Below, one piece after another: positions 1 through 64,000 of a stretch of DNA of 64,000 nucleotides. The DNA comes from Owenia fusiformis. Its lineage: Eukaryota > Annelida > Polychaeta > Sabellida > Oweniidae. Position 1 is the stretch's first letter; each line of letters opens with the position of its first letter. Under the pieces are notes generated by a model, which was given only the letters and a program-made list of their open reading frames with translations, was not told where the DNA came from and searched no databases. The position numbers and the translations under genes are program-made. The DNA lies in contig CAIIXF020000003.1 of assembly GCA_903813345.2 (NCBI GenBank), positions 6,905,815-6,969,814 of the forward strand. Direction: 5' to 3'.

Positions 1-829
1 ATGGCATAAGTATGTTGCATTCCGGGTTGCATTCCACATTGCTGATACATGGCCCTCCATCCATTGATTATGTATTGTATTCTTTACTGCCTTCACTCCT
101 CATGATATGCCAACATCTGACCAATAGTGCCAACATCAAGTCTATAAAATAAAAAGGTAGCCTAGAAATGCATTCCCGATAAAAGAAAATGATCTTTTAT
201 AAAGAATAAAAAATTGAAAAACTGAAATCACTCAGAAATTACATTTTGGCCAGGATTGGCCCATTTCTGGCTTCATTCAGAAGTCGTTATGCATTGCAGA
301 TTATAAATATATTTTCTATTAAAAACTCCAAAGAACTAGCCTATGCCCTGGACTTTTAAGACAAGACTTTCAGTGACTTTTCAATTTGAATTTTTTTTTC
401 AATTCCTCCTGAATTTTTATCTTTGAATTTCACCCTAGCCTATCCCACAGAGCCTATCTGGTATTTGAAAGTCTTCTATATAATAGGTGCACCTAACATA
501 TGCTCATTTATTCATACAAAACAATCAAATATATACTTACAAGTGAAAATTGCAGACAGATGGCAGAGACTGGCACAGAAATCAAAATTTAAAATATGTG
601 GCTTCTCAAACTTCCTGTATGAGTCATAGAATGTGTGACGTCATAGGTCAAAAGTTCAAAGGGATTTCCCAGGGATTTCCCTAAGATGTCAAACTCAATT
701 GAAGAAATCACAATAATGAATGTTATTTATAATAAAATAGTTCAAACTCTAAATAAGTAATATCAATATTGCTTAAATCAATCAATAATACTGTAATAAA
801 AGTCAGAAAAAATATCAGTTTTGTTTTAT

Positions 830-1020
830 AGTGCTAAATCAGCACTAACTTAGCACTAAATTAGCACTGCTAAGTTAGTGCTGATTTCGCACTAACTGCA
901 GAGGTTTGTACTGATTTGGTACTGATTTATTAGCGCTAATTCCACACAAACTTTATTTGTACCAATTCAGTACCAAATCAGCGCTAAATTAGCGCGAAAA
1001 AAGATTAGCGCTGATTTAGC
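830..1020. repeat. Cluster of TAGCGCTGATT-type inverted motifs
   Basis: The motif TTAGCGCTGATT, its reverse complement and the relaxed forms TTAGCACT and TTGGTACTGATT recur about ten times in 190 bp on both strands, for example around 842, 862, 880, 912, 930, 978 and 1005. The cluster can form several alternative short hairpins. It shares the AGCGCT core with the array 200 bp downstream. Confidence 0.7.
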
Positions 1021-1229
1021 ATGGAGTTATTTTGGCAGTGTAAATAATAAGAACAATAATACCTGGTTTTCTCATTCTGGGCCTCCCGTTTTGAAAACAC
1101 AAAATTAATGCCTTTTGATAAAAGTGGCCTTTGTAACCAAACATCAATAACAAAACATAAAATACCCTTGACCCTCTATTATAACAGAATATATTATGAT
1201 ATAATATATTTATCATTTTCAAAGTCAAA

Positions 1230-1452
1230 AACAGCGCTGTACAGTACTGTTTTTACAGCGCTGTACAGCGCTGTTTATCTTACAGCGCTGTACAGTACTG
1301 TTTTTACAGCGCTGTACAGTACTGTTTTAAACAGCGCTGTACAGTACTGTTTTTACAGCGCTGTACAGTACTGTTTTGGAAAACAGCGCTGTACAGCACT
1401 GTTTTTACAGCGCTGTACAGTACTGTTTCAAAAACAGCGCTGTACAGTACAG
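1230..1452. repeat. Double-palindrome minisatellite (ACAGCGCTGTACAGTACTGT)
   Basis: About nine copies of ACAGCGCTGTACAGTACTGT are separated by short T- or A-rich spacers of 2-9 bp. Each unit is three overlapping palindromes: ACAGCGCTGT, CTGTACAG and ACAGTACTGT. Some copies have ACAGCGCTGT in place of the third. The spacing varies (about 23-29 bp), so it is not a strict tandem repeat. Confidence 0.85.
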
Positions 1453-2880
1453 TTTGAGATTGGCTGTGTACGATGGCCCGATTCTAAAATCAATAAATAT
1501 TTATCTTAAAAGTTGATATGTGATATTCCCTGTGATCAAAGCGATGCTAAAGGTTTGCTTGTCTCAGCGGCTGAAAAATTCCAAATGCATGTAATATCAG
1601 AAAAATGATTCCCAAATTGTAACTTACAATTAGAAGAATCGGTGGATTGTATTTGGGGGACATTGTGGGCCTCCGTAGAAATTTCGGGGACCATGTGTTG
1701 GCACGCGACGCAACCTGTTTTATCCTGGAAGTTGGAACGCCTAGCTCATACAACAGGTCGGGCACCTGTATGTCTCGAATCATTTGGCCTATGGTTGCTC
1801 AAAATAAATTATAATTAAATCCACGTCGTGCCGTGTGTAATTTTGCACATAGGGGACTAGTAATGTATACTTTTTTAGTGAATAGGTAATCTATAATCTT
1901 GAGATCGATTTGAAATCACCATGTAATTCATTGTAGAACCCGCAAACTCTACTAACTACTCTCTTATATGCTTTTGATAAAAAGCGACATCAGAGACCTC
2001 GACTCCCACCTATCTAGTTCAACAAAAGTTTGGAGTGGGGGTCAAGGTCTTGAAGCAAGACTATTGAAATGAATGTGATTTCACATGTAGATTTCAAACA
2101 TATCACTATGACAAAATTTGGGATATTCAATAACGTCATTATTAATTTAATAAGTCCACACAAGACATCCCAAAGATAGAAGTTAACAAGATTGAGATGG
2201 ATTTCAAGGCCACGTCGTGCTGCTATAAATGCCAATGGTATAACGTCTCTTAGGACGAAATATTTAACCACTGTACTGTATTGTAAAATTGTTAAATGTA
2301 GGTTTACCATGTAACTGTACTGTAATTGTTTTTTGCAATTGCTTTAACATGCTTATTCTTTGAAATAAAAAAAATTATAAAAAAAAAAAGAATTTAATTG
2401 TAAATTTTAAAACATAAGCTAAAACTGGATCTTGAACATATCGCAAGTATTTTAGGAGCACCGTGGATTAATAAATACTATTAAGTAGAATTTACACCCG
2501 GATACTTTACAATTAATTCTGATGCTCAGACCATCTTTTAGTTTCACCAGTAACATCATTTCTAGCTGATCCTCATAGCATCTTACTGTTTCACCTGAAA
2601 CAGGACTGAGAAGAAATGAGATGACATGGTGTATCATAATGCAATAATATGGGCTGGAAAGAAATTAGATGTCTGTTTACAATCAAACACCTCGTAGTAT
2701 TACATGACCCATCACACCCCTCCGACGGTACACCCCCCCACCATTAAATAATTCAACCGAGTCAGTGTTGACTCATTTATCTGAAACTTGGCCAGGGGAT
2801 CCAAGTCCCTACCATCCCTAAGAAAATCTCCATCACAAGCCTTAGATAAAGAATGAAAGAGTGACTGATAAATCAGAATG

Positions 2881-3065
2881 CAGGCCCGTATCCAGGATTT
2901 GCATAAGGGGTTCACTTTTTAAAAATTCCAGAGGGGATTCACTTTTGACAACTTTGGGCCAAAATGAACAAAATTTGAGAAGTATTCAGAATGGTGAACT
3001 GCATGATTTTGAAAAAAAATTTGGCTAGGGATAGTACTGGGTGTTGACTTGGCCTAATGGTTCGG
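2881..3065 (+). repeat. Dispersed repeat, copy 1
   Basis: It begins CAGGCCCGTATCCAGGATTT and continues with GGGGTTCACTTTTT, a CCAGAGGGGATTCAC block and TTTGGGCCAAAA. A reverse-orientation relative occurs at about 34744-34931, where the same blocks read as complements ending in GGCTACGGGCCTG. The two copies show it is an interspersed element. No terminal repeat or coding capacity was seen. Confidence 0.7.
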
Positions 3066-3410
3066 CGAATGGGGATGAAGGGGTTAATGTAAAGTTACAT
3101 TTAACATGTCTTTCTCAGTGTATGTATGTGGGTGGGGTGGGGGGGGGGGGGTGTAAAGCTAAATATAGAACGAATGCTAGTCTCAGATATTTACATGATT
3201 TATGAACGCTGGTGCTTGGTATGACATAAAATAAAGGGAAGGAACATCGGGGTCCAAAATTTTAATTGCACTTGTTGAGGTTCGACTTCAAATGAACATG
3301 TTTGAAAACGGTATCATAAACTTATATAATAGTATAGTTGTTTGAATTTGATTGTGTTGGTTGGTCAGTCTGGTTGGGTAAATGGATAAACATGAACATA
3401 ATAAATAATA

Positions 3411-3445
3411 TTTTATTTTTATATTTTATTTATTTATTTATTCAT
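3411..3445 (-). terminator. Candidate polyadenylation signals of snail
   Basis: A run of TTTATT repeats on the plus strand gives overlapping AATAAA hexamers on the minus strand about 840 bp downstream of the snail stop codon. A nearer single hexamer lies at about 3925-3930. Either could end the snail transcript; only 3' transcript ends would decide. Confidence 0.4.
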
Positions 3446-4278
3446 ATCACTGTACATTCATACAAACTGAGATTCATACGTTTACATTAATATTTTGATG
3501 TACATGTACGACAGTAGCACTGTACAACAAATGCTTGGCAGTATTATGTTCGGCAGTGTATACACACCCATGAAAGCATTCAGATTCTAAACAAATACAA
3601 TGTAACTGCTGACAATTTACAATAATTATATAAAGAACCAATTAATACTTCTGTTTTGTGAATGTATACAGAAGACGTTGTTCATGAGTGTTCTATTGCA
3701 TAGAGATACCAATAATGAATTTTGCATTTAAAGTAATACAAATTGATATTGGCATTTTGAGTCTTTGAATCTAATCCTTAATTGAAAAGAAAATACATTT
3801 GATTGTTGCGATTCTATTTTGATGTGTAGCATAGAATTATATACAGTTATATATTTACATCTTTGAATAGAGTACATTCAAATGTTCTTTGGCGTATAAT
3901 CATTGTCACTGTTTAAACCGGGGATTTATTTTGCGATACATACCCAGGCAAGATTTGACCCCCTTTAAATGCATTGATAAAATCTCAATACAAAAATGTA
4001 CTAACTACTAATCAACCATATGATATTCAAATCAAATGAAATATAAAACGAAATAAATAATATTCTGATATGATAAATGAATATGATATGAGCAGTAATG
4101 AGATAACTTACTAATAAGATAATAAATTATTATGTTGCTGAGTTATGATAAATGAATGCCGTGATATGTTTTAAACAACTAACATCGCTTGATGATATAC
4201 ATGTTGGTAATTGCACTGAACGAAATTAATTTGACACAAATTCGGAAGATCGAGATTCAACATTTGATGGCCTAAATG

Positions 4279-7200
4279 CTAATGAGCGGTTAACATCCCC
4301 GCGCACCCACCATCTTCGTGTTTCAACAAAAGTGACATTCTGCTAAATGTTTTACTACAACATTTACAGCTGTACTTTTTCACATCTGAGTGAGTTTGCA
4401 GATGTGCTCTAAGGTTGGATCTGTCCGCAAAAGCACGTCCGCAATGTTGGCATTTGAATGGCTTCTCGCCAGTATGGGTCCTTATATGGCCTTGGAGCAA
4501 CCAAGGGCGGGAAAATGCTTTGCCGCAAAGTTTACACTTGCACGGTAATGTATGAGTCCTAATGTGCATTTTCAGTGCCCCGAGTGAGATGTAAGTTTTT
4601 TCACAATATTTACAGTTGAATTGTTTCTTTACTTGAGTAACACAGTGGAATTGTTTGTGTTTAGAGAGTCCACTGAATGTTGAGTAACTTTTGTTGCAAG
4701 CCTCGCATTGGTATCTTGGGGGTTCCCCCTCTCGTTTCCTTTTCCGGCTGTCAAGGTCAGAGGTCATAGCCTCGATGCTCCATGGCAGTTTTGGTTTGTC
4801 CATGGTCAGTTCTTGTGATTTAGCGCTGACGGGTGAAGGTATAGTGTCTGTTGGTGATCTCTGCATTCGATGTATGTCTGCAGTGAGGTAGTGGTCATGG
4901 GTCCTGGGGGACACGTGCCCGGGGGAGCGGGAAAGGGGAACCAGTGGTGGAGCAGGTATTGCATGATACGCCGAAGTTGGGGAGTACGGATGTATTGTTG
5001 GGTGCATCGGGGGATACTTGAATGCCTCAGTCGGGGAGAACTGACTCGATTTCAATGGGTCTGAGTGGTACTTGAAGACATCAGGAGAATACTTGTAAGG
5101 ATCAGAAGGGTATTTCAATGTTTCATGTGCATGTTGCGCATGCGCAGTGTGTAAGCTATGCAATTGTTGGAGTCGCTGGTGGAAGCTAATACCGAGATAT
5201 GGGTGGCCCATGTTCGTAATGTTCGTTACGTTTGTGATATTATTCTGCCAAAATCGAGGATCATGCATCCTTAGAGCGTCCATCGGATGTGGCTGCACGT
5301 GCCCAAATGCCCGATAATCAGGAATAGATGGCTCTGGTTTCGCTATTGGTGTTGTGCCGCTGGGTGGCGTCGTTGGTTTCTGCATTTGCAGACGATCTTG
5401 GTAACTCTCGGTTGGAAGTGGAGATTGTTTCATTGGCAGACGATTGTTGTTGTGAATACTGGTAATAATAGCTGGAAATAAAAGAAAATAGAATTAGTTG
5501 AAGGTTAAAGATCGTTTGAGTTTAGTTAATCTTATTTTGACAATCACATTTGAGCTATCGTTAAGACAATCACCAATCAAACAGAATCAATCTAATAAAT
5601 TAGTTCTGATAATAAGAGCTTCAAAAGTCGGTGGATGCGCACCTGTGTGATACTACAGGCTACATTTTCGTATAATCAAAAATCAAAGACTAAACAACCC
5701 AATATACAAGATGAGCGCAATCAAATGAAGAATATCAAAACTGATCACGAAAAAATTTTCCCCTTTCCAACGTCTGTTTAAAATAGGCCTATCGCTTCTT
5801 TTATTTCTGCTTTTCTTTCCCATTTTACATTTCAATATTTCGTTTCATTTCAAAATAGTGTAAAATGAGAACGTTGATTTATTTAACATATTGGCGGCCA
5901 TCGAGCAGGTGTATGTGAAGGAACGTGAAACTGCTTCGTCTTTTATTGCTTAATTAGACAGTGCGATGGAATTAATAACGCGCGCTTGGTTGGCTGCTTT
6001 GAGCTGGTGTCAATACAATTCCGATGGTAGGGTATATGGTTTCAAATGACATTGATATCCGCACAAATAAAATCATCGGAAGTGGCGATGAAAAAATCAG
6101 TTGTGATGGGATTCCACACGGGAGGTTTCTATTCATAAAGAGGTATGCCTTTTCCCATATGGCTTTGTGTGTCATGTGCCAAATAGTAGAAGTTGCGATG
6201 GCGGTCCTCGGGGATCCGTGAATTATGGGATGTCTGTGTTGACTTTGGTAAAACAGGTTGTTTGATTACTACAAGCGACAAATGGAAAGTTTGTCACTTT
6301 GATATACTGTAAAACATTATGTTGATCAAATTGTTTGCGTTTTACAAAGCCCAGTCATTTCTTACAAACACCAAACAAAATGGATTAGCGCATCCTCGAT
6401 CTCTTCAATTGATGTATTAATATCAAGTGTTGATTACAAACTACATGTTTTAGATGATAAAGATGTCAAATTGATGTCAGTCTCTAATGTGGGAACTTTG
6501 GAGGGTTAATCCTGTTTGCTAAGATGCTAATATAGGGATTAACAGCGGATTAGGATTAACGATATTGCAACCCGTGTTACTTTCTGGTTCAGACAAGAAC
6601 GAATGTTTGGTTGATACTGATACAACCAAACAAATTCCTTTGGATGGTTTTCGTCCAATGCAATGTAAAATCTGTCCCGTCTTCCAAGAACATTTTACTC
6701 TGCTCAAGCCAATCGATTTGGTCTGTAAATTAGTAGTTTGATTCCATTAGACGCAAGAATTTAGTCTAACTTTACAACCAAACTAGAGAGATATTGACTA
6801 ATCCCCCACTATATTCGATTAAGTCGCCAAGAACCTGTTTCGAGGGCTTATTGAAAACTTTTATAGCAATCTCTTAAGAGTCAATTCCTTTAAAAGCTTT
6901 CAGGCGCAAGTGTATAAGCTTTTTCTTTTTATTAGTTCCTGTAAATCAACTCCGAAATGATATGTTCTATGACTTTATATACTATTGACACAAAAATTGA
7001 TTCCAAATAAGCGGTCCAATGGCATAGGTCTAATGTATTTAAGTGTAATATAAATAAACTCCCTTAAAGCAATACTTTCAATTATTAGTTTCAAATGTAA
7101 GCTCCGTTTTGTTAATATACCCTTCATTTATGTCACGTGGAATCATACAATGTGACATCTATGTCAAATCCCAAATGAAAGTGAAAGTTTATTTAAATAT

Positions 7201-8057
7201 AAACATGATAACATTTAACGTAAATGCTACCTTAAACGTGACTAAACGTAGTTTTACCCGCAAAATCCCGAATCACCTGTCGCTGTTTTATATACACAGT
7301 CTTTGATAATTTGGGATTTTTTATGTTGAATTAAAATAGACGAACACACATGGCCCTAGTATGAACCTGCTTGGTGACAATAAAGAAATATTAATGACAC
7401 ATTTGGTCTCTTTGTTGAAACGTTAAATAGTGTATCAGACAAATTTGGTCGCATTAAATCTCAACAAGCAACAGATTTAGCCGATATGATATCCTTATTT
7501 GTGCGCTTCATCGTATTACGTCATCGTATTAAAGATGGTGAAAATGTTCAATTCTTACCTGGTCGTGACTGTTGGCTCTCGTTGAGTTGTGGGTGTGATG
7601 GCAAATAATGAGGAGATCGTCGTGCATTGTTTTTGTGTGAAATTGATTGTCTGTCGTGATCGTCCTGACTGATTTGACTAGATATTGACGACACTGGTGA
7701 TGGCATTGGTTGCAGATTTTGGTGATGTTGGTGATGCGTCTGAGTGGTTGTTGATAATGGTGCAGGTGACATGACAGGACTCGTCCGTGCTGTTTCTATC
7801 CTACTTGGACTCTGTTGTTTGACGATGTCATCAGCTACGTCTATGTTATGTCCATGTTCATGTGGACTGTCATCATCATTTGACATAATGTCTATCTCCT
7901 CATCAAGATCAGAATCTTCAATGGTGCTTGTGAGTTCCTCGTTTTTATCAGCTGCACTTTCGCGTGTTACGTCCATTTCTTCTGGTTTTATATCATCCAA
8001 TTTCGACTTTGCTTTACAAATCGGCGAAGTTGATTTTATCAGAAACGATTTCGGCAT
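4279..8057 (-). CDS. snail: Snail-family zinc-finger transcriptional repressor
   Basis: Two coding exons are read: 8057-7559 and 5471-4279, joined across a 2087-bp intron (donor CAG|GTAAGA, acceptor TTTCCAG|C, phase 1), giving 563 aa. The start at 8057 is chosen because it opens with the SNAG motif MPKSFLIKS, which in Snail proteins must be N-terminal and recruits corepressors. Five C2H2 fingers occupy about residues 420-555, with the family hallmarks [64 protein letters not shown] and [10 protein letters not shown]. The linker between is rich in His, Pro and Ser, with repeated YxSDPxK-like segments around residues 285-320. It is nuclear, expected to bind CAGGTG E-boxes and repress cadherin-type genes in mesoderm and EMT programmes. 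The family call is certain; the regulatory role is inferred from the family. Confidence 0.95.
5472..7558 (-). other. Intron of snail
   Basis: This 2.1-kb phase-1 intron has a GTAAGA donor and a TTTATTTCCAG acceptor. It contains CAGGTG E-boxes at 5640-5645 (minus) and 5906-5911 (plus), the core recognised by Snail proteins. No coding frame in it looks real. Confidence 0.75.
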
Positions 8058-8107
8058 GTTGTTGTCAGTTGCAATGGAGAATTTTCCAATGAATACCAGC
8101 ACATGGC

Positions 8108-8265
8108 ACTGGAGATATATATACAAACCCTGGCCGTGTAGCACACAGGTGCATTTAAATCTGGGAATCCATTCAGCCAATCACAGCGCGCGGATCAATA
8201 ACTGACATTTAAGCGCAGCCAATTAAACCGCGCTGCTGTTTGGTAATTGGCTCCGCCCACTTGTA
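8108..8265 (-). promoter_or_regulatory. Putative snail core promoter
   Basis: Reading the minus strand toward the start codon, GGGCGGAGCCAAT (GC box plus CCAAT, about 8246-8257) is followed by CCAAT-type motifs on the other strand (about 8218-8222 and 8177-8181), a CAGGTG E-box (8146-8151, plus-strand sense) and a TATATATA box (about 8114-8123). The TATA box is about 60 bp upstream of the SNAG start codon. It also explains why the in-frame upstream ATG at 8180 is unlikely to be used. Confidence 0.55.
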
Positions 8266-9929
8266 ACCCAAACCCTGTAGTGGGGTTTGAAAACAGGTGT
8301 TTTGTAGTAGAAGTGGAAAATATCTAAAGTGATCGTTTAGTATGATAGTTTGGACCCATTAGTTCCACGTTTATTGTCCATTACCGAGCCTATCCAAAGA
8401 ACTCGCCCAAACAACTGTTTGAATCCTTCACTTTAATGAAAATCATTAGCTTTTTTCTTGTTCATCTTTAAGAACTTTTATCTGTAGGGACATTAGTGCT
8501 ATATTGTCAAGATTTCTCATCATCGGCCGATTATGTTATGGTAATCGTTTTATTGGTGTGTCTTGTCTCAATCGGGTAACAATGATCATGCGGTTGTTTA
8601 AGGGCCGAATGGTAGAACCATATCGCACACAATCCAATCGTCGTTTTGACTTCATGTCAGGCAAAAAATATTTGCAATACGAGATACACATAAGACAACA
8701 TTGGAAAAGACAAATAAAATACAAAACATATATTGTGTTTTAAATGCACTCTATTTATGACATATATATTTCGTATAGTTTCAGTGTTGGGATTTAGGAC
8801 TATGACAACCCGATATCAAAATAATATAAAACTTAAAGGTCAAAATTAATACAGCACTAACTATATGTGGTGATGAAGACGCACACATGTTCTCGGTTGA
8901 TAAACGTGTTACATTTATTGTTATTAATTGTCTCAAAACAGAACGTAAAATTACGATACACCCTAAGAGATATGAATTATAATTGTTACATTATGTATAT
9001 CAGTGTAGATACAATCATATTTTCAAAACCTGCTACCGCACTTTCGGGTCTAACGGTATTCGATTCCACAAGTTGCTGATTCGAAATAAAATTAACGACG
9101 ATTATATAATTTACGTCTAGTGGAGTAACCGTAATTAAGCATGTTATCAATCAGTACGTTAATTAATTTAATTTCACCGTTCAGTTTTCTTGATGACAGA
9201 AAGGCTATGGAGTAGTACTTAAACGTTTCAGATGCGATGATTCCCATGAAATGGTCCAAGCACTGCGTTACGGTCTACGTAACGTTGGGCGGGACGTGAA
9301 GATAGATGCTCCATCACGGGGTGTTAGATAATAATGCCTGTTAGACCAGTCTGCAAAATGATTTCACTATAAGTGCCTTGATCAAGAAATCAAATGTACA
9401 AATAACTTGAACAATCTTTCAATTAACCCCATTTTGATAATCGTTTTAATTTTAGAACTAGCAATTTGAAAGGTAAAGGTTTTATGATGATGAACTAAAC
9501 AGTATTGTCTATTGATATTTACTTTTGCATTATCAAAATGACAAATGCAGAGTGTAACGCAAGTCATCTCATTTTAACTGTAGGAGCAGCAAAAAGCCGA
9601 GTGTGAATGATTACAAATTGGAGACATTAGGTGTATTCTGTCTAACACTCTTCTAAACGAATGAAACGATTGGGGGTGAGATTCAATCCATTTGGAAGAA
9701 CGAGTTGGGAAGAAAGCGCTATAAGTGACATCTATTCATTTTCGTGATTCCACACAACAAATAGGCTTTTATTAAGGCAGTGACATCTATAAATATAAAT
9801 ATTATTTAAATTTGTCTGGGACTGGGGAAAGATATAGAAAATAAAACTGAATATCAAAAGTCAATAAGATTCGCCAGGATTATTATGTAATTTAATATTT
9901 ATTTGTTTGTGCGGATATGAGTTCAAATA

Positions 9930-11100
9930 GAGCAATCGAATTGTTTTTCCTTTCCGACTTCATTGTTTCAGCTTCCCGCAGATTCCATTTTTCACAAATA
10001 CACTTGTTGCTGAGCAAGTGGATTTCAAACGGGATATAAAACGACAAACTTTATCAAATTCCGGAAATTGCGTTTGATGTTCCATTGTTTTTCCTTGCAG
10101 ACAATTAACACCCCTGTCCATGGAAACAATTAACAGCCAACTTTCTACATCAAAGACAAACATATACAAACAAAAACAATAAAATAATAATAGATAAACA
10201 AATAATAAATCACACGCGGAGTAGACAACAACAAAACATTTGTATTATTTTTGGATATTATAAGTGCACCATTGTTTTTCCTAAGAATTACAGTCTACAT
10301 CAATATTGATAATCACTCAAGACTTTATTCAAACAATTTGATTTTATCTATTCCATGTGAAACATACATATGTACGTATATAGTATAGGGAAGACAATCC
10401 TCAGTCAAGATTTTAGATCATGAAGTAGCTCATTGCCCCGAATAGATCTAAATGCCCTATTGAAAGAAAATTGAAAAAACGCAACATTCGCATTGTTTTT
10501 CCTGGTCATTTTTCCAGTCAAAAACGGTAATGTCAATTTTGTATAAACAGAAAGAATCAGATGCGGTTATCAAAAAACAAGTGTATCTAAAATTGTTGAC
10601 AAACAAACATTGTCATATTTAATTCCGGAAATAATGTTTGGTCACAATTATTACTCGGTGGGTAATTATCGCCTTTCTCTGTCGTGCTTTTATTAGCAAA
10701 CAATCGGTACATCAAAAGAAATAGGGCGGTTACAAACACAACAAAAACAAAACAATAATAGGAAAAACAAACAACTTACAAATATTAATAACACACGACG
10801 TGAAGCTAGACAACAACAAACCTGAGTGTTAGTTGTTTGTTTTCATGCACCATCGTTTTCTTTGCAACTACAAACAATGGAATTACAAACGAAGTCATTT
10901 ATGACCAACGATGTAAGTTAAAAACAATGACACGAATTCCACTTAAAACATACGGATTAGTTCAAGTTTGTAACGTAATTTTGAAATGTTTGCTGTTGTT
11001 TTTCCTTGGAAATACATTAAAGAAGTATAACAACAAACAATATTGTTTGCTGCCAAACCAATCACAAAATAACAACAAAAGATATTTTACAAACTTGTAA
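9930..11100. repeat. Degenerate AAC-rich repeats with TTGTTTTTCC motif
   Basis: The motif ATTGTTTTTCC or a close variant occurs near 9940, 10083, 10272, 10493, 10849 and 10994. AAC-rich blocks ending in AGACAACAACAAA occur at about 10155-10240 and again at 10735-10822, and AATTCCGGAAAT occurs at about 10058 and 10621. This suggests an old duplication with an offset of about 580-600 bp. Confidence 0.5.
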
Positions 11101-11949
11101 TTCTGAATCGTGATCTGTCCAGTTCAGATATTCGATTCAACGATTAAAATACGATTGTAAAATTATCATAGGATCTTAAAAGCATCTTGTCAAACACCCA
11201 AGTTGACGGAGAAAATGGTTCATGAAATATTATTTTCCATCATATTAAACATTTGGCATCTATATATTCTCGAAAGGCCAATATTCCCATGGTAAACGTT
11301 CACCTTTATAATATACTATGGTCCCCGAAAGTTAGATTAAGATCCTACGGGTAGGTGTCATGAAATAATAGTACGTTTTTGGTTCTTTTTGCATAAGATA
11401 AGGGATGACAGGTCTGACCTATGAGGTTCATTGTATCGTCCTGCATAGAATCTTTACTACGTATGCAAAAATAGAGTTTTCAAACTGATACCTATTTCTA
11501 CATCTAATAAAATTTTGGACCGATACTTTCAGTTTTCACAATTTAATCTTTAGCACAAACCGAAAAGATTTTTTCAAAACCATGAATCTTCTTAAAAACC
11601 AACAGGTCCCCTATAAATACAGGTGATTGAAGCAAGTCTGATCGTAAAATAATTGTTCATAGTTTAACATCTTGAGGCGTAAGATAAATGTGTCACTTGA
11701 TAACTGTAAAATTATTGTAATATCGCCATCTTCTATTATGATATTACAAGTAATTAGGCGTGCACAATGCCAATGGCTAATAAAGCAGACGTTCTTTTAA
11801 TTATTTGAACCATATCCAAAAAGTAAAGCCTAAAAGTTGTACTTATTTGAAAGTAATACACACTTTTTTATATACGAAAAGCCTCTATGTTATTTGAAGC
11901 AGATTCACTACTCGTCACGAAGTTGTAGAACTGGAAATATTATTTTCCA

Positions 11950-12215
11950 TTTCATTGGCGCAGCTAGGGGGAGAGGTGTGTTGGGTGCGACCGCACATTT
12001 TGAGGCAATCTTATTTGTATCGGGGATTTTGTCGACGGTGCCGAGACTCAGGGGAAAGAAGACCGATGTACTCTGGCAAAAGAAGTGGAGAAGCTAGAAT
12101 TTCAAGAGCAAACTATAATGATGAAGACCGTTTTTTGAAGTTTTTTAGATGTAGATGCACCCCGCCCCCCCCCCCCCCCCCCCTTGGAAGTATCCCGGGG
12201 ATCCCCCGCATTTTT
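11950..12215 (+). repeat. Relic of a dispersed element with C-run
   Basis: The block starts near GGCGCAGCTAGGGGGAGAGG and ends near a run of about 20 C and GGATCCCCCGC. Its composition is far more G/C-rich than its surroundings. No terminal repeats or coding capacity could be established, so it is only called element-like. Confidence 0.35.
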
Positions 12216-14234
12216 AAATCACAGGAGCAGTGGAATTGGTCAATAAAAATGCTAGTTACACTGCGCAAAATTCACAAAGGAATGTTATCAGTGCATCTTT
12301 TTATCTTCTCAAAGTGTCATGTCTTACTATCTCGATTTTTGACACGTGTTATTTTAGGAAAATCTTATTTTTAAAGATCAGATATATGTTAATTGTTATA
12401 ATTAAAGTTATCGTGCCAAACAATCATAATGGGAACCCGTTCTTCAATACGAACTCTGCAATGCCCTTCCCCCTTGGTCGTATTTTGCCTCGCCGACGTT
12501 TAAGATATGTGGGTCTTTAAACGATAAATAATAGATGCTTTGGAACATTTTGAAATCTCACCGAAGCATTATTTAATCCCTAATTGATAATAAAGACTTA
12601 CATTTCATACTGTTGATGATATATTTGAATTCTGTGCATAACCAGATACCCTGCGTGCAGAGTCTAGTTAAACTAGAAGCTCTCTTTTAAGAAGTGAAGT
12701 CAAACGAATGCAAAGGGTAGTACCAGATGAACTTTGATTTTAAAGTTATTTCATTCTTTTCGATTTGCAAGGATTTTATATTTTCTGTAAACATGGGAAA
12801 GGTCGGGATAAATCATCATAGACAGTATTGACACAATTTAGAAATATCTTTAAGAGTTGATTCATTCTTATATGGATCACAATTCGGAGGTATATCATAT
12901 ATAAAATGAAAACTAAAACATGGATGTTGCGGTAATTCTTTCTTGAATAATCGTAGAGAAGATAAGATTATTTATCAAATGTGTTCATGATGCCAAATGT
13001 TAACGTGTTTTCTCAGAATACTCACACAACACTTTACAAAGCTTTTTTGCGAATATTGAAGGAGGCAAAATAACTTGGAAGACAGTATGAGAAGTTCAGG
13101 GACCCTTCAAAGGTCAAAGCTATTCACCAAAGTGTTTTTGAATTACTATTGAATGTAAAGATGGCGTATAGGGTCGACCCAAGTAGACAAAAAATCAGGT
13201 AATCTATAAACATCGCCATCTTTCGTTTGACATTGAAAACAAATCCTGAATTTACACGGAGATGGAAATTTGACAAATCGAAAATATTTTTGACTGTTTC
13301 GATAATTTGATTTGATAATAGTTTGGAATTGAGAAAAAATGTTAATAAGAGGTGTTAGAATTAGAGAGGTGTTCGGATATACACGTACAGGTTTTACTAT
13401 CTATGTAACTTTTAGAGTACCACGACTGACATCTATATAATACGAAGAATACTGATTTTTTATTGAATGCAATAAATCAGTGTCAAGCCTGACGGTAATT
13501 CACCGTTCCCTACCTAATGTAACGTCAAGGTAACAAGATGGAGGACCATACTGTCGTCGAGTTCGGGAGGAACTTTTGATTTTTTGATTTAAACCTACTT
13601 CTTAGGCAAGTTGGATATTATAATTGGCTCAAAGTCAGTTAGAAAATAAAGTTGAGTTTTTTTCTCATGATCCGGATTCAGAACGGTGAATTTTCATAAA
13701 AAATACCATAAATATTACACTATTGAGATGAGGAATATTACAGTGAAACAATAATATTAAATATTAATATTATGGATATTCCGAGTACGTGCAATAACAT
13801 AACTTTTTTATTTACAACCATAAACATTTTTAGATAACATTCGAATCCTCAAACCACATATTTGTCAAAGTTGTCACATTGTTTTATGATCTAAAACTTG
13901 AATTCAAATTACAGACAGTGTTATATTTTTTTATGTTTACAAGATAACACTCGTAGGTTGTTAATAATATACAATCTCTTATATTCAATAACTTATACTA
14001 TTTCTTATCAAAAAATACACTTGAACTCGTACTTCGTGAAATACAACAGAAGGAGGGCGTGGAGTCTTAAGACAATTATCTCAATGTATTTTAACGAAAA
14101 ACGCAAATCGGACGATACTCTTATAACGTAAAGGTAAGGTTTAATCATAGATTTTCGTAATAGAGAAACATTATTCATAGCCAGTGTTTTATCACCAGCG
14201 GATAAACACTTTTTAATATGTTTCGGCGGCTTGA

Positions 14235-14242
14235 TATAAATA
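14235..14242 (+). promoter_or_regulatory. Candidate TATA box for the LRR gene
   Basis: TATAAATA lies about 250 bp upstream of the first in-frame ATG of the LRR receptor. In AT-rich DNA this is weak evidence. Confidence 0.25.
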
Positions 14243-14492
14243 CGATTGTTTTTCTTCATTTGTCATAAGTAATCAATCCTTAATTCCTCAATTATTTGCA
14301 ACGTATAGCCTAACAAATATATCTTATGAATTTCAATAATTTTAGACATTATATAGTTGGAGAAGGACGACAATGAAATCTCTGCTAATCTAGCTACAAA
14401 CCAGGCTGCAAGACAACTTAAGCGACATCCAGCCCGGGCGTCCAGCCATCATATTACCGCATACACACGGCCCATGACCGTCGATCACACTA

Positions 14493-16583
14493 ATGAAGCC
14501 CTTCAGTCGAGAAGTTGACTCAACCATGTCATCGTCGATACAGTTCCACCACAGGAAAGTAAGAAGTAGCTGGCCTACTCTGTTATCAATATACCTCATC
14601 TATCTCATACTGTCTTGCGTAGTGGGCGTATCTGCCCAAACGCCATCGACGTCACAATGTACCACGACTGTTGATGGCGCTGAAAGAATTACGAACTGTA
14701 GCAGTTTGGGATTGAGTTCGGTTCCAGTTGATCTGGACCCATTAACCACAGAACTATATCTCGATTACAACAATATTAATACAATCAGGGACAACTCATT
14801 TTCGTATCTTCAACAATTGAAAACTTTGAGTGCACGTAGTAATGGGATGGTTACTATTGAACAACGTGGTTTAGCTGGACTAACCGAGTTAGATGTTTTA
14901 GACCTTTCGGATAACGAATTGGTTTCTATATCTGCTGAGGCACTTGATAACTGCAACCCCGATCATGTAACAATTGACGGCAATCGTTTTACGGAGGAAA
15001 CATTACGTCAATTTTCATCAACTCTTGCTGGCAAGAGACTGTCTAAATTGTCAGTGAAAGGGAATCCAACATTTGTAAACATTACGCAGGACACTTTCAA
15101 ACCTATTTTCAATTTACAGTTTCTTGACATCTCAGGCTGCGATATTAAAAGCTTGCCTAAAAGTGCTTTCGATGGATTTAGGCGCCTAAAAGAACTTCAT
15201 ATAGAAAACAATACCAACTTAGCTCATATTGATAACGATGCATTTTTGAACATGCAGCAACTGGAGACATTATCGTTAGCTGGGTGCGCCTTGGAGCGTG
15301 TAACAAATTTTTTAAAAGACAAAGCTGTGGATCTACAATCTTTATATAACATGGACTTGTCTCGAAATTTGATTTCAACTATTGATGCGTACTCATTTTA
15401 TCCAATGAAATCCATCCGACACCTTGATTTAAGTCGGAACAAAATTGAACGGATCACAATTTATTTCGAATTCGTCGGACTTACGGGTTTAAAATATTTG
15501 AATCTTAGTAGAAACCCTCTTTTCTCCATTGCTGGTAACTCTTTTCGTGGCATGTCTGATATTGAAACATTGGATCTGAGCGATTGCCAGTTTTCCAGTT
15601 TAAGAGGTCAAGAACTTTATGGACTCTATACTTTGTCTATACTATATTTGAACAACAATCCTTTAACTCTCCTGTCAGACACCGTCTTTAAAAACCAGTC
15701 AAGCATGTCTGAAGTACATCTCACCAACTGCCGGCTGACGGAATTGACAGCGTCATTCAAAGGACATGACTTCATTAAAATAGTTGCAGACAATAACCGA
15801 ATCAGAAACATCGCTCCCGATGCATTTGACGGTTGTACCCGCCTAAATGAAATCCAGGTTCAAGGGAATAATCTCCAAACAATCCCTGATGCACTATGTA
15901 GCAATCCAAACATACAGAAAGTTGATATATCAAATAATAAGTTCAACAGCATAGATTCCAAAACTACGGATTGTTTACGGAAGTGGAGCTTTTTTGACGG
16001 TAGCAAGAATCCATACACGTGTGATGGAAGACTCGTGGACTTCACTGTATTTGCAAACGACACTGGAAGGTCTGTAGTTCAACAATGGCCAGATGGATAT
16101 CGCTGTAATACCCCTATAGAGTGGCAAAATCAAACAGTTCACCATTATATCAATACACAGTGGCTAACTACAACAACGACAACCACCACAACAACGGTTG
16201 CTCCGACAACGGAAAAGGTGACAACTGTTCCTACAACAATAGCTACTACTGTGACTACAAATACCATAGCAACTACTTCACCTTTTATCACAACAACCCT
16301 ACCTTTAACACCAACAACCAACAAATTAGAAAACATTTCAGAACCTTTTGAAAGTAGGCAAATTAGTGATCGTGATATGGTCATCATTTGTCTATCCACA
16401 TTGCTTGGTGTTGCCTTCATTATTTTTCTAATTGTATTATTGTACGTTGTTATCTTTAATGGGCCACGAAGAAATAAATCATGGACAGTGAGAAGTGATA
16501 TGGATAACTCACATAAGCAATCATACAATAAATTTGAAATGACAAACATTGAGATACGCATACAAATAGTAGGTAGACAGTAG
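14493..16583 (+). CDS. Single-exon leucine-rich-repeat type I membrane protein
   Basis: This is an uninterrupted 696-codon frame. A second in-frame ATG at 14526 would give 685 aa; either start leaves a hydrophobic signal segment (LLSIYLIYLILSCVVGVSA, cleavage probably before QTPS). A Cys-containing N-terminal cap (about residues 55-80) leads into roughly 15 LRRs with LxxLxLxxN cores (about 80-515). A C-terminal cap has NPYTCDGRL and a later Cys. A mucin-like Thr-rich stalk (about 560-610), one transmembrane helix (MVIICLSTLLGVAFIIFLIV, near 630-655) and a short basic cytoplasmic tail of about 40 aa follow. No Ig, FN3 or TIR domain is present, so it is not a Toll or LRIG protein. It is probably a cell-surface adhesion or ligand-binding receptor; the ligand is unknown. 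Confidence 0.85.
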   Translation: MKPFSREVDSTMSSSIQFHHRKVRSSWPTLLSIYLIYLILSCVVGVSAQTPSTSQCTTTVDGAERITNCSSLGLSSVPVDLDPLTTELYLDYNNINTIRDNSFSYLQQLKTLSARSNGMVTIEQRGLAGLTELDVLDLSDNELVSISAEALDNCNPDHVTIDGNRFTEETLRQFSSTLAGKRLSKLSVKGNPTFVNITQDTFKPIFNLQFLDISGCDIKSLPKSAFDGFRRLKELHIENNTNLAHIDNDAFLNMQQLETLSLAGCALERVTNFLKDKAVDLQSLYNMDLSRNLISTIDAYSFYPMKSIRHLDLSRNKIERITIYFEFVGLTGLKYLNLSRNPLFSIAGNSFRGMSDIETLDLSDCQFSSLRGQELYGLYTLSILYLNNNPLTLLSDTVFKNQSSMSEVHLTNCRLTELTASFKGHDFIKIVADNNRIRNIAPDAFDGCTRLNEIQVQGNNLQTIPDALCSNPNIQKVDISNNKFNSIDSKTTDCLRKWSFFDGSKNPYTCDGRLVDFTVFANDTGRSVVQQWPDGYRCNTPIEWQNQTVHHYINTQWLTTTTTTTTTTVAPTTEKVTTVPTTIATTVTTNTIATTSPFITTTLPLTPTTNKLENISEPFESRQISDRDMVIICLSTLLGVAFIIFLIVLLYVVIFNGPRRNKSWTVRSDMDNSHKQSYNKFEMTNIEIRIQIVGRQ

Positions 16584-16811
16584 CATGATGGTGAATTTTT
16601 TTCAGATGAGGCTAAATCAAATGGAATTGCTATTGTCCATTAATTGATATTTAGCCTATATTGTTTTCGTCACATCACTCAATCACATATTTGAATATGA
16701 TCACAGAACATATACTAGTTTTATGTACAGGTTGACAAAATAGATGCAACCCCTAATTCTGGAATAGAATTTTCAACTGTGGTAAAATCTTCTATGTGAA
16801 ACATGGAAGAG

Positions 16812-16817
16812 AATAAA
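16812..16817 (+). terminator. Candidate polyadenylation signal of the LRR gene
   Basis: AATAAA occurs about 230 bp after the LRR stop codon and is the first such hexamer on the plus strand there. Confidence 0.4.
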
Positions 16818-17436
16818 GATGCACAATAAGAAACACTAATATAAGTTTTAAAATGCCTGTAACTTTTTTTGTAATTACCATTTGTGAGTTGAACCATGAT
16901 ACTTGGCAAATCAATATAACTTTGGAAAAGCTTAAAAATGGTATATGGCACATACTATGGAAACATTGGTATATGTTGACCAAGTATAGTGACCCAAGGT
17001 TAAACGGTCTAGATGTTCGGACAGAGAGACAACAGCGAGAAAGAGACAGACGAACGTGCTTCATGATGAAATTTTCCTCTCCTAATATTTGCCTCGCCTA
17101 CTTTCGACTTTGGATCACGGCTACTGAAATCGGAAAAAGGCCTCTTTTGTTTATTGAAACGTCACTGTCAATGAAAAATACTAGGATTGAAATTACATCG
17201 TTTGGTTTAAATTGTACAAACGTTTTAAGTTCTAACTTTTAAACTTTAGTTTTGTTCATGTTTTAAAATTCATGCAAGAAAACGAAAATGGCAATATTTG
17301 CAAAACACGAAACACAACCAGACATATTTCTAAGCCAGCAGATATCAATAGTAATTTATGAATGCTAAATCGGTACAAATGTCGGCATCCATTCGATAAA
17401 TTCCAATTGTGTTAAGAATTTACTTCAAAACCGAAC

Positions 17437-17585
17437 TAAACAATTACCCCAGTAAAAATCAAATAGACAGGCGTGGAGCTGACACTCTAAATTGTATAAA
17501 AATGCAAGAAAATCAGACGCTTCAGTCAAATTTTATAGAGAAATTGAATGAAATAAGCACGAGCAGACGACATTTTGAGTATTGG
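17437..17585 (+). repeat. Dispersed repeat R1, copy 1
   Basis: The blocks CTAAATTGTATAAAAATGCA, TCAAATTTTATAGAGAAATTGA, GAAATAAGCA and GCAGACGACA occur in order. The same order occurs at 45703-45862, 58600-58770, 59500-59630 and 60560-60735, all on the plus strand. The ends are unclear. Confidence 0.75.
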
Positions 17586-17801
17586 CTCTTGTCCTGTAAG
17601 TTACATTACATGTATAGGGGCATCGACGGGGTTTTGACAGGACGTGTGATTTATGGGTTAGCTTATATGAAATATGATATATCTCTTAAATTATCAAACA
17701 TTGTCAAGTTGTTTAAAAACAATTTGTCATACTTCATTGTACATATTTATTCTGACTGGTAAAATAATCGTTTATTGTAACTTTGACTTCGACGTTTAGG
17801 C

Positions 17802-18014
17802 TACACTCCCCTCCATAAGTTTGGCAACAGGACGTTTTCTTAGAAAGTATATAAAAGCATGTTGATGCTTGAATCTTATTTTTGTTCCGCTATTACAATA
17901 GTTCAAATATGAAAACTTGAATTTATGTTTGGGGACTAAAAATCATCAGACACGCTTTGATAGGTGATCCAGGGGGAGGGGTTTCCAGTTTTCAAACTTA
18001 TGGAGGGGAGTGTA
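17802..18014. mobile_element. Short inverted-repeat element (MITE) with TA flanks
   Basis: The ends are perfect 20-bp inverted repeats starting CACTCCCCTCCATAAGTTTG, each flanked by TA. This matches the TA target duplication of Tc1/mariner-type elements. The element is about 210 bp, has no transposase and carries an internal TATAAAAGC...TTGATGCTTGAAT block also seen at about 29728-29757. Confidence 0.75.
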
Positions 18015-18827
18015 TATTCGTGGAACTATGAACTAGGAGTTGATTGCGTGTCAAGGAAATAAGATCGCTTTTGAAAAACGAGAACAAAAGTGAAAAACAA
18101 TCAAAGTGATTTTTGAAACCAAGAAAAAGAAACTGTTCTAAATAATTGTATTATCCCAAATTGTGATCATAATGCTTCTTAAATAATGTCATCCGTCTTT
18201 TACATTTTAAGTGTTTACAAAGCGGGATATTTGAAACAGTAGAAAATAGTTTGAAGTGTTTTACAGTTTGTATAAATTTCGACAGTCGATTAAAATACAA
18301 ATTCCCCAGATAATTAATCGACTTTATTCACTAGATGCACTTACAATTGGAGTTATTGAAAACGTTAAACATTCTTTTATCTGGTTATATTTCTAGTGGA
18401 AAGTGTATAGATATAACAAGTCAATATTGTCATATGGTAATGTGGTTACAATTGCCCTAAACAACCAAGACCTTTAGACAGATTTAAAACAAAAGTCTCA
18501 GTTTGTTAATTTGAGGTTTTCTAGGGTTAAATCATCCTAGAAACATGTGCACGTATTGTTACTGGTCGGATTGACTAAAATGCATTTTAATAAAGTTTGG
18601 TCGATTTCAGTTTACTGGAACGATTTTGCAAAGTGTGAACCCCGAATATTTCAATTGCGAGGGATCGACCCCCTGGAAGGATTGTAAGGATGAATCCATC
18701 ATTTTTTCTATTACATCAAAAACTCTTATAAAAATTCACTGGCGTTTTGAAGAGGGTAAGCCATCAGAGAACAATTTGAATTATTTAGAAGTCGTGGACG
18801 GGTATAAAGTTTATAAGTGGATAGTAC

Positions 18828-18837
18828 TATATAAAAG
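18828..18837 (+). promoter_or_regulatory. Candidate TATA box of foxQ1
   Basis: TATATAAAAG lies 180 bp upstream of the foxQ1 start codon. It is the best TATA match in the 400 bp before the gene and would leave a 5' UTR of about 155 bases. Confidence 0.4.
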
Positions 18838-19016
18838 ACTTCCTCGTCTTAGATTTGGTTATTGTTAAACTGCATAGTTGATAAAGTCGCAGATATTAAA
18901 TTAGATTAATAAAAATGAGTATTAAAATCAATTAATTAAATTAATTATCTAAACCGAATGTTCAAGGCAGAATTCAGTTCTGATCATAAAGATAGGACCA
19001 ACGGAGGTTAAGAAAT

Positions 19017-20102
19017 ATGGAAATATTGGAAGATATCAACAGAAGCAAAGACTCAACGTCGACTGAAGTTAAGAGATTCTTCGCAAAGTCGCAAGAAAGT
19101 GAAAGAACGCAACGAGACAATGATTTTGACAAACGCAAGAATGCCATTGTATTGGATGATGGTGACAATTATCAAATGAATGACGATAAAGAAGACGATG
19201 AATCGAATAGGCCTATTCCTGTAGAAACGAAAGCTGGAGTTCTTCAGAGATCGCCCGTCCACAGGAACCCCGTGTTTGATGACGCAGTGCGTAAGAGAGC
19301 ACGCATGCGCAAAGACTCTGGAACTGAGCCGAAAAAAGGGTACTTCCGTCGTCCAAAACCCCCATATTCGTACATCGCACTCATTGCTATGGCGATTGAA
19401 GACTCACCTAAGAAAAGATTAACACTTTCAGAAATCAACGACTATCTCATGAAAAAGTTCGACTTTTTCCGAGGTGCATATACAGGTTGGCGTAATTCCA
19501 TTCGGCACAATTTGTCGCTGAACGAGTGTTTCACGAAGGTACTACGTGATCCTGGACGACCTTGGGGAAAAGACAACTATTGGATGATCAACCCGAACAG
19601 CGATTACACGTTCGCGGATGGCATTTTCCGACGTCGCCGTAAACGTTTAAATCGACGAGCAAGATCACCGTACGCCGCGGGGTGTTCGACGTGCGACACT
19701 TCTGGAAGGAACGCCGATAGTTCCCATATGGACAATAAATTCAACGGACCATTCAGTATTGAGAGTTTACTTGGGGACGCAACGAATCATGAACCAGAAA
19801 ACAAAGTTCTTCGAATTAGAGACTCTACAGATGCGCTAAATAGCCACCCCACCCATCGGAATCGCAAGTTTGAGACAAACACGGACGTCGTTCCAAATCC
19901 GTTCCGGATGAATGCAGCGAGTAGGGCCCTTCCTCATCCACATCCGTTAATGTTCACGCATGCGCACACAGGACTGAATCCAATATTACCGCATGGAATG
20001 ATGGTCCCCAATGGTGCAATTATACCACCTTATCTCTACTGGGAACCTATGTTCCTCTTTTACTCCCACCTCAGAGCATCTCAGCCATATCTTTTCAAAT
20101 AG
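19017..20102 (+). CDS. foxQ1: Forkhead transcription factor, FoxQ1 type
   Basis: This is an intronless 361-codon frame. The forkhead domain spans about residues 113-213, with [14 protein letters not shown], the recognition helix [16 protein letters not shown] and the wing sequence [20 protein letters not shown]. The signature [12 protein letters not shown] together with [11 protein letters not shown] is that of FoxQ1 rather than FoxC, FoxF, FoxL1 or FoxQ2. The N-terminal 110 residues are charged and unstructured. An FSIESLLGD segment at 246-254 resembles an eh1 motif that binds Groucho/TLE corepressors. The C-terminus is rich in Pro, His and Tyr. Vertebrate FoxQ1 is also intronless and somewhat longer. 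The start is the first ATG after the candidate TATA box. Confidence 0.92.
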
Positions 20103-20611
20103 ATTTGACGCAACTTTGATTTGTGATAAATCTTATTGTTCAATAAGTCATTAGAATTTTCAATTTCGTTTTTAGTAAATTTTTCATTGAAAAGACTGGA
20201 CTATATAAGTGCAAAGTAAGTCTAAGCAAAGTGAAATGTATATTGTGCTGGTTAATCAATTGTACGGGAGTTTTTATTGTGATGTTTCAAAGTAAATACA
20301 AAGAATTCAGTATTCAATATTTGTCATACTATTTTTCAATTATTTTGATTTCCTTTTGAATGTCTGATCTCGATATCACTGATTCTTGGAATTGGAGTAT
20401 TTCCGCAAGGATTCATTGAAGTACGCGAAACCAATACAATACAATACAATTAATTGCAGCAAAAATTATGTTTTCCACTTTTATATTTTGCAATTTAGAG
20501 ATGTGTTGGGGGTATTTCTCGGTATCCTTTGCTCTACAGATTAACAGAACAATGATATGTCCCGCCCATTTCTGCTGAGTTTATTGCAGAATATTATTTT
20601 AATTAAAATCA

Positions 20612-20617
20612 AATAAA
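20612..20617 (+). terminator. Candidate polyadenylation signal of foxQ1
   Basis: AATAAA lies about 510 bp after the foxQ1 stop codon, inside a small hairpin (about 20569-20641). No clear hexamer is seen nearer. Confidence 0.25.
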
Positions 20618-20619
20618 AA

Positions 20620-21110
20620 TATGTTCTGCAATAAAATCAGAAATGTTTTACAAAAATTTTTTTTATCAGAGATCTCGATTTATTGTTTCAGATTACGATT
20701 GGGATTGTGAAGGGAATATTGGCAAACGGTCTGATCTGATTAATCATGAAAATATAATTAAGTAGGATATTGATGACTATAAACTACTATATGTTTTGTT
20801 GAAATTGGTGATATACTAAATTTTAAACGTTAAAAAGTTAAACCAACTAATCCATCTGCGACTCTCTTTACATGACTACCATGTGTGCAGAGCTTAGCTA
20901 AAAAATAACAAAGCTAAGGAAGAAGCTTTGTCAAACGGCTACCGGCTAGTGGATTGATTGCAATTTGATGTCAAACTCATTTAAGTAGTAATACTAGCTG
21001 TCGTGTATTCCGGAAGCTGATTTGTAAATTCGCTAATTGACGGGTTCATTAATGAAAGTTAATAGAATACTCCGGTAGCCGATAGCAGAAAGTTGCATTC
21101 GCGAATACAA
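20620..21110. other. Intergenic downstream of foxQ1
   Basis: AT-rich sequence with no supported feature. Confidence 0.4.
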
Positions 21111-21111
21111 G

Positions 21112-21340
21112 CTTAGAGAACAAAAATATCTGTAACAATACAGTATTGTAAATTGTTAAACATTAGTTCTTGAGGTGGCACAATGTTGTAATTGTAATTG
21201 TAATTGTAAAATTTATTATAGTGTCTTGGGTATAACTTTACATAAAACATCAATTAAAACGGACCCCGGGCCGACATTTAAAACAAATTCAACGAGAAGT
21301 GTTTATGCCAAAAAACGTTTTAACACCTATTTTACCAATA
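21112..21340. repeat. Duplicated segment A, copy 1
   Basis: TTCTTGAGGTGGCACAATGT and AAAACGTTTTAACACCTAT-type blocks here recur at 22031-22160 (copy 2), separated by about 0.9 kb. Copy 1 carries an extra piece of about 80 bp. Copy 2 lies just downstream of the ankyrin gene's 3' end and copy 1 just downstream of its pseudogene fragment, so both belong to one local duplication. Confidence 0.65.
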
Positions 21341-21364
21341 ATATCTCGGTTATATATGTCATAA

Positions 21365-21770
21365 GATATTGAAAACTGTTCATTTGCTTCGTGAATAAGA
21401 AATTAAAGCATCCAACGTTAGATCCTGTTGTTGAAGATTATACGCCTCTGTGTTTTTGAATGTCAAAACTTTATGTTCATGCATATTTTCAAAGTAATCT
21501 TTGATTTCTTTTCCTATGTTTGCTGTTATGAACTCACCCAGATCGCAAGAATTCTGAACATGAATATTGATTGGTTTTGTTGCATCTGTTTGTATTTCGT
21601 GATCATTATCCGTTGTCCTAACAGCACTGATGTTATTCAATCTACTGGTGATGAGTCGACTCATCACTGGTCAGTAGATTGAATAACATAATATTTAAGA
21701 TCGTAGCTTGCATTAATTTGTCCATTGTCTTTGTCACATGATGCCCACCGACTGACTCGCTTACTAGCGA
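21365..21770 (-). pseudogene. Broken partial copy of the ankyrin gene 3' end
   Basis: On the minus strand, 21375-21620 translates to a stretch nearly identical to the functional gene (about 23117-23360): DATKPINIHVQNS, DLGEFI, NIGKEIKDYFENMH and KVLTFKNTEAYNLQQ are shared. The copy lacks the last roughly 40 codons, ends early, and beyond 21620 is replaced by a palindrome. A further block (21696-21770) matches 23644-23720, so more than 250 bp of the parent is missing between them. No introns or ankyrin exons are included. It is a truncated segmental duplicate, not a gene. Confidence 0.8.
21630..21689. repeat. 60-bp palindrome inside the pseudogene
   Basis: ATGTTATTCAATCTACT at the left and AGTAGATTGAATAACAT at the right are exact inverted copies around the core TGATGAGTCGACTCATCA. 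Only a few bases are unpaired. It sits where the duplicate jumps between two parts of the parent sequence. Confidence 0.85.
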
Positions 21771-21819
21771 ACATATTTGAATTTTGTAAATTGGTCGAAG
21801 ATGAACGCGCACGGGATAC

Positions 21820-21890
21820 AGAAAACATTTGTGCCTAGCCCTGCGGGGTGTATTCGACAATATTACCCCTGCTCTTCTGTCAATATTTCT
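21820..21890 (-). repeat. Copy of the GAAGAGCAGGGTAATATTG repeat end
   Basis: Reverse-complemented, it reads GAAGAGCAGGGGTAATATTG followed by TCGAATACACCCCGCAGGGC, matching the arms of the element at 29372-29527. This is a solo end. Confidence 0.6.
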
Positions 21891-22030
21891 TAAATAATTC
21901 AATCAAATACAATTAACAATAACCGGCCAATCATTTATTCGGAAACAGTCCATCAGCGGTTGGGAAGCAGACATGTTTGCCTAGACTAAAGATTTTCTTG
22001 ACCTTGCAAGTACGTTCTAACTTAGCAAAG

Positions 22031-22160
22031 TTTAGAGAACGCAAATACCTTATCTCAATCATATTATTTAACATAAATTCTTGAGGTGGCACAATGTTTT
22101 TAAAACAAATGCAATGTGAAGTGTTTATGTCAAAAAAACGTTTTAACACCTATATTGAGT
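22031..22160. repeat. Duplicated segment A, copy 2
   Basis: Partner of 21112-21340; see that entry. It lies about 840 bp beyond the ankyrin gene stop codon. Confidence 0.6.
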
Positions 22161-22169
22161 AAATTGTAC

Positions 22170-22175
22170 TTTATT
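22170..22175 (-). terminator. Candidate polyadenylation signal of the ankyrin gene
   Basis: TTTATT on the plus strand gives AATAAA on the minus strand, 820 bp after the stop codon. If it is used, the 535-bp foldback element lies in the 3' UTR. Confidence 0.3.
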
Positions 22176-22394
22176 TATCATGTTTTTGCAGTTTATATTT
22201 TGTGTTTTCTTAGTAGACACAAACATGTCGTTTATAAAGGTTCTGACTTCTGATGTTTACGTACGTTTTAAACTTCTTATTAAAGCAAAACAGTGTGTAC
22301 GTGTCACGAGTTCTGGATTTGAATCAATAATCAATTACGAATATCTTAGATCATACATTCTTGTAAATTATTGCGTGTGATTGATTTTCTTTAA

Positions 22395-22929
22395 CACTGG
22401 TGATCCACTCGATTACGCTGGTTATCCAAACGGTTCGTTTTGGTAACAAAATGTCAGAACGTCGAAGGTACGATTTTTCTCTTTTCCTTATTTCACACGT
22501 TGTAGGCAGAATTCCCACGACATTTTTTCAACACAAACGTGTATCAGTATCATGTTTAAGAAAATGTACATATGTGCGAACAAATAGTCCAGAAGACAAC
22601 AGAATCGTCGATTTAATTCTTCACTTAAGTTACATAAACGGTTTTTCGTAAAACAGTTAAGATCTGCACTTTTAACCCAAGTCGGAAATGTAACTTAAGT
22701 GAGGAATTAAATCGACGATTCTGTTGTCTTCTGAGCTATTTTTTCGCAAACATGAACTTTTTCTAAAAAACATGATACTGATACACGTTTGCGAGAAAAA
22801 ACGTCGTAGGGATTCTGCCTACAACGCGTGAAATAAGGAAAAAAGAAAAATCGTACCTTCGACGTTCCGACATTTTGTTACCAAAACGACCCGTTTCGGT
22901 AACAAGCGTAATCGAGTGGATCACCAGTG
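22395..22929. mobile_element. 535-bp foldback element, CACTGGT ends, TTTAA duplication
   Basis: The left arm 22395-22635 and right arm 22688-22929 are near-perfect inverted copies of about 241 bp, separated by a 52-bp loop. The ends read CACTGGTGATCCACTCGATT and its complement. The flanks are the direct repeat TTTAA (22390-22394 and 22930-22934). There is no coding capacity. As RNA it would fold into one long duplex. It lies between the ankyrin stop codon and its probable polyadenylation site. Confidence 0.9.
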
Positions 22930-22996
22930 TTTAAATGAGAATAAAGATATAAAAACATACTAAAGTACAATCAAAATTATATTATGAGAGTTGATT

Positions 22997-25900
22997 TCAA
23001 CTATGAGCATTTACTCCGGGATACAGACCACCATGTTTCGTGTAACCAGGCAGTTTTTCTTCCAGTTTTAACATTTTCTTCAGGGCAATTTCAATTTCTC
23101 GGTTTTTCCTAGGATTTTGAAAATCATTAATTTGTTTCGTGAATAAGAGGTGGTCCAATGGTAGATCTTGCTGAAGATTATAAGCCTCTGTATTTTTGAA
23201 TGTTAAGACTTTGTCTTGATGCATATTTTCAAAGTAATCTTTGATTTCTTTTCCTATATTTGCTATTATAAATTCACCAAGGTCGTACGAATTCTGAACA
23301 TGGATGTTAATTGGTTTTGTTGCATCTATTTGTCTCTGCTCTCGATCATCATATGTTCTAATGGCACCATAGGCCACTCGATCGTTTTCCTCTTCCGACT
23401 CATCACCACTTTCCATACGGGGTTGTATTTTATTTTGTGTAGGCCTATGGGTTTTTATCTTCGCTATTGGTTTTGACAGCCCTGTAACTGAACCACCATC
23501 TACCGAAGAGCTAAACTGTTCTACAATGGTTCCTCTATCAAGCGACCCATGTTGGTTGCACGAAGATAACGGTGAGTCAAATATCGCAGCTGCTACGGAT
23601 TTCCTTTCTCTATTAGAACCAGTAACATCATTTTCACGACCTTTACTATTGTAGCTTGCACCAGTTTGTCCATTGTCTTTGTCACAGGATGCCGTCCGAC
23701 TGGCTCGCGAATTGGGATAAGGCGAGGGCACATGCTCCGATTGAGGTGATGGTTTCGGCCAAACTGCATTCCGCCAATTGGAACAGTCGCTTGTGACTTT
23801 TGAATCTCTGGGGACTGGGGGAGGAAGATAAAGTCTCAAAGGAGCTATCACAGGTCTATTTCTATTTTGGTCTGTTTGTCTCATTTTCGCTGAATGACGG
23901 TCATTAGGACAGATTGGCATATCTTTTTCCTCATTAATCTGACGTTTTCTTCGGTCCTTCCTATTAGTATGTGTCTTAAAATCTTCTCTACCTGGTGTTA
24001 CTTGTTCGGAGCTAGAAATGAGATTTTCTTCGGCACTAGCGTTGAGATGATAAAGTCCAGCCACCGTGTCCATGTCCCCCAAACCTTTGTTAGGTTGGAA
24101 GATATCGATTGGGGCTATATCCTTTATGATTGCTTCTTCCCGAGAGTTCGGTGTTTTTTCAGTTGCGTTGGATACCATTTGCTGTTGACTGATATCTTTG
24201 GTGTCTGTCTCACGAGACATTCGCCTATTGACCTTCTGTCTTATCCTCTTCAAACGTTTCTCTTGCAGTTTAGCTTCAGCTGCTTGCTTCTCTTTCATTT
24301 CAGCTTCAAGCAAAGCGTCCATACGTTTCTGCGATATCATATCATAGTGTGCGGTGAATATACGTTTCAGATTGTTCAGAGATTCTTCTGGTATAAAACT
24401 CGAATTATCTTCTATGAATCTAAGTTTCACGTTTTTTGATACACACGAGAAATATTCAGTGAGATGGGTAAAGGCAAAGGGTGTGTCTTTATTTTCTACG
24501 ACGCTTTTTTCATCGCTAGTATTACCTTGGGAGTCATCTTCGTTGGTGTTATGTATAGATTCTTCGTTCGTTTCATATTCTTTTCCTTTCACTAGACGTT
24601 TCTTTCTCGATTTCTGTTTTATTTTCTTGACTTTCTCCTTCAATAGAAGTTTTGATTCAGTTGATGATGACCTATCGCAGTGACGGAGAAGATTTCCGGC
24701 GTCCGCGAATCTCCAGATATTGTCCAAATCGGATACATTCAGCCGCACCCACTCCACTCCAGCTGGTGTACTGGCCAAGCAGATTAGAATAGCTATAGAT
24801 GTGGTGACGTCCCAATTATAGTCCAAAAGGAAAACACCAGTGATTGCCCCATTGACTCTTTGAAAGAACTCCATCAAGCATAGCATCATTTCATTACAAT
24901 TCAGAAAACGATCGATGATTTTTGTTTTCTTTGCGAGGAATCCATAGAACAGCAAATCCATCCACGCTGTACAATCTTCGTAAGAACCAAACGTTGAATA
25001 GTCGAAGAAACGGGAGGCGTACATTTGCCAAAAGTTTTTGTTTTGGGTGACATCGAATCCAGTTCGGTAACCAAATCCCATGTCTTCTTTAGTGAAGGTT
25101 GCCAGAGGTGCTATGCAAAGTATACACGATCGATGCTGTATCGATGTTTTGTATTTTTCTTGCGGTTTCATTTTCCACGATTTAAACTTCACCTAAAAGT
25201 ACACAGCACTTGTATTATGCAAATTGTCATTTTAAAGATGCATTCCGCCATAGGTCTCTCCCCCAGACAATCAATGATGTCCTATTGTTATTGCTCATAT
25301 AAAATCTCACATACCATGGATATATCTTGAGAATAACTTGTGGGTATATTATTGCCGAAATATCGGAAATAATCAACAGAACAACCAAACTCCAGAATTA
25401 AACACAATCGATTTCTCGGCTAGCGAGGGGAATCCCCTTTGAGTCACACAACCGCCTTAGAGCCAGGCAGCCAATCAGGTTTATGATAAACAAATTCAAC
25501 GACCAATCAGATAACAGGAGGACTTTCCCAGTATATTCAAACTTCAGATTGAATTAATTCCTTCGAAAATAATTAGCTCGGCCAGCACAATACTAAAATT
25601 AACACTGAAAGAGGGGGATTTGTGACTTCTTCTTTGGTAAGTAGATGGGTAAAAATGTGGTGAAACTCAATATGCAAAAAAGTCCAGAGGGGTCTTGATT
25701 GTGCTATCCTATGGCATAGAGCCTCTTTAACAATTTCTTGCCTCATTTGAGCTAAACTGGTTTTCTATTCTAGAACCACTATTTGATCAATTTTGTAACG
25801 AGCACAGGACTGTACAGTGTTATTCTAGATATTCGGAAGCTGAAACGTATTGATCACACGTATACATATGTGTAATACGAACCTTGAGATATTGAGGTAA

Positions 25901-28900
25901 TTTCTGCCTTAGAATCATTGTAGATAAGAGAAAGTCTGCTATTTTCCAATGGCCCATCAGTTGAGCCCAACAATAGGCAAACATACCATTCTAAAAAGTG
26001 AAATAGTAAAAAACTCTATAGCCATTTTGAACTTTCCAAGAATATGCATTCTTGCGTAATATTTAGGTCAGTCATCTTAATTATTTTATATTCTTTACAT
26101 TTATTTCATTGCCGCATTACACTTCATTCCATTTTGATTGTCTTTTGCGAATACATGCTATCAGGCTTACTGAGTTTATACTTCTCATCTTGCCGAGCGA
26201 AGCGAACATACTATCTAGTTCATACGTTTGTGTATCTGTCCTTACCTCATCTTTAACCAGTACATCAACTTTAAGTTCTTCTACCAAGAACTGAACAACA
26301 TCTAAATATCCATTTGAGGCCGCCATCATTAACGCACTTTGTCCCGCCTGTATAGAAGCAAAAAATGCAACATAATTAGAATAATTAGAAAAAACTACTA
26401 TCAAACCCCTATACCTAAAATTTTAGCTCCACGTTATTTTAAGGACAGACTACATTGGATAAATAAGGGTTATGTACTGGGAGGTTTTGGATATGGGGTT
26501 TATCCAGAGGGAGATATGCATATCTACCTGAGGGACCGTAGGGACCGAAGGTAGATGTCCATATCTCACGAGGGGAACCAAATATCCAAACCGACCGATA
26601 TGCACCGAAGCGGGAAGATATATACCGAAGCGGGAGATATGGCGGGAGATATGGAGGTTCTGGATATGGAAACCTCAAAATCAGGATACGGGATATATCT
26701 TACCAACTTATCTCCCTAAAACTTTACTTGGCATAGGACAATTATCAATAACCCCGGATTTGCAACCTCCTCGAATTCATACTTTCTGGGACCACATAGT
26801 CTCATTGGGTAACGTATTAAACTTGTTAAAGCTTATTTACATTTTGTTCCGTTTTTGTAGGTATAAATTTTTACCACTTAAAGTCAAAATTAACAAAACA
26901 GAATAAGCTTTAACACGTGATCCAAAAGCGAACTTCTGGTTGTCAAAACGTTTGAGGGGTGTTTAATGATCGGGACATAATTTTGAAATATATTCACATA
27001 CCTTTGTCTGGAGGTTTCGAGTGTGCGCATTCTCTGTTGATTGATTCTTGAGTTCGATTGCACTCAAAAATCTCACTGTGTCGATATCTCCAACACCCGC
27101 TGCACAGATCAACGCTGTAAACCCATCCTTGAAAATATCCATAAAGTTTTACCATAAAATTACATTTAGAAATGTGGTTTTGAAAAGAGCTAAATTTGTT
27201 TGTTCGTTTGTTCAGAGACATGTTATTATAATATGTCTCTTGTTTGTTTGATTAATGAGTCGAGTGCTCTTGCAATTTGTTGTTATATAACCAATACATG
27301 ATATGATTTATTATCCCACTCTAAATGATTTATATGATTATAATAGCATTGTATAACTGCAGTATAAAACCAACACTCATCGTGTACAGCTCTTGAGAAC
27401 GATATACAACTCCTGGATAGCGTATACAACTCCTGGGGCGGTGAATTCGTACGATCCGCGATCCGATCCGGATAAATTTCGTCATGGTAATGATGCATTG
27501 TGGGATTAATCAAAGAATTAATCCGAAATTTAATTCGTACGATCCTGGGATTAATCTCTACTTTTTGGATAAATTTTATCCGAATTCCAATGCAAATTGG
27601 ATAAATCTTGGGGATTCCCCCTCATAATCCTCGGATCGTGCGAATTCACCAAATATTAATCGGATTAGTAATCCAAGATTTATCCCAAAAGATAAAATTT
27701 ATCCGGATTGGATTGGGGATCGTAAGAATTCAACTATACAATTTAGATTAACCTTTTATTGATTGAAGATTTTATCATATACTCACTTGAGTATAAACAC
27801 GATACTGAATCAACCATTATATAACATCATAATATATGACATGATGCGGTATCTACCCTAATCCATTGACCACCGAGCCTAATCCATTGACCACCGAGCC
27901 TAATTCATTGACAACCGACCAACATTAAACTTAAATATTTGTCATACATGGTATTTAAGTGGTCCATTAGGCTAACCCTGCGCCAAAAAATTCCCACACA
28001 CACACACGTGACAACGCATATGGAATGTAAAGTGATAATAAGAAATCTGTATAAAAATGAAATACTTATACCTTATTCACCAAACTGTTGACTCGGTAAT
28101 GGTCGACGTGTTTTAGCAACTCACGAGTACATTCTGTGTTGGACGCTGCTACTGCCTCCATCAGTGCAGTGTTTCCATTCTAAAAATTGCAAGGTAAATA
28201 ACATTAAGGATGATTGAACGTTTTGTATATTTGAACATTACACAAAGGTTTGTGAGAGAATGGCAACTGAGTTATCTGTTTTTAGATCATCAAGGAATTA
28301 ATGACAGATAAAAATATCGGTAACAAAAGGATTGTTTAGTATGAGTTTACCTTGTCTTGGAGATCAGGATCGGCACCACTCTCCAAAAGTTTTTTGACGA
28401 TGTCCACTTCGTCATTCCTCGAGCTGTACATCAGACTGGTGTGGCCAAACTGAATTGTTTAAAAATATAATTTTGTTAAAATGTGAGAAACATCAAGAAT
28501 TTTCACTAAGGTCTCTGTTTGGAAAGCAGTTTCAGTGACGGATTCTTGGCTACTCAAGTGTTCTGACTCTTGTCCAACTATTCTTACAACCCAAGTGTTT
28601 TAAGTTTACTTATCAGATTTGAAAATTGACAAGAGAAGGTGGCAAAAATATTTTTGCTGAGAAGATATTGGCCCAAAACTTGTTGGGCCTTTTAAAGATA
28701 TGCACCCATTTTTCAAAATTGACGCCCATTTCTTAAAAAGACAAATTTTTCCAGCAGTCTTTATTTGGTATTATTAGCCTTACCTCTGGCAAACAATAGT
28801 CGGGATTTATTATATCATAGTCTTCAATTTGATCTGTCGGAATATGAAGGCACGGACTGCATTTTTGATGCACGCACATCATACTTGGATCACGGAAGAA

Positions 28901-29167
28901 AGATTTCAGATCAAATTCCACCACGTCATCGCCATTTTCTTTTCGTCTTGTACTAACTGTGTGGTTGTGGAAAAGATCGTGTTCGGGATCGAAACGAAAG
29001 ACAAATGGATTGCTTGGATCCGAAAAGCTGGAAATGAATTTGGTTTTCGAAATGAACGGTCCCATCATATTCTGTAGGCTTTTTCTCATGCTTGAACGAA
29101 TTTTTCTGTGCGCTTGGATCGTCACCGGCTCATTGGCCCGCTCTTGTGTAACGGCGTCAAAGGACAT
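22997..29167 (-). CDS. Ankyrin-repeat protein of unknown function
   Basis: Six exons are read on the minus strand: 29167-28784, 28449-28351, 28179-28072, 27127-27002, 26347-26246 and 25192-22997. All junctions are GT-AG and phase 0, giving 1004 aa. Residues 1-128 are a unique N-terminal region. Residues 129-273 are four ankyrin repeats, one per exon, with GHTSLMYSS, GNTALMEAV, GFTALICAA and GQSALMMAA cores. The 731-residue last exon starts with a helical region (about 280-450), followed by basic and acidic low-complexity sequence, a coiled-coil-like stretch rich in Glu, Lys and Gln (about 575-620) and a disordered Ser/Pro/Arg-rich tail. The frame of the last exon opens with GTG only because the exon begins after TTTTAG|GTG. 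No enzymatic domain or membrane segment is seen; it is probably an intracellular scaffold. I do not recognise an orthologue. Confidence 0.8.
26430..26705. repeat. Internally repetitive insertion in an ankyrin-gene intron
   Basis: GGATATGG, GGGAGATAT, CCGAAGCGGGA and GGGACCGTA-type words recur in both orientations across about 250 bp, within the intron between the fourth and fifth exons' flanks. It looks like an inverted-repeat element. The boundaries and target duplication were not resolved. Confidence 0.5.
27441..27733. mobile_element. Inverted-repeat element with nested GAATTCGTACGATCC motifs
   Basis: The left end GTGAATTCGTACGATCC and the right end (reverse complement TTGAATTCTTACGATCC) are inverted copies, followed on both sides by CCGGATAAAT. 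The motif also occurs internally at about 27533 and, inverted, at about 27635, so the element is a nested palindrome of about 290 bp. It lies in an ankyrin-gene intron and has no coding capacity. Confidence 0.7.
27857..27918. repeat. 21-bp tandem repeat, three copies
   Basis: The unit CCTAATCCATTGACCACCGAG is repeated three times, the last copy diverged. It is intronic. Confidence 0.8.
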
Positions 29168-29329
29168 CGCAACTTAGTTGAAATTAAATAAAATTATAAT
29201 AAAACAAAATCAACTGAAATTTTAGAAATTAGAAAAACGTCCTCTTCAACGAATTTTAGAAACAAAATGGTTATTACTTAGCAACACCTATGACGTCATG
29301 TGTTTATCACGTGATATTGGTACACTCCC

Positions 29330-29760
29330 CTTCATAATTTTAACAACCGGAAGTCTTCATTGAATTAAGAAATATAGACCGAAGAGCAGGGTAATATTGT
29401 CGAATACACCCCGCAAGGCTAGGGCTTTCTGTACGCCGAACGACCTAAGGGAGTGAGGGGTTCAAAAGCTGTTGGGCCTTGCCCTTAGGTATGTATTCGA
29501 CGATATTACACATGCTCTGAGGTCTATATTACAATTCGAACATGAAAACTCACCGAAATGTTTCGAATGTTCATTATGGTCCACCATTACTACAGCCCTC
29601 CGTTATGACGTCACACATTACCCGTATTACAGTATTACCAGAGGTATTGTTCGCGAATATACCCCGGGTGAAATGCTGACTATGTTTACAGTTAATAGAA
29701 GGCGTGGATACAGTCATGTTCGAATAGCATATAAAAGCCAATTGATGCTTGAATTTTAAT
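29330..29760. mobile_element. Composite element: MITE relative with nested insertion
   Basis: The left end TACACTCCCCTTCATAATTT and the block ATATAAAAGCCAATTGATGC at about 29728 match the 17802-18014 element in order but are about 400 bp apart instead of about 45. Between them lies a second inverted-repeat element: 29372-29427 (ATATAGACCGAAGAGCAGGG, GTCGAATACACCCCGCAAGG) and its inverted partner about 29475-29527. It lies just upstream of the ankyrin gene start. Confidence 0.6.
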
Positions 29761-30075
29761 TAATTAATTAATTTTAATTCATGACTTTGATGATTTTTCA
29801 AATGCCCAAACATAAACAGGCTTTAAGTAAATGATCAATAAGGGGACTTTCAGTGTTGCTTAGTATAGTCCCTGGCCATCTTCACACCTTTCATGTAGCT
29901 CATTGTGTTTATATAACTGATAACCCCAGGAAAGGAAGGCTTTTTCGACAGCACTGCAAGTGCCAAGTATGGAATTACATGCACAGGACATACTCGATAT
30001 AATAACAGAGCCTAGATTAATAATATTAAAAAATTGACTTCGCCTCAGCCATGTACTCGTTTCAGACAACATGTT

Positions 30076-30385
30076 AAGGCCAGGGTGCATGTTCTGAACT
30101 TTTCCGCATTCCATTGTTTTGTAAAATGTATAAAAAACGAGAAAATTCAGTGAAAAAAATTCTGAAAATTTTCTGAATTTTTTCACTGAAGTTTCTTGTT
30201 TTTTATACATTTTATCAAAACTTTCTTCTTTACATTCTTTTCTAGATACATTAGTGCATTCATTGTGCAAAGGTAAGAGATGTAGACATTATGGGGAAGG
30301 GATGATTCACATTTGAAAAATAACATGTGACCCTATTGAGGGTTGCAGCAAAATTCCGAACATGCATCCTGCATGTCCTGGCCTT
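30076..30385. mobile_element. Foldback element with AAGGCCAGG ends
   Basis: The outer ends AAGGCCAGGGTGCATGTTC and the inverted GAACATGCATCC...CCTGGCCTT bracket about 310 bp. Inside, 30116-30168 and 30170-30225 form a nearly perfect hairpin of about 50-bp arms (TTTTGTAAAATGTATAAAAA at the outer part). No target duplication was confirmed. Confidence 0.7.
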
Positions 30386-30399
30386 GATGTTTGACCATG

Positions 30400-32084
30400 T
30401 ATTATTTTGCGACTATAAATGTGCACTCTAATAATAATTAATCGTTGTATTTACATTGTACGAAATTCCTACTTAGTTTCATCGACCTTTGTACAACCTT
30501 TGCTACATAAACCCTGATTACGCTTTCATAAGTCTGAAGTCACTAATATTTATGTTAGTATTAAACACGACCAGCATACATGCATATATACCGTACATAC
30601 ATGTATATTAAGTTCGAATACTGAATAAATCGCTCTCTGAAAATTGTTTCGATATTTTATGGATGAACATTGCATTGGATATTAATGAGTTGTATGATGC
30701 TGTACGTCGTATTAAATGTATCACTCGCGATCGAGATGACATGACATTGACGATCAAGTCAGTGGAGTTGTGTATATGAAGATTGAAAAAGATATACACG
30801 TTAACACACGTGTCTTTGGAGTATTCAACAAAGAGTTGTAAGCTTGAGCATCAAAATTCAACACAAACATCTGAACATACAGTCGTTTACGATATTCATC
30901 TATAGTTCAATGAGAGCACGAGGGTTGTCCAAAAATTGCTAATAACAGGCCTAGGTAAGTCTTCTTTTCATGCGCTTGTCTCAAAAATTAAGCTGATAAC
31001 GACGCATTCTCTTTTCCCTTGTCGATATTGTAATAAAATAATAGTTTTGCTTAAATTGTTACTTGGTGGGGGGGGGTTCATTTGGATGGGGAGTCCATCA
31101 TTTAAATGCGATATCTGCAAACAAACACGACAAAAAGTAACAAACGTTTATAATTAAAGATGAAATAATCATAATGAAATCGTTATCATTAATACTACAT
31201 ATTAACGATATAAACCGATTAAATGTAACCTACTTATTCATGTTTTAACATTGTAAACAAAGATAAAGACAAAATTCGATAAAGATGAAAGTTTAAGAAA
31301 CACGTGCCAGTAGTTCCATTTGTAAAGGTTCAATAAATAGGACTACAACCTGTACTTAAAAAGGTCATGAAAACAGAAATTGCCAAATATCAAATGAATC
31401 ACGTCGAATGCATGCGAAGATTTACAGTTTAAAGGTAATATCCGGGTTTATAATAATAACAGTAAAAATAGACAGCAGTGTATGTTTTACAGGGTTAAAA
31501 ATTTGTGTATGGAAAAATTGAACTAACAAGTAACGCCATGATGAAAATCCCCAATATCTCCTGATGGAGAAGCTATGGTGTAGTTATTGATTGTGATATT
31601 GAGATCTGTGTCGGTATCGTCGTTGTTCATAAATACTTGGAAATATTAAAACTATTTTTCCATCACTTGAAAATGTCTCAATATAAGAGATTTCGGGAGT
31701 TTGAAAGAATAAAATGTGCCATTGAAATATCAAGGAATTTTGTAACAGAGCTTATATCTAGTTATCGATATGATAGATTTTGTGGAGGTGGTGTGAAGAA
31801 GCCAAAAAGCAGGAATTAAATCTTTTGCTTGGAAATATCAGTTGCTGGAGGAATTGTATTTTGTCTACATAGTAGATGGTAATGTATGTTCGATAACATG
31901 CACTTGTCAATGAGAAGTAGTGAATCATGATCATTCCCTTGAGACACACATGCAAACCTACACACACGGAATGAGTTAGCAGTTTGCTAAATACCTACAT
32001 TTTGACCTAACCCATAAATTATACGTACAATGACCCTAGACTTGATGTTCTGTTTTTATTAATTTGTGTTGTACTTGGTTGCAG
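30400..32084. other. Region upstream of the SLC46-like gene
   Basis: No coding region is supported. A CCTAG|GTAAGT donor-like site at 30954-30955 could close a 5' non-coding exon that splices to the acceptor before 32085, but nothing else confirms it. A G-run lies at about 31069-31077. Confidence 0.35.
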
Positions 32085-32102
32085 GTAACAGTTGATACCA
32101 TC

Positions 32103-34587
32103 ATGTCGGACGAGAAGACGCCGCTCCTAGTTGATACAAATTCCAATGTGCCGTTAAAAGAGGAGACTAAAAACTATGACAGTGGTACTATTAAAGACGA
32201 TGACACTAAGGCCGATGATGTGACGCAACGTAAAAAGCAACGGCTTATTGTCGTGGAGCCGGTGCTATTCTGTTTAGTGATCGGGGCACTGGCGAGTGCT
32301 CCACTAATGCAGCAATACATTTACGCCGAACTTGCCGAGGAAATGAACATTACACTAGTTAATAATAACGATGATAATACGCAATGCAAATACGTTAATG
32401 AAACTAGTGTTGAGTATCTGAACGAACAACGGGTTCAACAACAGACTTCGTATTGGATGATATACATTACGATTACGTACGGATTGCCTGCAATATTTTC
32501 CACAATGATTTTAGGTTCTTATAGTGACAAAAAAGGCAGAAAAATTTGTCTGATTCTTCCTATAATTGGAGAGACGTTCAGGTCATTAACTGTCGCCTTA
32601 GTTGTTATTTTCCATCTGCCTTTGCCTTTACTGTTGGTGGGAACCTTTGTCAGTGGTTCAACCGGGTCATTTTTAACTGCATTGGCCGGTTGCAACGCCT
32701 ATATCACAGATACTACAAGCATAAATGGGAGGACGATACGACTAGTCATCATGACTGCAGTTCTGGGGGTAGGCCAAGCCCTTGCCTATATTGGCACAGG
32801 ATACCTTGTCCAAATCTCTGGCTTTCTTTATCCATTTATAGGAATTGTAGTGATATTACTTTTGAGCCTATTGTACACAGTGTTCCTAGTACCTGAGACG
32901 GTGCCAAAGATGCCGAAAGAGGCGAATCTTATTAAGGACCGCGTGGTTAAATCCGTGCTGATATTCACCAAGGACAATGGCACCAATAGACAGAAAGTCC
33001 TCCTTATGCTTCTTTTTATTTTCCTTGTCTCGTCCTTTACTGTTGTCAGCGCAGGGGAGGTGGTCACTCTGTACCTCCTTAACACACCACTGTGTTTCAA
33101 CTCCACCATGATCGGCGTCTATAATGCTGTCAAACTAGTGCTTTCTAATATTATCGGTACAGGTCTTTTGGGGCTTTTGCAAAGATGTGTTCCAGATCAG
33201 TGGATGGTCATCGTTGGATTGATGTCAGGCGCCCTCAACGCACTTGTAATGGGATTCGCTGGCGATGTCCCTACTGTCTTTATAGGTAAGAATTTCAAAA
33301 ATGTTTTCTACATATAAGCTGATTGGTCAGGGTCTAAATTTCAAATTACAAATGTGTACCGTTTTTGTAAAACAGGTATAGTATTTTGTAACTTGTAAGT
33401 ATAACTTGACTGATTTGGCACAAGTACAAAGGGCAGAAGCTATTATAACTGTTTTGGAGAATAAGTTGAAAAAGTATTAATCAACTCGTCTGATAAATTG
33501 ACTTAATACTAGTTTCTATTTTAGCGTTAGTCATGGGAGTGTTCCAGTCAACAACGACGCCCCTTCTGATGTCAATAGCCTCCAAACAGATAGATCCAAG
33601 TGAAACTGGTAGGAAATGTTCAGTCACTATTTCTTGTTTCCGTCCTTCCGTCTGACTACAGATTGACTGTGGTTATATATGGTAGCGGATGGGGGAGGTG
33701 CGACAAAAATATGGGATAAAAGTGAAATATGAAAAGTGAACATTACATATAATAAATTTGGCACACCAAGGCAACTACATATTCATATGATTAATTATAT
33801 GAAATACTGCCCCTCTTTTCATGTGCCTTACCGTGACATTATTAATGGCGTTGTTAAACCTTACCATCACAAAACTTTCCACCATAAAACTGAAACTTAC
33901 TTTTCGGCCATTTCATCTTATGATCTACGTAGGTTTTTTCCGTACAGTAGACAACACATGAAGCATACTATTTATCAGTTTATATACCTTTAGTTACTAT
34001 TCCAGGATCGCTATTTGGAACAATATCTAGCGTTCAGCTGATATGTTTAACCCTGGGAGGATCGTTGTCAGCTTTGGTGTATTCTGCCACCCTCCTGTGG
34101 ATGCCGGGGTTCGTTTTCTTCCTCCTAACCGCTGTTTACGCCTCTGCAATATTACTTATGCTGTGAGTAGGCTATGGTTTGATATTTTGAGTTTTTATAA
34201 TTTTGTGCCTAAAAGTAGGGTTTGTTTTTTAAACATAACTACATTTAATTATCTTGACCAAGGCCCAATCATTAAATTCTAGGAGCACGCTTAGCCTCAA
34301 GTTCCTTAGTCTAAGTACTATATCTAGTAGACCCACGCCTCAACAAAGTTCATATTGCGTTAAGATAATTGTCAAATAATCCAGAGAATTTAAAAATTCT
34401 AAAAAGTTGTTTCCTTTTTAGGGTGCTCATAAAAATGCTTCGTGACAGAAAAAAGATTCCCGGGGGAGGATTGGTTGAAGTTAAAGACGACAGTGCAGAC
34501 GACAATCAAGGACAGTCGGAAGATCTCATTAAATCTAGTCGATTTGAAATGTCACTTTCAAATAAACATGATGCTATAAATAAATGA
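32103..34587 (+). CDS. SLC46-like major facilitator transporter
   Basis: Four coding exons are read: 32103-33285, 33525-33608, 34006-34162 and 34422-34587, joined in frame with GT-AG junctions, giving 529 aa. The ATG at 32103 is the first after a probable acceptor (TTGCAG|GTAACAG, exon start 32085); it follows the 5' UTR. A cytoplasmic N-terminus of about 45 residues begins MSDEKTPLL, a dileucine-type sorting signal. About 12 transmembrane helices follow. The long glycosylated first extracellular loop has NIT and NET sites. The MFS signature GSYSDKKGRK (138-147) lies between helices 2 and 3, and the helix-5 region has GGYLVQ-like Gly-rich packing (IGTGYLVQISGF). The layout resembles SLC46 proteins (proton-coupled folate transporter and relatives). 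The substrate cannot be assigned. Confidence 0.88.
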
Positions 34588-34601
34588 GTATATTTAAGTA
34601 T

Positions 34602-34607
34602 AATAAA
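34602..34607 (+). terminator. Candidate polyadenylation signal of the SLC46-like gene
   Basis: AATAAA lies 15 bp after the stop codon, with a second hexamer (AATAAAC) about 8 bp further on. This would give a very short 3' UTR. Confidence 0.45.
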
Positions 34608-34743
34608 AAAATAAACAAAAACATTTAAAAAATGAAAGTTGTGTTATTCATTTTTTATCGAAATAATTCATGAATGAAAGAACCCGGCTGCATGTACAGT
34701 TATAAAAGTAACTTGTTAACGTGAAATACTATGTTTATTATTC

Positions 34744-34931
34744 AGGGGGTTGGGTTTCGTATTGCCCCCCCCCCCCGGCCAAAAAATCTTTCAAAATCAT
34801 GCAGTTTTTCACCAACCTGAGCGCTTTTTATGTGATTTGGGCCTTTTTTGGACCAAAATTGTCACAAGTGGACCCCCCCTGGAATTTTTCAAAAAGTGAA
34901 CCCCCCTTGGCAAATCCTGGCTACGGGCCTG
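34744..34931 (-). repeat. Dispersed repeat, copy 2
   Basis: Reverse-oriented relative of 2881-3065, ending GGCAAATCCTGGCTACGGGC. It includes a run of C at about 34766-34777. Confidence 0.7.
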
Positions 34932-34976
34932 AATATTACCATACATTTTTCTAGTAAACTAATGATTGTATAAACC

Positions 34977-35021
34977 ATGGGCTTTCAAGAGCTCTTGAAT
35001 ATCAAGAGCTCTTGAAAGCCC
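34977..35021. mobile_element. 45-bp palindromic insertion with 11-bp direct repeats
   Basis: A near-perfect palindrome (GGGCTTTCAAGAGCTCTTGA and its complement) is flanked on both sides by TTGTATAAACC (34966-34976 and 35022-35032). The direct repeats look like a target duplication. Confidence 0.75.
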
Positions 35022-35032
35022 TTGTATAAACC

Positions 35033-35730
35033 CATTATAGATTATAATGGTTATATATTATCACTACCCTGTACCTATTTCAATCGAACAAATAAATACT
35101 TTGAAAAGGGAATATTAGTCCCCGGTGGACCCTAATTCTATACGTCCAGGTACAGCTTAACCTGTTTAGTGTTAAATAAATTCAGCATATTTGAAATTAT
35201 GATCTTAAGAATCACGTCCATTTTCTACCGAACATCTTTGTGCTCATTGCATTAGATTCATTCGCCTGACACTTTTAACTTTTAAAGGGTATATTGGAAC
35301 CTATAAAACGTTGTATCGTTAGATTCTAGGGAATCACCGATCATGTAACTAAAACTGATTTATACAATATGTGCAACCTGCCAGTCAATCGATTTGCATT
35401 TTATTCAGTCCCTATCCCCGGTAATTCTATGCGTTTCGTTCATTGCTTTCACAACTTAAATCAATATACAAGATTACAGTTTTGTATGAGTGAGTCAATA
35501 AATGAATCATTCAGGAATGCATTTATAAATGGATAAGAACTGTACTCATAGTTATATTTAACTTGAGTATACATTGAATAGTATAAAGTCATGTGGATGA
35601 TTAGATTTATAACAAATAGGCCTGATATATGAATGACCATGGGCTTTCTCAGCATAGAATCCCTCTAGAAACCGAGCCCAATATAAAATGATTTTACTTG
35701 TTATATGGAAAGAATTACACACACCAGACT
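35033..35730. other. Intergenic between the SLC46-like and DUSP genes
   Basis: AT-rich; no feature seen other than an isolated CATGGGCTTTC at about 35638. Confidence 0.4.
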
Positions 35731-35813
35731 AGACGGATGTTGGACTATTGTTTACATCGAGCACTTTGACTGAGTCAGATATTTACCGGCAGTTGGAGTA
35801 AAGCACAGAATCG

Positions 35814-35907
35814 GGTAAGTTGCAATGCCTACATGTACTTGTACAGATGTATTGTATTGCCCTCGGAACATCAAGTTCTATTTACCTTATTGATTATTGT
35901 TTTATAG
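35814..35907 (+). other. Probable 5' UTR intron of the DUSP gene
   Basis: A strong donor (TCGG|GTAAGT, exon end 35814) and an acceptor (TTTTATAG|CAAT, exon start 35908) would place a non-coding first exon upstream of the start codon at 35927. The intron would be only 93 bp. Confidence 0.45.
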
Positions 35908-35926
35908 CAATAAACACCAACACACA

Positions 35927-37211
35927 ATGGCCACTAATAATTTGACAGTAGAAGAACTAAAGAAGATCATGTCGGAAGTCTTACCTCCCCGGTCTAAGCA
36001 AGTCAGGGGGACGAAGCCTCAGCCCAGTGGTAGCCAAGCAACGTGTTGGATTGTCGTGGGGAATTCCCAAAACATGGTGGCAGCGGGGAATCCTCATGAT
36101 GAAGTATACCCCGGAATCCTACTGGGTGATAGGTAAGTCTCTTCAAAGTACATGCAGAGGGATTATGGAATCATTCTCCCTTTTTATCGAATCATACAAT
36201 AAATGGTATGATTCGGAATTTGAAATTTGTAGAATACACCTGGGCACTCTTTAAATACGTTCACTTACGCACATTCTAGTTTACGTGCGTATGGACCGGG
36301 GTTTACAGTTTTACACGTTTCTCTATACTGTATTACAATGGACGAAACGATAATAAATTGCCCTCTGATTGCAGGACAATAGTTGAAGACATAACTGCTC
36401 TCAAAGAACTAGGAGTCACACACGTTCTCAATGCAGCCATGGGTGGGAAGTTTGGACAGATCAACACAAACGCGGAGTTCTACAACGAGGGTGGGATCGT
36501 GTTCCACGGTGTCAGAGCCATAGATATGTTCACATTCAAAATGGCACCACATTTTGAAACAGCGGCAGAATTCTTGGATGAAGCCATATCGAAAGGTCCG
36601 TGGATCGTATAATTTAATCATGGGGGCATTTGGTGTGAGAAATATGACAAAGATGATATCAATATTTCCCGAAGGAACCTACGGTCATCGGGCGGATATA
36701 TCATATTGGCCTCGGGATAATCCAAATATCCCGAACTCATAGGATAATCTATTAGTATATCAGTGGGATTGCGAACAATGTCGTTTTCTGAAGGGGGGGG
36801 GGGACTGATAACTCAATTGTCTGATAGACCCCTATGTTATAGTGAAACGCATTTCCATACTCCATTTACCACTCGATTTTAGTTTAGTAATTACAAATAA
36901 TTATGAAATACATGTATTATGAAGAAAAATACATTATCCCTGTATCCCTTGATTGATGAAACGAAATATTTTTTATTTCAGAAGGTAACAAGGTCTACGT
37001 CCACTGTCATCAAGGACTAAGCAGATCAGCAACCCTAGTAATAGCATTCCTAATGTTGAAGAGACAATTCACATTGACAGATGCAATAACATTGATAAGG
37101 ACTAAGAGGGAAATATTTCCGAATGATGGCTTCCTGAGACAACTCATCGAGCTAGATAATTCCCTCAAAGAAGAAATGACCTCTGCGACAAAATCACCCC
37201 TGCCAGAGTGA
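35927..37211 (+). CDS. Atypical dual-specificity phosphatase, DUSP3/VHR-like
   Basis: Three coding exons are read: 35927-36132, 36375-36595 and 36982-37211, giving 218 aa. The catalytic loop HCHQGLSRS (H150-S158; Cys151 nucleophile, Arg157) carries the HCxxGxxRS signature. Asp119 in GVRAID is the likely general acid. VTHVLNAAMG, NTNAEFY and PNDGFLRQL are typical of the DUSP3/13/26/29 subgroup. The protein has no CDC25-like or MAPK-docking domain, so it is an atypical DUSP expected to dephosphorylate Tyr and Thr in MAPK-type substrates. The second donor (AAAG|GTCCGT) is weak but is the only one that keeps the frame and joins SK to EGNKVYVHC. A 50-residue N-terminal extension is unstructured. 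Confidence 0.88.
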
Positions 37212-37396
37212 ACGCTTGTAATATTGCCACCGGCAACCTTTGAAATATGACATACTCGAGTTATAACCCCGGGTTATGATCAACGGTCTGTAGCCCATAG
37301 ACTTTGGGATAAATGGATAGAGTGAATCAAAACGTTTGAGACTCATCAAATGGTTTTAAGAACGGGCAGTTAGAGATTGACTTCGAGCTCCATATA

Positions 37397-37971
37397 CACT
37401 GGTCAGTACAGTATCAAGTGACGGTAACGGCCGTAACCTTCGCATCTAAGATGGCGAACGGAAAGTGTAGTTTTCAGACTTATATGACATGGGAACTCTC
37501 TGGAGATGATAATTTGTTCATATGTCGCACTGGCAACGATATCACCCACCGCTTACTTATAGGAAGGTAACTGGAAATGTATGGTACGGTAACGGTCATG
37601 ATAGTTTCCAATAAGCAGATAAGCGGTTACTCGACATCTTTGCTCTCCATTATAAACTCTCATAAAGTTACCGCATCACCGCATATCAGTTATCACCTAA
37701 AATATCAAAATCCCAGTCACGACACTTTCCCCTAAGCGTTGGATGATGTCATTGAACTGCGGTGCCTACGCATGTTGTGTGAACAAATGACCATACTCCA
37801 GAGTTACCATGTCATATATGCCTGATACAATTCAAATATCAAAGCATTACGTCAACTATAACGTAGTTTAATTAATTCAATGAAAACTAAAATTATCGAA
37901 ATCACACATAACATCCGCCATCTTTTGATGCGAAGGTTATGGCCGTTACCTTCGCTTGATACTGACCAGTG
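37397..37971. mobile_element. 575-bp inverted-repeat element, CACTGGT ends, ATATA duplication
   Basis: The left end CACTGGTCAGTACAGTATCA and inverted right end (ending TGATACTGACCAGTG) match over about 55 bp, including GGTAACGGCC and AACCTTCGCATC. The flanks are the direct repeat ATATA (37392-37396 and 37972-37976). AAGATGGCG, a YY1-like motif, lies at the inner edge of both terminal repeats. It lies downstream of the DUSP stop, possibly in the 3' UTR. Confidence 0.85.
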
Positions 37972-38141
37972 ATATACCAAACCATTCTCAAAATTCATTT
38001 CGTTCGTTGCGTACCTTCACTCAGAGGTACGGATGGCACTGGACGAAAGGCTCGGAGACTGATACCAAACCTTCACTACTCAAGGCCCAAAAATACGTTA
38101 TATAATGTCTAGGATGAAGAAAAGAATGTATAGATGAAGTA

Positions 38142-38147
38142 AATAAA
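38142..38147 (+). terminator. Candidate polyadenylation signal of the DUSP gene
   Basis: AATAAA about 930 bp after the DUSP stop codon. If used, the 575-bp inverted-repeat element is in the 3' UTR. Confidence 0.3.
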
Positions 38148-38149
38148 AT

Positions 38150-39500
38150 ATTTGCCCATACACACACACACAAATGAGTAAATATAAAATTATATTAATA
38201 CTGGCCTGACAACAAAAATGCTACGACCAAGATGAGCAGGAGATGGGCCTAAGATAAGAATGAGCAGGAGAAAACTATAAAAAATCAGCAATTTGGGTTA
38301 ATTTCATGTTAATTCTTAATGAATAATCGATATAAAAAAGTTTTGATACGTATGACCCTTCTGGTCATATAGTATTGAAGTCTTAAGAATAGATAATCAA
38401 AACTGCATGTATTTATAAATAGACTAGAATTTAAAAAATGTCCCTTGAGGAGCACAATGAATAATGTACTTTTCCTTTTCCACCATAATAAAAGAAGTTA
38501 TTCGAGTCACTATAGCTAACATTTTGAATAAGCTTATGTAATCTGATTACGTAATATGTTATGTTTTGTTTATTTCATTGTTGCTTTATTTACGCGACTA
38601 CGTAATGTTGGATCTGCTCGACTGTAAAGGCTAGGTAACATTTGATCCACGGCAACCATACGGCGGCCGTAAGTTCCCAAAATTGAGAGAAATATGCAGC
38701 ATAAGAATGCGATGTAGATTTTCAATATCGATTTTGTGATGCTACAGCCCGCCGTAGAGCAAATGTCATTTTCTCCCTGAACAGCAGCAATATGTTTTTA
38801 GAAAAGGCACAACTCATTCCCAAAACGAGCTGTCACGTGATATTTGCTTACAAGTACAGGATGGGCCAAAAACGGTAACACAAACAGATGTTTGTTAATA
38901 ACTCGGTCGTTTAAGGTCATATTTGGCAAAATTAAACGTCATTTGTTCAATGCTCGTTCACTAAATTTTCATTGGTATCATCATGGGCTTTCAATCGTTG
39001 AAAGCCTATGGTATCATCCCCGATGGCTGTTTATAAAACATGACCCAAATGCTGAAACAGACCATGGGCTCTAGGGGGGCTCTACCACCCATGAGAGCCC
39101 ATGAACAGACCACACTCAAGTCACAAAACACCTCTTTATGTATCCATGGAGCTAATGGTATACTAACGGCTTCAAATGAAACATTAAAACTAGAAATAAG
39201 AAGGAAGATGTGGGTCATTGCACAAGGCCATCTGGTCACTTGGGGGGGGGGGGGGGCTGGGGGGCACCCAAAGGGGCAAATCCACTTTTTGAGGCCCCCT
39301 CCCCTCTTGATTTTTCAAATCCCCCTGTGTACACACACTGATCCAAACAAAGGAGAACTTCTAAAGACAATACTAGTCTGGCATTGGAAATATTGGGAAA
39401 ATATATTAGATAATTATATAAAATATAACGATTGATAGATGGCAGAACGATCATCGGAATTCGGAGAACAATCACTTGACTTTTGGACTTGTGAAAGTCG
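38150..39500. other. Intergenic between DUSP and syntrophin
   Basis: No supported gene. It holds a (CA)n run at about 38161-38172, two short palindromes with CATGGGCT ends (about 38983-39012 and 39062-39105) and a G14 run at about 39242-39256 within an element-like G/C-rich block. Confidence 0.5.
38983..39105. repeat. Two short CATGGGCT palindromes
   Basis: About 38983-39012 (CATGGGCTTTCAATCGTTGA, then AAGCCTATGG) and 39062-39105 (CATGGGCTCT...AGAGCCCATG) are stem-loops whose ends share CATGGGCT. The same start is seen in the 34977-35021 palindrome. Confidence 0.7.
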
Positions 39501-39526
39501 AACCCTGCGCGAGTGGTAAAAGTCAA

Positions 39527-39557
39527 GTCACGTGACCTGAAGATGAACAAGATGGCG
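39527..39557 (+). promoter_or_regulatory. CACGTG and YY1-like motifs at the syntrophin start
   Basis: GTCACGTGAC (39527-39536, a USF-type E-box palindrome) lies 7 bp before the ATG. AAGATGGCG (39549-39557, a YY1-type motif) overlaps codons 3-5. Both are common near TATA-less transcription starts, and no TATA box is seen nearby. Confidence 0.45.
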
Positions 39558-40020
39558 CCGGTCGGAAAGACGGGAATGTTAGAAGTTTACATTCGACAGC
39601 AATGGTGTCGAGTATTTGTGACTTTAGCGGACGATGCGCTAGTTCTAAGCCTAGACGATACACCACAGAACACACAGTTAGTCAACGGATCTTTGGATTT
39701 ACAAAACAACCGGTCAAAATCGGAAAGCGATGCAAGCCTCCAAAATCGGGATCTTCCAGAAAGCATTGCAGGGCAAAAAAGGGTGGTACGGGTTTCAAAG
39801 GAGGAACAAAATGGACTTGGAATCAGTATTAAAGGAGGCAAAGAGAATAAAATGCCAATTTTAATAAGTAAAATATTCAAAAGCATGGCAGCAGACAAAA
39901 CTGAAAAACTTTATGTCGGTGATGCGATTCTCTCTGTAAATAATGAAGACCTTCGAGAGGCAACTCATGATGAGGCTGTTCGCGCACTCAAGCGTGCTGG
40001 AAAAACTGTTGATTTAGAAG
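39543..40020 (+). CDS. Syntrophin, coding exon 1 (PH1 half and PDZ)
   Basis: The start ATG at 39543 ([11 protein letters not shown]) gives 159 codons plus one base up to donor AAG|GTAGGT. The GTG at 39513 is not used. Residues 11-40 ([21 protein letters not shown]) match the first strands of the split PH1 domain. The PDZ domain runs about 79-162, with the carboxylate loop GLGISIKGG (91-99), [14 protein letters not shown] and [14 protein letters not shown], all typical of syntrophins. The family links dystrophin/dystroglycan complexes at the membrane to channels and nNOS. It matches the alpha/beta type better than gamma. The gene continues beyond the window; see 63075-63454. Confidence 0.93.
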
Positions 40021-40195
40021 GTAGGTGGTTTGCGTCTGATTTGCGATAAGACCTGTATGCAGTATGTTAGTATGTATCCAACAGAATATAGTCTAACCTG
40101 TATGTGTCTCATATTGACGATTAATAATTGTAAACAAACTGGTACTTTCCCACGACAAGGGCGATGTCAATGCGATAGCATGAATGTTGTCCAAG

Positions 40196-40748
40196 TTTCA
40201 TCTTCAGTCAGTTGTAATACTCCCATATATCATTTACATGGCCAGGATCCCAATGGTCATGGTCAAAATGACCCTTACCATGCTGAAATAGCTTTTGCAG
40301 CACTCTGAAAATGTGACTGAAAAAAGTTAAAAGTTAGCGTTTCGGAAAGTGAATGAACAGAATATTTTGAATTTTTTAGAAAATGTGTCTAACATATTGT
40401 TTTAAATGATAGGAGCTATGAAAATTTTAATTCATTTCTAGAAATAAAAAAAATAAAATAAAAAAGTGATTTGATCTTTTTTCCTTTTTATGAGCACAAT
40501 TTTTGTTTCGGACAATTTTCTTAATTTTCATAGCTCCTATCATTCAAAGCAATATATTTGGCACATTTTCCGAAAAATTCAAAAGATTTTGTTCTGTGAC
40601 CTTTCGGAAATGCTAACCTTTAACTTTTTTCAGTCACAATTTCAGGGGGTTGAAAAAGCTATTTCAGCATGGTAAGGGTCATTTTGACCATGAGTATTGT
40701 GCTCCTGGTCATGTAAAATGGGAGTAATAAAACTGACTGAAGATCAAA
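40196..40748. mobile_element. 553-bp inverted-repeat element in the syntrophin intron
   Basis: The left arm 40196-40432 and right arm 40519-40748 are inverted copies with moderate divergence. Examples are TTCAGTCAGTT, GGTCATGGTCAAAATGACCC, AGCATGG, TTTTTTCAGTC and ATGATAGGAGCTATGAAAAT against their complements. The spacer is about 86 bp. No target duplication was resolved. Confidence 0.8.
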
Positions 40749-41843
40749 GCAGAACTCTGTTATCATAGTTCAAAAAATTCTAAAATCCACGTGTTTTTTT
40801 CTTTTGAGCATTAGGACATGTCAAATTTAGAAGTACTCATTTTCTCAATAACATCTACATGATCATTAGGGTTTTCTTCTTGGTTTTCTGGAACTTGAGA
40901 AAAAGTAATGGATACAACGTCTTTTATTAGGCTTATGTTTAGAGACCACACATTCTTTTTGTGGTAAGATTTTTAACAGCAACAAAAAACTTGATACATT
41001 GAACAAATAAACTTGTTGAGATCTGATGTGTTTCATATGTGCGGAGACCTAAGTATACATTCATATAAGGGGTTTCACTAGAATTTCTCACAACAGGCTA
41101 AATAATGAAAACAACAGGCAAACTTAATGGAAATTATAAATTTAACATGGAAAAGTTGAAAAGTCCCTAAAAACAATAGCCGATTGTGTGAAAACAACCA
41201 GTGAAAATCGCCTGCTGCTATCGAAACCCCTGCATATCTTACATGTTGGAAGATTTAGCTAGCTATTGCTAAAATGATATTGGATATAACTCTTACAGTC
41301 TGTTTCTAATAGATATCTAATATTTACAGCAGAATATAGATTAAGGCATCCCTAACTTACATATACAAGATATATAAGATGTATAAGATAGGGTAGTGCA
41401 GATATAAGACTAACTAATAGTACTGTAATATCTTAAAATGCATTTAAAGAGGCACGATGCACGCATTTTGATTGTATTACATATTACCATTGCTATAGAT
41501 ACCATGTAGAATATTATGTCATGATCTAACTTTTCTTTAAAATAGAAATTCAGTAGAACTTGTCTAAGTGGAAGACCTTTGGTACCTCTATAAAGTAATA
41601 TTTCCATCATTTTGCAGAAAAATAGTGAAAATGAAAAAAGAGACAGTGCCACTTTAAACAGGTTGTTGTTTTGGTATGTTTGAATCAAGATCTAAGACTT
41701 GTACTGGATAACACCATGAACCATACAGAATCCAACCCTGGAGACTAGCAAGTAATCACATCACCCTCTCACAACAAATAATTATGCGATTTATGAGTAT
41801 AAGATCTTGCTAATTTCATTTGAGATGTTTATGATATCTTTAA

Positions 41844-42538
41844 CCTTTAGCGTGCTGCCGGCGGACTCGTCCGCCGAGACTAAAATGTCTCTCACAACTG
41901 CCGGCGGACCCGTACGCCCGATTTCAAACTTTTAAAAACTTTACTTTTTCGCGCCATTCGTATTGTCCAATTAGATTGCCCGATTTATTCAGTGCCTAAC
42001 ATGACTTCCTGTTGACCTAGAAATGGCGATATTTCGAAAAATAATTCTCAATTCAACAATTTAAACAGTGTTTTAGTCGTTTTTAGTGAACGAATCGTAC
42101 AAAATGGTGGCCAAATAAGATCACAACGAAAATGTGGAGGAAATAGATTACGATTTCGAGCTCTTTAGGCTCTTGGAAGCCGATAACGGTCATCGAAAAT
42201 AGAAACTAGAATATTTTCTGAATTGAAAAATTGAACATTCGATCGCTGCAAATTCAGATTTGGATTCTGACCAGACGAAGAGGCGGAGCGGCGGATTCCG
42301 GAGGAGTATTCATGGTATATTTATGCCCAGTCGTGTTAATGTACGAAAAAATTCATGAGAACATTTTTTTTCATGAGCCAGGCCACTGTATCTTCCCTTT
42401 GTGAAAATTTTATCCAGATTCATTCAGTAGTTATTGAGATATTAATTATTTAGTCCAGGCATATCATTTTTTGCACTCTTTGAAAAATAAGCCAGTTGCG
42501 TGGGATATATTTGCTGAAATAAGGCAGCATGGTAAAGG
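41844..42538. mobile_element. piggyBac-like non-autonomous element, TTAA flanks
   Basis: TTAA (41840-41843 and 42539-42542) flanks ends that read CCTTTAGCGTGCTGCC and, inverted, CCTTTACCATGCTGCC (14 of 16 match). TTAA duplications and CC-start termini are typical of the piggyBac superfamily. The interior keeps a short acidic frame (about 42128-42200, with EEIDYDFELFRLLEADNGH) that resembles the N-terminal acidic part of piggyBac transposases. It soon meets a stop, and the catalytic core is absent. It is an inactive internal-deletion derivative. Confidence 0.75.
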
Positions 42539-44536
42539 TTAAGGAATTTAAACATGAAGCCAGTTATAGATAGAAGATATAGAGGATATGGCTCATTGAC
42601 AACATATTTTGATTGGTTAAATTGGCTTGATCTAAACATTTTCTTAATTTACAGAGTATGTAGGAAGTTAATCTTTTGCAAAGGGTTGTGATGTAAGGAT
42701 TGCACTGAATATCACCTTGTACTAAACAGACAAAATCAGAGTTCTAATAGAAGAAAAATTGAGATGTGATAAGCAAGCAAGCATCTGAAAGGACTCACCG
42801 GGATCTTAATAAACTGGTAGATTCTTCAGAGTCAGAGAACTTTTGTGTACTTTGGGGAAAATCTCAGAATTTTCATCTAAATTCATATGTGAAAAGTTAA
42901 CTCTTAAGATGCAAAGAAATCTCTGCACTATTTGAGAGAGCAAAAAAGGATGAGAAAATAACACAGGGTAATTTTATTTTGACTTTCTATTTTTTATATC
43001 ATGAAACTGATGAAAGGATTGTCACAATATAAAAAATATTTTGAGATATCTGAAATGATAATTTTCACAGGTGTTTTAACATGTTATTGTCAAAAATCTA
43101 AAAGCTCACCATTTTGCAGGGATTTTGAGTGCAGCACCCAGTATCCCTCATGCTATGGGAGATCACTGTTATAACTTGAAGTACACATGTATTGTAGAAG
43201 TTAATAGGAATGTATATCAGCATTCTGATATGTCAGAGCCCCTCTTATCTGGTTTTTGGAAGGATAAAGAAAAAGGGGCACGGCTATATCATGATGGTAT
43301 ACCATTAGGGGCAACAAGGACTGTAGAGAGAAAATTCGAATATTTTTACTTTTTCTGAGCTATCAGGGCAACATTTGGCTTAACATTTTCTTTGACATAC
43401 CTATTTTCTTAAAATGTGTGGATAAACTATCAATTTCAGCATTAAGAAGTGTAAATTCAGTTCAAAGCTTCTATAGAGGGAGTCCCACTTATAGATTTTT
43501 AAGATTCACCATGTTTCAAGAGGAAATAATGTTCATCCAGGGGGTTTCTTTGGAAATAATAAAAATATATGTTAGTCTTGAAGAAATAAACGAACTTAAA
43601 CATATTTTGACAATGGTCCATGATCGTTGAATGGCCCCTCTGCACTCATTGTTGCACATTTTAATAGGAATTATACTCTATTCTATCATTTAAATTAATG
43701 ATTTTTGATCAGTCGAGAAATGAGATAAAGTTTTACAAATTATTTCACAAAACTTGCCGGGACCTTTACTCATTTGGAAGACAGTGTTCCTTGGAGACAT
43801 TTTAGTGATGTTCGCCACTGACAAATCTTCTTCATTTTAGCTCAAACTCATATGCTACAGAGTATTTGCCGATTCATTTCACCGCTAGTTAATATTTTTG
43901 TTTACCTCTTATGCAAGAATAATCACAATGATTTGTGAATTGGATGTTTTCAAGTGAACCATTCATTGCAATGCAACACTTAGATCACACTTTTCAAGAG
44001 AAACCACCTCTTATTACTCTCACTTTAACTGATATATCTTTAAACTCAATAAGCCTTTGAGAGCCTGCTGTTTCTCAAAGATGGTTCACTATTAAATTGG
44101 TGTCATCATATCTGCATGACTCTGTAGAGCTTTCTGATTGGTTGAATCTCAAAGTGTAAATATTTGGTCTTTTTGAGAGGGTAGTTATATTGACATATGT
44201 AGTCAGGGTACTCAAAGAGGCATTTTGGTTTTGGGGATATTGCTAGGCAATGCTATCAGAGATGCTATGAAAGAAGATAAAATAAGTGGTTGTTTCTTAG
44301 AAACTGTAAGACAACAGATGTAACACATATGATATGATCTCAATAATGTGAGTTATATTTGTCTAAATGGAAATGTAAGTGTGCAACTAGATTCTATATG
44401 TATTATGGCTTTTTGATGAGCCGTGTTTAAAACTGTGAAATTGGTTCTCCATACTTTTCAATAAATGAATTTTGGAAAAGATGAACAGAATTGTGAGTGC
44501 TACAGTTAAAACAGAGTTCAAATATCCTGATGTAAA

Positions 44537-45015
44537 TATAAATATCCATGTAATTTGAATGCCCATGTTATTTGAATATTCATTTAATTTGAATATCCAT
44601 GTAATTTGAATGCCCATGTAATTTGACAAAATCCATGCAATTTGAATGCTCATATAATTTGAATGTACATGTTATTTGAATGTACATGTAATTTGAATGC
44701 CCATATTATTTGAATATCCATGTTATTTGAATGCCCATATAATTTGAATGCCCATATAATTTGAATGCCCATGTAATTTGAATGCCCATATAATTTGAAT
44801 ATCCATGTAATTTAAATGTCCATGTTATTTGAATGCCCATATAATTTGAATATCCATGTAATTTGAATGCCCATATAATTTGAATGTTCATATAATTTGA
44901 ATGCCCATATAATTTGAATATCTATATAATTTGAATGCCTATATAATTTGAATATCCATGTAATTTGAATATCCATATAATTTGAATATCCATATAATTT
45001 AAACGTCCATGCAAT
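44537..45015. repeat. 17-bp minisatellite, about 28 copies
   Basis: The unit TAATTTGAATGCCCATA (with variants TAATTTGAATATCCATG) repeats for about 475 bp with few indels. Long frames on the minus strand in this stretch (MGIQITWIFKLYGHSN repeats) are a by-product of the stop-free 17-bp period, not genes. Confidence 0.9.
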
Positions 45016-45702
45016 ATAAAGTGATGGTATCTTTGGTACTAGTAGAGTCTTCATTGAGAGCTCTGGTGTATTTAATGAAACAAATCTTCGTGAAGAAATA
45101 TTATTTTGGGGGATATCTCTGAAGACCCCTTCTATCAATAACAACAAGACAAGTGATAATGGACACATGGAGAAGATTCTTAATATTCTCAATAGACAAG
45201 TTTACAATTTCCAGATCTAGGAAATGTCTGGGAGCTTGTTATATGCCAGTTATGTACTTCATTATGTTGTTAAAAAGTTTAGATTTATTCTACAATCTTT
45301 AACATAAGATGTGTTTTGTCAGAGGGTGGATTATGTAAAGGAATATATTTTTGAAGCTTTGCATCAGACTAGGAAATTTTTAGCTGAAACTCATCAAAAG
45401 TATCTAAAAATATGCATCATATGAAGTGGGATTTCTCACTTTTAATTGGTTGTGTCTTTGTAGTTTTGGTTAACCCGATTAATAGACTATTAAAGATGAA
45501 ACGCTAAAACAGAAATACTTGGCAAAATGTTTGAAATAGGAATATTTTTTCACTTGATGTAAGTGCTGTACTTGTCAGGCGGTTTACCATTGGTCAGTAG
45601 GTCAAGATCCTACTTTGAGAAATAAATGTTATCTATCCCTGGCTTCTATAATAAGAACAACCCATAAATTCTGATTTCAATGCTCATGTTTTAGAAATCA
45701 AA

Positions 45703-45862
45703 TTAGAGTGAAAAACAGTGGAATTTGCATGGAATAAAATTAACAGGCATGTAGTCAACACTCTAAATTGTATAGAAATGCAAGAAAATTATGGAGCTCA
45801 TTCAAATTTTAGAGAGAGATTGAGTGGAATAAGCATCAGCAGACGACACATTAAGCCAAGGT
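45703..45862 (+). repeat. Dispersed repeat R1, copy 2
   Basis: CTAAATTGTATAGAAATGCA, AATTTTAGAGAGAGATTGAG, GAATAAGCATCAGCAGACGA in order. The best-preserved copy, with the extra upstream block GGAATTTGCATGGAATAAAA. Confidence 0.8.
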
Positions 45863-47410
45863 CCACTGGAAGCTCAAGCTCTAATGTAGTCAATGAAACA
45901 GATATAAAGCATTTAACCTTCCAAAAAGTTGGTTCACTTGTTTTTTTTTCAATCTGAAATTGCTGCGATACAGTTTCTATTTTAGTGATTTAGAATTACA
46001 AATAAATGAGCTCTATTGTGATCGTCATATTCCTCCAATATTCCTCTTTTATTTTAGAAAGAGAGAAAAATCATGAAATAAGCATGGATTTTTATTTACA
46101 CGGGTATGCAGCTTTAGGCTTTTTTTGCATCTGTCTGTAGAAGTAGATTATTCAAGTCAACATTTAGATTCTGGTTCTAATCCTGCCATGGTGTAAATTA
46201 ATAGGAGAAAATTGAGAAATTATATTTCACCACCAAGTTTATAATAGGTGAAAGAAATCATATGGGCTGTAAACCTTGATTAAAGTGTAACATATAAATG
46301 TTTGGAATTCGAAGGCAGTTTTGTATATTAACCCCACAATATGGCTACTTGGGAGCCTGCCTTGTCACTCTCAATAACCAGTCCAGACCCTTCTTGGGGT
46401 TGTTTCACGTTAGAGGCATTTTTTGGGGACTTTGTCCAAGACTGAGTAAATAACATGGTCTATATTTCACCTTATTGGAAACATGCTGATGAATTAATCA
46501 AAATTTAAATAGTGATTTTACCCATTACAAGAACTTGAATTCATCTAGACTTTAAATTATGAATGATTCTTATCCTGTCACTGTTATCATCAGATAAAAC
46601 ATACTAGCTGATATTAATTTGACATTCTAACTCTAACGTAGAGCCATGAAAGCTAGCTACATTTGAGAACATAAGATCCTGAAATGATAAAAAATTGTCA
46701 GAGGGTCGTTTGAATTGCTAGTAAGAATTTCTAGATAATTCAGGGTATGAATAGCTGGAGTGAATTAAAGCTTTTCTAAAATCTTAGGGAGAACATTGAC
46801 ATGTGAAAATTGTTATCAACATACTTGTATATTATTTTCTCATATTCTTTACTAATGGAACAAAGGATACAGATGTCATTATTGATACAATGATACCCTT
46901 CTCTTATAAAAAAAAGAGATATATCCGAAGAATAGCGCTTTGTTTTCTCGTGTCAGCCTTCTATTTTCCATTATAGGCATTTTCTTTTGGTTATTATATT
47001 CTAACAAAGGAACCTAATTTTAGATTGTAGAGCTTTCTTGAACAAAATTTCAAAAAATGATTGATAATGATATCAATAATGACAATTCATTTAGATTTTC
47101 AGGAAAATCTCTTGAATAATTGAAGACTTGTTCAAAAATTGATTCTTAGGTTACGAGAAAGCTTTCAGTAAAAACAATTTTCCGACAAAACTAAAAGGAT
47201 TTTTAACAACAAGATTTGCGAATATAATAAATGACAATCTTCAGCAAATATACACTCAAGCAATTATTCAGAATAATCCTCGCATCTTTTATCCGTTTAG
47301 ATCATAGGGGGCAGAGAAGCCTTTATGAATATATCATATTTTCTACAAGAGTTACCTTGAATAACTGGCACTGATTCTATAGAATTGATTGCTGAGTTGA
47401 ACATAACCAA

Positions 47411-48250
47411 TATATCATGATCAGAACTAGAATTCAATGAAATACAGAGTGCAACTATATATTCTCAGTTTGTCTGCGTAGTCCTAAGCGCCACTCGGAT
47501 TGGTCAAAGTGTTCAGATTGAAAGGTGTTCACATTTAACATAACTTTTATATATCATGATCAGAACTAGAATTCAATGAAATACCAGAGTGCAACTATAT
47601 ATTCCAAGTTAGTCTGCGTAGTCGTAAGTGCCACGTGGATTGGTCAAAGTGTTCAGATTGAAAGGTGTTCACATTTAACATAACTTTTATATATCATGAT
47701 CAGAACTAGAATTCAATGAAATACAGAGTGCAACTATATATTCTCAGTTTGTCTGCGTAGTCCTAAGCGCCACTCGGATTGGTCAAAGTGTTCAGATTGA
47801 AAGGTGTTCACATTTAACATAACTTTTATATATCATGATCAGAACTAGAATTCAATGAAATACCAGAGTGCAACCATATATTCCAAGTTAGTCTGCGTAG
47901 TCGTAAGTGCCACGTGGATTGGTCAAAAGTGTTCAGATTGAAAGGTGTTCACATTTAACATAACTTTTATATATCATGATCAGAACTAGAATTCAATGAA
48001 ATACCAGAGTGCAACTATATATTCCAAGTTAGTCTGCGTAGTCGTAAGTGCCACGTGGATTGGTCAAAGTGTTCAGATTGAAAGGTGTTCACATTTAACA
48101 TAACTTTTATATATCATGATCAGAACTAGAATTCAATGAAATACCAGAGTGCAACTATATATTCCAAGTTAGTCTGCGTAGTCGTAAGTGCCACGTGGAT
48201 TGGTCAAAAGTGTTCAGATTGAAAGGTGTTCACATTTAACATAACTTATC
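47411..48250. repeat. 139-141 bp tandem repeat, six copies
   Basis: Units start TATATCATGATCAGAACTAG at 47411, 47550, 47690, 47829, 47970 and 48110, with a diverged seventh start after 48248. Two alternating variants occur: CTCAGTTTGTCTGCGTAGTCCTAAGCGCC and CCAAGTTAGTCTGCGTAGTC. The shared GGTGTTCACATTTAACATAA block belongs to the R2 family. Confidence 0.92.
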
Positions 48251-48289
48251 TATCACAATCAGAACTAGGATGATATACCAGTTCTGAGA

Positions 48290-48490
48290 AACCCTTTATA
48301 AGAGTTCAACTACATATTCCCTCTTTAAATGTCTAGTTAGACTGTGTAGTCTTTCCAAATGCCACTGGGACTGGACGAACGTGTTCAGTTATGGCAGGTG
48401 CTTAACATGGAAGTCTGTGGCAGATTAAAAATGGGATTGAAAAGTGTTCACATTAACAGGTGTTTAAATCAGAGAGGTGTTTGATATAGT
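48290..48490. repeat. Dispersed repeat R2, copy next to the tandem array
   Basis: CCACTGGGACTGGACGAACG, GTGTTCAGTTATGGCAGGTG and AAAAGTGTTCACATTAACAG share order with 50015-50165 and the array upstream. The probable origin of the 139-bp units. Confidence 0.55.
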
Positions 48491-48544
48491 TTTACTGAAC
48501 ATCATTTTCCTGATTATAAGAGCCTATTTAAAATGTTTAATGAG

Positions 48545-48712
48545 ATAGTGCTGTAAGCGCTGGGGGACGGTGAGAAATAACGAGGTATTGTCTGCCAGCT
48601 AGAGCGTACCGAGATCGTAGCGCTAAGGCAACGTCCAGCACCCATCCCGCCTCGGCTTGCTTTGTCTTGCCAGCCAGCGCTGAAGCTATCAGATTGTGTC
48701 GGCGTCAAACTA
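48545..48712. other. GC-rich island of unknown nature
   Basis: About 160 bp with markedly higher G+C than the surrounding intron, with AGCGCT words at both ends. An open frame of 64 codons lies on the minus strand (48514-48708), but the plus strand has stops. It matches no family I recognise. It could be a promoter, a regulatory element or a fragment of another element. Confidence 0.35.
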
Positions 48713-49276
48713 TAAAATTATATTTTGTAGTAGTAAGAGGGATGTGTGATAACTGTGCTCACTCTCAGGGTACTGAGAATCCGTCACTTTGTCGTACGTT
48801 TATGTAGAAGTGGAGTGGAATAAATAAGGCCAAAGAAGATAGCGATCAGTAATAAGATTAGCGCTAATGCAATATTCAATATTTTCCCTTATTGCTATTT
48901 GACATGTTAGATCCATTTGTCATTTTCGGTTTTTTATGCATACTTTGTAGAATCTGATTTGAGTTTAGGAAGTGTTGAGTCACTACCATTGGACTGAAAT
49001 TTGAATAAAATAGAGATCTAAATTGTCAATAAGTCGCTCTTAAAGAATTGATTTGCAGATTAGTCTATTCTTGCTTTAAATATCAATTTTTATGTATCAG
49101 TTAAATGGGAATTGTTGATAAATTGTGAACATGACCAAGAGGGGAGGAATAACTCAGAAATCAAGAAATATAAATCTACTAATAATATAATCTTTGTTTT
49201 ATCCTCTGAGGGAAGATTTAGATACCTAAATTTCACCCCAAAACTCTTTCTTGCTCCCTAAGATTCATAGATCTTA

Positions 49277-49345
49277 CAGTGATCTCCCAAGGATTTTTTG
49301 TCAAGTGGGTGAAAAATTCTAATTTTCACAATCAATGAATAAAAC
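49277..49345 (+). repeat. R3 repeat, CAGTGATCTCCC end
   Basis: CAGTGATCTCCCAAGGATTT followed by CAAGTGGGTGAAAAATTCTA matches the left end of the 55760-55965 element. Only one end was found here. Confidence 0.6.
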
Positions 49346-49615
49346 AGATCCTTCAGTTAGTCACATTTCCTCTAATTTTTTTGTAGACACATAAAAAAAT
49401 ATTTGCCTGTATTTGCCAATATTTTTTACAATAAGCGCCTAATTATGAAGTATTCAAATATTTGGATTTAATTATTAAATATTCATAAATCAATGAATAA
49501 AACAGATCCTTCAATTAGTCACATTTCCTCCAATTTTCATTTGCCTGTTCAATAATTTTTATAATAAGCGCCTAACTATGAAGAATTCAAATATTTGGTT
49601 TTAATTATTCAAATA
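49332..49615. repeat. Imperfect tandem duplication of about 155 bp
   Basis: AATGAATAAAACAGATCCTT, TTAGTCACATTTCCTC, ATAAGCGCCTAA and TCAAATATTTGG occur in order at 49332-49475 and again at 49493-49603. Confidence 0.75.
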
Positions 49616-50014
49616 TTCCCCTCAACAGATATGTGTTTTTATTATACTTAATCATGAATTTTAAGTGTCTGTCTGTCTCCAGGGAGGGAGGATGTTTGCG
49701 TAAGCACTAGCTCCTTTGTTTGGGTGAGCACCAGTTCCTCTGGTACAACAGTCATAAAAGGTTCCCTTGGAAACAGACACAACAAAACAAATCATCACCA
49801 AGGTTACCTCAAAGGCAAAAATAGTCTGGAGACACATAAACCTGGTTAAGTGTCACATTATATCAGCATGAACACTTTCCCTTGTCCAATGTCCAATTTA
49901 TTCCACACATTGACTTTCATGTTAAATGAGTCGTATTGCTGTAACTGGAATAGCAGATAATCGAACAGTGACCATAAAACAAGAGATTCTCAGGTCATTA
50001 ATATAATTAAAATC

Positions 50015-50165
50015 TGCCTCAACTGAATGCCACTGGAATTGCCAAAGTTTTCTGATGGTAGGTGTTCATACATCAAGATTTTATAAAATGGACATCTATG
50101 ATAATTAAAAGATTGGGCTGAAAAATGTGTTCACATTGACATTGTGAGGTATTTAAATTGGAGAG
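50015..50165. repeat. Dispersed repeat R2, another copy
   Basis: GAATGCCACTGGAATTGCCA, GGTAGGTGTTCATACATCAA and AATGTGTTCACATTGACATT share the R2 order. It stands on the plus strand. Confidence 0.55.
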
Positions 50166-51839
50166 GAAATAGGGAGGGAGAGGGTGAATAGAAGGGGGGG
50201 GGGTTGTTAAAGTATTCAATGATATGTCTCAATGATATGTTTGACATTGGATCATGATTTCAGAGGATATTTCATGAAACTCAAACTGGTAAGCAAGTAT
50301 TCGGGGATCATTCTGCCACACTTCACAATAACATAACAAACATAAGCAGAATTTTAGGGAAGCTCTCAAAAGATCTATATGCGATGAGATACTGAACTGA
50401 AGTTGTGGGCAGTGGTGGCTAGAAAGGGTATCTACCCTATCAATCAGTGTTTTAAATATCCACAAATCATTTTGGTTCTAAGGGGTGGGGGAAGGGCAGA
50501 GGCTGCAGTAGCTGAATGTTTATAATTTTCTGGCATGAATTTTATGATAGCATCCCTTGCTCTACAGTGTACAGGTCTAAAGTTACATGTGTATAAACAA
50601 ATCCCAAGAATTGATACTTCAAGAGTTTTACATAGCTGAGAGAGAGAGAGATCTGGAAAAGCAGACTAGAACTTGGCATAAATTGCTTAGACTACCTACG
50701 GATAAAACAACAAGAGGGTCAGCATTTTAACTTGCAAAATCAGGGGAATATCTAAGGAATTGCAGAAACAACAGGCAAATATAAGAGTCATATTTGTACC
50801 TAGAAATTGTGAAAATTTGCTTTGTGCTTTGATTTTATTTTCGAGATTAATTAGCAATAGGTGTAACATTTTCAGCATGGGAGAATATATTTTGGATAAG
50901 TAGCAATTTCCAAATGGGTAAGCTGTTGATCTCAATTGGTTACATCTTGATTTATAGTTCATCAAAGATTCCTGTTTTTTCCAAGGGTACTTATCTCTGA
51001 GGGATAGTCAACTATTTTGAAGACCCTGGGACCCTTTCTTTAAAACTGAAGATTTTCATTTTTGGATGGAGTTTGGCAGTCAGTGGCTGTAACAAATGGC
51101 AGGTTGTGTCATTTTAAACTGGCTCAGGATGTTATATAACAAAATACCATTGAAGTAAACATAGTTGAAAATATTTAACATTTCTTTGATGCTAGAGAGA
51201 TCACTGTGGATCTTATTGGAGCAAAGTATTTCAGAGTATTTATATGAAATCTGAATGGCTGCATTTATTTCATCTGCTTGTAGCAATACAATATCACTAT
51301 AACCATCATGTTTAAAATAGTACTATTAGGTTTGGCATTTGTGGAGATAAACAGAGATGATTTGTGAGAATTCATTACAGTTGAAGAGTGTTATATTAAA
51401 AACAAATCAAAAATACACTTGCCAGATCTATACTAAAACAGCACCCTTATAGTAAACACTATATCCATGTCCAAAGAATTTGCAATATATATGATTTTCA
51501 CTGGTGTAAAATCTGTAGTTTTAATTTACCTTGAAGTTAACATGCGGGTGTTAGAATAAAAATTATTTCTACTTATTGCCCATGAGGTGCATTTTGAATA
51601 GTCATTTATTCAGGATCTTTTGGAAAGGAAATAACCTGTTGTATGTTCTCTAGTTCCAATGATGAATTCTGTTTTACTATTCTTGGTTTGTAGTAGAAAA
51701 CCTGGGGGTATTGAATTGAAAGCAAGCAAAACAGAAAAAAACACTTCCCTGTATAGCTTAAAATAACAAACTGGCAATGCCATATGATATCTTACTCTCA
51801 TTAAAACACTATATGCCCTCAGTTATTCAGAGATTAATG

Positions 51840-52070
51840 GTACTGATTAAACACATCTTGTCTCTATAGAGTTTAAAGAACTACCACAAAACTGTATATC
51901 CGATCCCCTTTCTAATCAGAACACCTCTCAATGTGAACACTTTTTCTTGGTCCCAATTTTGTCCTGTAGACTTGCATATTGAACAAACCTTGAAATGTGA
52001 ACACCTGCTAATCTGAACACTTTTGGCCAGTTCCAGTGATATTTGGATTAGACAGGTTTTACTGTTTCTG
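51840..52070 (-). repeat. Dispersed repeat R2, reverse copy
   Basis: AACACCTCTCAATGTGAACA, TCTTGGTCCCAATTTTGTCC, CTGCTAATCTGAACACTTTT and GGACAGGTTTTACTG-like blocks. A similar reverse copy lies at 61030-61160, with CTGAACACTTTTGGCTGGCC and CGAGTTTTACTGTATT. Confidence 0.65.
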
Positions 52071-52097
52071 ATTCTCTTGCATATTTCTATATAATTT

Positions 52098-52290
52098 CAG
52101 TGATCTCGCCCGTGTTGAATCAGATGAGTGCAACACTCACTTAAATTTAAAAGGTTTGCACTCACCTGATAAGTAATTTGCACTCACTTGTTAATAAGAA
52201 TAATGACAAATAAGAATAATGACAAATAAGCAAAATTGTCAAATAAGCAAAATTGTCAAAATTAGAATTTCACACCAACTTGCACTTTGG
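52098..52290. repeat. R3-like sequence
   Basis: It begins CAGTGATCTCGCCCGTG and repeats TGCACTCAC words, then ATAATGACAAATAAG and AAATAAGCAAAATTGTC short tandem units at 52190-52250. A diverged relative of the R3 element. Confidence 0.4.
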
Positions 52291-52844
52291 AAGAAGCCTG
52301 AAAGAACACTGAGTTAGAGTCTACTTTAATTCTTGCCCATTCTACACTTTTATTTTTCATTTTAAGATATGGCTGGATTATATTTTGACATTTTATTCAC
52401 TGAAAATGTATATCACTGAAAAAATGTTTTTTGTAGTGCTGCGTTTATAACATGGTGAGCTGTGCAAGAATGTAATGAAATCAATTCTAATTAATAATTC
52501 ACAGAATTGTGATTTCAATTAGGCACCATTGATGAATAATTGATATAATTCTCTAGGTGAGTGATCTATACCAGTGAAAATTGTGTTATAGGATTTTTTG
52601 ACATTGATTATATCTCGAGGGAGATAACCTTAACTACCAAGGGATATTAAAGATATCTACTGAGGATGTAGAATTGATAAAACCTAGAAATGTTCCTTAT
52701 ATTTATCCACCATTCCCAATAGAGCGATTAGACTATAACATGTAGTGTTTAATTAAACACTTTTTGAATTCAGGCCATGGTTTGGTATTTTCAGGTTTAT
52801 TTTCTGATAACCCATTTTTTCCTTTCAGTCGTTGAAATTCTTGA

Positions 52845-53065
52845 GTATCTTGTCCTTTGAGTACCTTGTCCATTTAGCCCCTTGTCTATTCAGTGCCTTG
52901 ACCATTGAATCCTTTGATACGTGAGTCCTTTTTCATATGAGTCCTCTGTCCTTTGACTTTCTTGAGTTCTTTATCCTATAAATTCTTGAGTCCTTTGAAT
53001 AACTTGAGTCCTGTCTCCTTTAAAACTCCCCCTAGTGTACTTGATTTGAGTCCATTGGCTTTGGA
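52845..53065. repeat. Degenerate CTTGAGTCCTTTGT minisatellite
   Basis: About 14 degenerate copies of a 14-17 bp unit around CTTGAGTCCTTTG can be followed. Confidence 0.6.
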
Positions 53066-53514
53066 GAACAGTTTTTGGGGAAGGGTCATAGGTTATTGAA
53101 ATATCAAAGTACAAATGAGGCAGTTAAACTAAACTACCTCTTATAAATATTTTAATGAAATCTTTGAGTAGGTTACATTGATGATTCTGCCTGTATTACA
53201 TCGAGAAACAGTAGCCACTGTAGTTTAGATTTATGTAACATGGGGTTTATTTCTGAAATATTTAGTAAAGAAATTCTAAATAGATTGTGGTTACCATAGA
53301 AACCATGACATCATAGTCAAAGAACAACGGTGAAATTCTTGTTCTTCAAACCTGTATTGTGTTCCATCCTGATTGAATTTAGGGATGTTGCCCATATGTT
53401 TTAATTGGAAAGACTGAAGTCAGTTTCTTTATCGTTAGATATATAAGGAAATTAGACTGGGTTCCATTTACTTGAATCAATCGCTTGAAGAATGAAATAG
53501 TAAATGTTTTGTTA

Positions 53515-53720
53515 TCTGGGTCGCAAGTTGAACACCTGTCAAGTTGAACACCTGCAAGTAAAACACCTCTGCACATATAGTCCAGCTACAAGCCTCCCCC
53601 ATGTGAGAAGTTTTCACACCTTTGTAGTCAAGTAGTGGGAGGAGAGGGCTTTTAGTTAGACTACTGTAAATGGAACACTCCAGTGTCACATAATATCGGC
53701 TCCATTTTGAACGAACATTT
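53515..53720. repeat. Dispersed repeat R2 fragment
   Basis: GTCGCAAGTTGAACACCTGT, AGTTGAACACCTGCAAGTAA and ATGGAACACTCCAGTGTCAC resemble the R2 words AACACCTG and GTGAACAC. The match is weak. Confidence 0.35.
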
Positions 53721-53760
53721 GTGAGTAGAATTACTTCCAAGTTAAAGACATTTAGATGTA

Positions 53761-53879
53761 GTCTAGCTCCTAGACTATGTGACCCCCCCCCTCTACTAGA
53801 CTAAACACCTTCTCACACAGAGGTGTGTTGTTGGGAGGTGTTTAGGGGGGGGGGTCACAAGGACTTGTAGCTAGACTAA
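53761..53879. mobile_element. 119-bp hairpin insertion with 10-bp direct repeats
   Basis: TTTAGATGTA (53751-53760 and 53880-53889) flanks a palindromic segment with ends GTCTAGCTCC and, inverted, TTAGTCTAGCTACAAG. The inner blocks GTGACCCCCCCC and CTAAACACCT recur inverted. The flanking repeats look like a target duplication. Confidence 0.7.
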
Positions 53880-54957
53880 TTTAGATGTATCAAAGCCAAA
53901 GGCATTCCATTTTTACTTAGCTATTTAGAAAATGTAAGGTCTGCTGAATAATTAGGTGAAACTGATGACATAGTAGTCACGACTTTGTTTCATTCTTTCA
54001 GTTCCAGACATCATCACATAACACTGTTTATTATCAAATGTTGAACTATTACAGCTTCTGGAATCTGGATTGTGTATTTCTTAAACATCAAAATGTTTCT
54101 CTACTGGAATCATTAAGCTTTCTTTTCACAGTTTGTTTTGTAGCTTTCAATGCTTACTTGGTTGCGTCATGTTCATTCATGTTATCTCAAATGAGTCGTT
54201 TGGTTAATATTGAGTTCTTTCTATGATATTCTGTGTCACAATATGATGTCACAATATGATGTCACAATAAGATACACACTAATGTTTAGTTATGCATAAT
54301 TGTTACATTGACTTTGTATGCCAACAGGAAAGAAACAAAAATGGTCAAAGAACACAGCAGGAAAAACAAGAGTGCTCCCAGTCCTAAGGAAAACAAACCC
54401 AAACTATCCCAAATCATAATCTAACATGAAAAGAAACAGTGTCTAATACCCCCTTTCCCACCATTCAAGTAACAATATCATAATCCGAGACCATAACACT
54501 CGAGGAACATTTCCTTCATTCTGAAGTAGATGAGAAGGGAGGGGGGGGGTGTCAAGATACTTGAGGTTGGCCTACATTGCTCTGACTTAAAATTGTATTA
54601 TAGTCCTACAAGCTGTATGGTAGAGAAAATATATCAGGGCAGTCATAATCCAGTATTTCTTTCAAATCGTTGCTACTGTTGATTATGTGTGTGTCATCCA
54701 GTCCCAAAAGACATGTATCAATTTTCTCAAAGTTGCATGCTGAGACATTCAGTATTAGTATTTTAGTTGTTCATTACCCTTGTGATGCCATTACATTTGA
54801 ACATAAAGCTCCAAGAGAAGTCTCAATGTTAGCGTGACTGTTTATAAGTTAAACTAACATACTGGGTTGATGATGTAACGGAGGCAATTGCCTTGATCAG
54901 AATATCTGTGTCTCCAAATTTGCCTAATAATCAAATAATGTAATTACGGACTCCTTC

Positions 54958-55105
54958 CAGTAATCTCCCCCAGATTAAAGCAAGTTGCACCTACCTGAAA
55001 ATCCACTCGCACCCACTTGAAAATGAGAAAAATCATGGAAATTTGGCATATTTTGATTTTCGGTCTGAATTGTGAAAATGATAATTTTGCATCCATTTGT
55101 GGAAA
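54958..55105 (-). repeat. R3 repeat, reverse partial copy
   Basis: CAGTAATCTCCCCCAGATTAAAGCAAGTTGCACCTACC matches the reverse complement of the right end of the 55760-55965 element; the matched words are shorter than 20 bases each (CAGTAATCTCCCCC, TTAAAGCAAGTTGCACC). Confidence 0.55.
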
Positions 55106-55759
55106 ACACTTCCTGATTTTATGTTCATTTCACATCTCAATATCAAGATGTAAATGTTATGGTTGCCATTGAAGAAATATTACCAACTTTCCCATATTTT
55201 GTGCTTGTTATATCATTTCCTACATTTTATAAATTATAATATTATCCTACACTTAGTGTACTAAATAAATAATAACATTAAAAAATGAATTTGATATCTA
55301 TTGGCAAAATGAATAGCTGGAGGATATCGCCACAATACACTCCGGAAAACTAATAGCGGAGGATATCGCCACCATATACTCAGGAAAACCATTATGCTTC
55401 GCTCTCATGCAGATATCAATATCACCACATAGATAAAAATGATAGTCCTCAAAATCATAGGATATCCTATAAGTTTTAGCACCTAAAATTGGCACAGCCC
55501 TTATATTAAGCCCTTCTAGTGTCCGATATCAAGGTTGAGTGATAATGTTATGTGTTGAACTGTGTATATTGCCCCAAAGTCATCCTGGGTGAATAGTCTT
55601 GATCTTTACATTAACAGAAGGTGTTGCACCTGTATACAAACGTTATGTAAAAATATCACAAACTCTTTACGAGTAGGGATTTAATTACAAACTGTTTAAA
55701 CAACCATGCTCTTCTGGGATTTGTTCCCCTTGTATAAAATAACATTTTGATATTCATTA

Positions 55760-55965
55760 CAGTGATCTCCCCAGGATCTTTTCTCAGGTGGGTGCAAAAT
55801 TCTCATTTTCACAATTCAGACAAAAATTGGTCAAAATATGCCAATTTTTCATGATTTTTCTCATTTTCAAGTGGGTGCAAATGGATTTTCAGGTGGGTGC
55901 AAGCCTATTTTCAAAATCTCAGGTGGGTGCTGCACCCACTTGCTTTAATGCTGGGGAGATCACTG
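55760..55965. mobile_element. R3 full-length element, CAGTGATCTCCCCAG ends, CATTA duplication
   Basis: 15-bp inverted ends (CAGTGATCTCCCCAG and CTGGGGAGATCACTG) and the flanking direct repeat CATTA (55755-55759 and 55966-55970) define a 206-bp element. Inside are AGGTGGGTGC and GTGGGTGCA words. No coding capacity. Confidence 0.85.
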
Positions 55966-56383
55966 CATTATGCTTTGAGTTAGAATTTTATTTATTGTTT
56001 CCAACTTTTTTTGTGGACAGTGTTCTGCAGTGAATGATTGATGATTGAAGGAGGGGGGGGGTCAACATCTGTAACAAATGGCAGGTGGTGACATTTTGCC
56101 TGTAAATGCTTTGTTAAAGGATGCAGTTAAGTTGATTGAGAAATTGCGTGTCATCTTTTTCATGTAGTATAATGTAGCTGTCAAACGTGACTTTTAGACA
56201 GTTATATTAGTTATGATATTTAAGATCTAGTCAATAGAGATATGCATATAATACATTTTAAAATGAGGCCTACAGAGCCTGTCTGAATACAGAGGGAGAG
56301 GATCTTTCGTTTAACATATTTTTTTTTGAATTTGAATTATCTTTTTTTCAGTTATTAACATTTCAGATGTTTTATAATTTCAG

Positions 56384-56542
56384 TCATTCACCCTACATGG
56401 TGGGGAGGGGCGCCTAGGGGGTCAATTAAGGGTGGCTCTCTCCAGAGACGGCAAAGTACGCGCTACGCCTCCCTACCCACATTCCGTTCAAGGTCACTTC
56501 CTCGTAAACCAGAGACAGAAAAAACTCCGAATGACGGCTCAG
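56384..56542 (+). CDS. Probable cassette exon of syntrophin
   Basis: A strong acceptor (TTTTATAATTTCAG|TC) and donor (GGCTCAG|GTATCT) bound 159 bp that are open in only the frame required by splicing from coding exon 1 (phase 1) and into coding exon 2 (phase 1). It would insert 53 residues after VDLE, with WWGGAPRGSIKGG, LQRRQSTRYASLP and FRSRSLPRKPETEK. It is rich in Arg, Ser and Pro and contains the PKA-type site RRQS. Composition is clearly more G/C-rich than the flanking intron. The insert falls at the last strand of the PDZ domain, where PH1 resumes. Its identity as a syntrophin exon is inferred from position, phase and splice sites; no homologue was recognised. Confidence 0.6.
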
Positions 56543-56787
56543 GTATCTGTGTTCGAGTGAGCCGTGTTCAAAATTTTACCATTTGTGGTACCAAATTTTG
56601 CACCAATTTTTACTAATGCTGCAGCCTGCATCCAAGGATTTCTCCAAAAATTCAATTCATATATAGTTGTTTTTTGTTTGTTTTGTTGCTTTGATTTTAC
56701 CAATCAACACAGTTGCAGAATTAGCCATTACTAAATGCTTATGTTCAATTTATGAATTCTTTCATTATCCAAATAGACAAAATACAC

Positions 56788-56887
56788 CATATTTCACAAA
56801 GTGTGACATTTAGACATGCTCGATATCAACAAAGTGTGACATTTAGACATGCTCGATATGAACAAAGTTTGACATTTAGACATGCTC
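56788..56887. repeat. 33-bp tandem repeat, three copies
   Basis: Unit around CAAAGTGTGACATTTAGACA plus TGCTCGATAT, three copies, the last diverged. Confidence 0.85.
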
Positions 56888-57252
56888 ACTCACTAATGCA
56901 GTACCGAATGGCTTTACACAACATATCCCTACATGGGTTTGATATTCATAACGCTTTTAATTTTTGTCTATTGTGTTATGCAGATCTGCAGAGAACATCA
57001 TCATCTCTGATTGACTGTTAAGTTTACAGTTATTATCATTAATAGGCCCTTATAGGTTCCTTGTATGTTTAACATAAACTATTTTTAAGAAATCAGCCTT
57101 TTTATTTTACTCTAAAAAGGAGTAGGTCAAAATAAATTGAAATTACTCAAATACTAAATTTGTCAAACAGTTTGATCAGGGAGATTTTTGACTTGCATTG
57201 GCAGGCAATTATTTAAGGACCAATAATTATAAAAGTTTTAATTCTCCAATGG

Positions 57253-57398
57253 TAATGCCTTGGTCACATTTGCTCCGATTTTCACTATGGCGCCCGGCCA
57301 ATTGAGTATTTTGTTCAAAATTGAATACAATATTGAACAAAACATTCAATCGGCCAGGCGCCAGCCGATGGATCGGAGCATTTGTGACCCAGGCATTA
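57253..57398. mobile_element. 146-bp hairpin element with TAATGCC ends
   Basis: TAATGCCTTGGTCACATTTG and its inverted partner (ending CCCAGGCATTA) enclose GGCGCCCGGCC...GGCCAGGCGCC and an inner TTTTGTTCAA hairpin. Flanking TA may be a Tc1/mariner-type duplication or part of the repeat. Confidence 0.7.
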
Positions 57399-58599
57399 AG
57401 CTTAATATTTCAGCCTCCTCTACTGGTGGCAAATTTGAGTATTAGGTTATGATGAAAAAACTTAAAAAATGATTTACTATCTGTAGAGAAAATGTTTATT
57501 TTGTGTCATTTTGAACTACACTTAAGTCTTTTACGATCTGAAAGATTAATCAAAAACTTTGTTTTATTTTATTCTAGGGGGCTATTCTATAAAAGTTCCA
57601 ATTTAACCAGTGAGGGGTTTTCCAGATTAGGGGTTTTCTTTATGGTTAGTCGTGTTTATAGTCTGCTTTCATCGGAGCAAGGGGGCTAAAATGCACAGCC
57701 TCTCAAAAAAGCAAATTAATCCAATTGTCTTTTATTTACCTGTGTGTTAACTATGTTTCTACAAGGTTTTGCTCCAGACTGAAATCTGATCATCAGATTT
57801 TATGAAAAGAACTTAGAGAAAGAGAAAATAGCATTTTACGTCAACAGCGCGTCATTTATTGATGGTATCTACAAGTAAGAAAATCTCTTGAGATGATATC
57901 GGCAGAATTAACATCTTTGATTCAAACACTGTACAATCAACAAAGAATATCAAAGGGAATCGAAAAAACATTCTTAATGTCATCTTGTCTTTCCATGTAA
58001 ATCTGATTTTCCGGTGTTCTGTCTTGGATGAGTTCTAGTCTAGTAACTGTTTTCAATGCCAAGACCATTCAGAATGTTTTTTCATTGGTTTTTCAACATA
58101 TGTTGGGATGTCTTCAGTATGAATTAAATGTTCCATGGTCATTGGTTTTGTTGTTTTGGCTGTGATAATGATGAATGATGGGGGAAGGGTGTTTACATTA
58201 GATCATAGTTAGGGATATTGATTTCATTTTTCATGATGTTTCTTGCTATTTTTCTTAATGATAGAGACAAGTTTGGATTAAAGGGATGTTCCAATATAGA
58301 GGTTTTACTGTACATGTACCTTGTATTTTGCACTTTATATTTTGATCTTCAAATCATGACAATGTTACTTTTTGCATGGGTAATTCGTGGAATGATTCTA
58401 AAGAGTCATAAGTCCCTAGATGATATTTTGGGATATTTCTCACTAAAATCTACAAGATGATTATTTTCTGTAAAAAGAAATCCTACCCAAGATGATGTTT
58501 TTAGAAGTTTGGATAAAGTATTACCAGAAGTAGAATTCTTCATGAGATGAGGAGATGTTAAAGCTTACGTAAAAGAATCACACTGGTCTCAATTTAAAT

Positions 58600-58770
58600 T
58601 GTAAAATAGCATGAAAATTAAAGGAAAATGCATGGAATAAAGTTAATAAACATATAATTGATGCCCTAAATTATACAAAAATGTGAAAAAATTATGTTGC
58701 TCAGTCAAATTTTTCTGAGAAATTGATTGAAATAAGCCAGAGCAGAAGACACTTCAAGATAGAGAATTAA
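58600..58770 (+). repeat. Dispersed repeat R1, copy 3
   Basis: AAATGCATGGAATAAAGTTA, CCCTAAATTATACAAAAATG, GTCAAATTTTTCTGAGAAAT and GAAATAAGCCAGAGCAGAAG in the R1 order. Confidence 0.7.
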
Positions 58771-59499
58771 CCCTTTGAGATAGTTGTTTTTGTATTTCAA
58801 ATTGTTCTATCTTCTCTTCATGCAAAATTAATCCACCTCAAATGTTTTGAGTTCATCTTGAAATTTTCTGTTGTATTCATGTATTTTATCTCCTTTTTGA
58901 AAAATGAGCATTTACAGTAATGAGCAAGTCCAATTGGCAAAGTGCATAATTGGGATCTTTAGATAAGATGAAGGTGTACTTGCAAAAAATATGAAATCTT
59001 TGCAGTTTTATAAAAAAAGCGTCAATATTGACAAAAATTAAATGCCCAGATTTTGTATGATTTGTAGATTATGACACAGTTAAAAAAAGCATATATAATG
59101 ATTTATTTTTATAAAACTACATTGACATATATTTTGCATATATCTGAAATCATTGAGCAAGATTGCCTCAATGTCATAGAAGCACTTTAGCAATACAAGT
59201 GGTAGATACTACATTCTTTCTTTACTATCTCTATTTGACTCCCAGACTTTACTCAATACTATTGTTTCCAATTATGAAATCATGTTCTGGTATTATTCAA
59301 AATGTTGTTTCTTGATGTTTCTGATCTTGAACATTTTAAGAATTCTTTCGTCCCCATATACATTTTTTCTGATTGTTTCCATATAATATGTTAAAGGCAC
59401 TCGCTTTCCTTTGTTAAAGGCACTCGCTTTCCTTTTTTAGAGTAAATTGCCAGATGCAATTTTGGATATGGTTATGCTTGATAAGTGATTTAGAGAGAA

Positions 59500-59630
59500 A
59501 AAGAGAACAATTAGCAAGAAATAAAATAAACAGAAACATGATGATGACTTTCAGTTATGTAGAAATGTCAAAAAAAATTTATAGAAATTTTAGAGGGAAA
59601 TTGAGTGAAATAAGCATGAGCAGTATAGTA
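59500..59630 (+). repeat. Dispersed repeat R1, copy 4
   Basis: GAAATAAAATAAACAGAAAC, ATGTAGAAATGTCAAAAAAA, AAATTTTAGAGGGAAATTGA and GTGAAATAAGCATGAGCAG. Diverged and shortened. Confidence 0.6.
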
Positions 59631-60559
59631 TAGTTTTGGCTTTTGCTCTTATATTTTAGTCAACCTTGGGATTTTATCATACAAACCTTCTAGGAATTCT
59701 CTTAAAAATACCATTTATATTTGATCACTTTACTTAGAAAATGGTTTATACCTTACTCAGTTTACAGTATTATCACAAAAGTATTATTGATGTGCTTTTT
59801 AACAAAATGTGCCACTAAACTATATTTATATAATGAGTCAGTTCTATTCCATTTAGCTTCAGATGAATCAACTAATTATCAAATGAATAACTATGAGTTG
59901 TAATTGGAAAGGGAATATGTATAGCTGATCAGAACTCCGCGAATCTGTCAGATTAGATCATTACTGTTGTTTCAAATTGGTTGAAGAACAATTACATTTG
60001 ATATTGTATGTTAACATTCATCTGATCCGTGTTCACAGTCCCCATGGGGTTTGTTAACTCATGTTTTCAGATCCTCGATTCTTAATGTGTTTTTCTTACT
60101 GGTGAATCAGGCTCCAAGATTTTATTTACTGATACTATTCATAAAGATTTGTTGGTGTTAGCTTTGAGCCTGGTTTTATCGATATTGTTTAGATATCTCT
60201 GACCGACTAATCTACAGTTAAGCCTCCATAGTAAGACAAATGAAAAACGTATTTCTTGTAATCCATCAATTTTGATTCCCTGGATGGAATTAATCTCTCT
60301 ACTTGATACAGTATTATCACCATAATTTTCAAGTTTTATCTAAAATGGTTGAACATTTGCGATAATTGACCATACTAAAAATGAACCCAATTTGTTTGTT
60401 TTTCTCAATAGTGCTTTTATAGAGCATACGTATTCATAAATTGCAGATTTATAAGTCCCTCAATTTCCCAAATGTCAGTTTTGTATTGAAGTTGGGTTGA
60501 TTTCCCTTGTGAGACTGGATTAGATTTATCTCTGAATAAAAATCTTGATGGTCTTGTTT

Positions 60560-60735
60560 TAAATTGCAAAATAGAGTGGAAAAGAGAGAAATCAGTGAGA
60601 AATAAAGTAAATATGCATAAAGTTGATACTCTAAATTGTATAGAAATGCAAGAAAATTGAACAGTTTAATCAAATCTTAGAGAGAAATAGCATGAAATAA
60701 GCCAAGCAGACGGGTATTTCACTCAAGGTCACCCT
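60560..60735 (+). repeat. Dispersed repeat R1, copy 5
   Basis: GAAATAAAGTAAATATGCAT, CTCTAAATTGTATAGAAATG, CAAATCTTAGAGAGAAATAG, TGAAATAAGCCAAGCAGACG in order. Confidence 0.7.
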
Positions 60736-61029
60736 TTGTTACATTACCTTACCAGAATCTTTCATAAGTGATTCATTTTTCCTCTTTTCATAACTGTCTG
60801 AATTTTTCAGTTTTAAAGTTAAATTCTGTTTTCAGGCCATATTTGCACCCGGTTTGTTTAAATTCTAATTTATATAAAAAGTATTTTGACCAAAATAACT
60901 GGTCAACCTTTGTCATGTGAATTTTTCTTGAGGCTGATTGTCTAGACAATGTAGATTGCACATGACAAGAGAAGTCTTAATTAGAGGGGGGGGGGCAGGT
61001 AATGTCAAATGTTTAATATAAATAGAGAA

Positions 61030-61160
61030 AAACCTGTATATCCAAACACCTCTAATCTGAGCACCTCTTGATTTAATCTGAAATATGAACACATGCCAAT
61101 CTGAACACTTTTGGCTGGCCCCAGTCAGTTGTTCATGTCAGACGAGTTTTACTGTATTAT
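61030..61160 (-). repeat. Dispersed repeat R2, reverse copy 2
   Basis: ATCCAAACACCTCTAATCTG, AAATATGAACACATGCCAAT, CTGAACACTTTTGGCTGGCC and CGAGTTTTACTGTATT match the 51840-52070 copy. A more distant relative lies at 61545-61715. Confidence 0.65.
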
Positions 61161-61849
61161 GAAAGTAATAGTGTCTGTATCACATTAGGAGAAACAGAAT
61201 ATTGGTCTTGCTTCTCATGTGTCACAAAAGTGCAGGCCATGATGTAAAAGGGTCAAGTGCATGTATTACTCATTCTTTAAGAGTGAAAGTCTGTATTACA
61301 TAAGGTGCCCAGAACACAAGAGGGAAAACATCACATACTTGACATTTGGATATCCTGAAGGAATCCATTGTTTGTTGCCATGGTTTTCTGTCTGTTATTC
61401 CAGTAGATTTGCTGATAAAATCGCAGTAAAGGTCGCAAATAGCTTTTCCTTGTAAGAATATTTATATCTGGATTGTACGATATATTTAGATCCAAGTCTA
61501 TAACTAGCAGAATCGCCCCTTGGGAAATAAATGCAGAAAACCCTGTGTTATCTTAACACCCCCAAGACTGACCAAACATGTTCAGATTAGCAGGTATTCA
61601 CATTTCAAATTGTCTTTATATGTGAGGCAATGGGAGATAACAAATTCGGGGCCGAGGAAAGGTCTTCCCATTATGAGGTGTTCAGATATACAAGTTTCAC
61701 TGTGTTTTGAAAATGATTTTTATTCATCAAACTGGCAAACCTCCTCCTGGTGAATGAACCAAGAAGACACTCTCCCAGATTGCAAGCTGGCAATTAACAA
61801 CTGTCTATATTGATTGTCTATTACACCCCCAATCAGCACTCTAAAATCA

Positions 61850-62005
61850 CGGTACCATACGGTACATTAAGAGTTTGGTACCGTACGGTAGTATAGTGCC
61901 GTACAGTGTTCACTGTACTGTTTGGTACCGTTTTAGTCCATGGTACTGTACTGTACCATTATTTCACGGTACCGTACAGTACCATTTCCAAAACAGTTCC
62001 GTACG
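61850..62005. repeat. GGTACCGTACGGTACC palindromic cluster
   Basis: GGTACC, CCGTACGG, GTACAGT and TACTGTACTGTACC-type palindromes repeat across 150 bp with irregular spacing. Like the 1230-1452 array, the units are built around GTAC dyads, but the sequences differ. Confidence 0.75.
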
Positions 62006-62175
62006 GTTCTGTTGCAGATTTGCTGTATAATTATAATGCATTTAATATATATATCTGGATTCTAGGCTATATTTACAACCGAATTGTAGGTTACCATATA
62101 TATAATCAGGAGTCGTCAATATGTTTATATCTGGAATATACTTACAAGATATAATGTTAGAATATTGTTAATTAT

Positions 62176-62897
62176 CCCAACGAACGAAGTTCGTTAGGGA
62201 TATAGTGAAGCTCTCCGTCCGTCTGTCCGTCAGTCAGTCAGTCAGTCAGTCAGTCAGTCAGTCAGTCCGTCCGTCTGTCCGGAAGATAACTCAAATACTA
62301 GTTGACAGATTTTCTTCATATTTAGTGGAAACATGTATATTGGTGAAGAGTTTTACGCAAAAAAAAATAAATTTTCAAGATGGCCGCCGCTTTAAAACTG
62401 ACGGGACTTTTTCGCAAAAATCATAAATTTTTCATTCTAAACCAAAGTAATTAATATTATTGTTTGAAATTTCGGTAGTGTATTCACAACATTTATCTAT
62501 TTCACATATATTCAGTGTTTTTCATCCTGACCCCCAGGGGCCATGTATGGGGGGACAGGAAAACAGAAATTTTCGCTAATTTTTAGATCTCTCTGAAGTA
62601 TAGCTTTATTATACTCAAATGAAAGGCAATTAAGAGTAGATTGCAAATATTGTATGTCTAATGTACGATTTCGCAATAATTTTTCGATCCCTTCAAAGTA
62701 TGGCTATATTATACTCAAATTGAAGGAATTTTGGAGTAGATCACATTTATGGTATTATTTTTCAGATTTGTACCTCAGAAAATTCAAAATGGCTGCTTTG
62801 CAGGAATTCGCAATTCTAAAATCTAATTTTTTCATTTTCAACCAAAGTAATGAGTATAATTGATTGGAATTCGGTAATTGATATTTTGTTCGTTGGG
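62176..62897. mobile_element. 722-bp inverted-repeat element with (CAGT)n
   Basis: The ends CCCAACGAAC and, inverted, GTTCGTTGGG are perfect 10-bp inverted repeats. Just inside the left end is a GAACGAAGTTCGTT palindrome, then a (CAGT)n tract (about 62230-62267) flanked by CCGTCCGTCTGTCC. Two related internal blocks (about 62365-62465 and 62780-62870) each have AAxATGGC, TTTTTCATT and ACCAAAGTAAT. No transposase is visible. Confidence 0.75.
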
Positions 62898-63074
62898 ATT
62901 TGCTACTCCGCGGAGTTGCCATTATCTAGTTATCAGATTTATTTACATCTTGATTGTAGGTAATATAACCCCTGGATTATAATAAATAATATATTTTATT
63001 TGAAATACATGTTGGTATTGCATACAATGTTACTCATCAAACCTATCTTATTTTTTTGATTTTTATATTTCCAG

Positions 63075-63454
63075 TGAAATATTTACGGGAAGTGACACCC
63101 TATTTCCGCAAGTCATCTGCACTCAATGACCTCGGATGGGGGACCCCTGAGGGATCAAAAGGAGATCGCAACAGTCAAGTCTCGGAAAAAAAGACAATAC
63201 CATTAAGACTATGTTATTTATGTCGAAACCTAACAATGCCTGATTCGGAAAATAGGACAATTGAATTACACAGTCCCGATGCTAAAAGTTCATGTATATT
63301 ACGGTGCCCGGATGAACAAACTATGTCAGAGTGGTTTCATAATTTACATTCAAATATTGAGTTGCTTACACATATAGCCATGGCGGAAGTGAATCAGAAT
63401 ATAGGGGGAGGTACTCCCAGAGAGATTAAACACATGGGATGGTTGGCTGAACAG
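63075..63454 (+). CDS. Syntrophin, coding exon 2 (PDZ end and second PH1 half)
   Basis: Acceptor TTTCCAG|TG joins exon 1 in phase 1 to read VKYLREVTPYFRK, the standard end of the syntrophin PDZ. IPLRLCYLCRNL, ENRTIELHSPDAK and TMSEWFHNLHSNI are the second half of the split PH1 domain. REIKHMGWLAEQ precedes the donor GTATGT at 63455 in phase 0 and matches the family. The remaining exons (PH2 and the SU domain) lie beyond the window. The frame continues open through the donor into the repeat array, so the exon's real end is uncertain. Confidence 0.92.
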
Positions 63455-64000
63455 GTATGTACCTTATTTTTACAAGGGGGAGACACTCCTAGAGAGATTA
63501 AACACATGGGTTGGTTGGCTGAACAGGTATGTACCTTAGTTTTACAAGGGGGAGGCATTCCCAGAGAGATTAAACACATGGGTTGGTTGGCTGAACAGGT
63601 ATGTACCTTAGTTTTACAAGGGGGAGGCACTCCCAGAGAGATTAAACACATGGGGTGGTTGGCTGAACAGGTATGTACCTTAGTTTTACAAGGGGGAGGC
63701 ACTCCCAGAGAGATTAAACACATGGGGTGGTTGGCTGAACAGGTATGTACCTTAGTTTTACAAGGGGGAGGCATTCCCAGAGAGATTAAACACATGGGTT
63801 GGTTGGCTGAACAGGTATGTACCATAGTTTTACAAGGGGGAGGCACTCCCAGAGAGATTAAACACTTGGGGTGGTTGGCTGAACAGGTATGTACCTTATT
63901 TTTACAAGGGGGAGACACTCCTAGAGAGATTAAACACATGGGTTGGTTGGCTGAACAGGTATGTACCTTAGTTTTACAAGGGGGAGGCACTTTCAGAGAG
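63404..64000 (+). repeat. 72-bp in-frame tandem array of an exon end plus its splice donor
   Basis: Eight donor sites (CAG|GTATGT) occur at 63455, 63527, 63599, 63671, 63743, 63815, 63887 and 63959, exactly 72 bp apart, plus a partial unit at the window edge. Each unit carries GGGTPREIKHMGWLAEQ (the end of syntrophin coding exon 2) then VCTLVLQ, with no stop codon in that frame. Units 63455-63526 and 63887-63958 are nearly identical (both have GACACTCCTAGAG), suggesting a six-unit higher-order period. The frame at 63394-63990 on the minus strand is its shadow. Confidence 0.95.

Follow-up and report, generated by a model that had tools for sequence, protein, structure and literature searches.

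The end of coding exon 2 in a syntrophin gene lies within a tandem array of 58 copies of a 72-bp unit, each carrying the same splice donor. The array is very likely a mirage-type minisatellite, in which splicing runs from donor 1 to exon 3 and removes the other copies together with the intron. Minisatellites on exon-intron borders are an already known phenomenon, and the novelty here is one of degree, namely the 58 copies and the probable occurrence outside cephalochordates. With 58 donors at a conserved gene, the array is a very large case of a little-studied phenomenon, and sampled arrays at unrelated genes add more such cases in the same genome.

The syntrophin gene and its domains

The window, the whole 64,000-nucleotide stretch of DNA that was analysed, corresponds to C3:6905815-6969814 in a genome of 498 Mb in 525 contigs. 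Coding exon 1 (39543..40020, + strand) encodes the PDZ domain (1.1e-18), begins at a putative start codon taken as the first in-frame ATG, and is followed by the donor GTAGGT at 40021. Coding exon 2 (63075..63454, + strand), supported by splice sites and phase, encodes the second half of PH1 and the first residues of PH2 (PH_17, 4.7e-26) and also matches alpha-1-syntrophin 1z87 (1.6e-10). Exons 3-6 lie beyond the window, at window-extended 69118-69260, 71778-71974, 73220-73416, and 74504-74596. AG precedes each of exons 2-6, GT follows each of exons 1-5, and exons 1-6 joined give 495 residues with zero internal stops. In Pfam, the joined product of exons 2-6 matches PH_17 (4e-25), PH (1.1e-15), and Syntrophin_4th (1.5e-43), and PH_17 has a single match genome-wide. 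The gene is a complete 495-residue syntrophin, with the PDZ, PH domains, and C-terminal domain in the expected order.

The Pfam PH match, which is PH2, spans residues 119-225 of the exon 2-6 product, and the exon 2/3 junction comes after residue 127. The end of exon 2 and the start of exon 3 are both phase 0. Joining from donor 1 leaves PH2 unbroken, so the protein loses nothing if the other copies are intronic.

The 72-bp array

Within the window, the array occupies 63403..64000 (+ strand), where Tandem Repeats Finder reports a period of 72, 8.3 copies, 94% matches, and zero indels. It overruns the window edge by 3.6 kb and ends at window-extended 67593. The full array in the genome (L003:918-5108) has 58.2 copies at 96% matches, again with zero indels; in the assembly, this amounts to 58 full copies, each exactly 72 bp, and a 15-bp partial copy. 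Such an array is far beyond chance.

The unit combines the final 51 bases (17 codons) of exon 2 with the initial 21 bases of intron 2. Copy 1 is the end of exon 2 itself, with its exonic part at 63404-63454. The first donor, GTATGT, is at 63455..63460 (+ strand), and identical donors recur at 72-bp intervals as far as window-extended 67559. Together with the preceding CAG, the donor forms a 9-mer, CAGGTATGT (CAG/GTATGT), that is identical in 58/58 copies and agrees with the U1 consensus at 8/9 bases. The unit spans the exon-intron border and carries a copied splice signal, the two traits by which a mirage minisatellite is recognized.

Each copy has 0-3 mismatches to the consensus, for a total of 90, and the 13 variable sites make up 21 unit types in irregular order. 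Mean identity between copies is 0.96-0.97 at all distances tested along the array, and copies 1 and 16 are identical; this flat profile and the identical pair point to homogenisation. The array's first and last 15 bases differ at one base, which is consistent with a duplication between short direct repeats.

The array most likely originated by tandem duplication and growth. A 72-bp segment over the exon 2/intron 2 border may have been duplicated, perhaps between two short direct repeats, and the array would then have grown to 58 copies through slippage or unequal exchange, with homogenisation. The donor in use is most likely donor 1. It would be joined to exon 3, and the remaining 57 copies would occupy the initial 4.1 kb of the 5.7-kb intron. 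Splicing would survive because copy 1 preserves the true end of the exon together with its donor.

Several features of the array were already noted in the sequence-only reading of the window. It named the host gene as a syntrophin, in agreement with the PH_17, 1z87, and Syntrophin_4th matches, and it rightly placed the last 17 codons and the GTATGT at 63455 within the unit. The donor-duplicating 72-bp array that it described is real and does run beyond the window edge; its count of eight copies gives way to 58 full copies once the array is followed past that edge. The claim that every donor choice stays in frame is also sound, as both sides are phase 0, the 72-bp period is a multiple of three, and no copy contains a stop.

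Meaning of the open frame

The exon 2 frame is stop-free across the array for 1391 codons, and the genome search gives a 1546-aa open frame around exon 2. One antisense frame of the array is open too, for 1392 codons, and the remaining four frames contain 55 to 121 stops. Where the units are homogeneous and the period is a multiple of three, any frame that lacks a stop in one unit lacks it in the others as well. The open frame is most likely a by-product of these two properties, and it was rejected as coding evidence because the antisense frame is equally open. The rough chance of an in-frame, stop-free array is 8-23%.

The changes between copies offer a further view of coding. Of the 15 distinct changes, 5 are synonymous and 10 non-synonymous. 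No codon constraint is visible between units when 5:10 is compared with the 47:154 possible changes that make no stop (Fisher P = 0.36), a comparison of few events and low power; two of the 10 non-synonymous changes always co-occur, so that 5 versus 9 is an equally fair count. Selection on the donor copies was also considered. Given the 13 variable sites, the invariance of the donor 9-mer in 58 copies has P = 0.15. A 24-base run around the donor is likewise invariant in 58 copies (P = 0.053), which counts against the mirage reading. Neither value is convincing for selection, and this candidate was set aside.

Other roles for the repeat were considered and rejected. No stretch of the array passes on its own in Pfam. 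The best PDB matches of the array are entries named THR1 (2e-05) and THR2 (0.064), which were put down to repetitiveness, and the repeat is not taken to be a known protein domain. The units are poor candidates for 72-nt introns since a pyrimidine tract is lacking before the CAG, with 7/20 pyrimidines versus 16/20 and 14/20 at the exon 2 and exon 3 acceptors. As cassette exons, the units would use a candidate AG (the first found with at least 11/15 pyrimidines upstream) that yields a 50-nt exon and breaks the frame.

Other donor-bearing arrays in the genome

Similar arrays were sought in the genome with a pattern of three MAGGTRWGT motifs spaced 56-86 bp. The pattern has 807+734 matches versus 284+163 for the backwards motif; as matches overlap within arrays, these numbers do not translate into numbers of arrays. 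Among the 1541 pattern matches, the first 100 represent 9 arrays within the first 44.8 Mb of C1; the backwards motif, counted without one dispersed family, gives 3 arrays in the same C1 stretch. With a second pattern, CAGGTAAGT, there are 124 matches versus 50 backwards, and the first 100 of the 124 represent 10 further arrays. In all, the upstream sequence of 19 arrays was examined.

For 9/19 arrays, the open frame that ends at the first array donor matches a known protein. These arrays (L014, L030, L032, L033, L035, L036, L038, L040, and L041) sit on the donors of nine unrelated genes. The exons encode parts of a Rieske protein (3.4e-8; also 3d89), CFAP74 (6e-8), liprin-alpha (4.1e-4), prolyl-tRNA synthetase (ProRS, 5.1e-9), a KIAA0895-like protein (4.1e-6), caprin (2.3e-6), a family that Pfam names Il2rg (7.6e-8), PP2A B56 (1.2e-10), and a protein kinase (1.6e-4, below Pfam's cut-off) that we take to be MOK. 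Two more of the 19 (L034 and L037) look exonic, without a convincing protein match, and 7/19 are apparently off exon ends (A, C, D, E, and G on C1, L039, and L042). Array A was judged in one orientation only; its forward reading had no array donor. The L039 array begins ~75 nt past an apparent exon donor, with no Pfam match. At L043, the last of the 19, an array of 76-bp units with donor-like motifs takes up the entire 4 kb examined, and matches extend across about 8 kb of C11.

The 12 exon-linked arrays, including that of syntrophin, have periods of 72, 38, 61, 25, 57, 74, 17, 62, 57, 42, 65, and 34 bp. The period is divisible by three in 4/12, which equals the chance expectation. As the other eight periods are not divisible by three, tolerance needs no open frame, and the persistence of frame-breaking exon-linked arrays suggests that border arrays are tolerated here whatever the frame. 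Only the syntrophin array has a constant open frame to its end. The CFAP74 array stays free of stops for 7.0 units in a frame that shifts, and the other ten hit a stop within 2.1 units. That the syntrophin array alone has a constant open frame is what a coding reading predicts, and it counts against the mirage reading.

A control set of 17 backwards-motif arrays was drawn from 25 places among the first 100 of 447 matches, after removal of 8 copies that belong to one dispersed family. Two of the 17 start on exon ends, one at a thrombospondin type 1 exon (L047 around 1006; TSP_1, 2.6e-15) and one at an SLC6-type transporter exon (L051, - strand; SNF transporter, 2.5e-11). A further control array has a DHO dehydrogenase exon (1e-15) upstream of it. 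The two exon-end controls indicate that border arrays are not confined to the strict donor motif, and any preferential seeding at splice sites is to be judged on a small sample whose control itself holds exon-end arrays (2/17). In the 67-bp unit of L029, only a few bases separate an acceptor-like CTACAG from a donor-like AAGGTGAGT, and a donor-like GTAAGT lies on the opposite strand.

Comparison with known systems

The closest relatives of the syntrophin array are the mirages of amphioxus. These are described in Adh3, the globins BflGb6 and BflGb9, troponin C, and PGBD5 as minisatellite-like tandem duplications over the exon-intron border, with splicing reported as undisturbed; the units measure 10-72 bp for Adh3 and are longer in the globins, at about 150-160 bp (PMC3087553, PMC3902484). 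Like them, the syntrophin array spans the border and copies splice signals. It differs in that its period is a multiple of three and its frame is open, and in its 58 copies compared with the 3 and 6 given for amphioxus BflGb6 haplotypes (PMC3087553). All the named mirage cases are from cephalochordates, which is not a defining trait. The GC content of amphioxus is about 0.41 and that of the window 0.357, so the host species is probably not amphioxus. Searches of the genome for GFP-family and mollusc haemocyanin proteins, run with no positive control, gave no match, which does not establish their absence. COX1 likewise had no match, although the controls of that search gave matches in 8 of 14 genomes, and the mitochondrial genome is probably missing from the assembly. 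If the host species is not amphioxus, mirages are no cephalochordate peculiarity.

Human IFI6 (6-16) contains a minisatellite with a 12-bp unit. Two downstream repeat units are reported to serve as donors and to give three mRNA species (PMC4526556, citing Turri 1995). In both IFI6 and syntrophin, a minisatellite supplies several splice donors; use of the later donors has been shown for IFI6, whereas it is hypothetical for syntrophin. Since nearby repeat donors are usable in IFI6, minor syntrophin isoforms with a few extra units are plausible.

Other repeats share parts of this arrangement. The human CBS 31-bp VNTR, c.1444_1467+7, is described with 16-21 copies and substitutions between units and, like the syntrophin repeat, crosses from coding sequence (position 1467) into the intron (PMC2630376). 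Unlike the syntrophin array, its period is not divisible by three and its copies are fewer. Human genes in segmental duplications are also reported to carry repeats at exon-intron borders (PMC2812944), and in fission yeast, multiple 24-bp AGGT duplicates are spanned by an intron (PMC4974935). Each 72-bp syntrophin unit runs GT...AG, from its donor to the CAG of the next copy, which recalls the Rogers model of intron gain through tandem AGGT duplication, but the syntrophin intron existed already. In the mostly open-access literature considered here, border-spanning arrays occur in chordates, and the cases outside chordates are tandem AGGT duplications (fission yeast). Purely intronic minisatellites outside chordates are reported in earthworm metallothionein (PMC12783039) and an abalone TSSK1-like gene (PMC6905558).

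Alternative explanations

An alternative to a single functional donor is that several are used, generating syntrophin isoforms with differing numbers of 24-residue units in PH2. With a period that is a multiple of three and no stop in the unit, a later donor, if used occasionally, would lengthen the early part of PH2 by 24 residues per unit and keep the frame. All 58 donors are identical, U1-like at 8/9 bases, and in phase 0 with stop-free units, and the two downstream repeat donors of IFI6 provide a precedent (PMC4526556). However, no codon constraint is visible between units, the insert would land inside PH2, most other exon-linked arrays are incapable of in-frame use, and amphioxus mirages are reported as normally spliced (PMC3087553, PMC3902484). 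On these grounds, variable donor use is unlikely. It is more doubtful still that the 58 in-frame donors act as a chance length selector, with the number of PH2 units varying by transcript and array length by individual; were this true, the syntrophin scaffold would be length-polymorphic through donor choice. On this view, the many exon-border arrays of the genome could feed new isoforms and introns. A permanent extension of the exon, in which splicing would run from the last donor and every protein would contain 57 units (1368 residues), is scarcely credible. The frame is open through the whole array as this would demand, but the antisense frame is just as open, codon constraint is again not visible, domain matches amount to none beyond repetition-driven scores, and 1368 residues would be put into PH2.

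The sequence-only reading had proposed isoforms or an extended exon, with the repeats inserted between PH1 and the rest of the protein. The insert instead falls inside PH2, after about its ninth matched residue. The equally open antisense frame, the lack of visible coding constraint, and the unbroken PH domain obtained from donor 1 speak against that proposal, and the genome lends it no support, with only 4/12 exon-linked arrays having a period divisible by three. An error of assembly in the copy number or in the entire array was also weighed. Homogeneous arrays are prone to collapse or expansion, and the BflGb6 mirage is reported as misassembled in the amphioxus draft (PMC3087553), but the 21 unit types in irregular order with zero indels argue against one duplicated read, and exon-border arrays are present at unrelated genes of the same assembly. 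Such an artefact is very improbable.

The mirage-type minisatellite spliced from donor 1 thus remains the preferred explanation. Arrays of this kind are natural experiments in which the spliceosome chooses one among dozens of identical donors. They are also a trap for gene predictors and readers, as the 1546-codon open frame is probably mostly intron, and they warn against taking open frames in tandem arrays as coding.

Other features of the window

Several open frames lie near the syntrophin gene and encode a C2H2 zinc-finger protein (4279-5493, - strand), a leucine-rich-repeat protein (14478-16583, + strand), a forkhead protein (18996-20102, + strand), and an MFS transporter (32046-33317, + strand). 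The open frames at 21380-21670 and 22997-25192 (- strand) share a similar stretch, DATKPINIHVQNS, and are perhaps a partial tandem duplicate; the 731-aa open frame of this pair has no Pfam match. The window contains two further tandem arrays, one with a 17-bp unit repeated 28 times (44541-45015) and one with a 140-bp unit repeated 6 times (47410-48268).
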